Assembly (NCBI GenBank): GCA_021731145.1
Contig: JAKFXX010000028.1
Coordinates: 1 to 64,000, forward strand
DNA length: 64,000 nt
Reading direction: 5' to 3'
Source: Gammaproteobacteria bacterium
Lineage (GTDB): Bacteria > Pseudomonadota > Gammaproteobacteria > Ga0077554 > Ga007554
The notes below the pieces were generated by a model that was not told the DNA's origin, did no database searches, and was given only the letters and a program-made list of their open reading frames with translations. This document shows, in pieces, positions 1 to 64,000 of the stretch. Position numbers and translations under genes: made by a program. Position 1 is the stretch's first letter. The number at the start of each line of letters is the position of its first letter.

Positions 1-480
1 CTGTCTGACAATAACCCGCCCAGCAGTTACGCCAATAGCGCGTATTTTGGAATTCATACCTTCAAATTCATTGACCAGAAAGACGCGACCACTTTGGTGC
101 GCTGGCGCTTCGTTCCACACGATGGCGAAAAACAACTTGATGAGTCAACACTCAAGTCATCGCCCGCGAATTTTCTCGAAGAAGCACTGATTAAGCGAGC
201 CGCGCAGGGTGTCGTGAAATGGGACATGATGGTGGCGCTGGGCGAGCCTGGAGACACGCAGGACAACCCGACGATTGCATGGCCGGAGAGCCGCAAGCAA
301 ATCAAGGCGGGAACCTTGAGCATCACCGAAGCCACGCCGCAAAAAGGGGCTGGGTGCGAAAGGATCAACTTTGATCCGCTGGTGCTGAGCAATGGTATCG
401 CACCCACCAATGATCCAATTCTGCTGTTCCGTTCCCCGGCCTATGCTGTTTCATTCGCCAAACGGATTAGCGGCCAGTAA
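1..480 (+). CDS. Catalase-family peroxidase, 3' end only
   Basis: The reading frame is open from base 1 to the TAA at 478-480, so the gene starts upstream of the window. The translation (about 159 residues) resembles the C-terminal half of the small single-domain haem catalase/peroxidases (SrpA/KatB type). It has a YFGIHTFKF segment near the start and an R-S-P-A-Y-A-V-S-F motif close to the C-terminus, where the R-x3-Y arrangement supplies the proximal haem-ligand tyrosine in catalases. The family decomposes peroxides, often in the periplasm; export cannot be judged here because the N-terminus is missing. The following 173 bases (481-653) hold no gene, only weak hairpins (for example GCAGG/CCTGC near 513-530). 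Confidence 0.85.
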   Translation: MSDNNPPSSYANSAYFGIHTFKFIDQKDATTLVRWRFVPHDGEKQLDESTLKSSPANFLEEALIKRAAQGVVKWDMMVALGEPGDTQDNPTIAWPESRKQIKAGTLSITEATPQKGAGCERINFDPLVLSNGIAPTNDPILLFRSPAYAVSFAKRISGQ

Positions 481-653
481 ATGCGTTAAGCTATGTGCGA
501 GACAGGTTCCAGCAGGCTGAAAAACCTGCGGGCATTGCGCCGAATGGCTTGGCATACGGTGCAATACGCGCGTTGCAAAAATTGCGGCTTATCAATTTCC
601 GAGATGAAAGGGTTAAATCATGGCGATTGTGAAAGTCCCATGCATCACGATCC

Positions 654-1037
654 TTAAAGTTTCGCGAAAACATCGGATAACGTTGCGGGGCCATCTGCGG
701 CATTGATGGGCTTTAGCAGGTAGCTGCTCATGCCCAGGTTGCCGCATTCCGTGATGGAGTCTTTGTCAGCAACAGAAGTGAGCATGATGACGGGGAGAAT
801 CTTATTGGTTTCCCGAATTTTTTTCAGCGTTGCTTTTCCATCCATGATGGGCATGACGATATCCAAAAATACCAGGTCGATTTTCTGGCCGGGGGTTTCA
901 AGTAGTTTTATCGCCGCTCTGCCATTGTCAGCTTGAATAACGTGTTCATATCCCATTGCTGCCAGGATGCGCCGCAGCGATTCTCGCATGATGAGCGTAT
1001 CGTCCACAATCAATATTGTTGCGTTTTTATCTAACAT
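654..1037 (-). CDS. CheY-like single-domain response regulator
   Basis: A 127-residue receiver domain with no output domain. The acidic pair D12/D13, the probable phosphoacceptor D59 (in FLDIVMP), T87/S88 and K109 (in LLKPI) are all in the expected places. It lies 15 bases downstream of the CheX-like gene on the same strand, so the two are probably co-transcribed. The likely role is a phospho-relay or motor/enzyme switch whose phosphate is removed by the neighbouring CheX-like phosphatase. No kinase or flagellar gene is in the window, so the input is unknown. Confidence 0.9.
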   Translation of the reverse strand: MLDKNATILIVDDTLIMRESLRRILAAMGYEHVIQADNGRAAIKLLETPGQKIDLVFLDIVMPIMDGKATLKKIRETNKILPVIMLTSVADKDSITECGNLGMSSYLLKPINAADGPATLSDVFAKL

Positions 1038-1052
1038 TATTTACTCCGGTAT

Positions 1053-1577
1053 TCAACTTAGAAGATAGCTGCAATAAAAACGGCCAATCTTGGTTATATC
1101 AATGGGGACGGTATAGATCTGCTTGACGCCTGTTAATAAAAATTCGCTATCTTGCTTGTTGGAAATATAGATCGGCGGGCCGAAGCTGATTTTGTGTTTG
1201 GTGTTGTTTATGTCACGGGTAGCCAGTCCGATAATGGTATTTGAGAATTCAGCTAATGCCTCCATGACGTCATCGTTTAATGCGGAAGATTTTTCAACCG
1301 TACCCAACATTTTTGAGCGTACACGATTACCAATCGTTACGGCGGTGTCCAGGTCGTAATTCATAATTATTTTTCCACCACTGCCGCCAGAGGTTTTTGC
1401 AGAAATACATACTGCAAACTCTTTAAAGACAAATACGTCAAGCGGGTCACTATAGCCCAGAAGGTCGCTTGCGCCATGCAAGTCAGCCATGCTCTTGAGC
1501 GCGATAATTGTTTCGTTAATGAGCGGTAACAATATCGAGTTACGTACCGTATCGGGAAGTGCGCCTTGTAGTTCCAT
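1053..1577 (-). CDS. CheX-like chemotaxis phosphatase
   Basis: A 174-residue protein of the CheC/CheX/FliY class, which dephosphorylate CheY-type regulators. The characteristic E-x-x-N active-site pair is visible as E110 and N113 in the helix DDVMEALAEFSNTI, preceded by the usual SKML(G) segment. The frame stays open to 1691, but I chose the ATG at 1575-1577. It gives the family length, starts just before the conserved helix, and leaves about 119 bases for divergent promoters towards the gene at 1697; the upstream 38 residues look non-conserved. No strong Shine-Dalgarno is seen. Its only partner is the CheY-like gene downstream. CheX-type is inferred from the motif and length. Confidence 0.75.
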   Translation of the reverse strand: MELQGALPDTVRNSILLPLINETIIALKSMADLHGASDLLGYSDPLDVFVFKEFAVCISAKTSGGSGGKIIMNYDLDTAVTIGNRVRSKMLGTVEKSSALNDDVMEALAEFSNTIIGLATRDINNTKHKISFGPPIYISNKQDSEFLLTGVKQIYTVPIDITKIGRFYCSYLLS

Positions 1578-1696
1578 GTGTTTGGATACTCTGAAGTGAT
1601 GGGCTTTCAGGTATAGGATCGGCACCAATAAGGATATACTTGAGTCGCTTAGATTAATGGTGATCTGCTGAAATCTGACGGGCGCGCACAACAGCC

Positions 1697-2779
1697 ATGA
1701 AACCTCTCTTCCATCCCCAGTTGGTCAATGATCCTTTCGGAGACCCGGGGCTTTACGTGGAATATCTGTTCGAGAAACGGTCTTTTCTATTCGACCTGGG
1801 AGACCTGCAAGCGCTTGCGCCGCGCAAGATCCTGCGCATCAGCGATATCTTTGTCTCCCACACCCATATGGATCATTTCGTGGGATTCGACCAGTTATTG
1901 CGGATCAGCCTGGGCAGGGAGAAAAACCTGCGCCTGTTCGGGCCACCGGCATTTGTCGCCCAGGTGGAACACAAACTGGCGGCATACACCTGGAACCTGG
2001 TGCAGAACTATGCCACCGACTTCACCATCGAAGCCATCGAGATACATCCCGGTGGCGCAGCCAAAAAAGGCCGTTTCCGCTGCCAGAACGCTTTCCGGCG
2101 CGAGGGCGAGGAAACCATTTCATTCACCGATGGGGTGCTCATCAATGAAGAAACCTTCAGGGTGCGCTGCGTCTTCCTTGACCATAAGATCCCCTGCCTT
2201 GCGTTCACGCTGGAGGAGAAAATCCATGTCAATGTCTGGAAAAACCGGCTGGCGGAGATGGGGTTCCCCATTGGACCCTGGCTGCGGGAATTGAAACAGG
2301 CAGTGCTGCGCGGGGAAAAAGAGGATAGTCCCTTTCGTGTGTGGTGGCACGAGGAAGGGATGATCCACGAAAAATACGTCCCATTGGGAGTGTTGAAGGC
2401 CGGAATTCTGCACATCGTGCCCGGCCAGAAGATCACCTATGTGACCGATGTGGTTTACCATGCGGAGAATGCATGCAAGATCATCGAGCTGGCGCGCGAC
2501 TCGGATTTGCTGTTCATCGAGTCCACCTTTCTTCACGCGGATGCCCGGCGTGCAGCGGAAAAGTTTCATCTCACGGCTTATCAGGCCGGCATGATCGCCC
2601 GTGAGGCGAGCGCCAAAAGAGTGATTCCATTTCATTTCTCACCCAAATATGCCGGGCAGGAGGAATGTTTGCGGCAGGAGCTTGAAGAGGCCTTTTCAGA
2701 ACCCGTTCACGATCTCGATCAAGGGATGCAGCGCAAGGCAAAAATGGCCGAAAAAGCGCAGCATACAAGTAGTATGTGA
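1697..2779 (+). CDS. RNase Z-like metallo-beta-lactamase-fold hydrolase
   Basis: A 360-residue metallo-beta-lactamase-fold protein. The zinc motif H55-T-H57-M-D59-H60 sits in SHTHMDHF, with further ligand regions TYVTDV, IEST and IPFHFSPKY, the arrangement of RNase Z / tRNase Z and related hydrolases. It is longer than classical RNase Z (about 305 residues) and lacks the usual N-terminal start motif, so 'RNase Z-like' is safer than rnz. The last ~27 residues (from EPVHDLDQ on) are encoded by a palindromic dispersed repeat starting near base 2698, so insertion of the repeat appears to have replaced the native C-terminus. The next gene follows 105 bases later on the same strand. Confidence 0.8.
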   Translation: MKPLFHPQLVNDPFGDPGLYVEYLFEKRSFLFDLGDLQALAPRKILRISDIFVSHTHMDHFVGFDQLLRISLGREKNLRLFGPPAFVAQVEHKLAAYTWNLVQNYATDFTIEAIEIHPGGAAKKGRFRCQNAFRREGEETISFTDGVLINEETFRVRCVFLDHKIPCLAFTLEEKIHVNVWKNRLAEMGFPIGPWLRELKQAVLRGEKEDSPFRVWWHEEGMIHEKYVPLGVLKAGILHIVPGQKITYVTDVVYHAENACKIIELARDSDLLFIESTFLHADARRAAEKFHLTAYQAGMIAREASAKRVIPFHFSPKYAGQEECLRQELEEAFSEPVHDLDQGMQRKAKMAEKAQHTSSM

Positions 2780-2867
2780 GCATTTTGAGGCCATTTTTCC
2801 TGGGTACCCCCTTGAGGGGTGAACGCCGCGATGCGCCCTTCAGCGAGATCGTGAACGGGTTCTCAGG
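2698..2867. repeat. Palindromic dispersed repeat, copy A
   Basis: A ~170 bp fold-back element. Outer arms 2698-2717 and 2844-2863 are perfectly complementary over 20 bp (GAACCCGTTCACGATCTCG plus one flanking A-T pair). A second stem pairs 2740-2749 (AAAAATGGCC) with 2789-2798 (GGCCATTTTT). A central hairpin CATAC-AAGTA-GTATG lies at about 2762-2776. The same architecture recurs at 53359-53505. This copy carries a ~24-base insertion (about 2798-2821) absent from the other. It supplies the 3' end of the RNase Z-like gene and reaches to within 20 bases of the next start codon. Confidence 0.9.
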
Positions 2868-2884
2868 GTTGAGGTAAAACTGAA

Positions 2885-4162
2885 ATGAGGCAAATCCAGA
2901 CCGCTCCTTACATCCCTGGCCGCGCCTGCGGCATGCTGCACTATCGCCTGGAGGATTGCGCCCCCGGTTGCATCATGGTACTCAACCAGGAGGCGCTCGT
3001 CTCGCGCAACCTGGAACGGGTGGAATCTGCCGCAGGGCTGGTTGTTGCAGGCGCGGCGCGCTTCTCCCATGTGCTGGCGCGTCTTTTCGCCTTGGGCATT
3101 CCTGCCGTGCTGATAACACCTGATCAGCTTGCGCTGCTGCCTGAAGGAATGGCGGCGCTGATAGACGGAAACACCGGTTTGATCACCCTCAACCCGCCTC
3201 TTACAGAAATCCGGCAAGAGAAAATTCCACCGCCCGTAATAAGCGGGATAGCGCGCAGCATGGATGGCATTCCGGTAGAGCTTCGCGCCGGTGTACCAAG
3301 CGCCGATGGGGCACTACAAGCGGTTAAACAAGGCGCCAGTCGCATTGGCCTGCTGCGCTCGGAATTCCTGGAACCGCCAGAGGGGCGTATCCCGGACCAA
3401 CGCTTCTATCTGGCCGCGCTACGCGAGGTTTTTGAGGCGGCTCGGCCTCTGGGTGTCACCATCCGGCTGCTGGATATCGCACCCGACAAACGCCCCGCTT
3501 GGCTGCACAATGGGCCTGCCGCGCCATTGGGGCTGCAAGGCTGCCGCCTTTATGACCGTGAGCCGGTAAAAAGCGTCTTTCGCGCCCAGGTGGCAGCAAT
3601 TACGGAACTTGCAGCGGAATATGAGCTGGCCCTGCTGCTTCCCTATGTTACCCATCCCTGGGAATTCGCCCGCTGGCGGGGTGAAATCGACGCGATCACG
3701 GGCGGGCGCTTGCCGGTAGGCGTCATGCTGGAGACGCCCGTCAGCGCCCTGTGCGTAAGCGAGTGGCGAACGCTGGCGGATTTCGCCGCGATAGGGAGCA
3801 ACGACCTGATGCAGACCCTCTGCGCCGCCGACCGGCGCTTGCCTGAGATGGCCGGCTGGCTTGACCCTTATGCACCCGCCTTGCTGCGCTTCCTCCGGCG
3901 GCTGGCGGATGATCTTGATGCCTATACCCTCCCCGCCCAATTCTGCGGGCAGATGCCCCTTTATCCGGGGATGCTTCCGGTGCTGCTCGGCTTGGGTTAC
4001 CGCATTTTTTCGGTAGAACCCCTTGCGATTCCGTATCTGGCGCAAATAATAGCCAAAACGGATATCAGCGCCCTTCGTGAATTATCCATCCACGCCTGCA
4101 ACGCACCGGACGCGCGCACTGTGCGACGGTTATTGGGCCTTGAGAGACACCCGCGCCAGTAA
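2885..4162 (+). CDS. Enzyme I-like PEP-utilising protein lacking the HPr-binding domain
   Basis: A 425-residue protein resembling the swivel plus TIM-barrel part of PTS Enzyme I / PEP synthase. Residues 50-72 match the phospho-histidine segment (G-x-x-R-F-S-H62 ... GIPAV). Residues ~125-400 form the PEP-binding barrel, with IGLLRSEFL, IGSNDLMQ and the catalytic-cysteine segment FCGQMPLYPG, then LGLGYRIFSV. Classical Enzyme I (about 575 residues) has an N-terminal helical domain inserted for HPr docking; here it is absent. The protein may phosphorylate or synthesise PEP with another partner, or be regulatory. A GAGGT ribosome-binding site precedes the ATG. No HPr or EII gene is in the window. 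Confidence 0.75.
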   Translation: MRQIQTAPYIPGRACGMLHYRLEDCAPGCIMVLNQEALVSRNLERVESAAGLVVAGAARFSHVLARLFALGIPAVLITPDQLALLPEGMAALIDGNTGLITLNPPLTEIRQEKIPPPVISGIARSMDGIPVELRAGVPSADGALQAVKQGASRIGLLRSEFLEPPEGRIPDQRFYLAALREVFEAARPLGVTIRLLDIAPDKRPAWLHNGPAAPLGLQGCRLYDREPVKSVFRAQVAAITELAAEYELALLLPYVTHPWEFARWRGEIDAITGGRLPVGVMLETPVSALCVSEWRTLADFAAIGSNDLMQTLCAADRRLPEMAGWLDPYAPALLRFLRRLADDLDAYTLPAQFCGQMPLYPGMLPVLLGLGYRIFSVEPLAIPYLAQIIAKTDISALRELSIHACNAPDARTVRRLLGLERHPRQ

Positions 4163-4193
4163 ACGTAAGGTGCGCCATACTCACGAATAACGC

Positions 4194-4199
4194 TATAAT
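4194..4199 (+). promoter_or_regulatory. Possible -10 box (TATAAT) upstream of uup
   Basis: A perfect TATAAT lies in the 146-base gap before uup. The hexamer 17 bases upstream is not a convincing -35, so this is tentative. No clear Shine-Dalgarno precedes the uup ATG. Confidence 0.3.
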
Positions 4200-4308
4200 G
4201 ACCGATGGCAACCCCAACCTATACTCGCCTAACTATCACCGCCTGATCGTGCGCACAGCGCACGCTACCGCTTCCTGTTAATTTCGCTCAACCCCGAATC
4301 ACTACTCC

Positions 4309-6213
4309 ATGCCACTTATCACACTAGACAATGCCCACCTCTCCTTCTCCCGCTGGCTACTGCTCGACGGGGCCAGCTTCACCCTGGACGCAGGCGAAAA
4401 AGTCGCGCTCATCGGTCGCAACGGCGTGGGCAAATCCACCCTGCTGCAAGTCTTGGCCGGAACCTGCGCCCTCGACAAGGGCACGCTGTGGCGCGATGAC
4501 GCGGCGCGTCTTGCCTATGTGCCGCAAGAGCCACCGCTGGACCCGGAGCATACCGTGTTCGAGGCCGTCGCGGCGGGATTGGGCGGACTGAGCCAGATCC
4601 TCCTCGACTATCATGCGGTAAGCCATGACTTGGCCCAGGAGGGCACGGATACCGATGCGCTGCTGACACGCCTGCAGAAAATCCAGACCGCGCTCGAAGC
4701 CCAGGACGGATGGTCAGCGCAGAACCGCGTGGAACAGGTGCTGACGCGGCTGGAATTGCCTGCCGACGTGAAGATCGCCACCCTCTCCGGCGGCTGGCGC
4801 AAGCGCGTCGCGCTGGCCCAGGCACTGGTGATGCAACCTGAGATCCTGCTACTGGACGAGCCGACCAATCACCTCGACCTCACCGCCATCGAGTGGCTGG
4901 AAGATTTTCTGCGGACGTATCAAGGCAGCCTGATTGTGATCAGCCACGACCGCCGCTTCCTGGACCGTGTAGCAACCCGGATTGTGGAACTGGACCGTGG
5001 CATACTGACCAGCTTCCCCGGCAATTTCGCCGATTATCAGCGCCGCAAGGCGGAACTGCTGGCAGCGGAAGCAACACAGAGCGCGGAATTCGACAAATTT
5101 CTCGCCCAGGAAGAAGCATGGATTCGCCAGGGGGTCCAGGCGCGCCGCACCCGCAACGAAGGCCGCGTGAGACGCCTGGAGCAGTTGCGGCGGGACCGCG
5201 CCGCGCGCCGTGATCGCATCGGCAATGTAACGCTCCAGATCGACACCGGCGAGCGCTCCGGCAAACTCGTGGCGGAGCTTGAGAATGTCAGCAAATCCTT
5301 CGGCGGCAAAGTTATCATCCGCGACTTCTCCACCCGTATCATGAACGGTGACCGCGTAGGCCTGCTCGGCCCCAACGGCGCGGGCAAAACCACCCTGCTC
5401 AAGCTGATCCTCGGCGAACTCGCCCCGGACAGCGGCAGCGTGCAGCTCGGCAGCAAGCTACAGGTTGCCTATTTCGACCAGCTCCGCGAACAGCTCGACC
5501 CCGAGGCCACCCTGCGCGACGTCGTCAGCCCCGGCGCGGATTTTATCGAGATCGGAGGCAAGAAAAAACATGTGATCGGCTATCTCGGCGATTTCCTGTT
5601 CCCACCCGAACTCACCCTGGCAAAGGTAAGAACCCTCTCCGGCGGCGAGCGCAACCGCCTGCTGCTGGCCCACCTCTTCACCCGCCCCGCCAACGTTCTG
5701 GTGATGGACGAGCCGACTAACGATCTCGACCTGGAAACCCTCGAGATGCTCGAAGGATTGCTGACCGATTATCCCGGCACGCTGTTGCTGGTCAGTCACG
5801 ACCGCGAATTCCTCGACAACGTGGTCACCCAGGTCATCGCCTTTGAAGGTGATGGCAACCTGTGCGAATACCCCGGCGGCTACGAAGACTGGCTGCGCGC
5901 CCGGCCACAACCCAAAGCCGCCACGCCTGCCGCAACCACCCCCAAAACCACGCCTGCCTCACCCCCTCACCCCGAACCCGCCAAGCGCACGCGCCTGTCC
6001 TTCAAGGAAACCCGAGAATTAGCCGAGCTACCAGGCCGCATAGAAACACTGGAATCCCGCCAAACGGAAATCACCGCCCTCCTCGCCGACCCCGTCATTT
6101 ACCGCGACAACCCATCAGGCGTACAGGCCTTGCAACACGAGACGGCGGACATTGCGGGAGAACTTGAAGCCGCTTATGCGCGCTGGGAAGTGTTGGACGA
6201 AAAAGGCAAATAA
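4309..6213 (+). CDS. uup: ABC-F ATPase Uup
   Basis: A 634-residue soluble ABC-F protein with two ATPase domains. First Walker A is GRNGVGKST (residues 36-44), signature LSGGWRKR, Walker B ILLLDEPTNHLDL. Second Walker A is GPNGAGKTT (from about residue 354), signature LSGGERNR, Walker B VLVMDEPTNDLDL. A charged linker lies between the domains, and the C-terminus carries a Pro/Thr-rich segment followed by a coiled-coil (about residues 570-634), typical of Uup rather than EttA or RbbA. Uup acts at the ribosome and influences precise excision of transposons. There are no transmembrane segments. It is followed at once by the small cysteine-cluster gene. Confidence 0.92.
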   Translation: MPLITLDNAHLSFSRWLLLDGASFTLDAGEKVALIGRNGVGKSTLLQVLAGTCALDKGTLWRDDAARLAYVPQEPPLDPEHTVFEAVAAGLGGLSQILLDYHAVSHDLAQEGTDTDALLTRLQKIQTALEAQDGWSAQNRVEQVLTRLELPADVKIATLSGGWRKRVALAQALVMQPEILLLDEPTNHLDLTAIEWLEDFLRTYQGSLIVISHDRRFLDRVATRIVELDRGILTSFPGNFADYQRRKAELLAAEATQSAEFDKFLAQEEAWIRQGVQARRTRNEGRVRRLEQLRRDRAARRDRIGNVTLQIDTGERSGKLVAELENVSKSFGGKVIIRDFSTRIMNGDRVGLLGPNGAGKTTLLKLILGELAPDSGSVQLGSKLQVAYFDQLREQLDPEATLRDVVSPGADFIEIGGKKKHVIGYLGDFLFPPELTLAKVRTLSGGERNRLLLAHLFTRPANVLVMDEPTNDLDLETLEMLEGLLTDYPGTLLLVSHDREFLDNVVTQVIAFEGDGNLCEYPGGYEDWLRARPQPKAATPAATTPKTTPASPPHPEPAKRTRLSFKETRELAELPGRIETLESRQTEITALLADPVIYRDNPSGVQALQHETADIAGELEAAYARWEVLDEKGK

Positions 6214-6218
6214 GAGAG

Positions 6219-6536
6219 CTGAATATTAATACAAAAAACGCCAAACCGGACAAAAGCCCCGCCATATCATGCGCCTCGTGTGAAGCGTGCTGTTGCAGGC
6301 TAGAGGTATTGCTAATGGACGGCGACGACGTTCCGCTCGAAATGACGGCGTCTAATCAATGGGGCAGTTGGACTATGGCGCGTCTTGATGACGGTTGGTG
6401 CGCAGCCCTGGATAGAAACACCTTGCTGTGCAAGATCTACGAACGCAGACCGATGATATGCCGGCAATTCCAGGTGGGCGAAAGCGACTGTACTGAAGAG
6501 CGATCCAGCCTGGCTTATGAAATAACCGGACACTGA
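6219..6536 (+). CDS. YkgJ-type cysteine-cluster protein
   Basis: A small protein (about 105 residues) of the YkgJ/UPF0153 zinc- or iron-chelating type. The frame reads through the N-terminal cluster C-A-S-C-E-A-C-C-C upstream of base 6309 and ends with C-x(5-8)-R-R-P-x-x-C and a final Cys in the ESDC segment. Because the cysteine cluster lies at 6270-6300, the start must be upstream. No ATG/GTG/TTG exists in frame between the uup stop and the cluster, so a CTG at 6219 or ATT at 6225 (just after GAGAG) is the likely initiator; the exact start is uncertain. It sits 5-20 bases after uup. Function is not known beyond metal binding. Confidence 0.7.
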   Translation: MNINTKNAKPDKSPAISCASCEACCCRLEVLLMDGDDVPLEMTASNQWGSWTMARLDDGWCAALDRNTLLCKIYERRPMICRQFQVGESDCTEERSSLAYEITGH

Positions 6537-6556
6537 AACGCCAATCCATTATTTGT

Positions 6557-7300
6557 ATGAAAAGCCTGTTATTCGACTTCAGCACCACTCAACTGCTGCT
6601 CACTGCACTGCTCTTTGTCTGGGCTGGCTTCGTGCGCAGCGGCCTGGGCTTTGGCGGCGCGGCCCTGGGCCTGCCGCTGATGTTGTTCATACTCGACCAG
6701 CCGCTGTTCTGGCTGCCAGTGATTGGCCTCCACCTGCTTTTTTTCTCCGCGCTGACGCTACGCACACGCATCAACAATGTGGACTGGGCCTATCTGAAAG
6801 CGTCCAGCATCTATATCATCCCTGCCGCTCTGGTAGGCGTATTTGGACTGGTTAATCTGCCCACGCGGATACTGGTGACGTTTATCTACGCCATTACGTT
6901 GTTTTATGCCCTCATTTGGATGTTTAATCTGTCCATCAACAGCAAAGGAGGCTGGAGCGATAAACTGCTGCTCGTGCTCGGCGGCTACGTGGCGGGCACT
7001 TCGCTCACTGGCGCGCCGCTCATGGTTGCGGTATACCTGCGCAACGTCGCGGCCGCGCAGTTGCGCAATACCCTGTTTGTGCTGTGGTTTGTGCTGGTCA
7101 GCCTGAAGATGAGCACCTTCGTCGCGCTGGGTGTCCCGCTACACTGGCAGTCTTCGCTACTGCTGTTGCCAGCCGCAGCTATCGGCCATGTGATCGGCCT
7201 CAAGGTTCACGATACTCTCCTGCGCAACGACAAGCTGTTTAAACAGGTCATCGGCGGGCTGTTGGTGGTTATCAGTGCAATAGGATTGTGGAACAGCTAA
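6557..7300 (+). CDS. TauE/SafE-family sulfite/anion exporter
   Basis: A 247-residue integral membrane protein with about eight hydrophobic segments. It has the two-repeat pattern of the TauE/SafE (DUF81) family: G-F-x-R-S-G-L-G-F-G-G-A-A near residue 20 and GGYVAGTSLTGAP around residue 140. Members move sulfite, sulfonates or other small organic anions across the inner membrane; the substrate cannot be told here. It ends convergently with accD, with a structured 180-base gap between them. Confidence 0.85.
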   Translation: MKSLLFDFSTTQLLLTALLFVWAGFVRSGLGFGGAALGLPLMLFILDQPLFWLPVIGLHLLFFSALTLRTRINNVDWAYLKASSIYIIPAALVGVFGLVNLPTRILVTFIYAITLFYALIWMFNLSINSKGGWSDKLLLVLGGYVAGTSLTGAPLMVAVYLRNVAAAQLRNTLFVLWFVLVSLKMSTFVALGVPLHWQSSLLLLPAAAIGHVIGLKVHDTLLRNDKLFKQVIGGLLVVISAIGLWNS

Positions 7301-7348
7301 GCCGTCGTTCATTGTAATCTGTACATTTAGAATGGTGGGAACGGCATA

Positions 7349-7460
7349 AGGGGCCATAATCACCGTAAGGCATTGCGCCCTCATTGTCACCTTTACGGTG
7401 ATCACGGGTGTGACAATGAGGCTTAACCAGAAAAGCACTGGTTATTCCTTAACGGCCCCT
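7349..7460. repeat. Complex fold-back element with overlapping stems between convergent genes
   Basis: Outer arms AGGGGCC (7349-7355) and GGCCCCT (7454-7460) enclose three further pairings. Stem 1 pairs 7359-7370 with 7391-7402 (one bulged T). Stem 2 pairs 7379-7390 with 7410-7421 (12 bp perfect, CCTCATTGTCAC/GTGACAATGAGG). Stem 3 is a 7-bp hairpin 7424-7430/7438-7444. Stems 1 and 2 interleave, giving an H-type pseudoknot or two alternative folds. It lies between the tauE and accD stop codons and may serve as a bidirectional terminator; no long T-tract is present. Confidence 0.7.
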
Positions 7461-7480
7461 AATAGCGAGGCGGCCCCCTT

Positions 7481-8353
7481 CTAAACTGCCTTCTCAGGCG
7501 CGGACTGCCGGGTAAGAATGGCCAGCACGGAGGCAAGACGGTCACGCATTTCACGGCGGTCGATGATCATGTCTATCGCACCATGCTCCAACAGGAATTC
7601 GCTGCGTTGAAAGCCCTCGGGCAGGGTCTGGCGTACCGTCTGCTCAATGACTCGCGGGCCGGCGAAGCCGATCAGGGCGCCGGGTTCGGCGACGTTAATG
7701 TCACCCAGCATGGCAAAGCTTGCCGATACGCCACCCATGGTCGGATCAGTGAGCACGGAGATGTACGGAACACCTTGCCTGCTCAGGCGCGCCAGGGCGG
7801 CGCTGGTTTTTGACATTTGCATGAGCGAAAAGAGCGCCTCCTGCATGCGCGCGCCACCACTTGCGGAAAAACACACCAGCGGGATGTTGTGTTCCATGCA
7901 GGCATTCGCGGCGCGTACAAATTTCTCGCCGACCACCGCGCCCATGGAGCCACCCATGAAGCCAAATTCGAACGCGCAGGCCACGAGCGGCAATCCCTTA
8001 ACCTGACCTCTTATCACGATCAGCGCGTCTTTTTCGCCGGTTTCTTTTTTGGCTTGCGTCAGGCGGTCACGGTATTTTCTGCTGTCGCGGAACTTGAGTT
8101 CATCCACGGCAATAAGATCGCCGCCAATCTCCTCGCGGGAATCGAGGTCCAGAAAGCCGTTGAGGCGCTTGCGGCCGCTGACGCGCATGTGGTGCGTACA
8201 CTTGGGGCACACTTCAAGATTACGCTCAACCTCGGCACGGTACAGCACCGCGCTACAGGCCGGACATTTTGCCCACAATCCTTCAGGAATGGATTTTTTT
8301 TGGCGCCCCTCAGTCCTGATTTTTGAAGGGATTAATTTTCCGAACCAGCTCAT
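7481..8353 (-). CDS. accD: Acetyl-CoA carboxylase carboxyltransferase subunit beta
   Basis: A 290-residue AccD. The N-terminal zinc ribbon has C30-x2-C33 and C49-x2-C52, followed by the carboxyltransferase (crotonase-like) core with [15 protein letters not shown] and [10 protein letters not shown]. It forms the alpha2-beta2 carboxyltransferase with AccA (not in window), making malonyl-CoA for fatty-acid synthesis. It is the last gene of truA-trpF-trpB-trpA-accD, 27 bases after trpA. The folC gene that often follows accD in gammaproteobacteria is absent here. Confidence 0.97.
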
Positions 8354-8380
8354 TTAGTCGTCGCCATCATTCAATAGTTA

Positions 8381-9199
8381 TCATTTTGGTAAGAGGACGC
8401 CATCCATTGCAATGCGCATTTCCTTGACGAGCGATGCCACTGCTTTTTCAATTTTTTCCGGCTGCCCGGCAAACTCGCCGACCTTCTTCACCAACGCGCT
8501 ACCGACGACCACTGCATCGGCCACGGCGGCCACTTGCGCGGCGGATGCGGCATCCTTGATGCCGAACCCGACCCCGATGGGAAGATCAGTCAGTGCGCGG
8601 ATCTGTTGCAGCTTGGCGGCTAATGTCGACACATCAATACTCGCCACGCCAGTCACGCCCTTGAGTGAGACATAATAGACGAATCCGCTGGACATCGCAC
8701 AGATCCTGGCGATACGTTCGGCGGAACTGGTCGGGGCAAGGAGGAAAATAGTATCTATATTGCGGGGGCGCAGTTCTGTCACCAATGCCTGCGCCTCTTC
8801 GGGCGGCAGATCGACGGTCAACACACCGTCCACGCCCGCCTCATCCGCCGCACGGGCGAATTCGGCGTAGCCCATCACTTCAACAGGATTGAGATAACCC
8901 ATCAATACCACGGGGGTGTGGTCATTCCGCGTGCGAAACTCGCGCACCATGGCCAGCACATTACGCAGGCTGACATGATGCTTCAGGGCGCGTTCGCAGG
9001 CCTGCTGGATGGTCGGACCCTCCGCCATGGGGTCAGAAAACGGCACGCCCAGCTCGATGATATCCGCGCCTGCCGCCACCATTGCGTGCATCAAGGGTAC
9101 AGTAACGTCCGGTTGCGGATCGCCCGCAGTGACATAGGGGATGAGGGCTTTGCGCTTGTCGCGGCGCAACGCGTCGAAACAGCTCTTGATACGGCTCAT
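8381..9199 (-). CDS. trpA: Tryptophan synthase alpha subunit
   Basis: A 272-residue TIM-barrel protein that cleaves indole-3-glycerol phosphate to indole and glyceraldehyde-3-phosphate. The catalytic Glu lies in [19 protein letters not shown] and the catalytic Asp in [13 protein letters not shown]; the phosphate-binding GVGFGI segment is near residue 210. The start codon overlaps the trpB stop by 4 bases (ATGA), implying translational coupling and 1:1 subunit synthesis. Confidence 0.97.
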
Positions 9200-10416
9200 A
9201 CTTTGATTCCTTGCAGCGCGGCCACGGTGTGAATGTCCTTGTCGCCACGCCCTGACAGGTTGACGATGATGATCTTGTCCTTATCCATGGTAGGCGCCAA
9301 CTTCGTCGCGTAGGCCAGGGCGTGGCTGGATTCCAGGGCAGGCATGATGCCTTCGGTGCGGGTCAGCGCATGAAATGCAGCGAGCGCCTCGTCGTCGGTG
9401 ATGGCGACGTAAGTAGCGCGCCCACTGTCCTTGAGCCAGGCATGTTCGGGACCGACGCCAGGGTAGTCAAGACCAGCGGAGATGGAATGGGTTTCGATGA
9501 TCTGGCCGTCGGCATCTTCAATGAGATAGGTGCGGTTGCCGTGCAGCACACCGGGACGACCCTTGCACAGGGTGGCGGCATGCCGTTCAGTTTCCAGTCC
9601 TTCGCCCGCCGCCTCGACGCCATACATGGCCACGCCGGCATCGTTCAGGAAGGGATGAAACAGACCAATGGCGTTGGAGCCGCCACCGACGCACGCCACC
9701 AGCGCATCCGGCAACCTGCCTGCCTGATCCAGAATCTGGGCACGCGCCTCACGGCCGATGATGGCCTGAAAATCGCGCACCATCATGGGATAGGGATGAG
9801 GCCCGGCCACAGTACCGATGATGTAGAAAGTATTGTCGATGTTGGTCACCCAGTCGCGCATCGCCTCATTGAGCGCGTCCTTGAGCGTCTTGGAGCCGGA
9901 TTCCACGGGCACCACTTCGGCGCCGAGCAGCTTCATGCGGTAGACATTGATGGCCTGGCGCTTGATGTCCTCGGAACCCATGTACACCACGCATTCCATG
10001 CCAAAACGCGCCGCCACGGTAGCCGAGGCGACACCATGCTGGCCCGCGCCGGTCTCGGCGATCACCCGCGTCTTGCCCATGTGCCGCGCGAGCAAGGCCT
10101 GCCCCACGGTGTTGTTGATCTTGTGCGCGCCGGTGTGATTGAGGTCTTCGCGCTTCAGGTAAATCTGGGCGCCACCCAACTGCTTGCTCCAGCGCTCGGC
10201 ATGGTAAAGCGGCGATGGACGGCCCACGAACTGGGCAAGGTCCCTGTCCAGTTCGGCCAGAAAGGCCGGATCGTTACGCAAATCCTCATAGGCCTGCCGC
10301 AGCTCTTCCACGGGCCCCATCAGGGTTTCGGGGATAAAGCGCCCGCCGTAAGGGCCGAAATGGCCGTTGGCATCGGGTAGACTATTGGTATTAATTTGTT
10401 TCGCTGACACTGACAC
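9196..10416 (-). CDS. trpB: Tryptophan synthase beta subunit
   Basis: A 406-residue PLP enzyme that condenses indole with serine. The PLP lysine lies in [10 protein letters not shown], the substrate loop is GAGQHG, and the phosphate-cup glycine run is GGGSNAIG. Length and motifs match TrpB1-type partners of TrpA. Its 5' end overlaps the 3' end of trpF by 26 bases, and its stop overlaps trpA by 4, so trpF-trpB-trpA form a tightly coupled set. Confidence 0.97.
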
Positions 10417-11056
10417 TCTTTACACCTCGCATGAATGCGGCGATCTTTCCCGCATCCTTGATACCTTTCGCCGATTCCACCCCACCGCTCACGTCCACCG
10501 CATAAGGCCGGACCTGAACAATCGCATCAGCCACGTTTTCCGGCGTGAGTCCACCGGCCAGAATAATCGGTTTATCCACATCAGGGGGCACACGCGCCCA
10601 GTCAAACGTCTCCCCCGTGCCACCTGCCACGCCTGCGCGGTAGCTGTCCAGCAACAAACCGCTGGCATCCGCATAACGATGGGTAATTTCCGCCACGTCC
10701 ACGCCCTCCTGCATGCGCACCGCCTTGATATAAGGCTTGCCGTAGCCGCTGCAATCGCCCGGAGTCTCATCGCCGTGGAACTGCAACAGGTCGATACGCA
10801 CACCGTCCAGCACAGCTCGGATCTCCTCCGGCGGCGCGTCCACAAACAGCCCAACCACGGTTACAAACGGCGGCAGCGCGCGGACAATCTCTTGGGCTTG
10901 TGCAAGCGTTACTGCACGCGGACTGGACGCGTAAAACACCAGGCCAATAGCGTCCGCACCCAGCCGGACGGCGGCGAGAGCGTCCTCGCAACGGGTAATC
11001 CCGCAGATTTTAACACGCACGCGGGCGGGACTTTGAGTAAAAAGTGGCTGATTCAT
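10391..11056 (-). CDS. trpF: Phosphoribosylanthranilate isomerase
   Basis: A 221-residue TIM barrel that isomerises N-(5'-phosphoribosyl)anthranilate. The catalytic Cys is in [13 protein letters not shown] and the catalytic Asp in [18 protein letters not shown] binds phosphate. The frame extends to 11110, but I chose the ATG at 11056 (MNQPLFTQ). It avoids a 41-base overlap with truA and places the conserved VKICG motif about 17 residues in. Confidence 0.93.
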
Positions 11057-11069
11057 AAAGGCAGTTAGG

Positions 11070-11849
11070 TTACCAGACCATGGAGGTCTGCGAAAGTCGC
11101 GGAATACCAAACTGTTCGGGATAGCCCACTTCCATCAGGTATAGCCCATGCGGCGGGGCGGTGACACCACCCAAGGTGCGGTCACGCATTTCCAGCACCT
11201 CACTTGCCCATGCTGGTTCGCGCTCGCCCGCACCAATCGCCATCAGGACACCCGCGATATTGCGCACCATGTGGTGCAGAAAGGCATTGGCTTCAATATC
11301 AATGAAGATCAGCTCGCCCTGCCGCGTTACGTCGAGGCGATGCACCGTGCGTACCGGGCTTTTGGCCTGACAGGCGAGCGCGCGGTAAGATGAGAAATCG
11401 TGTTCGCCGATCAGATAGGCGCCCGCCTCGGCCATACGCTGCACGTCCAGAGGCCGGTAATCCCAGGACACCCGCCCGGAGAGAAACGTAGGACGCACCG
11501 GGCGAGTGAGAATCACATAACGATAACGCCGCCGCATGGCGCAGAAGCGCGCGTGGAAGTCATCCGCCACCTGCTGCGCCCAGGTGACGCTGATCTGTTT
11601 GGGCAGATTGGCATTGGCACCACACACCCAGGAACGCATGCTGCGTGTAGCCTCCGTGTCAAAATGCGCAACCTGCCCGATGCCATGCACGCCCGCATCA
11701 GTACGCCCGGCGCACGCTACGCGCACCGGGTGATCCGCGACCTTGGACAGCGCCACCTCGACACAGCCCTGCACAGTGCGCGCGTCGTCCTGAAGCTGCC
11801 AGCCCGAAAAGGCCGAACCGTCGTATTCAATGCCTAGCGCGATTCGCAT
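11070..11849 (-). CDS. truA: tRNA pseudouridine(38-40) synthase
   Basis: A 259-residue TruA. The catalytic Asp sits in [11 protein letters not shown], with RRYRYVI and FLHHMVRNI motifs typical of the family. It modifies U38-U40 in the anticodon stem. It heads the trpF-trpB-trpA-accD run. In many relatives truA follows asd/fimV; here it follows an RND pump gene by 16 bases, so the upstream neighbourhood has been rearranged. Confidence 0.95.
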
Positions 11850-11865
11850 ACGCGGAGCTTATTGA

Positions 11866-14800
11866 TCATGTCGTCTGCCGCTTCACCTGCCAGCGTACTA
11901 TGGCATTTTCCACCAGCGAATACACCGATGGCACTACTACCAGCGTCAACAGCGTGGAGCTGATCATGCCGCCGATCACCGCGACAGCGAGCGGGCCGTT
12001 GGTGTCCGAGCCGGCGCCGAGCCCCAGTGCGGCGGGCAGCAGCGCCAGAATGATGGTTGCCGAGGTCATCAGCACCGGGCGCATGCGGATGGGGCAGGCT
12101 TCCCTGAGTGCGGCATCCACATCCTTCCCTTCCCCGCGCACTTGATTGGTCATATCCACCAGCAATATCGAATTCTTCGCCACAAGGCCGATCAAAAGAA
12201 TCAGGCCGATCATCGAGTATATATTCAACGTATGCCCCATCAGCCATAGCGCGGCAACACCGCCGATGATCGCCAGCGGTTGGGCCAGCATGATGGTGAG
12301 CGGCTGGATGAACGAGTTGAACTGGCTGGCGAGCACCATGTACACCAGCACCAGGGCCAGGATGAAAGCAAAGGCCGCGTAACCCATGGTCTTGCCGAAC
12401 TGTTCGGCCTGGCCGGTGAATTTGATGGTGTAGCCGGCGGGCAGGATTTGCGCCGCAGTATCCTTGACCTTGTTCACGGCCTCGCCCAGGGGGATGCTGG
12501 GTGAACCGGCAAAATTCGCGGCGTACTGCATGTCATAGCGGCTGATGATCGCCGGCCCCAGTGCCTGATTGAATTTGGCAACCGTGTCCAGGCGCACCAT
12601 TTTGCCATCCTGGTTGCGCAGATAGATCTTGCTGAAATCCGCGAGTTGCCTGAAACCACTTTCGACACCCTTGAGACGGATATCGTAACGCTCGCCATCG
12701 CCGGGCACATCGTTGTAGCGGGCAACATCCATGCCGCCTGCCATCACATTCACCGCCTGCGCAACGTCCCTGGAGTTCAACCCAAGGTCGGCGGCGCGGG
12801 CGCGGTCCAGTTTCATCTCGATCTGCGGCAAATCAAGTTGTAAATCCACATCCAACCGCCCCAGTTCCTGCATGGCAGAGAGTTTGTCCTGCATGGCGGT
12901 GGTCAACCTGCCGACCTCCTGCAGATTGGGACCCGTCACGACAAACTGCAAGGGTTCACCGCGCATCCCGCCGATGGGCGGCACACCTGCGGCAAAGGCA
13001 CGCACGCCGGGGATTTGCATCAATTCCTTGCGCACTGCGTCGATCACCTCGGACTGCTTGAGCGTGCGTTCGCCGCGCGGCAGCATCCGCACAAAGGCGA
13101 TGCCCTGGTTGGCCTGCCCTGCCTGGCCCAGGCCAATGGCGGTGAAATAGGTGACGATTTCCTTGTGGCTGCCCAATACCTTTTCAATTTTTTCGAGCCG
13201 GCTGTTGGTGTAGTCCATATTCGCGCCCAGCGGTGTTTTGATGAACACCATGAAGCGCCCTTCATCTTCTTCAGGCACAAATCCTTTACCAACGTTGGCA
13301 AAAAACCAGGCACTGGAGGCCACGATAATCAGCGTTGCAAATACCACGCTCCAGCGGAATCTCAGCGCGATATCCAGCAACCGCCGGTAGATTTTGTCCA
13401 GACCCGCAAACGCCGCTTCCAGCGTGCGGTAAACGATGCCGTGCTGTTGCGCCACTTTGAGATAGCGCGAACACAGCATCGGGGTGAGTGTCAGTGAAAC
13501 AAACAGTGACACCACTACACCGATGGTCACCACCACCGCAAAAGATTCGAAAAAGCGCCCGATAATGCCACCCATGAAGATTACTGGCGCGAAAATCGAC
13601 ACCAGGGTGAGCGAGGAAGCCAAAACCGCGAACTGCACCTGGCGCGAGCCGTCGATGGCGGCGCCGACCGGATCGGTATTGCCCTGCTCACGGTGGCGAA
13701 AAATGTTTTCCAGCACCACGATGGCGTCGTCCACGACCACGCCAACCAGCAACAGCATCGCCAGCAGCGTCATCGAATTAAAGGTAAAACCGGAAAAATA
13801 AATCGCTGCCACCGCACCCATCAGCGACACGGGTATCGCGACTGTAATGATCAGCGTGGAGCGCACGCTCTTCAAAAACAGCCAGACGATGAGCGCCGCC
13901 AGCAAGGTGCCCAGCAGCAGATGTTCCTTGAGTGTCTTGACCATCTCCAGAATAAACCGGGAATCATCGGAGGACACCGTGATGGTCATACCTGCCGGCA
14001 GTTGCGGGATAATCTCTGTCTCAAGGCGTTTTTTCACCTCGTCGATAATTGCGACCGTATTGGTGTTGGCGATCTTGACGATGCCCAGCCCTACCGACGG
14101 CTTGCCGTTGAAATGCGCCAGTTGCCGGTAGTCTTCCATGCCGTCTTCGATCAGCGCCACATCCTGCAATCGGATCGGCGCCTTGTCACGGTAAGCGACT
14201 ATCATGCGCTGCAGATCTTTTATCGAGTGGAATTCGAGATCAAGCTTGATCAAACTTTCCGTTGCGCTCCCCACCAGAAAACCGCCGGGAACCTGCACAT
14301 GCTCCTCGTTGAACGCGTCAACGATGTCTTTGGTGGTCACGCCCAATGCCGCCATGCGATCCGGCTTGATGTTTACACGGATATTACGGTCGCGTTTGCC
14401 GCCCAGGCGCACCTCGCCCACACCGTCGATGGTCTCCAGTCTTTTCTTGATGACATTGCGGGCATACTGATTGAGTTGTTGCAGGGTGCGGTCGCCTTGC
14501 AACGCCAGCCACATGACAGGCTGCGCGTTGGTTTCCACCTTGGATACGATGGGTGCCTCAACATCGGTGGGCAGTTGACGTAAAACCTGATTGACCTTGG
14601 TCTGCACCTCGTCAAAGGCGACATTGATTTCCTTTTCCAGATCGAAGGTAATGGTGACCACCGACACGCCAGGCGAAGACGCGGACTGGATGTGATCGAT
14701 GCCGGGCACGGTATTGACCTGCGACTCGATGACATTGGTCACGCTGGAGTCGATGATCTCGGGGTTGGCGCCGCGCAGCACGGTGGTCACCGTCAGCACG

Positions 14801-14928
14801 GGAAACTCCACATGGGGGAAACGGTCGACACCCAGCCGCTCGTAACTGATCACACCAAGCAGCACCAGCACGGCAGACAGCATGTACGCCAGCACATGGC
14901 GCTTAATGGACAGCGCAGGCAGGCTCAT
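11866..14928 (-). CDS. RND efflux transporter, inner-membrane permease
   Basis: A 1020-residue HAE1/AcrB-like permease. It has twelve transmembrane segments in two halves, each with a large periplasmic loop. The proton-relay aspartates are in GVVVDDAIVVLENI (about residue 400) and the TM10 lysine is in VAKNSILLVDMTNQ (about residue 918). The start overlaps the stop of the adaptor gene by 4 bases. No outer-membrane channel gene is adjacent, so an unlinked TolC-type protein is presumably used. Substrates cannot be predicted. Confidence 0.93.
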   Translation of the reverse strand: MSLPALSIKRHVLAYMLSAVLVLLGVISYERLGVDRFPHVEFPVLTVTTVLRGANPEIIDSSVTNVIESQVNTVPGIDHIQSASSPGVSVVTITFDLEKEINVAFDEVQTKVNQVLRQLPTDVEAPIVSKVETNAQPVMWLALQGDRTLQQLNQYARNVIKKRLETIDGVGEVRLGGKRDRNIRVNIKPDRMAALGVTTKDIVDAFNEEHVQVPGGFLVGSATESLIKLDLEFHSIKDLQRMIVAYRDKAPIRLQDVALIEDGMEDYRQLAHFNGKPSVGLGIVKIANTNTVAIIDEVKKRLETEIIPQLPAGMTITVSSDDSRFILEMVKTLKEHLLLGTLLAALIVWLFLKSVRSTLIITVAIPVSLMGAVAAIYFSGFTFNSMTLLAMLLLVGVVVDDAIVVLENIFRHREQGNTDPVGAAIDGSRQVQFAVLASSLTLVSIFAPVIFMGGIIGRFFESFAVVVTIGVVVSLFVSLTLTPMLCSRYLKVAQQHGIVYRTLEAAFAGLDKIYRRLLDIALRFRWSVVFATLIIVASSAWFFANVGKGFVPEEDEGRFMVFIKTPLGANMDYTNSRLEKIEKVLGSHKEIVTYFTAIGLGQAGQANQGIAFVRMLPRGERTLKQSEVIDAVRKELMQIPGVRAFAAGVPPIGGMRGEPLQFVVTGPNLQEVGRLTTAMQDKLSAMQELGRLDVDLQLDLPQIEMKLDRARAADLGLNSRDVAQAVNVMAGGMDVARYNDVPGDGERYDIRLKGVESGFRQLADFSKIYLRNQDGKMVRLDTVAKFNQALGPAIISRYDMQYAANFAGSPSIPLGEAVNKVKDTAAQILPAGYTIKFTGQAEQFGKTMGYAAFAFILALVLVYMVLASQFNSFIQPLTIMLAQPLAIIGGVAALWLMGHTLNIYSMIGLILLIGLVAKNSILLVDMTNQVRGEGKDVDAALREACPIRMRPVLMTSATIILALLPAALGLGAGSDTNGPLAVAVIGGMISSTLLTLVVVPSVYSLVENAIVRWQVKRQTT

Positions 14929-16013
14929 TTCTTTTCGTCTTTTTTGATGTTGACTTTGGCCTTGTCGGTGAGAAACGCCGCCCCATCCAGCGCCACCACG
15001 GCACCCACCGCGAGGCCTTCAATGATTTCGACATTGCCATTCGAGCGGTAACCCGTCTTCACCACCTGCTGCACGGCCTTGCCATCCTTGATCGTGTATA
15101 CCACCTCACCGGCGGGGCGCATTACCACGCTTTGCTCCGGCACGGTGATGGCCTGGCCATGCTCTTCCACCACCAGTACACCGTTGACGCTACCGCCCGG
15201 CTTCCAGCCACCCGGATTGGCAAGCTCCACAATCGCCTCCACGGAATGGCTCTTGGCGTCCACCGCCGGGCGGATTTCCTTGATGCGGCTGTCAACGGGT
15301 TTGCCCGGCGCTGTCGCCGTGGTAAGGCGCACTACACCGCCCGGACGCAGCGACGGCGCCATATCCTCGGGAAAGGGTAGATGCACTCGCAAAGTCTGCT
15401 GGGAGGTGATCTGGAACAGTGGCTTGCCGATAGCCACAAAGTCCCCCACGGAAACCATGCGCTGCTCCACCTGCCCCGCCACCGGGGCAAGAATCCGCGC
15501 CTTGGCAAGATTGTTTTCGGCACCCTTCAACTGCGCCCGCGCGCCCGCCAGTTGCTCGCGCAGCACGGCAAGCTGTGCTTTGGCGTCATCCAGTTGCGTA
15601 ACGGAAATAAATTTGTCCTGCACCAGCTTTTCGTAACGCTGCACCAGGCGCTCCTGATTGCCGAGCGATGCCTGGATGCGCTGCATGTCGGCCTGCACCG
15701 CCTCACGTGCAATACGCCCATCCTTCGCATCCAGCTCAGCCAGCAACTGACCCTTGCTCACCGTCTGACCGACATCCGCCCCAAGCTGCACCACGCGCCC
15801 CGCCATCTCGGCGGCCACCAGGGGCAGCGTCTCACTCTCGACCCAACCTATCGACTCCTGGACATGCTGCACTGTCTGGCTTTTTGCCTCGGTCACGGTA
15901 ATGAGGGTTCCCATCGGCCGCTTGCCCGATTTTTCTTCTTCAGCCTTTTTGCCGCACCCGGCAAGAACAACAACCAAACATAACCCTGCGACCAGTATGC
16001 CGCTTTTTTTCAT
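14925..16013 (-). CDS. RND efflux periplasmic adaptor (membrane fusion lipoprotein)
   Basis: A 362-residue adaptor of the AcrA/MexA class. The signal peptide ends in a lipobox V-L-A-G-C20, so it should be lipid-anchored at the inner membrane. A lipoyl-like domain (about 60-100 and 195-225) flanks an alpha-helical hairpin with coiled-coil character (about 100-195), followed by beta-barrel and membrane-proximal domains. It links the RND permease encoded next to an outer-membrane channel. The two genes overlap by 4 bases and form a unit with a fold-back repeat just upstream. Confidence 0.93.
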   Translation of the reverse strand: MKKSGILVAGLCLVVVLAGCGKKAEEEKSGKRPMGTLITVTEAKSQTVQHVQESIGWVESETLPLVAAEMAGRVVQLGADVGQTVSKGQLLAELDAKDGRIAREAVQADMQRIQASLGNQERLVQRYEKLVQDKFISVTQLDDAKAQLAVLREQLAGARAQLKGAENNLAKARILAPVAGQVEQRMVSVGDFVAIGKPLFQITSQQTLRVHLPFPEDMAPSLRPGGVVRLTTATAPGKPVDSRIKEIRPAVDAKSHSVEAIVELANPGGWKPGGSVNGVLVVEEHGQAITVPEQSVVMRPAGEVVYTIKDGKAVQQVVKTGYRSNGNVEIIEGLAVGAVVALDGAAFLTDKAKVNIKKDEKK

Positions 16014-16052
16014 TTTCTAATCCTTCACAAGGCCGAGTAGTTGAAGTTAGGA

Positions 16053-16205
16053 GTCGAGCAAGAATAAATTGAACAATTGGCCGCTGGCAGACGAGATGCC
16101 AGGCTAGGCGTCGAACGCGCTGCGTAGTGAACTACGCAAGCGTTTGACAACAACGCATGGCGCTCGTATGCAAGATGGACAATGTTCAAGTTATTCTTGC
16201 TCGAC
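16053..16205. repeat. Palindromic element between bcp and the RND adaptor gene
   Basis: A 153 bp fold-back element whose terminal arms 16053-16075 and 16183-16205 are complementary at 22 of 23 positions (both begin or end with GTCGAGCAAGAATAA or its complement). A central 7-bp hairpin TGCGTAG-TGAA-CTACGCA lies at 16121-16138. The arms differ in sequence from the 2698/53359 repeat, but the plan (long outer stem, central TGAA-type hairpin) is similar. It fills most of the 233-base gap between bcp and the adaptor gene. Confidence 0.85.
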
Positions 16206-16246
16206 GACTTAGTCCGCGCGGAAACAAAAAGGTTCTGGCAATCCGC

Positions 16247-16714
16247 CTACAACGCAGAAAGCGCTTGCAATATCTCTTCAATGTGGCCGTCGACCTTCAC
16301 CTTGCGCCACTCCCGGCGCAGGATGCCGTTTTTGTCGATCAGAAAGGTGCTGCGCTCCACACCCATGACCTCTTTGCCATACATATTCTTCAGCTTGATG
16401 ACATCAAACAGCTTGCAGAGCAACTCATCCTTGTCGGTAAGCAGATCGAACTGAAAATTCTGCTCGGTTTTGAATTTTTCATGGGAATCCAGACTGTCGC
16501 GGGAGACACCAAGGATTACGGTATCGAACGCACCAAATTCATTATAATGATCGCGGAAATCCTGCCCCTCGCGGGTGCATCCCGACGTGTTGTCCTTGGG
16601 GTAAAAATACAGCACAACATTTTTGCCCTTTAGCCCGGAAAGACTGATGATTTTATCGCCGGTGGCAGGCAGCTCGAAATCCGGCACAGGTTGACCAACC
16701 GCGATATCGCTCAT
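16247..16714 (-). CDS. bcp: Thiol peroxidase / peroxiredoxin Bcp (PrxQ)
   Basis: A 155-residue atypical or 1-Cys-like peroxiredoxin. The peroxidatic Cys is C46 in YPKDNTSGCTREGQDFRD; no Cys follows five residues later, so resolution needs a distant Cys (candidates are in ELLCKLF) or an external thiol. The family reduces hydrogen and organic peroxides using thioredoxin. It stands alone on the minus strand, about 85 bases downstream of jetD and upstream of the RND operon. Confidence 0.93.
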   Translation of the reverse strand: MSDIAVGQPVPDFELPATGDKIISLSGLKGKNVVLYFYPKDNTSGCTREGQDFRDHYNEFGAFDTVILGVSRDSLDSHEKFKTEQNFQFDLLTDKDELLCKLFDVIKLKNMYGKEVMGVERSTFLIDKNGILRREWRKVKVDGHIEEILQALSAL

Positions 16715-16799
16715 GATGCATTCTCCTTGAGGTTAAATCCGCTCATTATACGTGTGTGCGGCGCATAAAAAACATGCCTGAATCCGCCAAAAAAACCCT

Positions 16800-17936
16800 C
16801 TATTCAATAATGATTTCCTGGTCGACAAACAGCTTCCGTTCGCGAATCGCCGGTAACAGCACATTGTCGGCAAGCGAGCACCCTGTAACACCAGGGTCGA
16901 CCTGATCTTCTTTATCGCCGCCCTCCGGGGAGTGGCCTCGCCCTTCGAACAAGTGGCATAGCATGCCATTGTACCCCGGCGGCCAGGACTGCACTTCAGG
17001 AAACCGCAGCCGAAGAACCTTCAAAATAGCCATGCCGGAATAATCCAGATCCCCCCAGAAATAGGCTGGCCACGGAGAAGCATCGTTCGATAACCACCAT
17101 AGCTCCCAACTTTTCCTCCAGTGCCCATACCCTTCGCCCTGATAATGCAGACTTACCCCTGCCCGGTCACGGATGCGCTGCGCGCTGCCGCGAAACCCGG
17201 AACAATAGACCAGCGCCATGTTGGCCGCAGCGGCGGGCACACCGTCGATGGCACTGGTATAGCTATCCTGATTTTCTATAAAGAGAACGCCGGCAACGGT
17301 TTCCGGCAAATAGACATTCACCAGTATTTTTCTGGGTTTGATGGCCAGATGGGGATAGAGAGCGGCGAGCAGGTCTTCACGATTATCCAGTACCTTGGAA
17401 TGCCCCCAGAAGGATAGCGCGCTGATCTGGCGCAGATTGAGTTCGTTGCGGCCAATACCGACAATGGATATAAAACCCTTGACGACGTCCTCGGGTGACT
17501 TCCCCGGAACGACGATGGGGTGGGCCTTGAGGCGAGCGCTGTCTCCCGGGAAATGGTGTTGCGCGCGTTCAACGGCCTCCCGCCATTGGCGGAGCAGCGG
17601 CGCTTCCCTGGGGCGCGCCAGCCAGCTACGCAATGTGTCTTCCATTGCCAGATTCAGCACCAGGCGGGCACGGGCATATTCAGGTTCGTAGGGGCCGCGC
17701 CTGCGGTCAAGCTTGATGGTGAGCACGTGAAAATCGTGCTCAAGCGCGCGCAACAATCCCCATGTGCGGTCGGCATCCTGGCCGAACTGAAACAGGCGGG
17801 GAAAATGGGTTTTGTTTAGTGTCACCGCCGGCGGATGCTTCCACTCCCCGGCGGGCTTGCGGTCCAGCTTATCGAGGAACGCATGCAGCAGTTCGAGAAT
17901 TTCCCTTTCGTCTTCCAACCAGCGCGGTGCGTCCAT
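16800..17936 (-). CDS. jetD: Wadjet system protein JetD (DUF2220, plasmid-cleaving nuclease subunit)
   Basis: A 378-residue protein, the last gene of the jetABCD set. The C-terminal half resembles DUF2220/Toprim-like JetD, with the acidic motif W-G-D-L-D-Y-S-G-M near residue 295. The N-terminal half (about 1-180) matches the DNA-binding JetD N-domain, with EPEYARARL and a nearby LxxxW pattern. In characterised Wadjet complexes JetD cuts DNA after JetABC extrude a loop of closed-circular plasmid. It starts 17 bases after the jetC stop. Identity rests on motif and operon context together. Confidence 0.9.
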   Translation of the reverse strand: MDAPRWLEDEREILELLHAFLDKLDRKPAGEWKHPPAVTLNKTHFPRLFQFGQDADRTWGLLRALEHDFHVLTIKLDRRRGPYEPEYARARLVLNLAMEDTLRSWLARPREAPLLRQWREAVERAQHHFPGDSARLKAHPIVVPGKSPEDVVKGFISIVGIGRNELNLRQISALSFWGHSKVLDNREDLLAALYPHLAIKPRKILVNVYLPETVAGVLFIENQDSYTSAIDGVPAAAANMALVYCSGFRGSAQRIRDRAGVSLHYQGEGYGHWRKSWELWWLSNDASPWPAYFWGDLDYSGMAILKVLRLRFPEVQSWPPGYNGMLCHLFEGRGHSPEGGDKEDQVDPGVTGCSLADNVLLPAIRERKLFVDQEIIIE

Positions 17937-17953
17937 GAGTTCCCTCGAACAAC

Positions 17954-20900
17954 TTACGCGAGGATGCCCTCCATAAAATCAAGATCGGCCTGATGGTAGA
18001 CCGTGCGGCGATGCTGAGCCCACAGCTCCCTGATCTTTTCCTGATTACACTGTTTGCGATCGACGATCACCCGCGTGTTGAGCTGTCCACGCGGTCTGTC
18101 GCTTGGGCATTTGGCAAAGACGAATTCGTTGCTGATCAAGTCCATGTAGGGGCCGCATTTGCTGGTGGGCATGATAAAGATGAGCTGCAAACCCAGGGTA
18201 TCGGTCAAATAGCCGATCACCTCGCGTGAGCGCGCTTCATCCATCTTGGAAAAGGCCTCGTCCACCAGCACCATGCGCAAATGGTTGGCGCCCTCCGCAA
18301 AACGAAACGCCGATGTCACGGCGGCGGCGCGAATGATATAGGCCGGTGTTTCAAGTTGCCCGCCACTTCCAGTGCCGTATTCGCTCAAGGCAATTGGCGG
18401 CTTGCCGGCCACTTCCTTGTAAATCTCGTAACGGCGGTAATTGCGATAATCGGCAATACGGTCCAGCTCGCGCAACGCTTTGTGCTCGTCCTCATCGAGC
18501 AGCATCGCCATCAACTCATCGCGCACCTTGCGTGATTTATCGGAAAGCTCGGCATCGAACAGGGAGGTATCATCACCCAGCCCTGGGGACTTGACGACCT
18601 CTTCAAAAAAGCGGGCATAGTCCCTGAATTCCGGCACCCAATCATAATCGAAGCGAAAAGACTCCCGGTCGCTGCCGAAGTGATGATGTTCAAGCTCCTT
18701 GTTGAGCAAATCAATCTGCCGCTTGCCTGTGTTGATGGCCTGATAAATGGCATGGCACAGGTGAGACACAAAAGCGTTGTTGAAACTTTCCTTGAGTTGG
18801 GCAAGCTGTTGGTGTTTCTCTACCAGAATATTGTTCTTGAGGATATTGAAGACACGATCAATTTCCCGTTGCAGAGCGCAGATCGCCTTGAATAAGTCGG
18901 CATCGTATTTGCCATCGAAACCAAAATAAATAACAGCATCGCCAGGGCGGCAGCGCTGGTTGTGCGCGTCGATGGCATCGCTCATCTTGCGCTCGCTGGC
19001 ATGGAGCCGGCTTTCGCTATCCTGTTTCATCTTGAGCGCAACTTCCTGGCTGAGGTCTTGCGCTTCCTGATCCGCGGCGGTGAGTCGCTCATCGACATTG
19101 AAACCGCCCCATACCACAGCGATAGCACGCAGCGCCTCCTCGCGGCTTTCGGAATACGCTCGATTTTTATCCTGCAAGTCATTGAGCTTTTTGCAACGCT
19201 CGGTGGACTCGCGAAGCTTCTCCTCAAGTTCCCCGCTACGTTTATTGAGTTCCGCCTCCTGGACGCGCAAGGACTGCTCTTCCCCCTTGCCCTCTTCCAG
19301 TCTTTTCTCCAAATCCCGGTATTCGGCAAGATCAAGCTGACGCAGCAGATTTTCCAGCTTCCGCAAGTCACGATGAGTTTCGAGCATGGCGGCGATGGTG
19401 TCCGCGTACCCCAGGTGTTTTAAAGCATCCACCGCCTTCAATAGCGCTGCCGCGGACTGCATCCTGTCATTGGCGGCCTGCCACTCGCCGAGGATATTCG
19501 CCAGTTCCGCCTCTTTCGCACGCAGCGCTCGCTCGCGCGCCGAGGCACCGAAGACCAGCTCGCTGTCCGGTACATCGCAACGCCACATGCTGTAGTTTCC
19601 GGCACCCATGCCGTCAACCGTCAGACCGCGCCGGGTGTGGCGCAATTGCTCCGTGGACTCCACCCGCATCACCGTACCGTAGCTGGCAACGAGAAAATCA
19701 CGCGCGGTGGCATGGGTAAAATCAAGTACATGGATAATCGAATCGGCGTGCAATGCGATTTTTTCGACATCCTGGCGCGCCTTTTCACCCTGGATGACAC
19801 GCGCCTTATTGTCGCGCCCCGGCATGCGGCGCACGATGCGGATCGCCTCCGCCTCCCACTGCGGCGCAACAATAATCGAAAATCGCGCGCCACCAAGATA
19901 TCCCTCGATGGCCGACTGCCAGCGCGCATCCTTCACCTCAACGTGATCGCAGAGCACCCGTGGCTCGGCCTGCGGACATTGCTGGCGAATCGCCGCCAGC
20001 GCCTTATCAACATACGCCGGATAGCTGACCTGATGGACGCGCAGGCGCTCGATTTCCTGCGCCTTCTGATGGCGTTGTCTATCAAACTGCTCATAGCGAT
20101 CTTCACGCCGATGCACCAATTTCGAGAGGTGATCCCTAAGGCTTTCGCCATCACCGTGAATATCCGCATCATGCCAATGCGCCACCCATTGATTACTCAA
20201 CTGCTGGGCCTTGCGCGCCTCATCGAGATGATTCTCCAAGGCAGCCAAATCACCGGTGAACTCGCGCTGCATGAGAGTGCGGAAGTCGATATCGCCGCGC
20301 CTCACGTGATCGGCCACTTGCTTGCCCAGCGCCAATGTGCCGAGATCGGCCACATGCGGCACCTCATCTACCACATCGGCCTTGGACAGGCTGGCGATGA
20401 TGGCCTGGCTGTTGGCCAAATTGGATTGCAACTGACTATCCTGCACCAACAGGTCTTTTGCCTGTTCGACGAGCCGCCTGTCCTGCTCTTCACGCTGGCG
20501 CTCCAGGCGATCTTTATCTTGCAGCGCGGCGATTCCCATGCGTTGCGCTTCGAGACTCACCAACTCGTCATGAACCTGGCGGCGGCGCTGCCCCAGCAGC
20601 CGAAGCTGGTTCTCGTTGGCTGCAATGGCCGTGCGATACTCGTCCTGCCCCTTCTTGGCGGCAAGGTATTCGCGTTGGCGCAATACATACTCATGTTGCG
20701 CCAGCGTGTACTCCAGCGTGTTGAGTTCGATCCATTGTTCGATATAGCACTGGCTGTGGCGTTTGGCTTCATCGAGGATGCGGATGGAATCGACCAGTCC
20801 CGCCGCATCACGTTCCATGGCATGAATGGTTTTAAGCTGGCTGGACACCGAGCGAATCGCCTCACCCAGGTCCTTTTTCTCCAGGATTTCTTCCGCCACG

Positions 20901-21595
20901 AAGCGGTCGATACCCTGTACCGGTTTATACGCCATGAAACGGGAAAAGGCCTTGGCGGCGGCGACCGCCTCTTGTTCCGTCACGGCATCGCTGCGTCCGC
21001 GCAATGCCCCGTACAAGCGCCTCAAATAGGCCTTTTTGTTGTCGTACTTCTCAACCACCCGTTTGCCGAAATCGCCGATCAATACGTTTTGAATATTGTC
21101 CAGCGGCACGACATACTTGCCTCCCTTGTCCTCGCGCACCAACTGACTCAAGGACAATTGCTCACCGGGCAGAATCAGATATATCGCCTCATCCTGGCGC
21201 GCAACGGCGTTGTTGGCGGACAAATCCAGCCAGGCGCGCACGCCGATGATCGCGGTAAAAGGGTCCGCCGTCTCGCCGTGCGTGGGATGAAACACCGCCG
21301 CCAGATAGCCATCAGTGGGATCCAGCCGCGCATAACTACCGTCGTCGCAACCCAACACATACGAGGCCGGTGTACGCACCCGCTTGCCGCCCCGGCCGCG
21401 CTGCGTGGTCTCGTCCTGGCCTGGATTGTACTGAAACAGATTCTCGTGTGCCGCCGTCATAATCGTCTGGATTGCGTCGGCCGCCGTCGTTTTGCCGGAG
21501 CCATTGCCACCGGAAAACAGGTTGACCGGGCCAAACTCGAATTCAATGTGGGGGACATTTCCCCAGTTGATAAAAGCAAAGCGCTTAAGAAACAT
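17954..21595 (-). CDS. jetC: Wadjet system protein JetC (MukB/SMC-like ATPase)
   Basis: A 1213-residue SMC-like ATPase. Walker A is GGNGSGKTT (residues 29-37 from the chosen start). Long coiled-coil arms occupy roughly 230-560 and 720-950, separated by a hinge-like central region. Near the C-terminus come the ABC signature (GTGSGGQ) and Walker B ([13 protein letters not shown]). I chose the ATG at 21595 ([12 protein letters not shown]), which overlaps jetB by 11 bases. The ORF reaches 21649, but those 18 residues would deepen the overlap. JetC is the motor that extrudes DNA loops in the JetABC complex. Confidence 0.93.
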
Positions 21596-22271
21596 CGTCC
21601 ACGTCCATCGCTTCCGTGATTGTTTTTTCTCCGCCGGACACATCTCCACCCTGCTCCATGGCCTGCAAGGCCTCGTCGCTGACGAAGTTGACGATCATTG
21701 GATGTATTTTCAGCCATGCCTCGCCGCTGTCGATATCTTCCTCGCTCCGGTAATCGACAAGCCGCAACTGCCGCAGCCGCTGAAACAGGCGCTTGCGTTC
21801 GGTCAGTTTGTCCGGAAGGCTGCGCCCCAGCAAATTTTTCATGGCAATCGCCAACGACTCCATGGATTCCGCGACACCCCCATTTTCGTCTATCTGCCCT
21901 TCGCGCAGCGCCTTGTCGTATTGCACCCTCAAAACCAGAATCAGTGCCACCTCGTTTTGCGTCAAACGGCTGCGCAAACTGCCGCCGAAAGCGGTGTCTT
22001 CAGCGCCTTCCATGCCAGGCACCTGACTTCCGGGCGGGTATAAACGCACATACTCGAAACGCCGGTCGTGAAAGATGCGAATCCCGATCAGGCCAAGATA
22101 GTCTTCAATGAGACCGGCAACACGCAAATAGCGATCATAGAGTTGTTGTTCGACCAGGCTTTCGGCGCGGCACAGCACGCCGTAATTCATCAGGCGAACC
22201 AGCAGCTCCCGAAACTCGTCCAGATCGATGCGCTCGGCTTCCAGCGCTTTTTCCAGATAGTCACTCAGCAT
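21585..22271 (-). CDS. jetB: Wadjet system protein JetB (DUF4194, kite-like subunit)
   Basis: A 228-residue DUF4194-type protein, comparable to MukE/kite subunits of SMC complexes. Winged-helix-like segments are seen ([53 protein letters not shown]). It overlaps jetA by 11 bases upstream and jetC by 11 downstream, giving tight translational coupling. Function is inferred from the family and its fixed position in jetABCD. Confidence 0.9.
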
Positions 22272-23712
22272 GGTGGTCCGTCTCTATCAGTTCGATAATG
22301 AATTCATCGGTCAGCACAAAATAACCGGTGGGTAGTCGTAGCCCGGTCGGCTCAACGCGAAAAGCGAATTCGCTGGAACTCTGCCCGGCGGAACCCACCT
22401 CAATCGCGTGCGCGTTCATCAACAATCCCTTGGCATTTTCCACCGGCAAATGCTGGCTGCGAATGCGATGCCCTTTATTGAGGGCCGCGACAATATAATC
22501 GCGCATTTCTTTGTTATTAACAGCAAATGCCAGCTCCAATGCCTGTTGAATCAACAACTCACGACGGGCGGTCTTGTCGATCTCGCCATGCTCTTCCACC
22601 GCCGTATTCACCGCGCGCCGGCTTCGCGCTGCGTTGAGCCGCAAACTGTCTGGATCGGCCACGGCAACATTGAGCGCCGCCATGACGCGACCGGCAGCGG
22701 CTAGCCGCGCAGCCTGCCCGGACGCTTCCTGCGCCGCCAATTCCTGACAAATCGCCAGCAAGCGGCTGGGATGCCCGCCCCCGGAATAACTCAATTGGCG
22801 GATAATAATGTCCGCACGGCGCGTAAAACTGTTCAGCGCGTGGCGCAGCGCAGGCAGCATCACCTCGCTGGCATTGTGCATGCGACTTTCGATGCCGTTG
22901 AGAATCATGAGATAGAGCGACTGCCTGGGATCATCACCCTGCAATTCCGGGGCGATCTTGCGCAGCTCACGCTCCGCGCCAGTCTTGAACTCTTTCTGCT
23001 TGCGGCGCGCTTTGTTGAGCAACGCCTGAATCTCATCACGATACTTTTCCACACTGTCAGCCGACAGCCGGATAGAGAGATCCGGTATGAAGCGCTTCTC
23101 CATGAAATCGAAAAACTCGTCGCTGGCGCGCTGCACCACCTGCTGCGCCTCCACTGCCTGCACCAGGGCACGCTTGCGCTCGTCCAGCTCGGCAATCACA
23201 TCACCAAAATCACTTATGATGCGCTCGGAGTATTCAAAGGAATCCAGCAAGTCATACACCTCACCATTCTCGACAAAGGATTGCAGCGCATTGCGGGTGT
23301 TACGGGTGTTGCGGTGACGTGTTCGGAAGCGGCCACCCCCCGCCTCCACCATCGGCTGGGTAAACAGCCGCCCGAAGCGCGTGAATGCGTATGTACTTTG
23401 CAAGGTCGCCTCATCGGCCAGCCGCTCCAGCCAGCCGTGCTCGATCAAGAGATTCAACACCCAATTGGCAAGATCCCGCTCACTTCGCCCCGGCAAGGCA
23501 AACTCATCATCGGCATCGCCATCCAATAGCGGCGTGCGGGTAATCGCCTCCTGGAAAACCGCGATGACCTGCTCACGGTTATAAGTCCGGCTGTAGTCGG
23601 CCATCGCGCTATAAAGGCTGGCGTAAAACTGCCGCAGGCACTCCACGATCTGCTCGCGGTATTTGCTGGTAAGGGGGCGGAAAAAATGCTTTCTGTCGTC
23701 GGCAAAGAACAT
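22261..23712 (-). CDS. jetA: Wadjet system protein JetA (kleisin/MukF-like subunit)
   Basis: A 483-residue JetA-family protein, first gene of the operon. The N-terminus ([14 protein letters not shown], then [14 protein letters not shown]) forms a winged-helix region. A central helical part (about 150-330) contains long charged helices, consistent with the kleisin role of MukF. It bridges the JetC heads together with JetB. No Shine-Dalgarno precedes the ATG; an extended -10 box lies only 7 bases upstream. Subtype (I, II or III) cannot be fixed without alignment. Confidence 0.9.
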
Positions 23713-23715
23713 CGA

Positions 23716-23727
23716 GGTATTCTAACA
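23716..23727 (-). promoter_or_regulatory. Possible extended -10 promoter of jetA
   Basis: On the minus strand TG-T-TAGAAT (hexamer at 23724-23719) ends seven bases before the jetA ATG, with no recognisable -35 and no ribosome-binding site between. Transcription from it would start at or next to the ATG, giving a leaderless message. Tentative. Confidence 0.3.
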
Positions 23728-23890
23728 GCTATCGAGCCGCGACGTCCTGAAGTACGTCTCCGGCCACCATCAAAAGAGCCCCTAACAAAATGACTTTTCA
23801 AATTACTTTGAGAGATCGAGAATAGATCAAGCGACTTGGAGTCGTGACCGTAAACAGGGAACACCTACCACCAGCGGCAGTCGCTATATG

Positions 23891-23924
23891 ACGCCATTGT
23901 GATTGGTTTCAATCACAATGGCGT
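23891..23924. repeat. Perfect 15-bp hairpin inside the IS remnant
   Basis: Arms 23891-23905 (ACGCCATTGTGATTG) and 23910-23924 are exactly complementary around a 4-base loop GTTT. It lies where the transposase reading frame loses similarity to the family, so it may mark a fold-back deletion joint. Confidence 0.9.
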
Positions 23925-24338
23925 TGAGCGGGATGTCTTACGCGTCCGTAAAGAGTTGGCATTTACGGCGATCAACCGGTCACCATCGCCCCCCCCATTC
24001 GCGGTGTGCGTAGCAGAAGGATCAGCGATGGCGCGCGCGAAATCAAACTTGCCCGCCTCGCGCAGCTTGGCATAGAGCACATCGCGCATTTGGTCCCACA
24101 CGCCGGCCTTTTGCCAGGCGCGCAGCCGTCGCCAACAGGACATGCCCGACCCACACCCCATCTCTTGCGGCAGCATCTCCCAGGGAATGCCCGACAGCAG
24201 CACAAACAGAATGCCTGTCAGCATCTGGCGATCCGCCAGTTGCTTGCGACCGGGATACCGCTTGCGTCGCTGCTTGGGTGGCGGCAATAGAGGCTCTATG
24301 GCCGACCATAACGCATCATCCACCAGTTGGCGCGGCAT
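23913..24338 (-). pseudogene. IS5-family transposase, N-terminal fragment with frameshift
   Basis: The 141-residue ORF begins MPRQLVDDALWSAIEPLLPPP and contains GILFVLLSGIPWEMLPQE and the C-W-R-R-L-R-A-W-Q segment of the DUF4096 N-terminal domain of IS5-group transposases. After a run of eight G (minus strand, near 23985-23993) the frame changes. In the neighbouring frame VDRRKCQLFTDA-stop-DIPLNAIV continues the similarity for some 30 residues, so both a frameshift and a stop codon disrupt it. The catalytic DDE core is deleted. Confidence 0.85.
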
Positions 24339-24551
24339 CTTTGCTCTCCAGATAATTAGGGTACAACCAAATTATAAATGGATTATTTCATTTTGTTAGG
24401 CATTTTAAACCAATACGCCAAACCCATCCCGAAACCCTTTACAACCGCACACCAGTATGCTAAAAACAAAACAATATTCTACAAATTCAGTAGGTCTTTT
24501 CTTGAAGCGCCACTGAATCCCGCAATCAAACAAACACGGAGATATTTATAA

Positions 24552-24902
24552 ATGCGCAGCAAAATTATTTGCACTTCGTGCGCCCTGCTCACTCTAGGCG
24601 TGGCCTTGTGGGGCTCCAACGTATTGGCCGATGCCAACGTGAAAATCACGTCGCCCGCTGACGGAAGCAAGGTCAAAACCGGCGACCCGGTAAATGTCGT
24701 TTATACCATTACACCCAACCCTGGCGGCGACCATTCGCACATTTACGTCAACGGCAAAGAGGCCGGGATTTTGCGCAAGCTCAAGAGCAGTTTCAGCCTT
24801 GATCCCCTGCCCGTCGGCACACACACGCTGTGTGTAAAAGTGGTCAACAAAGGTCACGCATCCATCGGCCAGGAGAGCTGCATCAAGGTCACATCGAATT
24901 AG
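24552..24902 (+). CDS. Small exported protein of unknown function
   Basis: 116 residues with a clear Sec signal peptide (hydrophobic stretch 8-25, cleavage near LADA). The mature part reads as a single Ig-like beta-sandwich: VKITSPADGSKVKTGDPVNVVYTI, then DHSHIYVNG and PVGTHTLCVKVVNKGH. Two Cys near the C-terminus (LCVKV and ESCIKV) may form a disulfide. A GGAG lies about 10 bases before the ATG. The next gene, a membrane protein, starts 3 bases after the stop, so the two are surely co-transcribed. I do not recognise a precise family; it resembles small periplasmic ligand- or metal-handling domains only in general shape. Confidence 0.75.
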   Translation: MRSKIICTSCALLTLGVALWGSNVLADANVKITSPADGSKVKTGDPVNVVYTITPNPGGDHSHIYVNGKEAGILRKLKSSFSLDPLPVGTHTLCVKVVNKGHASIGQESCIKVTSN

Positions 24903-24905
24903 CTC

Positions 24906-25319
24906 ATGCAACTCGAGAACCTCTCCTATGCACTAACCCAGACCATACATAACTTCGGAGCTGCTGCTGTGGTGGGGGGTGCCTTTTTTGCCTTGAAATC
25001 CAAGCCGGACCAACTCCAACTCAGAAACCGCATGGCATGGCTGGTGTTAATAGCCTGGGGCGCTCAAATCGCCAGCGGCGTGATTTTTGGTGGTGTCAGC
25101 TTCTATTTTTACGGTGAATTTCCCGATTTGCACGCGGTAGCCGTTGGTGCGCTGGTTATCAAGGTGTTCTGCGCTGTCTCCGGGCTTGCGTTAGCGATAC
25201 TTTATTTGCGCGGCGCACAGCAATGGAGCGAGAAGGGCCGCCATCGTACATGGCATGCCCTGACTGGCCTGGGCGCCACGGCACTTACCGCAGCGGCCTT
25301 TCTACGCTGGTTTTCTTAA
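24906..25319 (+). CDS. Four-helix membrane protein of unknown function
   Basis: 137 residues with four hydrophobic segments (about 13-30, 42-62, 75-100, 115-135). Two histidines (H15 in TIHNFG and H76 in DLHAVAVG) lie inside or at the edge of membrane helices, as in small haem- or copper-related membrane proteins, but no family is recognised with confidence. It follows the exported Ig-like protein by 3 bases and probably works with it. Confidence 0.7.
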   Translation: MQLENLSYALTQTIHNFGAAAVVGGAFFALKSKPDQLQLRNRMAWLVLIAWGAQIASGVIFGGVSFYFYGEFPDLHAVAVGALVIKVFCAVSGLALAILYLRGAQQWSEKGRHRTWHALTGLGATALTAAAFLRWFS

Positions 25320-25426
25320 CGCGAAAGATTGCGAAAATTTTAAGCTTTTCTGCGCACTGTTTGTCCGCGAACGCCTTCTTAAGATTACGGTAACTGAAAA
25401 TTTTTTAAACCACAGAGGAGCTGATC

Positions 25427-26530
25427 ATGTTTCAAACGCCACATCGCTCTCCGTCACGCGTGCCCGTCTTGGTTAGCTCCTTTTTTATCACACTGTTTCT
25501 GAGTCTGGCCACCGGGCTGGTACAGGCTGGCGAATTCACCAATTTCGCAGGTCTAAAGTTCGTTGACATACCCGCCGGCCATTTCCAGATGGGCTCGTGT
25601 AAAGTGACCTCCGAAATGAAAAAGGAAAACAAAATACGCGTTTTCCTCGGCCAAGCGCCTCTCGCGGCTGATTGCCCCGAGAACAATTCCAATGTTAACG
25701 ACAACGAAACCCCACAGCATGCCGTAAGTATATCGTCTTTCCAGATGGGCAAAACCCCGATTACCCTTGGCCAGTACAAACGCTATGTCGCCGCCTCGGG
25801 AGCCACTAGAGGGTCGTCGGGCTGGAATCTTATCAACGACGACTTTATGAGATACAACGCGTATGGCGATGACGCGCCAGTGGTACAGGTTTCCTGGCAA
25901 GAGGCCAAGGATTTCATCGATTGGCTCAATAAGAACAAACCGGCGAATGACCGTGGCACATACCGCTTACCCTCAGAAGCCGAATGGGAATATGCCTGCC
26001 GTGCGGGCAGCAATCACGCGTATTGCGGCAGCAATAACGTGGATGAAGTGGCATGGCACGATGGCGACGTTCCTAAGGGCAGCGGCAGGCATCAGCAAAA
26101 TGTTGAACGCAAGGTTCCCAACGTCTGGGGACTCTACGACATGAGTGGCAACGTGTGGCAATGGGTAGAGGACATCTATCATGATAACTATCATGGCGCA
26201 CCAGCTAATGGCCGCGCCTGGACGGAGAGCAACGCGCATGCTTCACACAGCGCCCCGGACTTCAACCAGGCAAAGCAGAAACATAACAACTCCGCGCGTA
26301 TTGTGCGCGTCAGCAGCACGGATTACAGCCGGGAACAACAGGAATACGACGCCGCCATGCGCGCTCTTCACGGCTCATCCTGGAAACGCGACACCACCAC
26401 CGCTCGGGTTCTGCGCGGTGGCTCCTGGAAGTTCACTTCCGACTTCGCGCGCGCGACTTACCGCCTCGCCGCCTCGCCTGGAAACTGGTACTACGGCAAT
26501 GGGTTTCGTGTCGCCAGAACCCTGCCGTGA
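25427..26530 (+). CDS. Exported FGE-sulfatase-fold (SUMF1-like) protein, paralogue 1
   Basis: 367 residues. A signal peptide (cleavage near VQA-GEF) precedes a formylglycine-generating-enzyme-like fold: FVDIPAGHFQMGSC, QMGKTPITLGQYKRY, VSWQEAKDFIDWLN, YRLPSEAEWEYACRAG, GLYDMSGNVWQWVED and VLRGGSW. The two active-site cysteines of true FGEs, which follow the GGS motif, are absent (GGSWKFTSDFARATYR), so formylglycine synthesis is not expected. A ~50-residue segment between GRAWT and RVLRGGSW, missing from the paralogue, carries a second LHGSSWK motif, suggesting partial internal duplication. GAGGAG precedes the ATG. Possible roles are binding, scaffolding or cell-surface recognition. Confidence 0.85.
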   Translation: MFQTPHRSPSRVPVLVSSFFITLFLSLATGLVQAGEFTNFAGLKFVDIPAGHFQMGSCKVTSEMKKENKIRVFLGQAPLAADCPENNSNVNDNETPQHAVSISSFQMGKTPITLGQYKRYVAASGATRGSSGWNLINDDFMRYNAYGDDAPVVQVSWQEAKDFIDWLNKNKPANDRGTYRLPSEAEWEYACRAGSNHAYCGSNNVDEVAWHDGDVPKGSGRHQQNVERKVPNVWGLYDMSGNVWQWVEDIYHDNYHGAPANGRAWTESNAHASHSAPDFNQAKQKHNNSARIVRVSSTDYSREQQEYDAAMRALHGSSWKRDTTTARVLRGGSWKFTSDFARATYRLAASPGNWYYGNGFRVARTLP

Positions 26531-26660
26531 ACTTGCAAAGACGTAGCGCAGCAGGCATCAGGCCGTTCATATATCGATGATCCGGCGAACAACAACTGGC
26601 AGCTCCGGCATGACAAAGCGTGCAGCCACTAAAACTTGAACTTAATCTTGAGACTCAGCA

Positions 26661-27566
26661 ATGCCACAAGCACATCATCGTCCACCATCATACTTGCCCA
26701 GATCTCTTGTTGCGGCGCTGTGCCTGTGCCTGACTACCGGCCTTGCAAACGCGGGGGAATTTAGCAGTTTTATCGGCATGAAGTTCACCGACATACCCGC
26801 CGGCTCTTTCCAGATGGGATCGTGCCAAGTGGCAAGCGCCATGGCTCAAAATAACAAGAAACGTGCTTTACTTGGTCAAGCACCGCTGACAACCAACTGT
26901 CCAGGGGCCGATTTGGACGCACTGGTCAACGAGGTTCCACAGCATCGCGTCAACGTGCCAGCCTTTCAAATGAGCAAAACCGAAGTCACTCTGGGCCAGT
27001 TCAAACGCTTCATCATCGCCACTGGCCGCACTGATTTAGTCACCGACGAGTTCATGAAATACAATGCCCACGGCGACGACGCGCCGGTCGTTCATGTCTC
27101 ATGGAACGAGGCCAAGAATTTTATCGAATGGTTCAACAAGAGCAGATCGGCAACTGACCATGGAACCTACCGCTTACCTACCGAGGCCGAATGGGAATAT
27201 TCCTGCCACGCGGGCGGTAACCACCCTTATTGCGGCAGTCGCGACGTGAACGCCGTAGCATGGTTCGTCGCAAACAGCGGCAAACATCAGCAACCCGTAG
27301 GCAGCAAAAACGCCAATACCTTTGGTCTTCACGACATGAGCGGCAACGTATGGGAATGGGCAGAAGACTGTTATCACGACAATTATACCGGCGCGCCTAC
27401 AGACGGCAGCGCGTGGACGGACCCCTGCTCGAGTTCCGGGCACGTTCTGCGCGGAGGTTCCTGGAAGGGCGATATCAAAAATATGCGCACGCAAGTTCGG
27501 ATCAACGCCACAGCCGTGAGCCGGGGTAACAATATCGGCTTTCGCCTCGCCAGAACCCCACAGTAA
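26661..27566 (+). CDS. Exported FGE-sulfatase-fold (SUMF1-like) protein, paralogue 2
   Basis: 301 residues, a tandem paralogue of the preceding gene (131 bases away). Signal peptide cleavage is near ANA-GEF. The same ordered motifs appear (FTDIPAGSFQMGSC, QMSKTEVTLGQFKRF, VSWNEAKNFIEWFN, YRLPTEAEWEYSC, GLHDMSGNVWEWAED, VLRGGSW, NIGFRLART). Like paralogue 1 it lacks the catalytic cysteine pair after GGS. Shared Cys residues (SCQV, EYSCHAGG, YCGS) suggest conserved disulfides in the periplasm. No diversity-generating retroelement is nearby. Confidence 0.85.
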   Translation: MPQAHHRPPSYLPRSLVAALCLCLTTGLANAGEFSSFIGMKFTDIPAGSFQMGSCQVASAMAQNNKKRALLGQAPLTTNCPGADLDALVNEVPQHRVNVPAFQMSKTEVTLGQFKRFIIATGRTDLVTDEFMKYNAHGDDAPVVHVSWNEAKNFIEWFNKSRSATDHGTYRLPTEAEWEYSCHAGGNHPYCGSRDVNAVAWFVANSGKHQQPVGSKNANTFGLHDMSGNVWEWAEDCYHDNYTGAPTDGSAWTDPCSSSGHVLRGGSWKGDIKNMRTQVRINATAVSRGNNIGFRLARTPQ

Positions 27567-27708
27567 GCGAAAACAACATTTTTCGTTTTGCTGTGCTGTA
27601 AAAAAGTTCAAGGGTGGGCTTTTCACATCCTCCTAATTCAGTGGCGGAAAAATTAGCTTCACACCGCCAATCGCCAATGTGCGAAACCTCTCCAGGCAGG
27701 GGTTTATT

Positions 27709-27717
27709 TGTTACAAT
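27709..27717 (+). promoter_or_regulatory. Possible extended -10 promoter of mnmA
   Basis: TG-T-TACAAT lies about 70 bases before the mnmA ATG in a 223-base gap; no good -35 is seen. Upstream in the same gap a short AT-rich hairpin (CGAAAA/TTTTCG, about 27569-27586) may end the preceding transcript. Confidence 0.3.
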
Positions 27718-27732
27718 TACGCCCCAACATAG

Positions 27733-28917
<1,185 letters not shown>

Positions 28918-28964
28918 CCCCCACTCTTCAACCGATCCACATCATCGCAAACACAACACATACA

Positions 28965-29588
28965 ATGAGCCATACCAGCGAAGAACGCATTATTGCCTTG
29001 GCCGGCGCTTTCCAGGCCACCCACTTGGTACAGCAGGTTGCGCATACAGGAACCATGGACACTCGTGACTTTGAGGTATGCATCAACAGTATTTTCAACA
29101 TTAACCCACCCACTACAGCCGCCGTCTATGGCGGCGTGCGTGGCATCAACACCGGGCTCAAACGGCTGCGCACCCAGCTTGGCGGCGGGGACGAGCCACG
29201 CGACATGGAGATCACGCGTTATATTGTCGCCATCCTCTACCTTGAGCGCCAACTGGCAAAAGACCCACAGATGCTACAGCAAATCACCGAAGGCATCGAA
29301 AAGGCAAGAGGCCAAGCGCAGCATTTCTCCCAGACTCACAGCAACGTCATCGCCAGCCTGGCTGGCTTGTACAGCGACACCATCAGCACCTTGAATCCCC
29401 GCATTATCGTCAGCGGTGAGCAGGGCTACCTGTCCAATCCCGACAACGCCAACAAAGTACGCGCCCTGCTGCTGGCGGCAATACGCTCTGCAGTATTATG
29501 GCGTCAGTGCGGCGGTGGCCGATGGCAACTTCTGTTTGGCCGTAGCCGGATGGTGCGTGAGGCGGGGGAGCTTTTGGGAGAAGTATGA
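28965..29588 (+). CDS. hflD: HflD, high-frequency lysogenisation protein homologue
   Basis: 207 residues covering the full family length, with the conserved ALAGAFQATHLVQQVA N-terminus, YGGVRGINTGLKRL and the C-terminal VRALLLAAIRSAVLWRQ. HflD is a peripheral inner-membrane protein; in E. coli it binds phage lambda CII, and its cellular role is unclear. It is co-oriented with mnmA and ends convergently with lpxA, with a hairpin between. Confidence 0.95.
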   Translation: MSHTSEERIIALAGAFQATHLVQQVAHTGTMDTRDFEVCINSIFNINPPTTAAVYGGVRGINTGLKRLRTQLGGGDEPRDMEITRYIVAILYLERQLAKDPQMLQQITEGIEKARGQAQHFSQTHSNVIASLAGLYSDTISTLNPRIIVSGEQGYLSNPDNANKVRALLLAAIRSAVLWRQCGGGRWQLLFGRSRMVREAGELLGEV

Positions 29589-29590
29589 GA

Positions 29591-29616
29591 GGGTGAGGGA
29601 GCTGCGGCCCTCACCC
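29591..29616. terminator. Hairpin between convergent hflD and lpxA
   Basis: Perfect 9-bp stem GGGTGAGGG (29591-29599) / CCCTCACCC (29608-29616) with an 8-base loop, in the 38-base gap between the two stop codons. No U-tract follows on either strand, so it may be a 3' stability hairpin or a weak bidirectional terminator. Confidence 0.5.
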
Positions 29617-29626
29617 AGAGTACACT

Positions 29627-30409
29627 TTACCGGATTATGCCGCGTGACGACTTCTGCACAAAATCCACCAGCAGTTTAATCTCGGCATGGCTCGCCGCCA
29701 GCTCTCCGAGCTGTTCAAGCGCCTGCTCCACCGTAAGATTGGAGCGATACAGAATCTTGTATGCCCGGCGCAGCTCGCTGATAATTTCAGCGCTAAAACC
29801 GCGTCTTCTCAGACCCTCCGTATTGAGACCATGGGGTGCTCCCCGGTAACCTGATACCATGAGGAAAGGTGGCACGTCCTTGGAAATACCGGTATTGAAG
29901 GCGGTAAAACAGTGCGCGCCAAGGCCGCAAAACTGGTGCACCATCGTGAAGCCGCCAAGGATGACGTAATCCTCTATCGTCACATGGCCGGCCAGCGAGG
30001 CGTTGTTGGACATGATGATGTTATTGCCCAGCACGCAGTCATGGGCAATATGCACATACGCCATGATCCAGTTGTCATCGCCGATGCGGGTTATTCCACC
30101 ACCCTGGACTGTACCGCGATTGATTGTGCATGACTCGCGAATAAGGTTGCGGTCGCCAATTTCGAGCCAGGTATCCTCGCCATGGTATTTTTTATCCTGG
30201 GGCGCATCGCCTATCGAGGAAAATTGATAGATTTTGTTGTCACGGCCAATACGGGTAGGACCATTGATGACCACATGGGGACCAATCCACGTGCCTTCTC
30301 CGATCTCAACATCCGGCCCGATAACAGAAAACGGGCCAACACTGACCCCAGCGGCAAGCCGCGCGCCCGGATGAATTATCGCGCTCGATGCAATCAGGGA
30401 ATCTGTCAA
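29627..30409 (-). CDS. lpxA: UDP-N-acetylglucosamine acyltransferase
   Basis: 260 residues with left-handed beta-helix hexapeptide repeats. It catalyses the first step of lipid A synthesis, adding a 3-hydroxyacyl group to UDP-GlcNAc. The active-site His is in [10 protein letters not shown], and [11 protein letters not shown] with the C-terminal helical domain are typical. Its start overlaps the fabZ stop by 4 bases. It closes the operon; lpxB, which often follows, is not here. Confidence 0.96.
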
Positions 30410-30855
30410 GGCTCAAGTTCCCTTTCCGCGCACATCAGGTCCGCGCTGGCGACAATCTTGTCGCTCACCTTGGCAACAGCATGAAACTTCCATACGGTTT
30501 TTATGACACGCGTCACTGCGACTTCAAGAATCAGCTGGTCGCCCGGGATGACCGGCTGCTTGAAACGGGCATTATCAATGCCGACAAAATAATAAAGGGA
30601 TCTTTCAGTGGGCCGGCTATTGGTGGTTATGAACGCCAGGATACCCGTGGCCTGCGCCAAGGCCTCTATAATCAACACACCAGGCATGATCGGGCGATCA
30701 GGGAAATGCCCCTGAAAAAAAGGCTCATTAAAACTTACGTTCTTCAGCGCCACCAGGGACTCGCCAGGGACGCATTTGAGCACCCGGTCCACCAGCATGA
30801 AGGGGTAACGGTGGGGAAGGTGTTTGAGCACCTCGCGAATATCGAGCGATTCCAA
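30406..30855 (-). CDS. fabZ: 3-hydroxyacyl-ACP dehydratase FabZ
   Basis: 149 residues. The hot-dog fold dehydratase motif L-P-H-R-Y-P-F-x-L-V-D-R-V is followed by the active-site His in [20 protein letters not shown]. The frame is open to an ATG at 30939, but the TTG at 30855 gives the family length and has a good AAGGA eight bases upstream. The extra N-terminal residues from 30939 look unrelated. It shares 3-hydroxyacyl-ACP substrates with LpxD and LpxA in this operon. Confidence 0.94.
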
Positions 30856-30961
30856 AATTCTTATCCTTCTATCTTCTATTATTACCTGACGGAGCCTTTG
30901 GGCAAGGCCTCGCGCTGGCCCACGTTCAGCTTTTATCATACCGCACCATAAAGGTACGCGG

Positions 30962-32023
30962 CTATGCTTGTTTTTGTGCCTGCCTCAGCATCCCTTCCAG
31001 CACCTTCAATCGGCGCGCCATCTCATCCAACTGCCGGAAACGCACGGTATTCTTGTGCCACTGCTGATTAGTATCCGCGGGAATGCCGGAAGAATACAAT
31101 CCGGGCTGTTTTATGGATTTGGTCACAAACGACATGCCAGTGATATGCACGTCATCGGCGATTTCCAGATGACCGCTGATGCCTACGCCACCGCCGATAG
31201 TGCAGCGCCTGCCGATGCGCGCACTGCCCGCAATGCCCACGCAGCCTGCAATCGCGGTGTGGGCACCGATATGGACGTTGTGGGCCACCTGGATCTGGTT
31301 ATCCAGCTTCACGCCGTCCTCGATCACCGTGTCTTCCAGCGCGCCCCTGTCGATGGTGGTATTGGCGCCAATCTCAACATCATCGCCGATAGATACCCCA
31401 CCCAGTTGCGGCACCTTGAGCCAGATACCCTTATCGTTGGCGATACCAAATCCATCGCTGCCAATGACTGCACCAGGATGAATCAGGATGCGCTTGCCTA
31501 TGTGTACACCGTGGCATATCGTGACGTTGGCAAGAAGACGGCTGCCCTCACCAATCACCGCGCCTTTGCCAATAAAACAGCCTGGCCCGATACTGACATT
31601 TGCGGCAATATTCACATCAGCCTCAATAACGCAGTGAGGTCCGATGGAGACGCTTTCATGAACCCGGCTGTCAGCGCTGACGCAGGCCGTTGGGTGGATA
31701 CCCGCCACACTCGCCTGCTCACGATCCGCGTACAGTAATGCTGCGGCGCGGGCATATCCAACATAGGGGTTAGCCACAACCACTGCGGCGGTCGCGCACG
31801 CCTCCTTATCCTTTGAGGAAAGGATAACCGCGCTGGCCCGCGTTGACGCCAAATGCTTCCGGTAACGCGGATTGGATAAAAACGTGATGTCGCCGGGTTG
31901 CGCGCTTTGCAGTGTCGCAACCCCTGTGATCACGCACGCTTCATCGCCGTATAACTCGCCGCCGATACGTTCCGCGATCTGGCCCAGCGTGATTCCCGGC
32001 ACGCCCAAGGGCGAAGGCGACAC
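30962..32023 (-). CDS. lpxD: UDP-3-O-acylglucosamine N-acyltransferase
   Basis: 353 residues: an N-terminal uridine-binding domain (about 1-100), then many hexapeptide repeats forming a beta-helix with the catalytic His in [15 protein letters not shown], and a C-terminal helix. It adds the second acyl chain in lipid A biosynthesis. The gap to fabZ is 106 bases, the longest within this operon section. Confidence 0.96.
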
Positions 32024-32039
32024 TTACTGCCCGCCTGAC

Positions 32040-32585
32040 TTATTTTTTAGGCTTCGCCGATACTGGCGCATCTTTGGGTCTATCCCGCAGACGTTGCAGT
32101 ACCTTGCCTGTAATGTCTAACTTGGGGCTAACAAAGGCGGCTACGTCGAAGAAAATCATGTCGTAACCTTCGTCCTTGCCGAGGGTGTCAATGGTTTCTT
32201 TCACGATCTGCTGCAGTTTACCAAGCTCTTCGTTGTTGCGAATATTGACATCATCACGAAGCTCTTCCTGGATGCGGCCAAGATCCCGTTTACGGGCAAG
32301 GACATCGCGCTCCATCTTGGCGCGCTCGGACTCGCTCATGGTTACGCCATCCTTTACCAGCTTTTCTTCGAGTTGCTTGAGCTCCTTAACCTCGGCCTGC
32401 AGCTTGTTGCGCCGAGGGGCAAACTCCTGCTCGAACCTGCCGCGTGCGGCGTCCGCCTGGGGCGCTTTTTCCATCAACTCGGCACTGTTCACATAACCCA
32501 GCTTCAACTCGGCCGCATTCACAGCCGGCATCGATAACATCAGACCAAACATCAGACCTAAAACAGGATATGCAATTTTTTTCAC
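32040..32585 (-). CDS. skp: OmpH/Skp-family periplasmic chaperone
   Basis: 181 residues. A signal peptide (cleavage near VNA-AEL) precedes a long charged helical hairpin (about 45-135, the tentacles of the Skp trimer) and a C-terminal YDMIFFDVAAFVSPKLDITG segment. Skp carries unfolded outer-membrane proteins to the BAM complex, and the gene follows bamA by 20 bases, as is standard. Confidence 0.93.
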   Translation of the reverse strand: MKKIAYPVLGLMFGLMLSMPAVNAAELKLGYVNSAELMEKAPQADAARGRFEQEFAPRRNKLQAEVKELKQLEEKLVKDGVTMSESERAKMERDVLARKRDLGRIQEELRDDVNIRNNEELGKLQQIVKETIDTLGKDEGYDMIFFDVAAFVSPKLDITGKVLQRLRDRPKDAPVSAKPKK

Positions 32586-32605
32586 AACATTTACTCCGGA
32601 TTATT

Positions 32606-34891
32606 TCAGAAAAAAGTACCTAACGAGAATTGGAACGACTCAGTGACATCTCCCGCCTTCTTGTTAAGCGGCCTCGCCAGGTTGAAATTCAGCGGTCCCA
32701 TGGGGGACAGCCAAATGGCGGCCACTCCTGCGGAATAGCGCAAATCGCCTGCACTGAATTGCTGAATGCCGGTATAGACGTTACCGATATCAAAAAAGGC
32801 GCTCAGACGGAACGATTTACTCTCTTCCATAAAGGGTACAGGGAAAATCACCTCTGTACTCCCCACCACCTTCAAGGCACCACCCAGCGCCCTGTTGTTT
32901 TCCCTCAGGCCCAGGCTGTTCGCCCTGAATCCACGCACAGAGTAAACACCGCCCGCGTAATAGCGCTCCCAGAAAGGCAGGGCGGTAGTGCCGCCATAAC
33001 TGTCACCATAGGCAACTTCGCCATTCAACACCAAGGTCAGGCTCTTGGTCAACGGGCGATACATCTGTGTGCGCGAAGACAGCTTGTAAAACTGCAAACC
33101 GCTGCCTGGCACCGACATTTCCGCTGACAGACTCTGCAACATACCGTTATCTGCGAAAATCGCACGGTTGCGTGTATCGTGCGTCCAGCCGCCGGACATT
33201 TTGATTATATCAAAAGTGTCCCCGTTTGCATTGAGAAAGTCCACATAGGAGCGCGGCGTGAAACTGGTGGTTTTTATCCTTGTATGCTCGTAGTCAAAAC
33301 TCAAGCGCGCGGTATTGTGTTCGCTGAGCGGAAAGCCATAATTCACCCCGGCACCAAACACATCCGACAGATAGCTTCCGACAAACAACCGGGTAGCGTT
33401 GGTTTGCCTGAAAAATCCCCTGAACCCCCGGCTCACGCCATCCGGCGTGTGATAAGGATCGGTATAGGAAAAACTGTATATGGTGTTCACCCGGCTGTTA
33501 TTGACTTCGGCACTAATGCGCTTGCCACTGCCAAGAAAATTGTCCTGGCTGATACTGGCGCTGAGCAGCAAGCCCTGCACCTGCGAAAAGCCCACCGCCG
33601 CCGTCAGGCTGCCCAGGGACCTTTCCGTTACGCTGACATTCACATCAACCTGGTCCGGCACACCGGGAACGGCAGGAGTCTCGATGTTAATATCCTGAAA
33701 AAAGCCCAACCTCTGCAAACGAATCCGCGAGCGATTGATCTTGTCGGTAGCCAGCAACCCCCCTTCCATCTGCCGCATTTCGCGCCGCACCACTTCATCG
33801 CGGGTTCTGGCGTTGCCTGCAACATTAATACGACGCACATACACCCGCTTGCCGGGGTCGATCAAAAATGTCACTGACACCTGCTTATTGGGCTTGTCCA
33901 CCTCCGGATTGGGGTTGACATTAGCAAACGCATAACCGTCCGCACCAAGACGCTCGGCGATTTGCGCGGCGCTTTCGGTGACGGCCTTGCGCGAAAAAAC
34001 AGCGCCTTCAGCCACGCTGATCAGCTTGCGTAGATCCTCTTCGGGCACGATGAGGTCACCCGCGAGTTTGACTTCCTTGACGGTGAATTTCTCGCCCTCG
34101 GCAATATTTACCGTGATATAGACATCACGCTTATCGGGCGTAATGGAAACCTGGGTGGAGTCGATATTGAAGTTGATGTAACCGCGATCCAGGTAATAGG
34201 AGCGCAGGGTTTCCAGATCCGCAGCCAGTTTTTGCTTGGAATACTGATCCGAGCTGGTGAAGAATGAAAACAGCGTTGGCGTAGTTATTTGAAGCTGTTT
34301 CAACAACACTTCGTCACTAAACGCCGCGTTGCCAACGATGGCGATTTGGTGAATCTTCGCGGATTTACCCTCGACGACGTCGATAGAGATGTCTACGCGA
34401 TTGCGCTCCAGCGGCGTCACCTTCGCTTTGATCTTAACACCGTATTTGCCCTGGCTGAAGTATTGACGCTGCAGCTCCCGCTCCACTTTGTCGAGCAAGG
34501 AACGGTCAAAAATCCGGCCTTCCGCAAGACCGCTCTGCTTCATCGCCTTGGTCAGGTCCTCGGTCTTGATGTCCTTATTGCCGGCGATCTTGATGCCGGA
34601 GATCGAGGGGCGCTCCTTTACCATGATGATTAGCGTATCGCCATCCTGGCCAAATCGCACGTCATCGAAAAAACCGGTCTTGAACAAGGCGCGAATCGCC
34701 TCAGAGGAGCGGGCGTCATCCAGCGTATCGCCGGCGTTAAGGGGCAAATAATTAAAGAGCGTGCCGGGGGACGTGCGCTGTAAACCTTCCAGCCTGATGT
34801 CCTTGATGACAAATGGTGTCATGGCCCACGCATGCGATGCCAGCAGCATACCCAGCAAGATTAGCCATGCCCTTCTTTTCGGAGCTCTCAT
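32606..34891 (-). CDS. bamA: Outer-membrane assembly factor BamA
   Basis: A 761-residue Omp85 protein: a signal peptide ending AWA, five POTRA domains (about 25-420) and a C-terminal 16-strand barrel with the conserved V-R-G-F motif (GVYSVRGFRANSLG). It ends in aromatic FQFSLGTFF, the recognition signal of barrel proteins. I chose the ATG at 34891, which starts directly at the signal peptide (MRAPKRRAWLILLG). The longer ORF from 34969 would run through the fold-back repeat at 34913-35013. Confidence 0.95.
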   Translation of the reverse strand: MRAPKRRAWLILLGMLLASHAWAMTPFVIKDIRLEGLQRTSPGTLFNYLPLNAGDTLDDARSSEAIRALFKTGFFDDVRFGQDGDTLIIMVKERPSISGIKIAGNKDIKTEDLTKAMKQSGLAEGRIFDRSLLDKVERELQRQYFSQGKYGVKIKAKVTPLERNRVDISIDVVEGKSAKIHQIAIVGNAAFSDEVLLKQLQITTPTLFSFFTSSDQYSKQKLAADLETLRSYYLDRGYINFNIDSTQVSITPDKRDVYITVNIAEGEKFTVKEVKLAGDLIVPEEDLRKLISVAEGAVFSRKAVTESAAQIAERLGADGYAFANVNPNPEVDKPNKQVSVTFLIDPGKRVYVRRINVAGNARTRDEVVRREMRQMEGGLLATDKINRSRIRLQRLGFFQDINIETPAVPGVPDQVDVNVSVTERSLGSLTAAVGFSQVQGLLLSASISQDNFLGSGKRISAEVNNSRVNTIYSFSYTDPYHTPDGVSRGFRGFFRQTNATRLFVGSYLSDVFGAGVNYGFPLSEHNTARLSFDYEHTRIKTTSFTPRSYVDFLNANGDTFDIIKMSGGWTHDTRNRAIFADNGMLQSLSAEMSVPGSGLQFYKLSSRTQMYRPLTKSLTLVLNGEVAYGDSYGGTTALPFWERYYAGGVYSVRGFRANSLGLRENNRALGGALKVVGSTEVIFPVPFMEESKSFRLSAFFDIGNVYTGIQQFSAGDLRYSAGVAAIWLSPMGPLNFNLARPLNKKAGDVTESFQFSLGTFF

Positions 34892-34912
34892 CAATAATCC
34901 AAGTCGTTTGTA

Positions 34913-35013
34913 GGGCTTACGCATAGTGTCCCAGCAAGGCGTAGCGACGAAGACAGTGCGTGTTTGCACGGCCAGGAGCTACAACGCCGCTGGGGCGGTT
35001 TTGCGTAAGTCCC
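34913..35013. repeat. Fold-back element in the rseP-bamA gap
   Basis: A ~100 bp nested palindrome. Outer arms are GGGCTTACGCA (34913-34923) and TGCGTAAGTCCC (35002-35013). Inner pairs are CCCAGC (34930-34935)/GCTGGG (34989-34994) and GTAGC (34941-34945)/GCTAC (34978-34982), with a small GTGC/GCAC hairpin at the tip. It starts three bases after the rseP stop and ends about 20 bases before the bamA ATG, so it would sit in the polycistronic mRNA between two stoichiometrically different products. Confidence 0.8.
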
Positions 35014-35016
35014 AGG

Positions 35017-36387
35017 CTAACCAAAAAGGCGTGCCAGGTCATTGTAAAAGGCGAAGATCATCAGCGTCCCCAACAGTGCGATACCCACCCGCTGGCCGAA
35101 CATCTGCGCATCGTCCGACACCGGGCTGCCCTTTACCCACTCAATCAAATAGTACATGAGATGCCCGCCGTCCAGGAGGGGGACAGGCAACAGGTTCAAC
35201 ACGCCCAGACTGATGCTCACGATGGCAAGAAATCCCAGGAACGACACCACTCCCACGCTGGCGGAATACCCTGCATATTGGGCGATGCTGATGGGGCCGC
35301 TGAGATTGTCCACGGAGAGCACCCCCGTCACCATTTTGAACAGCATGCGCAGCGTCAACGCCGACATATCCCAGGTTTTGATCACGGCCTGCACCACGGC
35401 CTCGCCCGGTGAATAGCGCATCACGGCGCGCAGTTCTTCCGGCAATTCCCCAGGGATTTTGACACCCGCGCCGATACGGCCTATCGTACCTTCCTTGGTT
35501 GCCACAGCAACGGGTTGCAACTCAATGGTACGGCGCGCACCCTGACGCTCGACTTCAACGCGGATGACGCGTCCGGCGCGGGGTCTGACATATTCAACCC
35601 ACGCTTCCCAGTCACTTATGGCTTGTCCATCGGCGGCAATAATTTTATCACCCGCCTCTATTCCCGCCCGCTCGGCGGCACCACCAGCCTCCAGTTGGCC
35701 AATGATGGGCGGAATAGCCGGACGGTAGGGGCGCATGCCAAGGCTGTCGAGCAGATTTCCCTGGTCCAGGTCGCTTCCCGTCACGGCACTCAAACCCAGC
35801 GTGCGTGTCATTGGGTGGCGGCTTGCGTCCTGCACCTGCACCGTCACCGCCTGCTGATCCAGCGCTTTGTCCAGCATGGAAAATATCACTGTTTCCCAGG
35901 TCGGCGTCGGCTTGCCATTTAAACTGAGGATAACATCCCCCTGCTGAAAACCGCCGCGCTGGGCGATGGAATTCGGCGCCACTTCCCCAACAATCGGCTT
36001 GAGGCCACTCACGCCAATAATGAAAACCGCCCAATAGGCAATGATGGCGAGCAGAAAATTGAACAGCGGCCCCGCGAACACGATGGCAAAACGGCTGGCC
36101 AGCGGCTTGCGGTTAAAGGCGCGGTGCGCTTCGTGCGGATCGACTGGCGCTTCACGCTCATCGAGCATTTTCACATAGCCGCCCAGCGGCACTGCCGCGA
36201 TGACGTACTCTGTGTTGTCAGGGCCGCAGCGCCATATCCACAGGGGCTTGCCAAAACCAACCGAGAAGCGCAGCACCTTCACGCCCAGCTTGCGCGCCAC
36301 CCAGAAATGGCCGAATTCATGGACGGTCACCAGCACGCCAATGGCGATGATGAAGAAAAAGATCGAGGATAAAATTGTGCTGATCAT
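35017..36387 (-). CDS. rseP: Site-2 protease RseP
   Basis: 456 residues. The zinc motif H-E-F-G-H lies in the first transmembrane segment and the L-D-G-G-H motif near the C-terminus, with two PDZ domains between (about 110-310). It cleaves the anti-sigma factor RseA in the membrane and clears signal-peptide remnants. The start overlaps the dxr stop by 4 bases. Confidence 0.96.
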
Positions 36388-37574
36388 GTGCGCTTATTTG
36401 TGGCCTCATCCACTCTGAGCACAGCGGCTTCGCGCGCCAGCGCGTCATCGGCCAGAATAACCTCAAGGCTGATGGCCTCGCGCGTCGGCACATCGGCAAG
36501 CACACGTTCAATCACGGCGGGGATAGCGGTGAACGGCAGCTTGCCATCAAGGAAAGAGGCGACCGCAACTTCATTGGCCGCATTGAGAATCGCCGTGGCA
36601 GTGCCCCCCGCCTGCATCGCTTCGTAGGCGAGGCGCAGACAAGGAAAACGGGACACATCAGGCCGTTCAAAGTCCAGCCGCGCGACATCAAAGAGGCTTA
36701 AAGGGGCGGCCCCGGATTCGATGCGCTGCGGCCAAGCCAGGGCATGGGCGATGGGCGTGCGCATATCCGGGCTGCCAAGCTGGGCCAGTATCGAGCCGTC
36801 GGCATATTCGACCATGGAGTGAATCACGCTTTGCGGATGCAAGACCACCTGAATCCTGTCCGGACTGGCATTGAACAACCAGCAGGCCTCGATCACCTCC
36901 AGGCCCTTGTTCATCATGGTGGCGGAATCGACGGATATCTTGCGCCCCATCACCCAATTCGGGTGGGCGCAGGCCTGGTCCGGTGTGACATGATGCAGTT
37001 CGGAAAGAGGAATAGTGCGAAACGGCCCGCCCGAGGCGGTCAGCAGTATGCGCCGTATCCCGGCGGCATCCAGACCAGCGGACAGGTCAGTCGGCAGGCA
37101 TTGAAAAATCGCATTATGCTCGCTGTCCACAGGCAGCAATTCGACGTTGTTCGCACGGACCTCATCCATGAAAATCCGGCCCGCCATGACCAGCGCTTCC
37201 TTGTTGGCCAGCAGCACACGTTTGCCCGCGCGCACTGCGGCGAGCGTGGGCAACAGACCGGCGGCGCCGACAATAGCGGCCATCACATACGCCACCTGGG
37301 GCAGGGCTGCGACGGTTTCCAGCCCTGCCAGTCCGGCCAGCACCTGGATCCCTGGAGCCGTTGCGCGTAACCGCTCATGCAGGCGCTGCGCCGCATTGGC
37401 ATCCGCCATTACCGCATATTCGGGCTGATGCGCAAGACATTGTTCGTACAAGCGTTCCACATCGGAATTCGCTGTCAGGGCAACGACGCGGTAACGCTCA
37501 GGATGACGCGACAACACGTCGAGCGTGCTGACGCCAATGGAGCCGGTGGCGCCAAGTACAGTAACGCCGTACAT
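36384..37574 (-). CDS. dxr: 1-deoxy-D-xylulose-5-phosphate reductoisomerase
   Basis: A 396-residue enzyme of the MEP isoprenoid pathway: NADPH-binding G-A-T-G-S-I-G at residues 8-14, NKEALVMAG, and the substrate/metal region [12 protein letters not shown] and ASGGPFRT. The ATG at 37574 gives the normal start ([14 protein letters not shown]). The frame, however, stays open through two in-frame repeat units to a TTG at 37727 whose bases overlap the cdsA stop, so a 447-residue form with a repetitive N-terminus is possible. No clear Shine-Dalgarno precedes 37574. Confidence 0.93.
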
Positions 37575-37721
37575 GGATGTACAAGTGTCACCAGAGGCAG
37601 GAGGCCGGGAGTGACCGCCGTACTTGGATGTACACGTGTCACCAGAGGGCCGCTCCAGCGCATCGTGCGCTCGCGGCACTTGTCCATCCATGGACAGCGC
37701 AGGAGGCCGGGAGTGACCTCC
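37567..37721. repeat. 51-bp direct repeat units at the cdsA/dxr junction
   Basis: Unit 1 (about 37570-37620) contains TGGATGTACAAGTGTCACC followed by AGGAGGCCGGGAGTGACC. Unit 2 starts at 37621 with TTGGATGTACACGTGTCACC; its second half (AGGAGGCCGGGAGTGACC) resumes near 37700 after a ~52-base insert that contains two small palindromes (GCGCA/TGCGC, TGTCCAT/ATGGACA). The unit is 17 codons long and open in the dxr frame, encoding repeated GGHSRPPA and SGDTCTS strings. The dxr ATG lies inside unit 1. Confidence 0.8.
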
Positions 37722-37723
37722 GA

Positions 37724-38542
37724 TCAACGCAGCATCCCCAGCAACAGCAAACCTGTCAGGAATATCGGCGCGGCGGCGGTCAGGCTGTCAATCCGGTCGA
37801 GCACGCCGCCATGGCCTGGCAGCAACTTGCCGCTGTCCTTTACACCGGCGCGCCGCTTGAACATGCTCTCCAGAAGATCGCCCGCGATTGAAAAAGCCAC
37901 CGTGATCACGCACAGCGCCACAAACGCAGGCAGCATGACCGGGTCAACCTCCAGCAGCCTGGCGCCTGCCAGGCCCATCACCATGGTCATCGCCAGCGCC
38001 CCCCACACACCCTCCCAGGTCTTGCCGGGGCTGATATTCGAGGCCAGTTTGTGGCTACCCCACAGGCGTCCGGCAAAATAGGCACCCGAATCAGCTACCC
38101 AAACCAGCACCATGAGGAACAAAACATACTTGGGCCCATAGGACTCACTGCCATGCAATACAACCAGAGCCATCCAGGCGGGCACCAGTGTCAGCACCCC
38201 CGCCCCGCCTGCTGTCACGATATTGGCCTGTACAGAAACAGGGCGGATGTTGAACCTTAGCATCCATGCAATCGCCACAAGCCACCACACCGCGCCAACC
38301 GATGCACCGGCCAGCATGCCGCCCGGCAGAGTACCGCCAAACCACATGAGAGGAATCGCTATCAGGATATACATCAGCCGGTCGGTAGACTCGGCAATAC
38401 CCATCAAGCCGGCCCACTCCCAGAAACCAGCAATGACAATCACCGCCAGCAGCAATGCAAATACCGTGTTGGGCAGCGCGAGAACCCCCCATACAACCAG
38501 AGGAATGAGAATGGCTGCAGTAAGCAAACGTTGTTTAAGCAC
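37724..38542 (-). CDS. cdsA: Phosphatidate cytidylyltransferase
   Basis: A 272-residue polytopic membrane enzyme making CDP-diacylglycerol. About seven hydrophobic segments are followed by the signature [11 protein letters not shown] and a C-terminal [14 protein letters not shown]. The ORF extends upstream into uppS, but the GTG at 38542 (V-L-K-Q-R-L-L) matches the family N-terminus, has AAGGAA upstream and overlaps uppS by only 8 bases. Confidence 0.94.
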
Positions 38543-39305
38543 CCTTGTTTCCTTGTTCCTGCTCCACCTGCTCACTGGTGCGCCCAAAACGACGTTGACG
38601 TTTTGAAAAAGAGGCCAGCGCATCCTCAAAGATCCGCCCGTCAAAATCCGGCCACAATGTTTCGGTAAAATAAAATTCCGTGTAGGCCAGTTGCCACAAC
38701 AGAAAATTGCTGATGCGCTCTTCTCCACCCGTGCGTATGAATAAATCGGGATCAGGCAGGCCGTGCAGCGCCATATGTTGCTCCAGGATTTCTTCCGTGA
38801 CTTGGGGTGCGTGCAATTGCCCTGTTTCGACTTTATGCGCTACAGCACGGGCGGCCTGCGTGATATCCCAGCGGCCGCCATAGTTTGCCGCGACAACCAG
38901 CGTCAAGCCAGTGTTGTCAGCGGTACGCTGTTCCGCCGCGATAATTTTCTCCTGCAGCTTCACGGAAAAGGCGCTGCGCTCGCCAATGACTTTCAAGCGC
39001 ACATTGTTCTCATGCAGGCGCTTGGTCTCGCGTTCCAGGGCGGTCATAAACAGGTCCATCAACAACCCGACTTCCGAGGGAGGGCGGCGCCAGTTTTCGC
39101 TACTGAACGCGAACAGCGTCAACACCTCGATACCACGTTGGCCGCAGGCCTGAACCATGTTGCGTACCGCTTCCACACCAGCGCGGTGGCCGGCAATGCG
39201 CGGCAGAAAACGCTTCTTGGCCCAGCGTCCATTGCCATCCATGATGATCGCCACATGGCGGGGGAGGAATGCGGCTGGATGAGTATTATTTGCCGTCGTA
39301 GACAT
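38535..39305 (-). CDS. uppS: Undecaprenyl diphosphate synthase
   Basis: 256 residues. The cis-prenyltransferase signature [13 protein letters not shown] is near residue 21, with the catalytic Asp in MDGN, then [11 protein letters not shown] and the C-terminal [19 protein letters not shown]. It makes the C55 lipid carrier precursor for peptidoglycan and O-antigen. A 96-base gap with a GC-rich hairpin separates it from frr upstream. Confidence 0.96.
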
Positions 39306-39354
39306 GCCTGCACAAAATTGGTGGGAGAAGCGCGGGATAACTGCACGCAGATCA

Positions 39355-39389
39355 GGGGGCCAGGGGCAAGCCCTACACTGCCAGCCCCC
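39355..39389. other. GC-rich hairpin between frr and uppS
   Basis: GGGGGC (39355-39360) pairs with GCCCCC (39384-39389), with additional internal pairing possible. On the plus strand it is followed by a T-rich run (39398-39402), but both flanking genes are on the minus strand, so an mRNA-processing or attenuation role is only a guess. Confidence 0.4.
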
Positions 39390-39401
39390 AGCCCTGCTTT
39401 T

Positions 39402-39959
39402 TTAAATCTCCATCAGATCGGTCTCTTTGGCCGCCAATGCCTTGTCCACTTCAGTGATGTATTTGTCCGTCAACTTTTGAATTTCATCCTGCGCCCGGCG
39501 TTCCTCATCTTCGGAGATCTCTTTCTTTTTGAGCAACTCTTTCAGCTCGGCATTCGAATCACGGCGAATGTTACGGATAGCGACCTTGCCCGTCTCCGCC
39601 TCGGCGCGCACCACCTTGATCATGTCGCGGCGGCGCTCTTCAGTCAACGCTGGCAAAGGCACGCGGATGGTACCGCTGGCGCTGGAGGGATTGAGACCGA
39701 GATTGGAGTTCAGAATCGCCTTTTCAATGACGGGAACCATGTTTTTGTCCCACGGTGCCACGGTCAGCGTGCGTGAATCGCTCACGGTGACGTTGGCGGC
39801 CTGCCCCACCGGCACCTCATTTCCGTAAAAAGACACCATCACATGATCCAGCAAGCTGGGATGGGCGCGCCCGGTACGCACCTTGGTCAGCTCATCTTTA
39901 AGCGCATCAATGCTCTTGGTCATGCGGGCAATGGCGCTCTTTTTAATGTCGTCTATCAT
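39402..39959 (-). CDS. frr: Ribosome recycling factor
   Basis: 185 residues with the two-domain RRF pattern: long helices at the N- and C-terminus and the central beta domain ([22 protein letters not shown]). It releases ribosomes after termination together with EF-G. The start overlaps the pyrH stop by 4 bases. Confidence 0.97.
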
Positions 39960-40690
39960 TTTGCCTCTCCTTCTACAAGCGTACCCTCATCCTCACCCAT
40001 GACGATGCAGCGCAACGCGCCAGGTTTGTTCATATCAAACACCCGCAGCGGCATATGATGATCCCTGCATAGCACAATCGCGGTAACGTCCATCACCATC
40101 AGCTTGCGCTCCAGAACTTCATCATACGTCATGCGTTCATAGCGCACGGCATCAGGATGCTTCATGGGATCCGCCGAATAGACACCATCCACCTTGGTAG
40201 CCTTGAGCAAAAGCTGCGCGCCAATTTCGATGGCGCGCAAACTGGCGGCCGAGTCCGTGGTGAAAAAGGGGTTGCCGGTGCCGGCGGCAAAAATCACCAC
40301 CCGCCCCTTTTCCAGATGACGGATGGCGCGGCGGCGGATATAGTCCTCACAGATCTGGTTGATCTTGATGGCTGACATGACGCGCGTAAATACACCCTGA
40401 TGTTCCAGCGCGTCCTGCATGGCCAAGGCATTCATAATGGTGGCCAGCATCCCCATGTGATCGCCGGTGACCCGATCCATGCCCGCGTCCGCCAGACCGG
40501 CGCCACGGAACAGATTGCCGCCGCCGACCACCAAGCCAACCTGAACACCCATCTGCACCAGCTCACGCACTTCAGCCGCGACACGATTCATAACATCAGG
40601 ACTGATGCCAAACTCACCATCGCCCATCAACGCCTCGCCGCTGAGTTTCAGCAGGATGCGCTGGAATGCAGGTTTTGGGGCAACAGTCAC
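39956..40690 (-). CDS. pyrH: UMP kinase
   Basis: 244 residues of the amino-acid-kinase fold: [12 protein letters not shown] at the N-terminus, GGGNLFRG and the [13 protein letters not shown] motif. It converts UMP to UDP; bacterial enzymes are hexameric and regulated by GTP and UTP. Three bases separate it from the tsf stop. Confidence 0.97.
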
Positions 40691-40693
40691 TCG

Positions 40694-41581
40694 TCAGCCT
40701 CCACGCACCTGAGCCATCACCTCGGCAGCGAAGTCTTCCTGCTTCTTCTCGATGCCCTCGCCCACTTCAAAACGCTGGAAACGCACTACTTTCGCGTTGG
40801 CATCCTGCAACAGTTTCTCGACGGTCACATCGGGATTCTTGACGAAGGGCTGGCCCACCAGGGTGATTTCGGCCAGGAATTTCTGGATGCGCCCACTGAT
40901 CATCTTTTCAATGATATTGTCGGGCTTGCCGCTTTCCGCAGCCTGAGCGCGGAAAATTTCCTTTTCCTTCTCGACGATATCAGCCGGTACTTCGTCGGGC
41001 GAGACACACACCGGCTTGCTGGCGGCAACGTGCATGGCGATATCCTTGGCCAGGGCGGCATTACCCCCTTGCAACTCCACCAGCACGCCGATACGGCCAC
41101 CATGCAGATAGGAGCCGACCACACCGCCGCTTGCGGCCATCGTTACAAAACGGCGCACACTGATGTTCTCGCCGATTTTGGCAACCATTTCCTGGCGCGT
41201 GGTGTTAATGCTCTTGTCGCTGCCCTTTTCCAGAGGCAAGCTCATCAAGGCGTCCAGATCGGCAGGTTCGCCAGCCAGAGCCTGTTTCGCCACATGGGCG
41301 GCAAAACTCACAAAATCGTCACCCTTGCCAACGAAATCGGTTTCACAGTTAACTTCCACCATGGCGCCCTGGGTTGCATCACCGTTAAGCTGGATGACTA
41401 CACACCCTTCAGCAGCGACGCGGCCCGCTTTTTTGTCCGCCTTGGCAAGGCCGGACTTACGCATTGTTTCAACAGCAGTGTCGATATCGCCGTTGGCCTC
41501 AACCAAAGCCTTTTTGCACTCCATCATTCCGGAGCCAGTACGTTCGCGCAGCTCTTTTACCAGCGCAGCTGTAATTTCCAT
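40694..41581 (-). CDS. tsf: Elongation factor Ts
   Basis: 295 residues. The N-terminal UBA-like domain ([20 protein letters not shown]) and the T-D-F-V-G-K core motif are clear. It is the nucleotide exchange factor for EF-Tu. I chose ATG 41581 (MEITAALVK) over the ATG at 41596 because it matches the family N-terminus. About 102 bases lie between rpsB and tsf. Confidence 0.97.
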
Positions 41582-41683
41582 GATCAAGTTCTCCACTTAA
41601 ACTTAACAAATACACCAAACATAGTCAGAGGGGCGCCATCCATTGCGCCCCTCGTTCTGCCCTAACCGGATACGGTTCCGGTG

Positions 41684-42499
41684 TTACTCTGCGGCGTCAG
41701 CCGACTTTCTGACCGGCTTCTTCGCCATAGCCGCCTTAGCAGGCTTTTTCGGCGCCCTGGCGGGCTGTCCTTCTTCATCCATTTCGATAAACTCGTCGGC
41801 ACCGCCGGTCGAAACCATCGTAGCGCGCGCTTCGAGAACGGCATCCGCCGCAGCGCGTGCATACAACTGGATGGCACGGATCGAGTCATCATTGCCCGGG
41901 ATGGGGTAATCTATGCCGTTGGGGTCATTGTTGGTGTCGACAATGCCGATGACCGGAACGCCCAGCTTGGTCGCCTCGCTCACGGCATTCTTTTCATGCC
42001 CGACATCGATCACAAACAGCGCGTCGGGGACGCCCTTCATATTCTTGATGCCGCCCAGGCTGCGTTCCAGCTTCTCCAGCTCGCGCATGTAGCCCAGAGC
42101 CTCGCGCTTGTTGAAGCGGTTGATGCTGCCGTCCTGTACCATCGCATCCAAGTCCTTGAGGCGCTTGATGGATTGCTTGATGGTCTTGAAGTTGGTCAAC
42201 ATGCCACCCAACCAGCGCTGATCGACATAAGGCATGCCGCAGCGGGCGGCTTCTTCCTTAACCACTTCCTGCGCCGCACGCTTGGTGCCGACAAACAGGA
42301 CAGTACCCTTGCGGGCTGCCAGGCTGCTGATGAAATTCATGCCGTCGTTAAACATCGGCAGGGTTTTTTCGAGATTGATGACGTGGATCTTGTTGCGGTC
42401 ACCGAAGATGTACTGCGCCATCCGGGGGTGCCAGTAGCGGGTCTGGTGGCCGAAATGAACACCAGCCTCCAACATGTCACGCATGGAAACATTTGCCAT
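41684..42499 (-). CDS. rpsB: Ribosomal protein S2
   Basis: 271 residues starting [21 protein letters not shown], with the usual [10 protein letters not shown] and [13 protein letters not shown] segments. The C-terminal tail (about 235-271) is extended and Ala/Lys/Pro-rich. The ORF continues upstream to 42589, but those residues are the untranslated leader. The first gene of the long operon that ends at lpxA. Confidence 0.97.
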
Positions 42500-42811
42500 G
42501 ATTTTGATACTCCAAAAGTTAGGGTTAATCCTCCATGCGCCCCATATATCAACCCGCCTGTTTATTGGTTCTGGCGGGCACCCTGACATATGTGACGGCG
42601 CATGTGTGATTTAATGCCTCTGAGGCAATGCGCCACAAAGGAACCGGGCCATGAACCCCGGCAATCTTCCGGGCTTCATGGCTTAGCTGCGTTTTATACC
42701 ATAAAACCAAGTCATATCTCAATCAATACAACCAAAAGAGTGGTTAAACGTTACTGGCAGACCGGCACCAATCACGGTAAGATGAGTTATTGATCTATCG
42801 AACCCCATATT
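42500..42811 (-). promoter_or_regulatory. rpsB leader and divergent rpsB/map intergenic region
   Basis: This 312-base gap contains no gene. As transcribed towards rpsB it can form several hairpins: 42649-42661 with 42669-42681 (12 of 13 pairs, loop of 7), GCCTC/GAGGC near 42616-42626, and CCCGCC (42553-42558) with GGCGGG (42573-42578). A structured rpsB leader bound by S2 itself is established in E. coli and thought to be conserved in gammaproteobacteria; this region is a candidate homologue by position. The exact promoters of rpsB and map were not resolved. Confidence 0.5.
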
Positions 42812-43579
42812 ATGACTGTCTCTATCAAAACCCCTGAAGAAATTGAGAAAATGCGGCTTGCGGGCCGGCTTGCGGCGGATGTGCTGCATATGATCGCGCC
42901 CCATGTGCAGCCCGGCATTACCACAGATGAACTGAACCGCCTGTGCCACGAATACATTGTTAATGTGCAGCAGGCGATCCCCGCGCCGCTCAATTATCAC
43001 GGCTTTCCAAAATCCATTTGCACCTCGCTCAATCATCAGGTGTGCCATGGCATTCCCAGTGATAAGGTGCTGAAAAGCGGTGATATCATCAATATCGACA
43101 TCACCGTGATTAAGGATGCCTATCACGGTGATACCAGCAAGATGTTTTTTGTCGGGGAGCCATCGGTAGTCGCCAAACGGGTGGCGCGTATCAGCTATGA
43201 ATGCATGCGTATCGGCATCGAGATGGTCAGGCCCGGTATACGCCTGGGTGACATCGGGTATGCCATTCAGAGCCACGCCGAGTCCAACAACTGCTCTGTC
43301 GTTCGTGAGTATTGTGGTCACGGCATCGGCCGCGTGTTTCACGAAGACCCCCAGGTACTGCACTATGGCACGCCGGGCACCGGTTTGGCACTGGAGCCGG
43401 GAATGACATTCACCATCGAGCCGATGATCAATGCCGGAAAGCGCCACGTGAAGCTGCTGCCCGATGGCTGGACGGTGGTGACCAAGGATCGCAGCCTGTC
43501 GGCGCAATGGGAGCACACCGTGCTGGTCACCGATAGCGGTGTTGAAGTGTTGACCAAGCGGCCCGAGGATGACATCTAA
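42812..43579 (+). CDS. map: Methionine aminopeptidase type I
   Basis: 255 residues with the five metal ligands in place: Asp in INIDITVIKDAYHGDTSK (two Asp), His in GHGIGRVFHE, and Glu in FTIEPMI and QWEHTVLVT. It removes the initiator Met. It is divergent from rpsB, the common gammaproteobacterial order, and overlaps glnD by 11 bases. Confidence 0.97.
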   Translation: MTVSIKTPEEIEKMRLAGRLAADVLHMIAPHVQPGITTDELNRLCHEYIVNVQQAIPAPLNYHGFPKSICTSLNHQVCHGIPSDKVLKSGDIINIDITVIKDAYHGDTSKMFFVGEPSVVAKRVARISYECMRIGIEMVRPGIRLGDIGYAIQSHAESNNCSVVREYCGHGIGRVFHEDPQVLHYGTPGTGLALEPGMTFTIEPMINAGKRHVKLLPDGWTVVTKDRSLSAQWEHTVLVTDSGVEVLTKRPEDDI

Positions 43580-46232
43580 CAACACCCCTCTGTTTGACAA
43601 AGCAGCCTTTGAAGATGCCCTGAACAAGGGCGGCAACTCTCTCCCGCTCTTCCGCGCCACCCTGCAATCGGCCCATCAGGCGATTAAAGAACGCTTTCTC
43701 AATGGCGTGCCCGCTGCGGAACTGGTGCGCAGCCGTGCCGAAGCCATTGATTACTTTGTAATCCAGGCATGGCACCGGTTGGTCATCAATAACGGCAGCG
43801 ATGATCTTGCCCTGGTGGCGGTGGGCGGCTATGGGCGCGGCGAACTCCACCCCGGCTCGGATATCGATCTGCTGGTGCTGCTGCGCGACAACAATCATCA
43901 CATCTATCAGGAACGGCTCGAACGGTTTTTGGTGCTCCTCTGGGATATCGGCCTGGAGGTGGGGCATAGCGTGCGTTCGCTACAGGAATGCGTATCCGAG
44001 GCCGAGCGCGATATTACAGTGGCGACCAACCTCATGGAGGCGCGCCTGCTGGACGGGCCACAGCCGTTATTCGAGGCAATGCGCACCGCCACGGGTCCGG
44101 GACGGATCTGGCCTAGTCGGCGCTTTTTCGAGGCAAAATGGCAGGAGCAAACCGCCCGGCACGCCAAATATCACGACACGGCCTACAATCTGGAGCCGAA
44201 CGTCAAGGAAGGACCAGGCGGGCTGCGCGACATCCAGATGATCGGCTGGGTGGCGAAGCGCCATTTTGGCGCCACCACCCTGCATGACCTGGTCGATCAC
44301 GGATTCCTCACTGAATCCGAATATCAGGCGCTGATCGCAGGCCAGAACTTCCTCTGGCAGGTACGGTTCGCGCTGCATACCTTGACCGGTCGGCGCGAAG
44401 ACAGACTGCTGTTTGATCACCAACACGCCCTGGCCCGGCAGTTCGGTTACCATGACGAGGAGCACCGGCTCGCCGTTGAGCAGTTCATGAAAGAGTATTA
44501 CCGCACCATCATGGAGTTGAGCCGGCTCAACGAAATGCTGCTGCAACTCTTCCAGGAGGCCATCCTCTATGCGGACAGCGAGGTGGTGGTCGCGCCCATC
44601 AACAACCGCTTTCAGGCACGCAACGGATTCATCGAGGTAACGCACGACGGTGTGTTCCGGCGTTATCCTTTTGCCTTGCTGGAAGTCTTCCTGTTGCTGC
44701 AACAGCACCGGGAGTTAAAAGGTGTGCGCGCCACGACCATCCGCCTGATCCGCGACCACCGCTACCTGATCAATGACACATTCCGTAATGACCTGCGCAA
44801 CCGCAGCCTGTTCATGGAGATCATGCGCCAGCCGCAGGGCATCACCCACGAACTGCGGCGCATGAACCGCTACGGTGTGCTTGCCGCCTATGCGCCGATG
44901 TTCGGCGCTATCGTCGGCCAGATGCAATACGATTTATTCCACGTGTATACCGTGGACGAACATACTCTGATGGTGGTGCGCAACCTGCGCCGTTTAACAG
45001 TACCGGAATTCGCCCATGAGCTACCCCTGTGCAGCGACATTGTGCAGCGCATACCCAAACCCGAGATCCTGAACCTGGCCGGTTTTTTTCATGACATCGC
45101 CAAGGGCCGCGGCGGAGATCATTCCGAACTCGGCGCGCATGATGCCATGGAGTTCTGCCTGCATCATGGAATGAGCCAGTATGATGCGCGCTTCGTCGGC
45201 TGGCTGGTAAAACACCACCTCATCATGTCCAGCACCGCGCAACGCAAGGACATCTCGGATCCACAGGTGATCGCCGCCTTCGCCGCAACAGCCGGAGATC
45301 AGGTGCACCTGGATTACCTCTACCTGCTCACCGTGGCTGATATCCGCGGCACCAACCCGACGCTATGGAATAGCTGGAAAGATTCCCTGCTGACGGAACT
45401 CTACAAATCAACCAAGCGCGCGTTGCGGCGCGGCCTGGAGCATGTCATCGACAGCACAGAGCGGATCACCGGCGTCAAGCAGCAGGCGTCCGCCCTGTTA
45501 AAACAGCATGCGCTCGACGATGTATCGGTTGAAAAGCTATGGCATGAACTGGGCGATGATTATTTTCTGCGCCACACCGCCGACGAAATCACCTGGCACA
45601 GCCAAGCCATCAGCCATTGCTCCCCGGCGGGTTTGCCGCTGGTCCTGGTGCGCCAGCAAACTCCGCGCGGCGGCACGGAAATCTTCATCCATACCTACGA
45701 TCAGGACCATCTCTTTGCCACCACGACCCAGGTTCTTGACCAATTGGGGCTGACCATCGTTGATGCGCGCATCATCACATCACACAACGGTTTCACGCTG
45801 GACACCTACATAGTTCTGGAGGCGTCGGGAGAACCCATTGCCAATGCCTATCGAATTCAGGAGATTCTTGACACCCTCAAGCACCATCTTGGACAAGGCG
45901 GCGAAAAACTGACCCACGTCAGTCGGCGCCCGCCACGGCAGCTTAAATTCTTCCCAACCCCCACTGAAATCACGTTTAGCGACGACGCGCGCAACCAGCG
46001 CACCGTTATGGAGTTAATTACTGCGGATCGGCCTGGGCTGCTCTCCCACATTGGGCGGGCTTTCATGGAATGCGATATACGCCTGCAAAATGCCAAAATC
46101 GCCACCTTCGGCGCGCGCGCCGAAGACGTGTTTTTTGTCACGGATCAAAATAATCAGGCATTACAATCAGAAGCACAGTTTGATTGCCTGCGCGAAACCC
46201 TCGTTAGCTATCTGGATAAAAAAGAGGGTTGA
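43569..46232 (+). CDS. glnD: Bifunctional [protein PII] uridylyltransferase/uridylyl-removing enzyme
   Basis: 887 residues: nucleotidyltransferase domain (G-G-Y-G-R-G-E-L-H-P-G-S-D-I-D-L around 80-98), GlnD linker domain, HD hydrolase domain (HDIAKGRGGDHSELG around 510-525), and two C-terminal ACT domains (about 705-785 and 815-887). It senses glutamine and modifies PII (GlnB/GlnK). It lies after map as expected. Directly after its stop codon the sequence switches to the remains of a foreign helicase gene on the opposite strand. Confidence 0.97.
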   Translation: MTSNNTPLFDKAAFEDALNKGGNSLPLFRATLQSAHQAIKERFLNGVPAAELVRSRAEAIDYFVIQAWHRLVINNGSDDLALVAVGGYGRGELHPGSDIDLLVLLRDNNHHIYQERLERFLVLLWDIGLEVGHSVRSLQECVSEAERDITVATNLMEARLLDGPQPLFEAMRTATGPGRIWPSRRFFEAKWQEQTARHAKYHDTAYNLEPNVKEGPGGLRDIQMIGWVAKRHFGATTLHDLVDHGFLTESEYQALIAGQNFLWQVRFALHTLTGRREDRLLFDHQHALARQFGYHDEEHRLAVEQFMKEYYRTIMELSRLNEMLLQLFQEAILYADSEVVVAPINNRFQARNGFIEVTHDGVFRRYPFALLEVFLLLQQHRELKGVRATTIRLIRDHRYLINDTFRNDLRNRSLFMEIMRQPQGITHELRRMNRYGVLAAYAPMFGAIVGQMQYDLFHVYTVDEHTLMVVRNLRRLTVPEFAHELPLCSDIVQRIPKPEILNLAGFFHDIAKGRGGDHSELGAHDAMEFCLHHGMSQYDARFVGWLVKHHLIMSSTAQRKDISDPQVIAAFAATAGDQVHLDYLYLLTVADIRGTNPTLWNSWKDSLLTELYKSTKRALRRGLEHVIDSTERITGVKQQASALLKQHALDDVSVEKLWHELGDDYFLRHTADEITWHSQAISHCSPAGLPLVLVRQQTPRGGTEIFIHTYDQDHLFATTTQVLDQLGLTIVDARIITSHNGFTLDTYIVLEASGEPIANAYRIQEILDTLKHHLGQGGEKLTHVSRRPPRQLKFFPTPTEITFSDDARNQRTVMELITADRPGLLSHIGRAFMECDIRLQNAKIATFGARAEDVFFVTDQNNQALQSEAQFDCLRETLVSYLDKKEG

Positions 46233-46514
46233 AACGATAATCAAGATGCGGCGGCGACGTTCGGCCCAGTGCTGAGAGATGACGAGACCAGCCTCAATGG
46301 TCTTCCCGAGACCAACTTCGTCGGCGAGGATGACACCACGAGAAAGCGGGTTCTTACAGGCAAACAGCGCAGCCTCGACCTGATGCGGATTGAGGTCAAC
46401 CTGCGAGTCCACCAGTGTGGTCGCCAGCGATTCCACTGTGCCGCTCGCCGCGCGACGAGTCAGCAGCCACGCGTAGTATTGGCTTTGGTATGGCGTGAGT
46501 AGCTGTTGTGTCAT
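46233..46514 (-). pseudogene. SNF2/DEAD-type helicase, 5' fragment
   Basis: The ATG at 46514 overlaps the stop of the upstream HTH gene (ATGA). About 93 residues match the N-terminus of SNF2-family helicases of defence and restriction loci: LTPYQSQYYAWLLTRR, LNPHQVEAALFACKNPLSRGVILADEVGLGKTIEAGLVI (Walker A region), WAERRRRILIIV. Similarity stops within a few bases of the glnD stop codon, where the frame runs on as glnD antisense to 46167. The gene is therefore cut off and non-functional. Confidence 0.85.
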
Positions 46515-46714
46515 CAACTCGCCTCCTGCTTCTTCTTGTTGATGCTCTCGGCAATCCAGAGATCCAGCTCTGAGCGGCGGAAACGCCATGTACCACCGAG
46601 CTTGAATGCGGGAATCTCACCCTTCTGGGTGAGCCGATAGACCGTCCGCTTGCCCGCTTTCAGGTAGGCAGCGACTTCATCAAGCGTAAGGATTTCGCCA
46701 TCTGTGTCGGTCAT
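46514..46714 (-). CDS. Small HTH (excisionase-type) DNA-binding protein
   Basis: 66 residues of the HTH_17/MerR-like helix-turn-helix class found in excisionases and in small regulators that head defence operons: ILTLDEVAAYLKAGKRTVYRLTQKGEIPAFKLGGTWRFRRSELDLWI. It is complete and overlaps the truncated helicase by 4 bases, so together they are the first two genes of an operon whose remainder is gone. The 186 bases upstream (46715-46900) contain no gene. Confidence 0.88.
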   Translation of the reverse strand: MTDTDGEILTLDEVAAYLKAGKRTVYRLTQKGEIPAFKLGGTWRFRRSELDLWIAESINKKKQEAS

Positions 46715-46877
46715 CGTTTCGTCCGCAATGGTGACCTACGGTGAATTCTGTTTGCCAAGTCTGGCCAACTTTACCGCGTTGGGCCGTAACTGGCTAGCAG
46801 CAGTCTGCATGCAGGCGGTACAACTCCAGGGAGAGGCTGGAGGTAAATCCGCGTGGGGAACAGGCCTTGAATTATCG

Positions 46878-46896
46878 AAAAAACCCAGGGGCTTTT
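46878..46896. terminator. Possible rho-independent terminator of ampG
   Basis: Directly after the ampG stop the minus strand reads AAAAAAG-CCC-CT-GGG-TTTTTT, a short stem with a bulged G followed by six T. The plus strand is similarly symmetrical, so it may act in both directions. Confidence 0.5.
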
Positions 46897-46900
46897 TTGT

Positions 46901-48157
46901 TCACTCCGCTTCCACCAGTGCCGGTGCTATCGCGGCCTTTTGACTGATAGCGCCGCGGCGCCTCAGCCACCACAACAGCACAAGACCGGGGATTGCGCCC
47001 AGCACGCTGGCAGCGAAGAACAACGGCCAACCCAGGCTCGCGGCCATCATGCCGGTAGGTGCTCCGGCAATTTTCGGGGTGATGGCCATAAGACTGGAGA
47101 GCAAGGCGTACTGGGTGGCGCTATAGCGCTTTTCGGTGAGGCTCATCAGGAAAGCGACGAAGGCCGCCGAGCCCATGCCGCCGGAGAGGTTGTCGATGCC
47201 CACTGCCAGAATCAGGGCTATCTGATTCTGGCCGGCCAGGGCGACGCCCATGTAACTCAGGTTGGTGACAGCCTGAAGGATGCCAAAGGCCCACAACGCA
47301 CGATAGATGCCCAGGCGTGCAATGAGTGCCCCGCCGGCGATGGCGCCGAAGATGGTGGCGACGAGCCCAAAGCCCTTGTTCACAGCACCGATTTCGGTTT
47401 TGGAGAAACCAATGTCCAGCAGGAACGGAGTAGTCATGGCCCCGGCAATGGCGTCTGGCAGCTTGTAGAGGATGATGAAGGCCAGCAGGAACAGGGCGGC
47501 TTCGCGGCTGAAAAAGGCCTTGAAGGGATGTACCACCGCCTCTGCCAGGGTGCGCGGGCTACCGCCGGTCTCGGGCTCCGTACCCCACAAGGCGGCGGCC
47601 AGCCCGATCACCATCAATCCCGCCATGATCTGGTAAACGGTCGCCCACGGCAGGTGGTCGGCAAGAATCAGCGCCATCGCCCCGGATACCAGCATCCCCA
47701 GACGATAACCCAGCACCGACACTGCCGCGCCCGCGCCGAGCTCTTCCTGTTTAAGGATATCCGCCCGGTAGGCGTCCACCACAATGTCCTGGCTGGCGGA
47801 GAGAAACGAGACCAGCACCGCTGCGATCGCCAGCAGCCAGGGCTGGCTCACCGGATCCAGACCACCCATGAAAGCGATGGCCGCCATCAGGCTTAATTGC
47901 GTCAGCACCAACCAGCCGCGCCGCCGCCCCAAAAAGGGTGGCGTGTAGCGGTCCATGAGCGGCGCCCACAGGTATTTCACCGTATACGGCAGGCCCACCA
48001 GGGTAATTGCACCGATGGTGGCCAGATCCACGCCCGCGTCCTTCATCCAGGCCTGCAAGGTGCCGAAGGTGAGTGCCAGCGGCAAGCCGGAGGAAAAACC
48101 GAGCAGCAGCAGCACCGCCACGCGGCGGTTGCTGAAGACCTGGAAGTAGAGGTTCAC
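46901..48157 (-). CDS. ampG: AmpG-family muropeptide permease (MFS)
   Basis: A 418-residue MFS transporter with 12 or more membrane segments. The N-terminus LLLLGFSSGLPLALTFGTLQAWM and KYLWAPLMDRY are hallmarks of AmpG, which imports GlcNAc-anhydroMurNAc peptides for cell-wall recycling. The ORF begins at 48232 inside dapD; the GTG at 48157 aligns with the family start and leaves 22 bases after the dapD stop. It is probably co-transcribed with dapC-dapD. Confidence 0.9.
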   Translation of the reverse strand: MNLYFQVFSNRRVAVLLLLGFSSGLPLALTFGTLQAWMKDAGVDLATIGAITLVGLPYTVKYLWAPLMDRYTPPFLGRRRGWLVLTQLSLMAAIAFMGGLDPVSQPWLLAIAAVLVSFLSASQDIVVDAYRADILKQEELGAGAAVSVLGYRLGMLVSGAMALILADHLPWATVYQIMAGLMVIGLAAALWGTEPETGGSPRTLAEAVVHPFKAFFSREAALFLLAFIILYKLPDAIAGAMTTPFLLDIGFSKTEIGAVNKGFGLVATIFGAIAGGALIARLGIYRALWAFGILQAVTNLSYMGVALAGQNQIALILAVGIDNLSGGMGSAAFVAFLMSLTEKRYSATQYALLSSLMAITPKIAGAPTGMMAASLGWPLFFAASVLGAIPGLVLLWWLRRRGAISQKAAIAPALVEAE

Positions 48158-48179
48158 TGACTGTAGTGTTTTTCGGGTA

Positions 48180-49001
48180 TCAAATATCCCGCAGCAATTC
48201 GTTGATGCCCACCTTGCCGCGTGTCTTTTCATCCACCTGCTTAACGATTACGGCGCAGTACAGGCTGTACTTGCCATCGGCGGAAGGCAGGTTGCCGGAG
48301 ACAACCACCGAACCTGCGGGGACGCGGCCATAGAGGATTTCTCCGGTCATGCGGTTGTAGATACGGGTGCTGGCGCCGATGTAGACGCCCATGGAGATTA
48401 CCGCGCCTTCTTCAACGATGACGCCTTCCACTACCTCGGAGCGCGCGCCGATGAAGCAGTTGTCTTCGATGATGGTGGGACCGGCCTGGACCGGCTCCAG
48501 CACGCCGCCGATGCCGACGCCGCCGGAGAGATGCACGTTCTTGCCGATCTGCGCGCAGGAGCCGACCGTGGCCCAGGTATCAACCATGGTGCCGCTGTCC
48601 ACATAGGCGCCGATGTTGACATAGGAGGGCATCAGCACCACGCCGGGCGCGATGTAGGCGCCCTTGCGCGCCGAAGCGGGAGGGACCACACGCACGCCGC
48701 TGGCGCGGAAATCACGTGGACTGTAGTCGGCGAACTTGGGTTGCACCTTGTCGTAATAGTTGGTGAAACCGCCCTTCATGAAGCTATTGTCCTCGATGCG
48801 GAAAGACAGCAACACGGCCTTTTTCAGCCACTGGTTGACGACCCACTGGCCGTCTTTCTTTTCAGCCACGCGCGCCGCGCCACTGTCGAGCAGGTGGATG
48901 GCCTCGACCACGGCCTCATGGACGAGGGTGTCCACATTGCGCGGCGTGATATCGGCGCGGCGTTCAAAGGCTTCTTCGATGATTTGCTTGATGTCGTTCA
49001 T
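48180..49001 (-). CDS. dapD: Tetrahydrodipicolinate N-succinyltransferase
   Basis: 273 residues with an N-terminal helical domain and a left-handed beta-helix (hexapeptide repeats from about 105 to 235: [28 protein letters not shown]). It performs the succinylation step of lysine/diaminopimelate synthesis. I chose ATG 49001 ([15 protein letters not shown]), which has GGAA eight bases upstream; an ATG four codons earlier (49013) is possible. It follows dapC by 21 bases. Confidence 0.96.
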
Positions 49002-49022
49002 GTGGGTTTCCATTGTTGGTAG

Positions 49023-50219
49023 CTAGAATGTTTTCAAAAGATCTTTGATGCGATGCGCCGCCTCCACGCATTCCTCCAGAGGCTCGACCAACGCGATGCG
49101 GATGCGATTCTGTCCCGGATTGATACCATGCGCCTCCCGCGACAGGTAACTGCCGGGCAGTACGGTGACGTTATACCGGGCATACAATTCGCGCGCAAAT
49201 TCAGTGTCATCAACAGGTGTGTGCGGCCACAGATAAAAGCTCGCAGCGGGACGCTGCACGTCCATGTCGGGTTGCAGAATGTCCAGCACTGCGTCGAATT
49301 TCTCACGGTAGAGCGCGCGGTTGTGCGCAACGTGCTGTTCATCGCCCCAGGCTGCTTTTGATGCGGCCTGGGTGGGCAGCGGCATGGCACAGCCGTGGTA
49401 GGTGCGATAGAGGTGAAACCGTTCGATGATATGCGCGTCACCGGCAACGAAACCGGAACGCATCCCCGGTACGTTAGAGCGTTTTGACAAGCTATGGAAT
49501 ACAATGCAGCGCCGGTAATCGTCGCGCCCCAGCCCGGCGGCGACTTCCAGCAGCCCCAGGGGTGGCGCGTTTTCGTCCAGATAGATTTCCGAATAGCACT
49601 CGTCGGAGGCGATGATGAAATCGTACTCATCCGCGAGTTGGATAAGTTTCTGTAATGTGGCACTATCCAGCACCGCGCCGGTGGGGTTGCCGGGCGAACA
49701 GATATAGAGCAACTGACAGCGCGCCCAGACCTCAGGCGGTACGGCGTCGAAATCAGGGGCAAAGCCGGTTTCCGCCGTAGCGTTGATGAACCACGGCTCG
49801 GCCCCGGCGAGCAGCGCCGCGCCCTCGTAGATTTGATAAAACGGATTGGGCATCAGCACCAGGGGGTTCGTGCTGCGATTAATAACACACTGCGCAAAGG
49901 CGAACAGCGCCTCGCGCGTGCCATTCACCGGCAGCACATGGCGCGCCGGGTCGATGCTGCCGGGCGTCAGCGCAAAACGCCGCGTCAACCAGGCGGCGAT
50001 GCTCTCACGCAATGCGGCGCTGCCGCGCGTGACCGGATAGCCGGACAGTCCATGCAAATGGGTAATAATCTCCTCGGCGATAAAACCGGGCGTGGCATGC
50101 TTCGGCTCGCCAATGGACAGCCCGATGTGTGGCAGCTCTGCCGGCGGTGTGACACCGGCCTTGAGGCGCGCCAGTTTTTCGAACGGGTAAGGCTGAAGCC
50201 GGGAAAGGTCTGGATTCAT
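49023..50219 (-). CDS. dapC: Succinyldiaminopimelate transaminase
   Basis: A 398-residue class I/II PLP aminotransferase. The N-terminus (NPDLSRLQPYPFEKLARL) is characteristic of DapC. The PLP lysine lies in HSLSKRSNVPGMRSGF and the phosphate/ring contacts in SPGNPTGA and SDECYSEIY. It works directly before dapE and after dapD in the succinylase branch. It heads the dapC-dapD-ampG group. Confidence 0.95.
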   Translation of the reverse strand: MNPDLSRLQPYPFEKLARLKAGVTPPAELPHIGLSIGEPKHATPGFIAEEIITHLHGLSGYPVTRGSAALRESIAAWLTRRFALTPGSIDPARHVLPVNGTREALFAFAQCVINRSTNPLVLMPNPFYQIYEGAALLAGAEPWFINATAETGFAPDFDAVPPEVWARCQLLYICSPGNPTGAVLDSATLQKLIQLADEYDFIIASDECYSEIYLDENAPPLGLLEVAAGLGRDDYRRCIVFHSLSKRSNVPGMRSGFVAGDAHIIERFHLYRTYHGCAMPLPTQAASKAAWGDEQHVAHNRALYREKFDAVLDILQPDMDVQRPAASFYLWPHTPVDDTEFARELYARYNVTVLPGSYLSREAHGINPGQNRIRIALVEPLEECVEAAHRIKDLLKTF

Positions 50220-50293
50220 GGGATTATGCGGATAACCAACGATGCCGATATTTATGAAAGAATTTGAGAACGCGTAGTATAGGACATCCTGCC

Positions 50294-51175
50294 ATGCCTT
50301 CCAAACTCAAATCTACAATTTCCACCAATCTGCCGGTAATGGGGCTGCTGCTGGCGGCGACGCTATGGGGTATCTTCTGGTATCCGCTACGTCTGCTGGA
50401 GCAGCAGGGCTTGCAAGGCCTGTGGGCGACATTTTTGATTTTTTCATCCGCGCTGCTGGTGGGATTACCCACATTATGGAAACAGCGCGCGGAGCTGGCC
50501 CGCCATCCCTGGCTGCTGCTGGTGATAGCCATTGCCAATGGCTGGTGTAACACGGCATTTATTCTCGCCGTGCTGGATGGCGCAGTGGTGCGGGTACTGC
50601 TGCTATTCTATTTGTCACCGCTGTGGACGGTCATATTGGGCAGGTTCATCCTGGGGGAGCGGCCCTCCCGGCTCGCGACGGCTGCACTGGCGGTCGCCAT
50701 GATCGGCGCGTTCATCACCATCTGGGAGCCGGCGCTGGGCATTCCCTGGCCACAAGGTCATGCGGACTGGCTGGCAATCTCATCGGGATTTGCGTTTGCG
50801 CTCTCCAACGTACTGATACGCAAGGTACAGGCGGTACCGGTAGCCATTAAAACCGTAATGTCCTGGGTCGGCGTAGTGTTTCTGTCTGGCCTGTGGATAT
50901 CCATGGCGAGCGCGCCTGTCCCGGATGTTGGCGTGAATGTGCTTGCCACAGCTTTTGCCATAGGCGTATTGGGCGTCGTGCTGATGTCGCTGGCAGTGCA
51001 GTACGGGGTTACCCATATGCCCGTGCATCGCTCGTCAGTAATCCTGCTGTTTGAAGTCGTGGTCGGCGCCATTTCCGCGCAACTGCTGACCGACGAGGTA
51101 GTGTTGCCCAGGGAATGGATAGGCGGCACGCTTATTGTGCTGGCGGCGTGGCTTACCTCGCGCGATGGGAAGTAA
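50294..51175 (+). CDS. EamA-family (DMT) transporter
   Basis: A 293-residue membrane protein with ten predicted helices in two EamA repeats (about 10-140 and 150-290). The start MPSKLKS at 50294 has AGGA nine bases upstream and is preferred to the ATG at 50264. Members export or import small metabolites; the substrate is unknown. Divergent from dapC. Confidence 0.88.
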   Translation: MPSKLKSTISTNLPVMGLLLAATLWGIFWYPLRLLEQQGLQGLWATFLIFSSALLVGLPTLWKQRAELARHPWLLLVIAIANGWCNTAFILAVLDGAVVRVLLLFYLSPLWTVILGRFILGERPSRLATAALAVAMIGAFITIWEPALGIPWPQGHADWLAISSGFAFALSNVLIRKVQAVPVAIKTVMSWVGVVFLSGLWISMASAPVPDVGVNVLATAFAIGVLGVVLMSLAVQYGVTHMPVHRSSVILLFEVVVGAISAQLLTDEVVLPREWIGGTLIVLAAWLTSRDGK

Positions 51176-51254
51176 GCTCTGTGATTGCGGGTTACACATG
51201 GAAAGTAGTACAGTTTCGACATCACACAATGTCAACGACATATAAGGTGGGAAG

Positions 51255-53030
51255 ATGATTGCGTCAACAAATCTGCGCGTAAAGTCTCGAATGGCGGCTT
51301 TTTATATCTGTACACTGACCTGTGCTCTGGGCGCATTCGGGATGGTTTTCGCACCCTCCTCCGCTGCCGCCGCGCCGCGCCCATCGCTTCCGGGAAACGC
51401 CCCTTTCAAAATCCAGTTTGACCATGTGCCTGGCGAAGTCCTGGTCAAGTTCCGCAATAAGCCTTTAGCCAATATTGCCAATGAAACGGCGGCCATCCAC
51501 GCCACCCTTGGCGCGCGAGCGGTTACGACCCTGCCGTTTGTCCACGTACAACGTGTACGAGGCCTACGCGGACAATCCACCGAGGCGCTGATGCAAGCCT
51601 ATGCCAGCCGGGCGGATGTGGAATACGTCGAACCGAATATCATTTTCCATACCCAGGTTACGCCGAATGACCCACGCTTTGCGGAATTGTGGGGTATGAA
51701 TAACGTTGGACAAACGGGCGGCACGCCGGATGCGGATATCGATGGACCGGAGGCGTGGGACAGGCAAACGGGCAGTTCAAGCGTGATTGTGGCGAGCATC
51801 GATACCGGCGTGGATTATAACCACCCCGATCTGGCAGGCAACATCTGGACGAACCCCGGTGAGATCCCCGGCAATGGCATTGACGATGATGGCAATGGTT
51901 ACGTTGATGACGTGCGTGGCTGGGATTTTGCCAATAACGACAATGACCCAATGGACGATCAGGGCCATGGCACACACACAGCGGGCACCATTGCCGCCGT
52001 GGGCAACAATGCCACGGGCGTTGCCGGCGTGGCATGGCGGGCCAAAATCATGCCGCTCAAGTTTCTCACCGCCAGCGGCAGCGGAACCTCCCTGGGCGCA
52101 GCGCAGGCCATTCTTTATGCGGCCAACATGGGGGCCAGGATTTCCAGCAATAGCTGGGGGGGTGGCGGTTTTTCGCAGACCATCGAGAACGCCATCAACA
52201 CCGCCAATCAGCGCGGCATGCTGTTTGTAACCGCCGCCGGCAATGCCAATGCGAACAACGATACAACCGTAAGCTATCCGTGCAACTCGGCATTACCGAA
52301 TGTGCTGTGTGTCGCCGCCACGGATCATAACGACCAGAAAGCATCCTTCTCCAATTATGGCGCGGTGAATGTTGACCTTGGCGCCCCCGGTGTGTCGATT
52401 TTATCCACCGTGCCTGCCGGGACATGCAGCTTGTGCAATTCTTCCGGCTATCGCTACTTGAACGGCACATCCATGGCAACGCCCCATGTATCTGGCGCCG
52501 CCGCCCTGGTACGTGCCCAGTTTCCCAACCTTGCGCCTGTCGCCATCAAAAATCTTCTGATGCAATCTACAGACCCCATAGCAGCGCTGAGTGGAAAAAT
52601 GGTTACCGGCGGCAGACTCAACATCAGCAAGGCCGTTACCGCAAGCGCCATTACCGTCACAGCAAGGGGCACGCCTGTCAGCGGTGTTTATCCCATCATG
52701 GTGATACGCGTTGATGGACAAATCGCGGGCACCTTCAATGTATATTCCACATATGCGGAATATGCCGTAGCAGTGAATGCCGCGCCAAGCACTCCTCATA
52801 ACATCGACGTAGTATTTACCAATGACGCCTATCTCCCACCCGAAGACCGGAACCTCATTGTGCAATCCCTGAGGGTAAATACAACAACACTTCTGCCCAC
52901 CAGCACAGGGGTAACCTATGACCGTGGCGCGGGCAGCGCCGCGTTTGATGGTGTAAACGTCATCGCCGGACAGAGCGGCATGTGGTGGAATGGGGCATTG
53001 CGGTTTACCGTGCCTGCGACGGCTTTTTAG
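51255..53030 (+). CDS. Secreted subtilisin-like protease with C-terminal carbohydrate-binding-like module
   Basis: 591 residues. A signal peptide (about 1-40) is followed by a fervidolysin-type prodomain (PGEVLVKF ... ADVEYVEPN, 59-133) and an S8 catalytic domain with D183 (SIDTGVD), H238 (GHGTHTAG) and S406 (NGTSMATPHV). Residues about 470-560 resemble the CBM36/60-like calcium-dependent xylan-binding fold (ITVTARGTPVSG ... VVFTNDAYLPPEDRNLIV). The final segment contains no sorting signal. A strong AAGGTGGGA precedes the ATG. It is followed 13 bases later by a DUF5818-like lipoprotein. Likely target: extracellular or surface glycoprotein. Confidence 0.88.
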   Translation: MIASTNLRVKSRMAAFYICTLTCALGAFGMVFAPSSAAAAPRPSLPGNAPFKIQFDHVPGEVLVKFRNKPLANIANETAAIHATLGARAVTTLPFVHVQRVRGLRGQSTEALMQAYASRADVEYVEPNIIFHTQVTPNDPRFAELWGMNNVGQTGGTPDADIDGPEAWDRQTGSSSVIVASIDTGVDYNHPDLAGNIWTNPGEIPGNGIDDDGNGYVDDVRGWDFANNDNDPMDDQGHGTHTAGTIAAVGNNATGVAGVAWRAKIMPLKFLTASGSGTSLGAAQAILYAANMGARISSNSWGGGGFSQTIENAINTANQRGMLFVTAAGNANANNDTTVSYPCNSALPNVLCVAATDHNDQKASFSNYGAVNVDLGAPGVSILSTVPAGTCSLCNSSGYRYLNGTSMATPHVSGAAALVRAQFPNLAPVAIKNLLMQSTDPIAALSGKMVTGGRLNISKAVTASAITVTARGTPVSGVYPIMVIRVDGQIAGTFNVYSTYAEYAVAVNAAPSTPHNIDVVFTNDAYLPPEDRNLIVQSLRVNTTTLLPTSTGVTYDRGAGSAAFDGVNVIAGQSGMWWNGALRFTVPATAF

Positions 53031-53042
53031 GAGACTAACATA

Positions 53043-53336
53043 ATGAGATTACTGCGACATTTTGCTGCGTTTGCCCTGGCGGTATGCGCCTGCACCGCCT
53101 GTGCCGGCGGCGTGGCCGGCAAAGACGGCCGTCAGGAACTGACTGGCGCGTTAATTGAGGGCGGTGTTGAATGCCCGCTTTTTCAGGCGGACGATGGAAA
53201 GCGCTACACCCTGCTGGGCAATCTGAAAGGACTCAAAAGCGGTGATCGTGTCAGGCTTACCGGAGAGGTGGTGGAGGCCTCCTTTTGCATGCAGGGGCAG
53301 ACCCTGTCCGTGAAATCAATAGAACGCGTGAAATAG
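53043..53336 (+). CDS. DUF5818-like small exported protein (putative lipoprotein)
   Basis: 97 residues. An N-terminal hydrophobic signal with several Cys (AVCACTAC-AGG) may include a lipobox. The mature part is a small OB-like beta-barrel (GALIEGGVECPLFQADDGKRYTLLG, GDRVRLTGEV, SFCMQGQTLSV) resembling DUF5818. Two Cys (ECPLF and FCMQG) are conserved in that pattern. It is 13 bases after the subtilase, presumably the same transcript, and ends 22 bases before the second copy of the palindromic repeat. Confidence 0.75.
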   Translation: MRLLRHFAAFALAVCACTACAGGVAGKDGRQELTGALIEGGVECPLFQADDGKRYTLLGNLKGLKSGDRVRLTGEVVEASFCMQGQTLSVKSIERVK

Positions 53337-53358
53337 CAAATCACCCTTGTGATCGCCA

Positions 53359-53505
53359 CCTGAGAACCTGCTCACGATCTCGATCAAGGGATGCAGTGCA
53401 AGGCAAAATCGAACGAAAAAGCGGAGCATACATGAAGTATGTGAGCATTTTGAGTTCGATTTTAACGCCGCAATGCGCCCTTCAGCGAGATCGTGAACAG
53501 GTTCT
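53359..53505. repeat. Palindromic dispersed repeat, copy B
   Basis: A 147 bp fold-back element, homologous to 2698-2867. The outer arms begin CCTGAGAACC (53359) and end GGTTCT (53505), with CACGATCTCG/CGAGATCGTG. The inner arms 53405-53414 (AAAATCGAAC) and 53454-53463 (GTTCGATTTT) are perfectly complementary but differ in sequence from the inner arms of copy A. The central hairpin is CATAC-ATGAA-GTATG. The right arm encodes the last residues and stop of the rhombosortase gene. Confidence 0.9.
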
Positions 53506-54093
53506 TATTCCCTTTGCAAACATATACACCAATACCGCCACAAAACCGCTGACCGCCCCATAGAGATGGGCGTCGGTCACCACCGCACCGCCCGCGAATT
53601 CCGCCGTACCTGGGAGTGGCCCGTGTATCTGCTCCCACATCAGCTTACCCAACAACAGTAACAGCAACATTATCTCAAGGCGATTGCCTGCACGCAGGCT
53701 GGCCATCACGCCTGCGGCGAACAGGCCATGCAACATCCCGGACAAACCCACATACCAGCCAATCGACGGACTGAACAACAACAGCCCCAGCCCGACGCCC
53801 AGCATGCTAGCCAGGCTAATCACCACCCATGTGGACAGGCTCAACATGCGCCCGAACAACATCCAGATCAGCGCCAGCGCCGCAAGATTCATCAACAAAT
53901 GACTCCAGCCCAGATGCACGAAATGGGCCGAAAACAGACGCCAGATTTCACCGTTCAAAATAGGACTGCGCTCATAGCGCAACCACTCGTCAGCATGTGT
54001 CCCGCCAACAGCGGCTATCAGTGCCATCAGGGCGAATGACAAAGGTAATGCGTGGCGGCGAAGCCTAGACCAGACAGGGAAAGTGTTTATCAT
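53482..54093 (-). CDS. Rhombosortase (rhomboid-family intramembrane protease)
   Basis: A 203-residue six-helix rhomboid. The catalytic Ser118 lies in YVGLSGMLHGL and His176 in TDAHLYGAVSG; the NLAALA/HLGWSHLLMN loop is also conserved. This small form matches rhombosortases, which process proteins with a C-terminal GlyGly-CTERM tail. No such tail is seen on any protein in the window. The last ~8 residues (RTCSRSR) are encoded by the palindromic repeat and so probably differ from the ancestral C-terminus. Confidence 0.85.
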   Translation of the reverse strand: MINTFPVWSRLRRHALPLSFALMALIAAVGGTHADEWLRYERSPILNGEIWRLFSAHFVHLGWSHLLMNLAALALIWMLFGRMLSLSTWVVISLASMLGVGLGLLLFSPSIGWYVGLSGMLHGLFAAGVMASLRAGNRLEIMLLLLLLGKLMWEQIHGPLPGTAEFAGGAVVTDAHLYGAVSGFVAVLVYMFAKGIRTCSRSR

Positions 54094-54181
54094 CGTCAGA
54101 ATAATGTGGCCCTGTTTTCAACTCAGTTTATCGCAAATAGTGCCTCGTCCCAACATGAGGCAGAAAATAACTTCATCAAAA

Positions 54182-54195
54182 TTGACATAGATCAA
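54182..54195 (+). promoter_or_regulatory. FNR/ANR-type binding site
   Basis: TTGAC-ATAG-ATCAA matches the FNR consensus TTGAT-N4-ATCAA at nine of ten positions. Its centre is about 60 bases upstream of the start point expected from the promoter at 54214-54241, the usual class I activator spacing (near -61.5). Confidence 0.6.
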
Positions 54196-54213
54196 TTTGT
54201 CTTGGGATAAGGA

Positions 54214-54241
54214 TTGACAAGCGGCTAAAGCAGCATATCAT
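54214..54241 (+). promoter_or_regulatory. Sigma-70 promoter of the protease-amidase operon
   Basis: TTGACA (54214-54219), a 16-base spacer, and TATCAT (54236-54241). The first codon of the protease is about 80 bases downstream and has AAGGAG at 54313-54318. The region upstream (54094-54181) contains nothing recognisable. Confidence 0.7.
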
Positions 54242-54327
54242 TTTCAAAAAGAAAGCAAATTTATAAAGGAAATGCGTAAGGTTAGACAGTCTCAATAATA
54301 ATTCAAAACGCCAAAAGGAGCAGAGCC

Positions 54328-56646
54328 ATGGACCAGATAGTAAAGATATTTTGCACTGGCGCAGAGCAGGACAAGATTGCGGAAAAATACCCTATCATCG
54401 AACACTATGATGGCTTCGTGATCGCCGGGATTCCCAAGAAAGGGGTGAACCAGCTTTCCCGCACCTATCCTGTTGAAGACATCACGGAGCTTTACACGAT
54501 CCAGGTGGGCGAGCGCACCATCGACACCTCACGGCCGCGCCTCGATGCACAAGGAAAGATGCGCGCCCACCCTGCCTACAAAGGCATAAAAGCACCTCCT
54601 CCAGGGCGCCATCATCATCTTGTGCAGTTTATCGGCCCGATAAAAGAAACATGGCTGCGCGCCGTTAAAAAAGCGGGCGGGGAACCACGGGCACCTTACG
54701 GTGATTTCACTTACATCGTGCGCGCGGATGACGAGACGCTTGCACAGATCGCGGCACTGCCGTTTGTCCGATGGACGGGGCACCTGCCCACCAAGGATCG
54801 CGTCGCATCGTCCGTATTAACAAACATAGGGCGTAAAGCCGACGACACCTCCGCCACACTGCCGCGCACGCGCGTCATGCCCGGCGCCTACGCCATCGAG
54901 TTCTTCGGTTCGGCGGATCTCACCGCAGGCATTCCTGAAATCAAGAAGCTGGGATTCAAGGTATCTGGAAAGGATGCCAAGGGAAAGCTGCTCATTGTAG
55001 AAGCGGAATCTCGCGGTGCGGCGCTGGCTAAAAAAATCGCCGCGCTTGCTGCCGTTCACGGCGTGCGCTCGATCCGTGAGCGCAGCCTCAAACGCACTAC
55101 CAACGATGTCGCCGCCGGGGTCATGGGAACAGCAGCAACAATGGCAAGCTCCGGCTTGGCTTTGAGCGGACAAGGTGAGTGCGTGGGGATATGCGACACC
55201 GGGCTGGATACCGGCAACCCGCAAACCATCCACCCCGACTTTACGGCCCGTGTCACATGGGTCAAGAGCTACCCCATCACCCCGGATTTTGCTCCCTACA
55301 TCACCAATCCCGGCGGCAACGATGGCCCCGCAGATATTGACAGCGGCCATGGCACCCATGTGGCAGGTTCCGTGCTGGGAAGTGGCGCGGCAAGTACCGG
55401 CCTGCCAGGCGTGACAGCCCCGATTCGTGGCCTTGCCCATAAGGCCCACCTAGTGTTTCAGGCTGTCGAGCAGGAGATGAAATGGAAACCGCCGTATCAA
55501 GGACGCTACGACCGCTACCTGCTTTCTGGTCTGCCACTCGATATCACCACTCTGTTTGCCGATGCTTACAAGAAAGGTGCGCGGATACACTCGAACTCGT
55601 GGGGTGGTGGCGATCCGGGTGTTTATGACAGCTCCTGCGAGCAACTCGATCGTTTTGTCTGGGGACACAAGAATTTTTGCATTCTTTTCGCTGCCGGAAA
55701 TGACGGCTCGGACAGTGATGGCAACGGCAAGATCAATCCCATGAGCGTCACGTCTCCGGGCACTGCAAAGAACTGCATTACCGTGGGCGCATGTGAGAAC
55801 CGGCGCCCCGCCTTTAACACTGAAACTTACGGAAAATGGTGGCCGCAGGACTATCCTGTTGCGCCGTTGCGCAACGACCCCATGTCGGATAACCCAGATC
55901 AAATGGCGGCATTCAGCAGTCGAGGCCCAACCAAGGATGGCCGCATGAAACCTGATGTTGTTTCCCCTGGCACGTTTATCCTCTCCACTCGCTCAACACA
56001 GATCGCACCCAACAACCGCGCGTGGGCAGCCTTTCCGCAGAGCAAGCTTTATTTCCACATGGGCGGGACGAGTATGGCGACCCCACTCACCGCAGGGGCG
56101 GTCGCCTTGGTGCGCGAATACCTGCGAAAACAGAAAAAGATGCGCAGCCCGAGCGCAGCCTTGCTCAAGGCGACCCTCATCGCCGGAGCCGTCAGGCTAC
56201 CAGGGTATGCACCCACGGGAACGGTGCTGGATAACCATCAAGGTTATGGCCGCGTGAATCTCGACGCCATCCTGTCGCCGGCGACACCCGCCTCAGCCAT
56301 CTTTCTGGACGTAAAACCCGGCCTCAGGACGGGCCAAGTCCACACCATCGAGATCGCAGTGAAATCAGACAAGGTTCCCCTGCATATCACCCTGGCTTAC
56401 ACCGATTACCCCGGGCCTGCGCTCGTCAACAACCTCAACCTGATCGTCACCGCGCCGGATGGCAAGCGCTATGTAGGCAACCAGGCAGCGGGGGCAATCC
56501 TGGCTATGGATACGAAGAACAATGTTGAAGTCGTTCACATTGAAAAACCGGGGGCAGGCAAATGGAAGATCGAAATTATCGGCTCCAACATCCCCAATGG
56601 GCCGCAGGATTTTGCATTGGTTTATGTGGCGCACACGGGTAGTTAA
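54328..56646 (+). CDS. Subtilisin-like S8 protease, KP-43-type, without signal peptide
   Basis: 772 residues. The N-terminal region (about 1-270) is an unusual double pro-region-like domain (repeated QIVKIFCTGAEQDKI / HHHLVQFIGPIKETW style segments). The catalytic domain has D290 (ICDTGLDTG), H341 (SGHGTHVAG) and S582 (GGTSMATPLTAG), with the long insert typical of KP-43 proteases and a C-terminal beta-jelly-roll (about 655-772). No signal peptide or membrane segment is present, so it acts in the cytoplasm or leaves by lysis or a non-Sec route. Driven by its own FNR-type promoter; the amidase follows 21 bases later. Confidence 0.88.
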   Translation: MDQIVKIFCTGAEQDKIAEKYPIIEHYDGFVIAGIPKKGVNQLSRTYPVEDITELYTIQVGERTIDTSRPRLDAQGKMRAHPAYKGIKAPPPGRHHHLVQFIGPIKETWLRAVKKAGGEPRAPYGDFTYIVRADDETLAQIAALPFVRWTGHLPTKDRVASSVLTNIGRKADDTSATLPRTRVMPGAYAIEFFGSADLTAGIPEIKKLGFKVSGKDAKGKLLIVEAESRGAALAKKIAALAAVHGVRSIRERSLKRTTNDVAAGVMGTAATMASSGLALSGQGECVGICDTGLDTGNPQTIHPDFTARVTWVKSYPITPDFAPYITNPGGNDGPADIDSGHGTHVAGSVLGSGAASTGLPGVTAPIRGLAHKAHLVFQAVEQEMKWKPPYQGRYDRYLLSGLPLDITTLFADAYKKGARIHSNSWGGGDPGVYDSSCEQLDRFVWGHKNFCILFAAGNDGSDSDGNGKINPMSVTSPGTAKNCITVGACENRRPAFNTETYGKWWPQDYPVAPLRNDPMSDNPDQMAAFSSRGPTKDGRMKPDVVSPGTFILSTRSTQIAPNNRAWAAFPQSKLYFHMGGTSMATPLTAGAVALVREYLRKQKKMRSPSAALLKATLIAGAVRLPGYAPTGTVLDNHQGYGRVNLDAILSPATPASAIFLDVKPGLRTGQVHTIEIAVKSDKVPLHITLAYTDYPGPALVNNLNLIVTAPDGKRYVGNQAAGAILAMDTKNNVEVVHIEKPGAGKWKIEIIGSNIPNGPQDFALVYVAHTGS

Positions 56647-56667
56647 ACAGCACAAGGAGTGATAAAA

Positions 56668-57383
56668 ATGGCCAAAAAAATCAAATCCGTAAAGAAATCA
56701 TCCACGCCCACACTGACTGCGTCAGTCGGCACGCCAACCATCAACCGCACCATTCGCCTGGAAGCGAAAGACTATATCGGCGCGCAAACACCGAAAGACC
56801 TGATCGTTCTTCATCACACAGTGGGAGCGACAGCCAAGAGCACCATCGACTACTGGAAATCCGACGCCCAGCGTATCGCAACGGCATTTGTAGTTGAAAG
56901 GAATGGCGAGACATTGTCCCCTTCACGGGGATTTACGAGGTGTTTGATCCGAAATACTGGGCGTTCCACCTGGGATTGAAGGGGACAGGCGGCGCCGTGG
57001 ACAAACGCTCCATCGGCATAGAGATCGCCTCCGAAGGCGGGCTGATTCAACGTAACGGGAAGCTGTATTGCTTCGACAAGGTTTCTGACAGGACGCTCTT
57101 CAAGCAGGAATATTATGATCATGGCATGCCATGGCGGGGATATCGCTTCTTTGATGCCTATTCGGAAGCGCAGATTACCGCCATCATCAAACTGATAAAC
57201 CTGCTTTGCAAACAGTTCAAAATCCCCAAATCGACACCGGCCAACCACTTCGATGCGGATGACGAATACCGCCAATTCACCGGCATTCTCGGGCATCACC
57301 ATCTGCGTCCAGACAAATCCGACATTCACCCCGGCTTTCCGTGGCAGCGGGTTATCGATGAGGTGGGTTTGGCGCTACTTTAG
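56668..57383 (+). pseudogene. N-acetylmuramoyl-L-alanine amidase (Amidase_2) with a frameshift
   Basis: Two overlapping frames together give one Amidase_2/PGRP-type zinc amidase. The first (ATG 56668, AAGGAG eight bases before) carries LIVLHHTVGATAKSTIDYW and ATAFVVERNG. From about base 56905 homology moves to another frame: DIVPFTGIYEVFDPKYWAFHLGLKG, then RSIGIEIASEGG, and the ligand/catalytic end LGHHHLRPDKSDIHPGFPW. The switch can be explained by a 2-base duplication or 1-base loss in GGCGAGACATT. Either the gene is inactive, or this is a sequencing error or programmed shift. The first ~20 residues are basic and not a signal peptide. Confidence 0.82.
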
Positions 57384-57542
57384 CGGCCTGAAGGGAATGA
57401 GGAAGGGACGCTTGTTCCAAACAATCCTTAATCGTTATTCCCGGCCGGCTTATCCCCTGAAGCCCCCCCCTGTGTGACTTTGTTACAGATAATCGACTAC
57501 ATATATGGTCAACTATAACCCGCGAGTTAATTTTAGAGGGCA

Positions 57543-57575
57543 CGCCGACAACCCATCATACTCGCCAGCACCTTC
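57543..57575. repeat. Left flanking direct repeat (fragment of glycosyltransferase 3' end)
   Basis: 33 bases matching 58943-58976 at about 30 of 34 positions in the same orientation. On the minus strand both copies read as the codons for K-V-L-A-(E)-Y-E-G near the end of the glycosyltransferase pseudogene. They bracket the toxin-antitoxin cluster. Confidence 0.7.
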
Positions 57576-57619
57576 GTGTCGCTGCAATTTGGATTAACTC
57601 TTCAATTCTTTCTTCAACC

Positions 57620-57648
57620 TTGAAAAGACCTGTTAAACGTGCTATTAT
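57620..57648 (+). promoter_or_regulatory. Promoter of the RelBE-type pair
   Basis: TTGAAA (57620-57625), 17-base spacer, TATTAT (57643-57648). The -10 box lies inside the palindromic operator, fitting autorepression by the antitoxin-toxin complex. Confidence 0.65.
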
Positions 57649-57658
57649 TGGCACGTTT
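57635..57658 (+). promoter_or_regulatory. Palindromic operator of the RelBE-type pair
   Basis: Arms AAACGTGC (57635-57642) and GCACGTTT (57651-57658) are perfect complements around an 8-base centre that carries the -10 box. Confidence 0.65.
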
Positions 57659-57679
57659 ATAACGTACTGGAGGCCAGTC

Positions 57680-57928
57680 ATGGCAAACCTTATTCTCGCG
57701 GAAACCACTGCAAGCGTTTCCGAACTGAAGAAGAACCCTATGGGCACCGTCGCCGCTGGCGAAGGTTTCCCGGTTGCGATCCTCAATCGGAACGAGCCGG
57801 CTTTTTACTGCGTGCCGGCGAAAGCCTATGAGGCCCTAATGGACAAACTCGAAGACATCGAGCTTAACGCAATCGCCGACGCTCGCAAAGATCAACCCGT
57901 TGTCAAAGTCCAGCTTGACGACCTTTGA
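57680..57928 (+). CDS. Antitoxin, RelB/Phd (StbD-like) type
   Basis: 82 residues. The N-terminus (ANLILAETTASVSELKKNPM, then GFPVAILNRNEPAFYCVPAKAYEALMDKLED) is typical of the YefM/Phd-StbD fold, a dimeric DNA-binding domain with a C-terminal toxin-neutralising tail. ATG 57680 has GGAGG seven bases upstream. The toxin gene overlaps its end by 14 bases. Confidence 0.92.
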   Translation: MANLILAETTASVSELKKNPMGTVAAGEGFPVAILNRNEPAFYCVPAKAYEALMDKLEDIELNAIADARKDQPVVKVQLDDL

Positions 57929-58199
57929 GCTCGGGTTTCTCGATGAAGCCCTGAAAGAGTGGGGCAAGCTGGACAGCAGTACGCGCGACCATTTCAAGAA
58001 GAAATTGGCCGAGCGTTTGACGAACCCGCGTGTTCCGGCAGCCCGGCTATCCGGCTGTAAAGACCGCTACAAAATCAAACTTCGGAATGTCGGCTATCGC
58101 TTAGTCTACGAAGTCCGCGACAAAGAGCTAATCGTCGTTGTCGTTGCTGTCGGCAAGCGCGAGCGGAACGCCGTCTATAAGGCAGCCGCAAGGCGCTAA
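57915..58199 (+). CDS. Toxin, RelE/StbE type mRNA interferase
   Basis: 94 residues. Strong RelE-superfamily match: LDEALKEWGKLDSSTRDHFKKKLAERL, RLSGCKDRYKIKLRNVGYRLVYEV and VVAVGKRERNAVYKAA, close to E. coli RelE. RelE toxins cleave mRNA in the ribosomal A site. The TTG at 57915 gives the family N-terminus; another TTG is at 57900. The key basic residues (K, R in KIKLR and GYRLVY) are present, so it looks intact. Confidence 0.92.
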   Translation: MTTFELGFLDEALKEWGKLDSSTRDHFKKKLAERLTNPRVPAARLSGCKDRYKIKLRNVGYRLVYEVRDKELIVVVVAVGKRERNAVYKAAARR

Positions 58200-58257
58200 G
58201 CGGAATCAATCAGTCCGCCTCCAATGATTGAGATATTTATCGTGTCACGCGCTCTAC

Positions 58258-58343
58258 TCATTTCCACGGCGGCCATTGCCTGGCAGCATGCAGCACGCGC
58301 AGGACACGCACCAGGTCGGCTGCGGTGTCATAGATAAGGACAG
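58258..58343 (-). pseudogene. Remnant of a RelE/ParE-type toxin (C-terminus)
   Basis: On the minus strand, directly after the stop of the next toxin remnant, about 28 codons read TVLIYDTAADLVRVLRVLHAARQWPPWK then stop. This is the last beta-strands and the R-V-L-R-V-L-H-x-x-R-x-W ending of RelE/ParE toxins. The 5' part is missing. Confidence 0.6.
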
Positions 58344-58638
58344 TTAGCGGACGCGGCCTTGCCAATAACCCGGGAGGCGAGCGTGATTTGCAACGGCAAA
58401 AATGACGATGCCGCCATCTACAGGGTGGTAGAAAAGCGAGAATGGAAAGTCCTTAACAAGAACCCGGCGCGTACTGGCGGGCGAAGGCGATCCGGCCAAT
58501 GGAAATGCGAGCGCGCGCACTCGCCTCCTCGACTGCCGAAGCAAAACGTGCCCCCAAGCCATCTTGGGCTACATTGTAGAAAGCGACCTCGGCGAGAAAC
58601 TCGCGCCGCGCCGCCGCCGCAAAACGCGCGCGCTTCAC
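58344..58638 (-). pseudogene. ParE/RelE-type toxin with a frameshift
   Basis: The first frame gives KRARFAAAARREFLAEVAFYN and ARFASAVEEASARA, the N-terminal helices of ParE toxins. From a GC-dinucleotide tract near 58509-58519 the similarity moves to another frame: LAFPLAGSPSP, RRVLVKDFPFSLFY and VIFAVANHARLPGYW, the C-terminal sheet. A one-base loss or two-base gain in GCGCGCGC explains the break. Its start overlaps the antitoxin stop by 4 bases (ATGA). Confidence 0.75.
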
Positions 58639-58865
58639 CGGATAAGGCGCTTGGCTTCGGCAAAGACTTCCTCGGCCAAAAAGGTCTGCGTGTCACCGCG
58701 ATCATAGGCTGCGACACGACTTTCGATCTCCTGCTGCCATGCAGCCTCTATCTCGGAAATAAAGCCGTTCTGAAGCGACTCCAGGAGTACTTCAGCAAGC
58801 CGTGCACGTTCGTCAGGGGATAACCTGCGAGCTTGCTGTTCAACATCAATGAGGGATACGGACAT
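58635..58865 (-). CDS. Antitoxin of the 'addiction module component' family
   Basis: 76 residues (SLIDVEQQARRLSPDERARLAEVLLESL, then EIEAAWQQEIESRVAAYDRGD) matching the small helical antitoxins that pair with ParE-type toxins. ATG 58865 has GGAG eight bases upstream and is preferred to those at 58871 and 58895. The partner toxin is broken, so the antitoxin is probably an orphan. Confidence 0.85.
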   Translation of the reverse strand: MSVSLIDVEQQARRLSPDERARLAEVLLESLQNGFISEIEAAWQQEIESRVAAYDRGDTQTFLAEEVFAEAKRLIR

Positions 58866-58891
58866 AGCCATTGCTCCAAATGGTTTGACAC

Positions 58892-59328
58892 TCAAATCTT
58901 AACCGTTCGTGGTGAGCTTGTCGAACCACCTGCTACCCACCCCGCCAACAACCCCTCATACTCCGCCAGCACCTTCTCCCACGTAAACATCGCCGCTCGC
59001 GACTCGCCCGGCTCATCCGCCCCAACTCGGCGGCATCGCCAAGCAACTCATCAAAACAAGCCGCGCACTCGTCTTCATTCATAAAATAGCGCGCCCCTAG
59101 CCCCGCCACCCAGCGGTTGAAGGGATTACCATGCGCCAGCACCGCATTACCCGCCCCCAATGCCTCCACCAAGGAAGGATTGGTGCCGCCGACCTGGTGA
59201 CCATGGACATAAAGTGCAGAATGAACCGCAATACCTGGGTTATCAGCGATCAAATGATTCCCGAGCCAACAACCAAACCGCTCATTGATCCAGAACCAAG
59301 GCTGAACCGCAATCTGTATACAGAGCAC
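58892..59328 (-). pseudogene. Glycosyltransferase, truncated and frameshifted 3' fragment
   Basis: Only the C-terminal part of a GT4/DUF1972-type (rhamnosyl-like) glycosyltransferase remains: ALYVHGHQVGGTNPSLVEALGAGNAVLAH, NPFNRWVAGLGARYF, DEDECAACFDEL. Around base 59005 the frame shifts; the continuation MFTWEKVLAEYEGLLAGWV ends at 58892. The sequence upstream of about 59245 does not fit the family, so the N-terminal two thirds are lost. The tail also contains the short palindromic motif GTTCGTGGTGAGCTTGTCGAAC (58905-58926), of a type dispersed in many proteobacterial genomes. Confidence 0.8.
58943..58976. repeat. Right flanking direct repeat (glycosyltransferase 3' end)
   Basis: Partner of 57543-57575. 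This copy lies in the better-preserved glycosyltransferase fragment and is therefore the likely source of the other. Confidence 0.7.
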
Positions 59329-59401
59329 GGTGGCGCAATCGGAGCCTTCTCAGCCAATTATTTTCAGCATGAAAAACACTGCAACTGCTTATCGAATGGG
59401 C

Positions 59402-60724
59402 TTAGCGTCGACCAATCGCATAGTACTCAATACCATGCTCATGAACATGTGAGGGAATGTATAAATTTCGCCCATCGAAAATGGCAGGTGTTTTCAGTGC
59501 AGCCTTAATTGCCGCAAAATTAGGTACGCGGAACTCTTTCCATTCCGTAACGATCGCCAGCGCATCAGCCTCTTTCAAGGCACTCATCGGAGATTCCGTA
59601 TAAATGAGTCGCACATCAGCCCCATAGATGCGTTTTGATTCCTGCATCGCCACCGGGTCATAGGCCGTCACAGTAGCACCCAGCGCCCACAGGCCTTCAA
59701 TCAAAACACGACTGGAAGCTGCACGCATGTCATCAGTATTAGGCTTGAAGGAGAGTCCCCATAGGGCAAAATTCTTGCCACGCAAATCAGTGCCAAAGCG
59801 CGCCGTAATCTTATCCAGCAGCACGCGTTTCTGCGCCTCATTTGCATCCTCCACGGCTCGCAAAACCTTGAGATTCACAGCGTTTTCATCCGCAGTCTTA
59901 ATCAGTGCCTGTACATCCTTGGGAAAACAAGAGCCACCATAACCGCAACCTGGATAGAGAAAGTGGAAACCAATACGCGGATCAGCACCGATACCCAAGC
60001 GTACCTGCTCGATGTCGGCACCCAATTTATCCGCCAGCATCGCGAGCTCATTCATGAAAGAGATACGCGTCGCGAGCATTGCATTTGCAGCATATTTTGT
60101 CAGCTCGGCAGAGCGCACATCCATAGTGACAATACGATCATGATTACGGTTAAACTGCGCATATATGTCACGCATTAAAGTTATTGCACGTGCGTCCTCA
60201 GTACCAATCACAATCCTGTCTGGGCGCATAAAGTCCTCTACTGCCGCACCCTCCTTAAGAAACTCAGGATTTGAAACTACCGCAAAGGGAATCACAGCAT
60301 CACGTATAACTAACTCTTCTGTAACTGCGGCACTCACCTTATCTGCCGTACCAACCGGCACGGTCGATTTATCCACAATGACTTTGTATTCCGTCATGTA
60401 CCGGCCAATGTTGCGGGCAGCGGCGGTCACATATTGCAGATCAGCAGAGCCATCCTCATCAGGCGGTGTTCCTACGGCGATAAATTGAATGGTACCGAAG
60501 GCGACACTTTCCTCGATGCTGGTAGTAAAATGCAAGCGTCCGGCAGCAACGTTGCGTTGCACCATTTCTAACAGCCCGGGCTCATGGATGGGTATGCCAC
60601 CCGAATTAAGCGTGTCGATCTTGCTTTGATCGAGGTCGAGGCAAAGCACGTCGTTGCCGACTTCCGCAAGACAAGTGCCAGTGACCAAACCGACGTAACC
60701 CGTACCAATAACGGTGATTTTCAT
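59402..60724 (-). CDS. ugd: UDP-glucose 6-dehydrogenase
   Basis: 440 residues. N-terminal Rossmann [10 protein letters not shown] (7-16), central [18 protein letters not shown], and the catalytic Cys266 in [14 protein letters not shown]. It oxidises UDP-glucose to UDP-glucuronate for capsular or exopolysaccharide synthesis. It is the last intact gene of a minus-strand exopolysaccharide cluster (at least five genes). Confidence 0.96.
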
Positions 60725-60738
60725 AGTGTATCTCTCGC

Positions 60739-61227
60739 TTAAAAATAATCTTTGGTGTAACGATGCACTACAGGCGACGCTAACGCCTCCTCAATTGGCC
60801 ACCAACGCAACTGAGAATGCTGCTCATCACACACAGGCAAAGAGCAATCCATCGGCACATGCAATGTATGCCCAAGCACCACATAGTGCGTTGAGATGCC
60901 CACATCACCGGCAAAACAATCCGAATAAAAGTGTTCAAATGCCCCGAGCCAGTGAGGCACAATCTCCCCCGCTGCAAGCGCGGCACCCAGGCCAAGCTCT
61001 GCCTCGGCAATACGCGCAAGTGCAGACTGAATAGATTCATTCTTGAAAATTCGCCCCCCAGGGACAAACCAGAAACCTTGCGCAGGCCGATTGTTACGCA
61101 AACCCAGCAACACTTCCTGAGCACCCCGCACAACCACCAGGTCGACTGAGACCAGGGGTGCCTCCGCCACAATAGTCTTAAAAGTATTACTGTCGAGCAC
61201 TGCCAAAAACCAATTGTTTGGCCGCAC
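60739..61227 (-). CDS. gmm: GDP-mannose mannosyl hydrolase (Nudix)
   Basis: 162 residues. A modified Nudix box typical of Gmm: [29 protein letters not shown]; also [11 protein letters not shown] and THYVVLGH. The enzyme hydrolyses GDP-mannose (or GDP-glucose) and tunes nucleotide sugar pools in polysaccharide loci. It lies 14 bases upstream of ugd and overlaps the glycosyltransferase gene before it by 41 bases. Confidence 0.9.
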
Positions 61228-61975
61228 CGACTATGAACAAGGTGTTCGTCACCAAATAGCGCTTCCAGAGGCGGCGGGGTTCCGAACACAAGCGGTGCAT
61301 CCACTCCAGCCCTGCGTTTTGCATCCATTTTGGTGCGCGCTTAATTGTCCCCGCATGGTAGTCAAAGGCAGCCCCCACGCCAATCATCACCGCGTTAACG
61401 CGCCCCCGATGAGCCGCCATCCATATTTCCTGCTTTGGGCAGCCCAAGCTCACCCAAACAGTCGTCGCACCTGATGCGTTGATCCTGACCACATCGGCCT
61501 CATCTTCCTCCTTTGTCGCGGCTCGAAAAGGTGGCGAATAAGCACCGGCAACCCTCAAACCAGGGAATGCATCAGCTAACCGTCGCTGTAGAATTTCCAA
61601 TGTTTCCGGCATACCACCGTAGAGATAGATAGACTCCCCCGATTGTGCAGCCTGTTCGCAATACTTCCACATCAAATCCGGGCCGTTAATACGTTGCTGA
61701 CCAGCAAACCCAAGTTTGCGGAGCATCCAGGAAACGGGTGCTCCATCGGGGGTTGCCATATCGGCTTCCGATACCACCCGGCCAAATGCTTCATCTTGCC
61801 CGGCAGTGATAACTGAATGAACATTGCAGATACACACGTAGCGGCTTTCGTTCCGTGCAGCCCAAGTTGAGATATGCAGAAGTGCCGCCTCCCAATCAAT
61901 CACATCAATGGAAACACGAATTATCGAGGCCCGCTTACGGCTCTGTGATACAAACTTGCCGCTGAGATCCATCAA
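61187..61975 (-). CDS. WecG/TagA/CpsF-family glycosyltransferase
   Basis: 262 residues. It matches the GT26 family (WecG, TagA): ICNVHSVITAGQDEAFGRVV, ADMATPDGAPVSWMLRKLG, RINGPDLMWKYCE, YLYGGMPETLE, VWVSLGCPKQEIWMAAHRG and GVGAAFDYHAGTIKRAPKWMQNAGLEWMHRL. These add ManNAcA-, GlcNAc- or similar sugars to a lipid-linked acceptor at the cytoplasmic membrane. Ten bases separate it from the GT4 gene upstream. Confidence 0.93.
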   Translation of the reverse strand: MMDLSGKFVSQSRKRASIIRVSIDVIDWEAALLHISTWAARNESRYVCICNVHSVITAGQDEAFGRVVSEADMATPDGAPVSWMLRKLGFAGQQRINGPDLMWKYCEQAAQSGESIYLYGGMPETLEILQRRLADAFPGLRVAGAYSPPFRAATKEEDEADVVRINASGATTVWVSLGCPKQEIWMAAHRGRVNAVMIGVGAAFDYHAGTIKRAPKWMQNAGLEWMHRLCSEPRRLWKRYLVTNTLFIVGAAKQLVFGSARQ

Positions 61976-61984
61976 TCCTCGTTC

Positions 61985-63085
61985 CTATCTCTCTTGATCC
62001 AGTAAAATCTTCAAAACCCCAGTTGCACAGGTCTCCCATCTGTATCCTTCAACTGGCTTGGAAATTTCGAATTTATCCGGTATCGGCCCTGCCAATAGCT
62101 CGGCTATTTGTGCTGCGGAACTTTGCGGATCATCGGGCGACACATAGCAAGCTGCGCCATGTGTTACCTCCCGCAGAGAAGGAATATCACTACATAGGAC
62201 AGGTGTTCCATGTGACATTGCCTCAACAGGTGGGAAACCAAACCCCTCAATCCGCGACAAAAATACAAAAAGTCGAGCATGTGCATAATAGCCGTGCAAA
62301 TCAGCGTCCGATAGATCACGCACCGCATGTACCCCTGGAGCGCCATGGCTGTCAGACCCACAAAGAACCAATGGCAGCGGATCTTGCACAAGTCGCCGAT
62401 AACGTTGATAAGCCTCAAGTACACCCACGGCATTTTTGTGAGGTAAACCCGAAGCAATAGCAAAGATAAACGGCACGCTTAACGGAGGATTACCTGGGGC
62501 TGTGATCGAAATGCCGTTATGCACCACAGTCACACCCTCAATTCGACCTAGGCGATCTCTTATATCGCTGGCAGTTGCCTCGGAAATTGCTACAACCCGA
62601 TCTGCACACATGGTGCTTTGCACCAAGCCATGATTAACCACTAACTCCTCAACCCAACCAAAATATCCCGGAAAATGCTCCGCATACCACAGCGGAATCA
62701 GGTCATGAACAACTACAACGGAGCGTGTACGCGGCGAAAAAAGGCGGATACCATTAGGCAGAAAGCCTTTAGGTGAAAAATAAACATCAGCCCGCTGTCG
62801 ACGTACTTCCGCCGCCGCGCCGACACGCAACCACAGCTGCCGAACAAGTTTTCCAGGAGCATCGTCACGGAATATTTTCACATCAACGCGCGAATGTCTG
62901 ATATCGAAATCATGCGCGCAAGCGCCGTTACACGCCACGACAAACTCTACCGTCTCTTCAGAAACTTCGACAAGAGCACGCAACAAGTTCTTTGCATAGT
63001 TGTAGATGCCTAAACTTTTACCTGCTCCCGGTGCAAGCTCATACGCGTCAAAAAAGACTCTTAGCCGCCCACTAGGCTTAATCAT
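61985..63085 (-). CDS. Family 4 glycosyltransferase
   Basis: A 366-residue GT-B enzyme. The donor-binding E-x7-E motif is seen in FLSRIEGFGFPPVEAMSHGTPVLCSDIPSLREV, with an acceptor-side N-terminal Rossmann domain (VFFDAYELAPGAGKSLGIYNYAKNLLRAL). Retaining transferase, sugar specificity unknown. Its start overlaps the preceding hydrolase gene's stop by 4 bases. Confidence 0.93.
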   Translation of the reverse strand: MIKPSGRLRVFFDAYELAPGAGKSLGIYNYAKNLLRALVEVSEETVEFVVACNGACAHDFDIRHSRVDVKIFRDDAPGKLVRQLWLRVGAAAEVRRQRADVYFSPKGFLPNGIRLFSPRTRSVVVVHDLIPLWYAEHFPGYFGWVEELVVNHGLVQSTMCADRVVAISEATASDIRDRLGRIEGVTVVHNGISITAPGNPPLSVPFIFAIASGLPHKNAVGVLEAYQRYRRLVQDPLPLVLCGSDSHGAPGVHAVRDLSDADLHGYYAHARLFVFLSRIEGFGFPPVEAMSHGTPVLCSDIPSLREVTHGAACYVSPDDPQSSAAQIAELLAGPIPDKFEISKPVEGYRWETCATGVLKILLDQER

Positions 63086-64000
63086 CGATTTTCCCTAACA
63101 AATACAGGCACCATCCCAATCCGAATAGGCTCCCCAGAAACAATGGGGCGCAAGCTCTTAATTTCACCGGTTGAGGTAATTCCAAGCAGAGCGCCTGCTT
63201 GGGGTGATCGCACCGTTAGCTCACCCGTTTCCGACCAAAGAACAGAAAGACGTTCTCCTTTGGATAATTGCAACTGACAATTCCAAAGTATGTCCGCACG
63301 TTGGCACCCATCTAATCGTGAACCCGAGACAAGCTTAAGGAAGTCGGCATAAACGCGAGCCGCACGGGTCCAAAGTAAGCCACGCCCCCCACTCAAGCCC
63401 ATGGATGAATGATCCCAGGAATACCAGTAAAATCGGTCTACACCTGCGTTCCTAGCAAGCAACAATGCTCGCGGCACGTAGGCTGTTGCTTCGTCCAAAC
63501 TAAGAACCTTGGCGTCAGGCCTGAATCCAGATGCCGCAATATCGACAGCCCCCCCTGTTGCCATTAGCCATCCTGACTCGGTGTTCCAAAGTGGTTTTCC
63601 GCCAAGTCCCATGTCATTAAGTGCTTTTCGTACCGCCGCAATGATGGGCAGCATTTTTTCTGGCGGTTGATGACGAGTATAGAGGTGGTAAGCGATCACA
63701 TCACAATACTGTCCAGCGCCTGCAGCCAGATATTTTTTCAGCCAAGCGACGCCATAATCACCAGTGATGCCAGAACAAACCACCTTAGCCGCGGGATCTA
63801 CTAAGTGAATGACTCCTGATGCCCTTTTCGTCAACTCCGCCATTTCCTCCGGTGTTCCATTGAAGAAGTGCTCTAGATTAGGCTCGTTCCAGATTTCGTA
63901 AGCGGCCACCACCCCCTTGTAACGGTTCGCAACCGCTGCTACGTAGGTATCCCAATCTGCCATTCTGGCTGGCATCGTGTTCGCACCAAGCCCATAAGCG
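63082..64000 (-). CDS. Exopolysaccharide-locus glycoside hydrolase (GH39/GH5-like), 5' end outside window
   Basis: The frame is open to the window edge, so at least 300 C-terminal residues are present and the N-terminus is missing. A (beta/alpha)8 hydrolase: acid/base Glu in VVAAYEIWNEPNLEHFF, nucleophile Glu in LWNTESGW, and a C-terminal beta domain. It is reminiscent of PslG-type glycosidases that sit in exopolysaccharide operons and trim the polymer. The ATG at 63975 is internal. Confidence 0.85.
   Translation of the reverse strand, partial: AYGLGANTMPARMADWDTYVAAVANRYKGVVAAYEIWNEPNLEHFFNGTPEEMAELTKRASGVIHLVDPAAKVVCSGITGDYGVAWLKKYLAAGAGQYCDVIAYHLYTRHQPPEKMLPIIAAVRKALNDMGLGGKPLWNTESGWLMATGGAVDIAASGFRPDAKVLSLDEATAYVPRALLLARNAGVDRFYWYSWDHSSMGLSGGRGLLWTRAARVYADFLKLVSGSRLDGCQRADILWNCQLQLSKGERLSVLWSETGELTVRSPQAGALLGITSTGEIKSLRPIVSGEPIRIGMVPVFVRENR

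Follow-up and report, generated by a model that had tools for sequence, protein, structure and literature searches.

A probable type I Wadjet operon in a gammaproteobacterial genome, and changes in the state of its nuclease gene jetD among close relatives

The window analysed here is a 64,000-nucleotide stretch of a genome of a Gammaproteobacteria bacterium (contig JAKFXX010000028.1, positions 1 to 64,000). Its minus strand carries four tightly spaced genes in the order jetA, jetB, jetC and jetD, running from the jetA start at 23712 to the jetD stop at 16800 (Table 1). None of the four frames has an internal stop. Overlaps of 11 bp were found between jetA and jetB (22261-22271) and, given the jetC ATG at 21595, between jetB and jetC (21585-21595); the longest jetC ORF opens upstream of this ATG, with a GTG at 21649. 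Four intact genes in this order and spacing on a single strand have the layout of a type I Wadjet. The first-pass annotation, made from the sequence letters, had described a complete Wadjet at 16800-23712, with four intact subunits in canonical order and 11-base overlaps; its limits proved to be exact, and the gene order, the open frames and both overlaps were recovered.

Table 1 Positions of the jet genes and of the insertion sequence remnant upstream of them
Feature	Position in window	Strand	Evidence
jetA, kleisin subunit, 483 aa	22261..23712	-	PADLOC JetA1 PDLC00445, 2.9e-212, profile 1-479 of 480; Pfam PF18982 JetA, 97 bits (cut-off 26)
jetB, KITE subunit, 228 aa	21585..22271	-	PADLOC JetB1 PDLC00482, 3.5e-103, profile 2-208 of 252; Pfam DUF4194, 2e-29
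jetC, SMC ATPase, 1213 aa	17954..21595	-	PADLOC JetC1 PDLC00515, E=0, profile 1-1211 of 1212
jetC-jetD gap, 17 bp	17937..17953	-	read in sequence; gap, no overlap
jetD, Toprim nuclease, 378 aa	16800..17936	-	PADLOC JetD1 PDLC00527, 1e-104, profile 2-381 of 387
IS5-family remnant, 13-bp inverted ends, 68 bp upstream of jetA	23781..24400	-	inverted repeat
Truncated transposase ORF in the IS5-family remnant	23913-24338	-	Pfam DUF4096, 6.4e-25

Type I Wadjet models were the top PADLOC match for JetA, JetB, JetC and JetD alike, with E-values that exclude chance (Table 1), so the profile search proposed in the first-pass annotation assigned all four proteins to type I. Pfam matches were concordant (PF18982 JetA, DUF4194, SbcC Walker B with AAA_29, and PF09983 JetD_C). 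JetC is single-copy in this genome and preserves, as had been read from the letters, Walker A (GGNGSGKTT, residues 29-37), the signature motif (GTGSGGQ, 1074-1080) and Walker B (VDEAF, 1111-1115), all conserved across an alignment of 11 JetC sequences that included the window's. Further, the N-terminal MukB family PF04310 is absent among the four Pfam families of JetC, which sets the locus apart from MukBEF. In JetB, a YDR motif occurs in all displayed rows, whether or not they have JetD, except for L107, which has FDR.

The Toprim triad of JetD (E221/D296/D298) is invariant in 28 JetD sequences, as are N222, Q345 and a DQE near the C-terminus, and the acidic GDLD singled out in the earlier reading occupies residues 295-298. 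Pfam JetD_C (PF09983) was matched over 71 of its 179 positions only and the N-terminal family DUF3322 was not reported at E 0.01, while PADLOC JetD1 spans residues 1-376. An AlphaFold2 model of JetD (mean pLDDT 92.9, pTM 0.71) matched, with Foldseek at E <= 0.001, only MksG (8b7f, E 4.8e-8) and two chains of Pseudomonas aeruginosa JetD (7til). VIA-align ranked 8b7f at the top (Z 10.1, rmsd 15.5, 303 aligned residues), followed by 7til (Z 9.5, rmsd 15.1, 220 aligned residues) and then by topoisomerase VI A and Spo11. With an rmsd of about 15 Å and TM of 0.2-0.36 against 8b7f and 7til in Foldseek and VIA, these matches represent local agreement of fold, the whole chains not being superposable, and the large rmsd suggests that domains are placed differently in the JetD model. 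Against the PDB, a JetD profile gave a weak MksG match (E 0.0011) plus one chance row, and phmmer with JetD found no Wadjet chain, only two chance-level glycosylase rows. Acidic Toprim residues combined with a predicted MksG/JetD fold are what is expected of JetD in a type I Wadjet.

The type I Wadjets of Escherichia coli GF4-3 and P. aeruginosa PA14 resemble the window in gene order, in their four subunits and PADLOC models, and in the Toprim triad and predicted fold of JetD. The window differs from them in its partial JetD_C match and in lying on a sequence sub-branch, with PDLC00515 and PDLC00507 as the best JetC models, whose JetA and JetC profiles recognised no Wadjet chain in the PDB (JetA at E 1; JetC at E 0.01, nor among the best 60 of 86 rows at E 10, which are full of coiled-coil noise). 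Searches of the PDB by phmmer with JetA, JetB and JetC likewise found no Wadjet chain, JetA giving one chance-level row. Because solved JetA, JetB and JetC chains went unrecognised by phmmer, and those of JetA and JetC also by profile, structural transfer rests on JetD and the family models. The MksBEFG system of Corynebacterium glutamicum supplies the closest fold to the JetD model, MksG 8b7f, but differs in its low identity (about 16-18%), the large rmsd and its other host lineage. MksBEF of P. aeruginosa, compared here by composition, shares SMC, kleisin and KITE subunits and corresponds to JetABC without JetD, whereas the window has JetD; its genome also encodes ScpA of SMC-ScpAB. Taken with the structural model of JetD, these sequences make it very probable that the locus is a complete, working type I Wadjet, as the first-pass annotation had proposed. 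The locus itself adds one further good type I Wadjet and is not a new system.

From studied Wadjets, as described in the review PMC10586767, we infer complex formation, loop extrusion, sensing of size and shape, and cleavage. JetA, JetB and JetC would assemble into an SMC complex that uses ATP to reel DNA in. When the two motors run into each other on a small closed circle, the Toprim nuclease JetD would be activated and would cut the circle.

The operon copy looks chromosomal and lies among ordinary genes. One flank holds what we take, from their sequences, to be bcp and an efflux pair; the other contains Big_7 and FGE-sulfatase-like genes identified by Pfam, together with a gene that is presumably mnmA. 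Two adjoining FGE-sulfatase-like genes occupy 25427-27566, the first recognised by Pfam and the second by DNA cross-similarity only. PADLOC gave no match among 10 neighbouring proteins (1e-5), nor for bcp and the transposase ORFs (0.01), and a defence island was rejected on this blank result for the neighbours scanned. No confirmed relative was found among viral contigs and phage records, and the plasmid search returned distant JetC relatives in 8 records, with alignments all short of 80% of the query; a phage or plasmid gene set was rejected. The plasmid-borne relatives belong to Variovorax (4), Cupriavidus (3) and Cohnella (1), Wadjet-type SMC genes that are themselves on plasmids. ScpA is present in the window's genome and MukB PF04310 was found in none of the 8 family genomes (the E. 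coli and C. glutamicum controls were detected), so the housekeeping condensin of this genome is probably SMC-ScpAB.

Upstream of jetA, the transposase ORF of the IS5-family remnant matched NF033580 at positions 3-109 of 258, with 89 bits, below the cut-off of 110. The remnant is common to the congener G006, and the aligned stretch of another congener, G004, has no room for it. No promoter-like site was found between the remnant and jetA. One occurs at the outer end of the remnant, oriented towards jetA, and a perfect 15-bp inverted repeat with a 4-base loop lies within the remnant at 23891-23924.

JetC was found in 3 of the 8 family genomes (the window's own counted), all in one genus. In G005, jetC and jetD are adjacent as in the window, and the contig ends within jetC. 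In G006, as read from an assembly that might be in error here, the operon is split: jetABC occupies about C7:401-407 kb, and jetD, intact, lies about 300 kb away at C7:95.3-96.4 kb (L032, L034). The breakpoint is the jetC-jetD gap or the last codons of jetC, where the alignments end at 17968 on the jetC side and 17938 on the jetD side; of the three genus members with JetD, window included, this one has it displaced. The displaced jetD directly follows what is presumably a response-regulator-like gene. G004 has no jet genes and retains scars at the expected places: the jetA start is represented by 69 bp (81% identical), jetC by 51 bp (98%) and jetD by 41 bp (100%). Read from the alignments, these scars, at L122:5101-5240 and L031:4417-4457, mark loss of the operon.

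All four jet genes are under purifying selection against G006, with dN/dS of 0.109 for JetA, 0.099 for JetB, 0.068 for JetC and 0.150 for JetD; against G005, the values are 0.080 for JetC and 0.185 for JetD. At the protein level the rate of change in JetD is about double that in JetA-C. With dN/dS of 0.15 against 0.07-0.11 for the other three in the G006 comparison, jetD is retained yet faster-changing. Distances of JetD and JetC are correlated across 24 rows (Mantel r 0.85, with 0 of 5000 permutations as high), which favours an old partnership with repeated loss over repeated capture.

Of 373 relatives confirmed in a GTDB scan, the best 80 were kept, and the shares given below therefore describe the nearest relatives, not all. 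In a sample of 369 genomes of the class, PF18982 JetA exceeded its cut-off in 18, distant relatives included, and gave matches below the cut-off only in 24 more; such patchiness, also within the family, is as expected of defence. A JetD profile matched in 26 of the 80 loci, among them L100, where the match is on the opposite strand; the remaining 54 gave no match. In seven of these 54 loci the sequence stops no more than 2 kb from jetC, and these were set aside. For the other 47, which extend at least 5 kb downstream of jetC, the JetD alignment was run against the entire genome; 3 of 3 positive controls were recovered. This search located JetD elsewhere in one genome (L039), a stop-broken piece in another (L078), weak matches in 2 and nothing in 43. 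Leaving L039 aside, Pfam JetD_C reported a JetD-type protein in 10 of 46 genomes; it also reported one in the window's genome and in each of the 3 controls. For 8 of the 10, an SMC-sized ORF besides the window-type jetC adjoins the JetD-type gene or lies within about 2 kb of it, which makes a second, distant Wadjet likely there; the JetC profile recognised 4 of the 8 ORFs and the rest were judged by size and place. The other two are L078 with its remnant and the genome of L101, where the stretch examined contains no ORF of this kind. By both profiles, then, 36 of 46 jetABC genomes are without JetD.

For the comparisons that follow, L039 (JetD elsewhere), L049 (JetD in two frames) and L040 (a 291-aa JetD frame) were counted as JetD-plus. 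L100 was omitted from the labels of the trees, L011, L013 and L059 from the column comparison, L011 and L013 from the JetC tree, and L080 from the JetA tree. In L059, a JetD-less MAG, jetB and jetC form a single 1439-aa frame (L059:9308-13627), by fusion or sequencing error.

In JetC of the JetD-less operons, all three motifs (Walker A, signature and Walker B) are exact in each of the 46 cases; among 28 JetD-plus rows, Walker A is exact in 25 and the signature and Walker B in all 28. Of 325 JetC columns conserved at >=95% in the 28 JetD-plus rows, 291 are conserved at >=90% in 45 JetD-less rows and 7 fall below 60%. We do not claim any JetD-docking site among the differing columns, as the contrast is confounded by ancestry. 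Median dN/dS of JetC was 0.072 over 13 non-independent JetD-less pairs versus 0.067 over 9 JetD-plus pairs. Stronger selection on JetD-less JetC, as suggested by early pairs (0.009-0.019, with dS partly near saturation), was abandoned when more pairs gave these similar medians. Lineage-typical neighbours are common around JetD-less operons, with up to 9 loci per neighbour family, in a set whose lineages are unevenly sampled and in which some JetD-plus rows (L106, L113) stand at such sites. Judged by their sequences, the JetD-less operons are not wrecks.

Trees were inferred by a quick search with SH-aLRT support only and do not give the direction of change. The JetC tree required at least 8 changes of JetD status, with or without two long rows, and the JetA tree required 8, at least 7 of them forced by well-supported branches. 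Three sister pairs differ in JetD at the same site: Microbulbifer donghaiensis and M. marinus, Sedimenticola hydrogenitrophicus SB48 and SN1189, and Pseudomaricurvus sp. HS19 and Aestuariicella albida. In the first pair, M. donghaiensis has JetD and M. marinus lacks it by both profiles. Sedimenticola SN1189 and A. albida both carry an additional, distant operon that is Wadjet-like. A fourth pair (L041 and L059) was also compared; there the L041 contig is too short to reveal the site. The Sedimenticola case and the co-divergence of JetD and JetC favour loss of JetD, and the Microbulbifer case could be a gain.

That the window's operon is a nuclease-free MksBEF condensin, which the first-pass annotation had named as the outcome that would overturn the call, is extremely improbable: PDLC00515 does score higher on the JetD-less L066 (2058 bits) than on the window's JetC (1831 bits), so JetABC alone cannot decide between Wadjet and MksBEF, but an intact jetD lies adjacent in the window at 16800-17936. 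The comparison teaches that a JetABC model match is insufficient on its own, since jetABC sets without the nuclease do exist in close relatives. That the operon is silent and decaying towards loss, as in G004, is more conceivable, though still improbable. The scars in G004, the split in G006 and the IS remnant upstream speak for decay, and the fast change of JetD, its displacement in G006 and the remnant with no promoter-like site found before jetA count against a working Wadjet; on the other side stand four open frames and dN/dS values of 0.07-0.19.

A dual or mainly chromosomal role, in which JetABC would act as an MksBEF-type accessory condensin on the host chromosome with JetD optional, is compatible with the Wadjet reading, and we regard it as rather unlikely for the window, less so than decay. 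In its favour are the ATPase motifs kept by every JetC that lacks an intact window-type JetD partner, the similar selection with and without JetD, the neighbours often shared within a lineage by JetD-less operons, and the action of P. aeruginosa MksBEF on the chromosome, as stated in PMC7485682. However, the window, G005 and G006 each retain an intact JetD on which selection is purifying, and some JetD-plus rows have shared neighbours too. ScpA was detected in 48 of 49 genomes searched (3 of them JetD-plus controls; the miss is the genome of L087), so that a second condensin is not obviously needed, and C. glutamicum MksBEFG had no detectable role in chromosome organisation according to PMC7083940. 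A complete, probably working type I Wadjet is the reading we retain for the window.

Among the relatives, JetD resembles a removable warhead whose motor is kept without it. Loss of JetD has already been proposed for Pseudomonas MksBEF, as a passage from plasmid defence to chromosome condensin (PMC10586767); this was the only source on JetD absence found in a search of mainly open-access literature. The repeated change of JetD state, partly at the same site, extends this existing idea and is not a new system. We tentatively propose, at somewhat less than even confidence, that JetD is detachable in this gammaproteobacterial JetABC lineage, having been lost, or sometimes gained, at least 8 times, partly at unchanged sites, and that the disarmed motor may be selected as a chromosome-acting condensin. 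If true, armed members such as the window's may be both chromosome organiser and plasmid nuclease. JetABC profile matches alone are no basis for annotating anti-plasmid defence. Sister lineages with and without JetD at the same site make the proposed route from Wadjet to condensin testable in matched pairs, and the family is well suited to asking what a DNA-reeling motor does alone.
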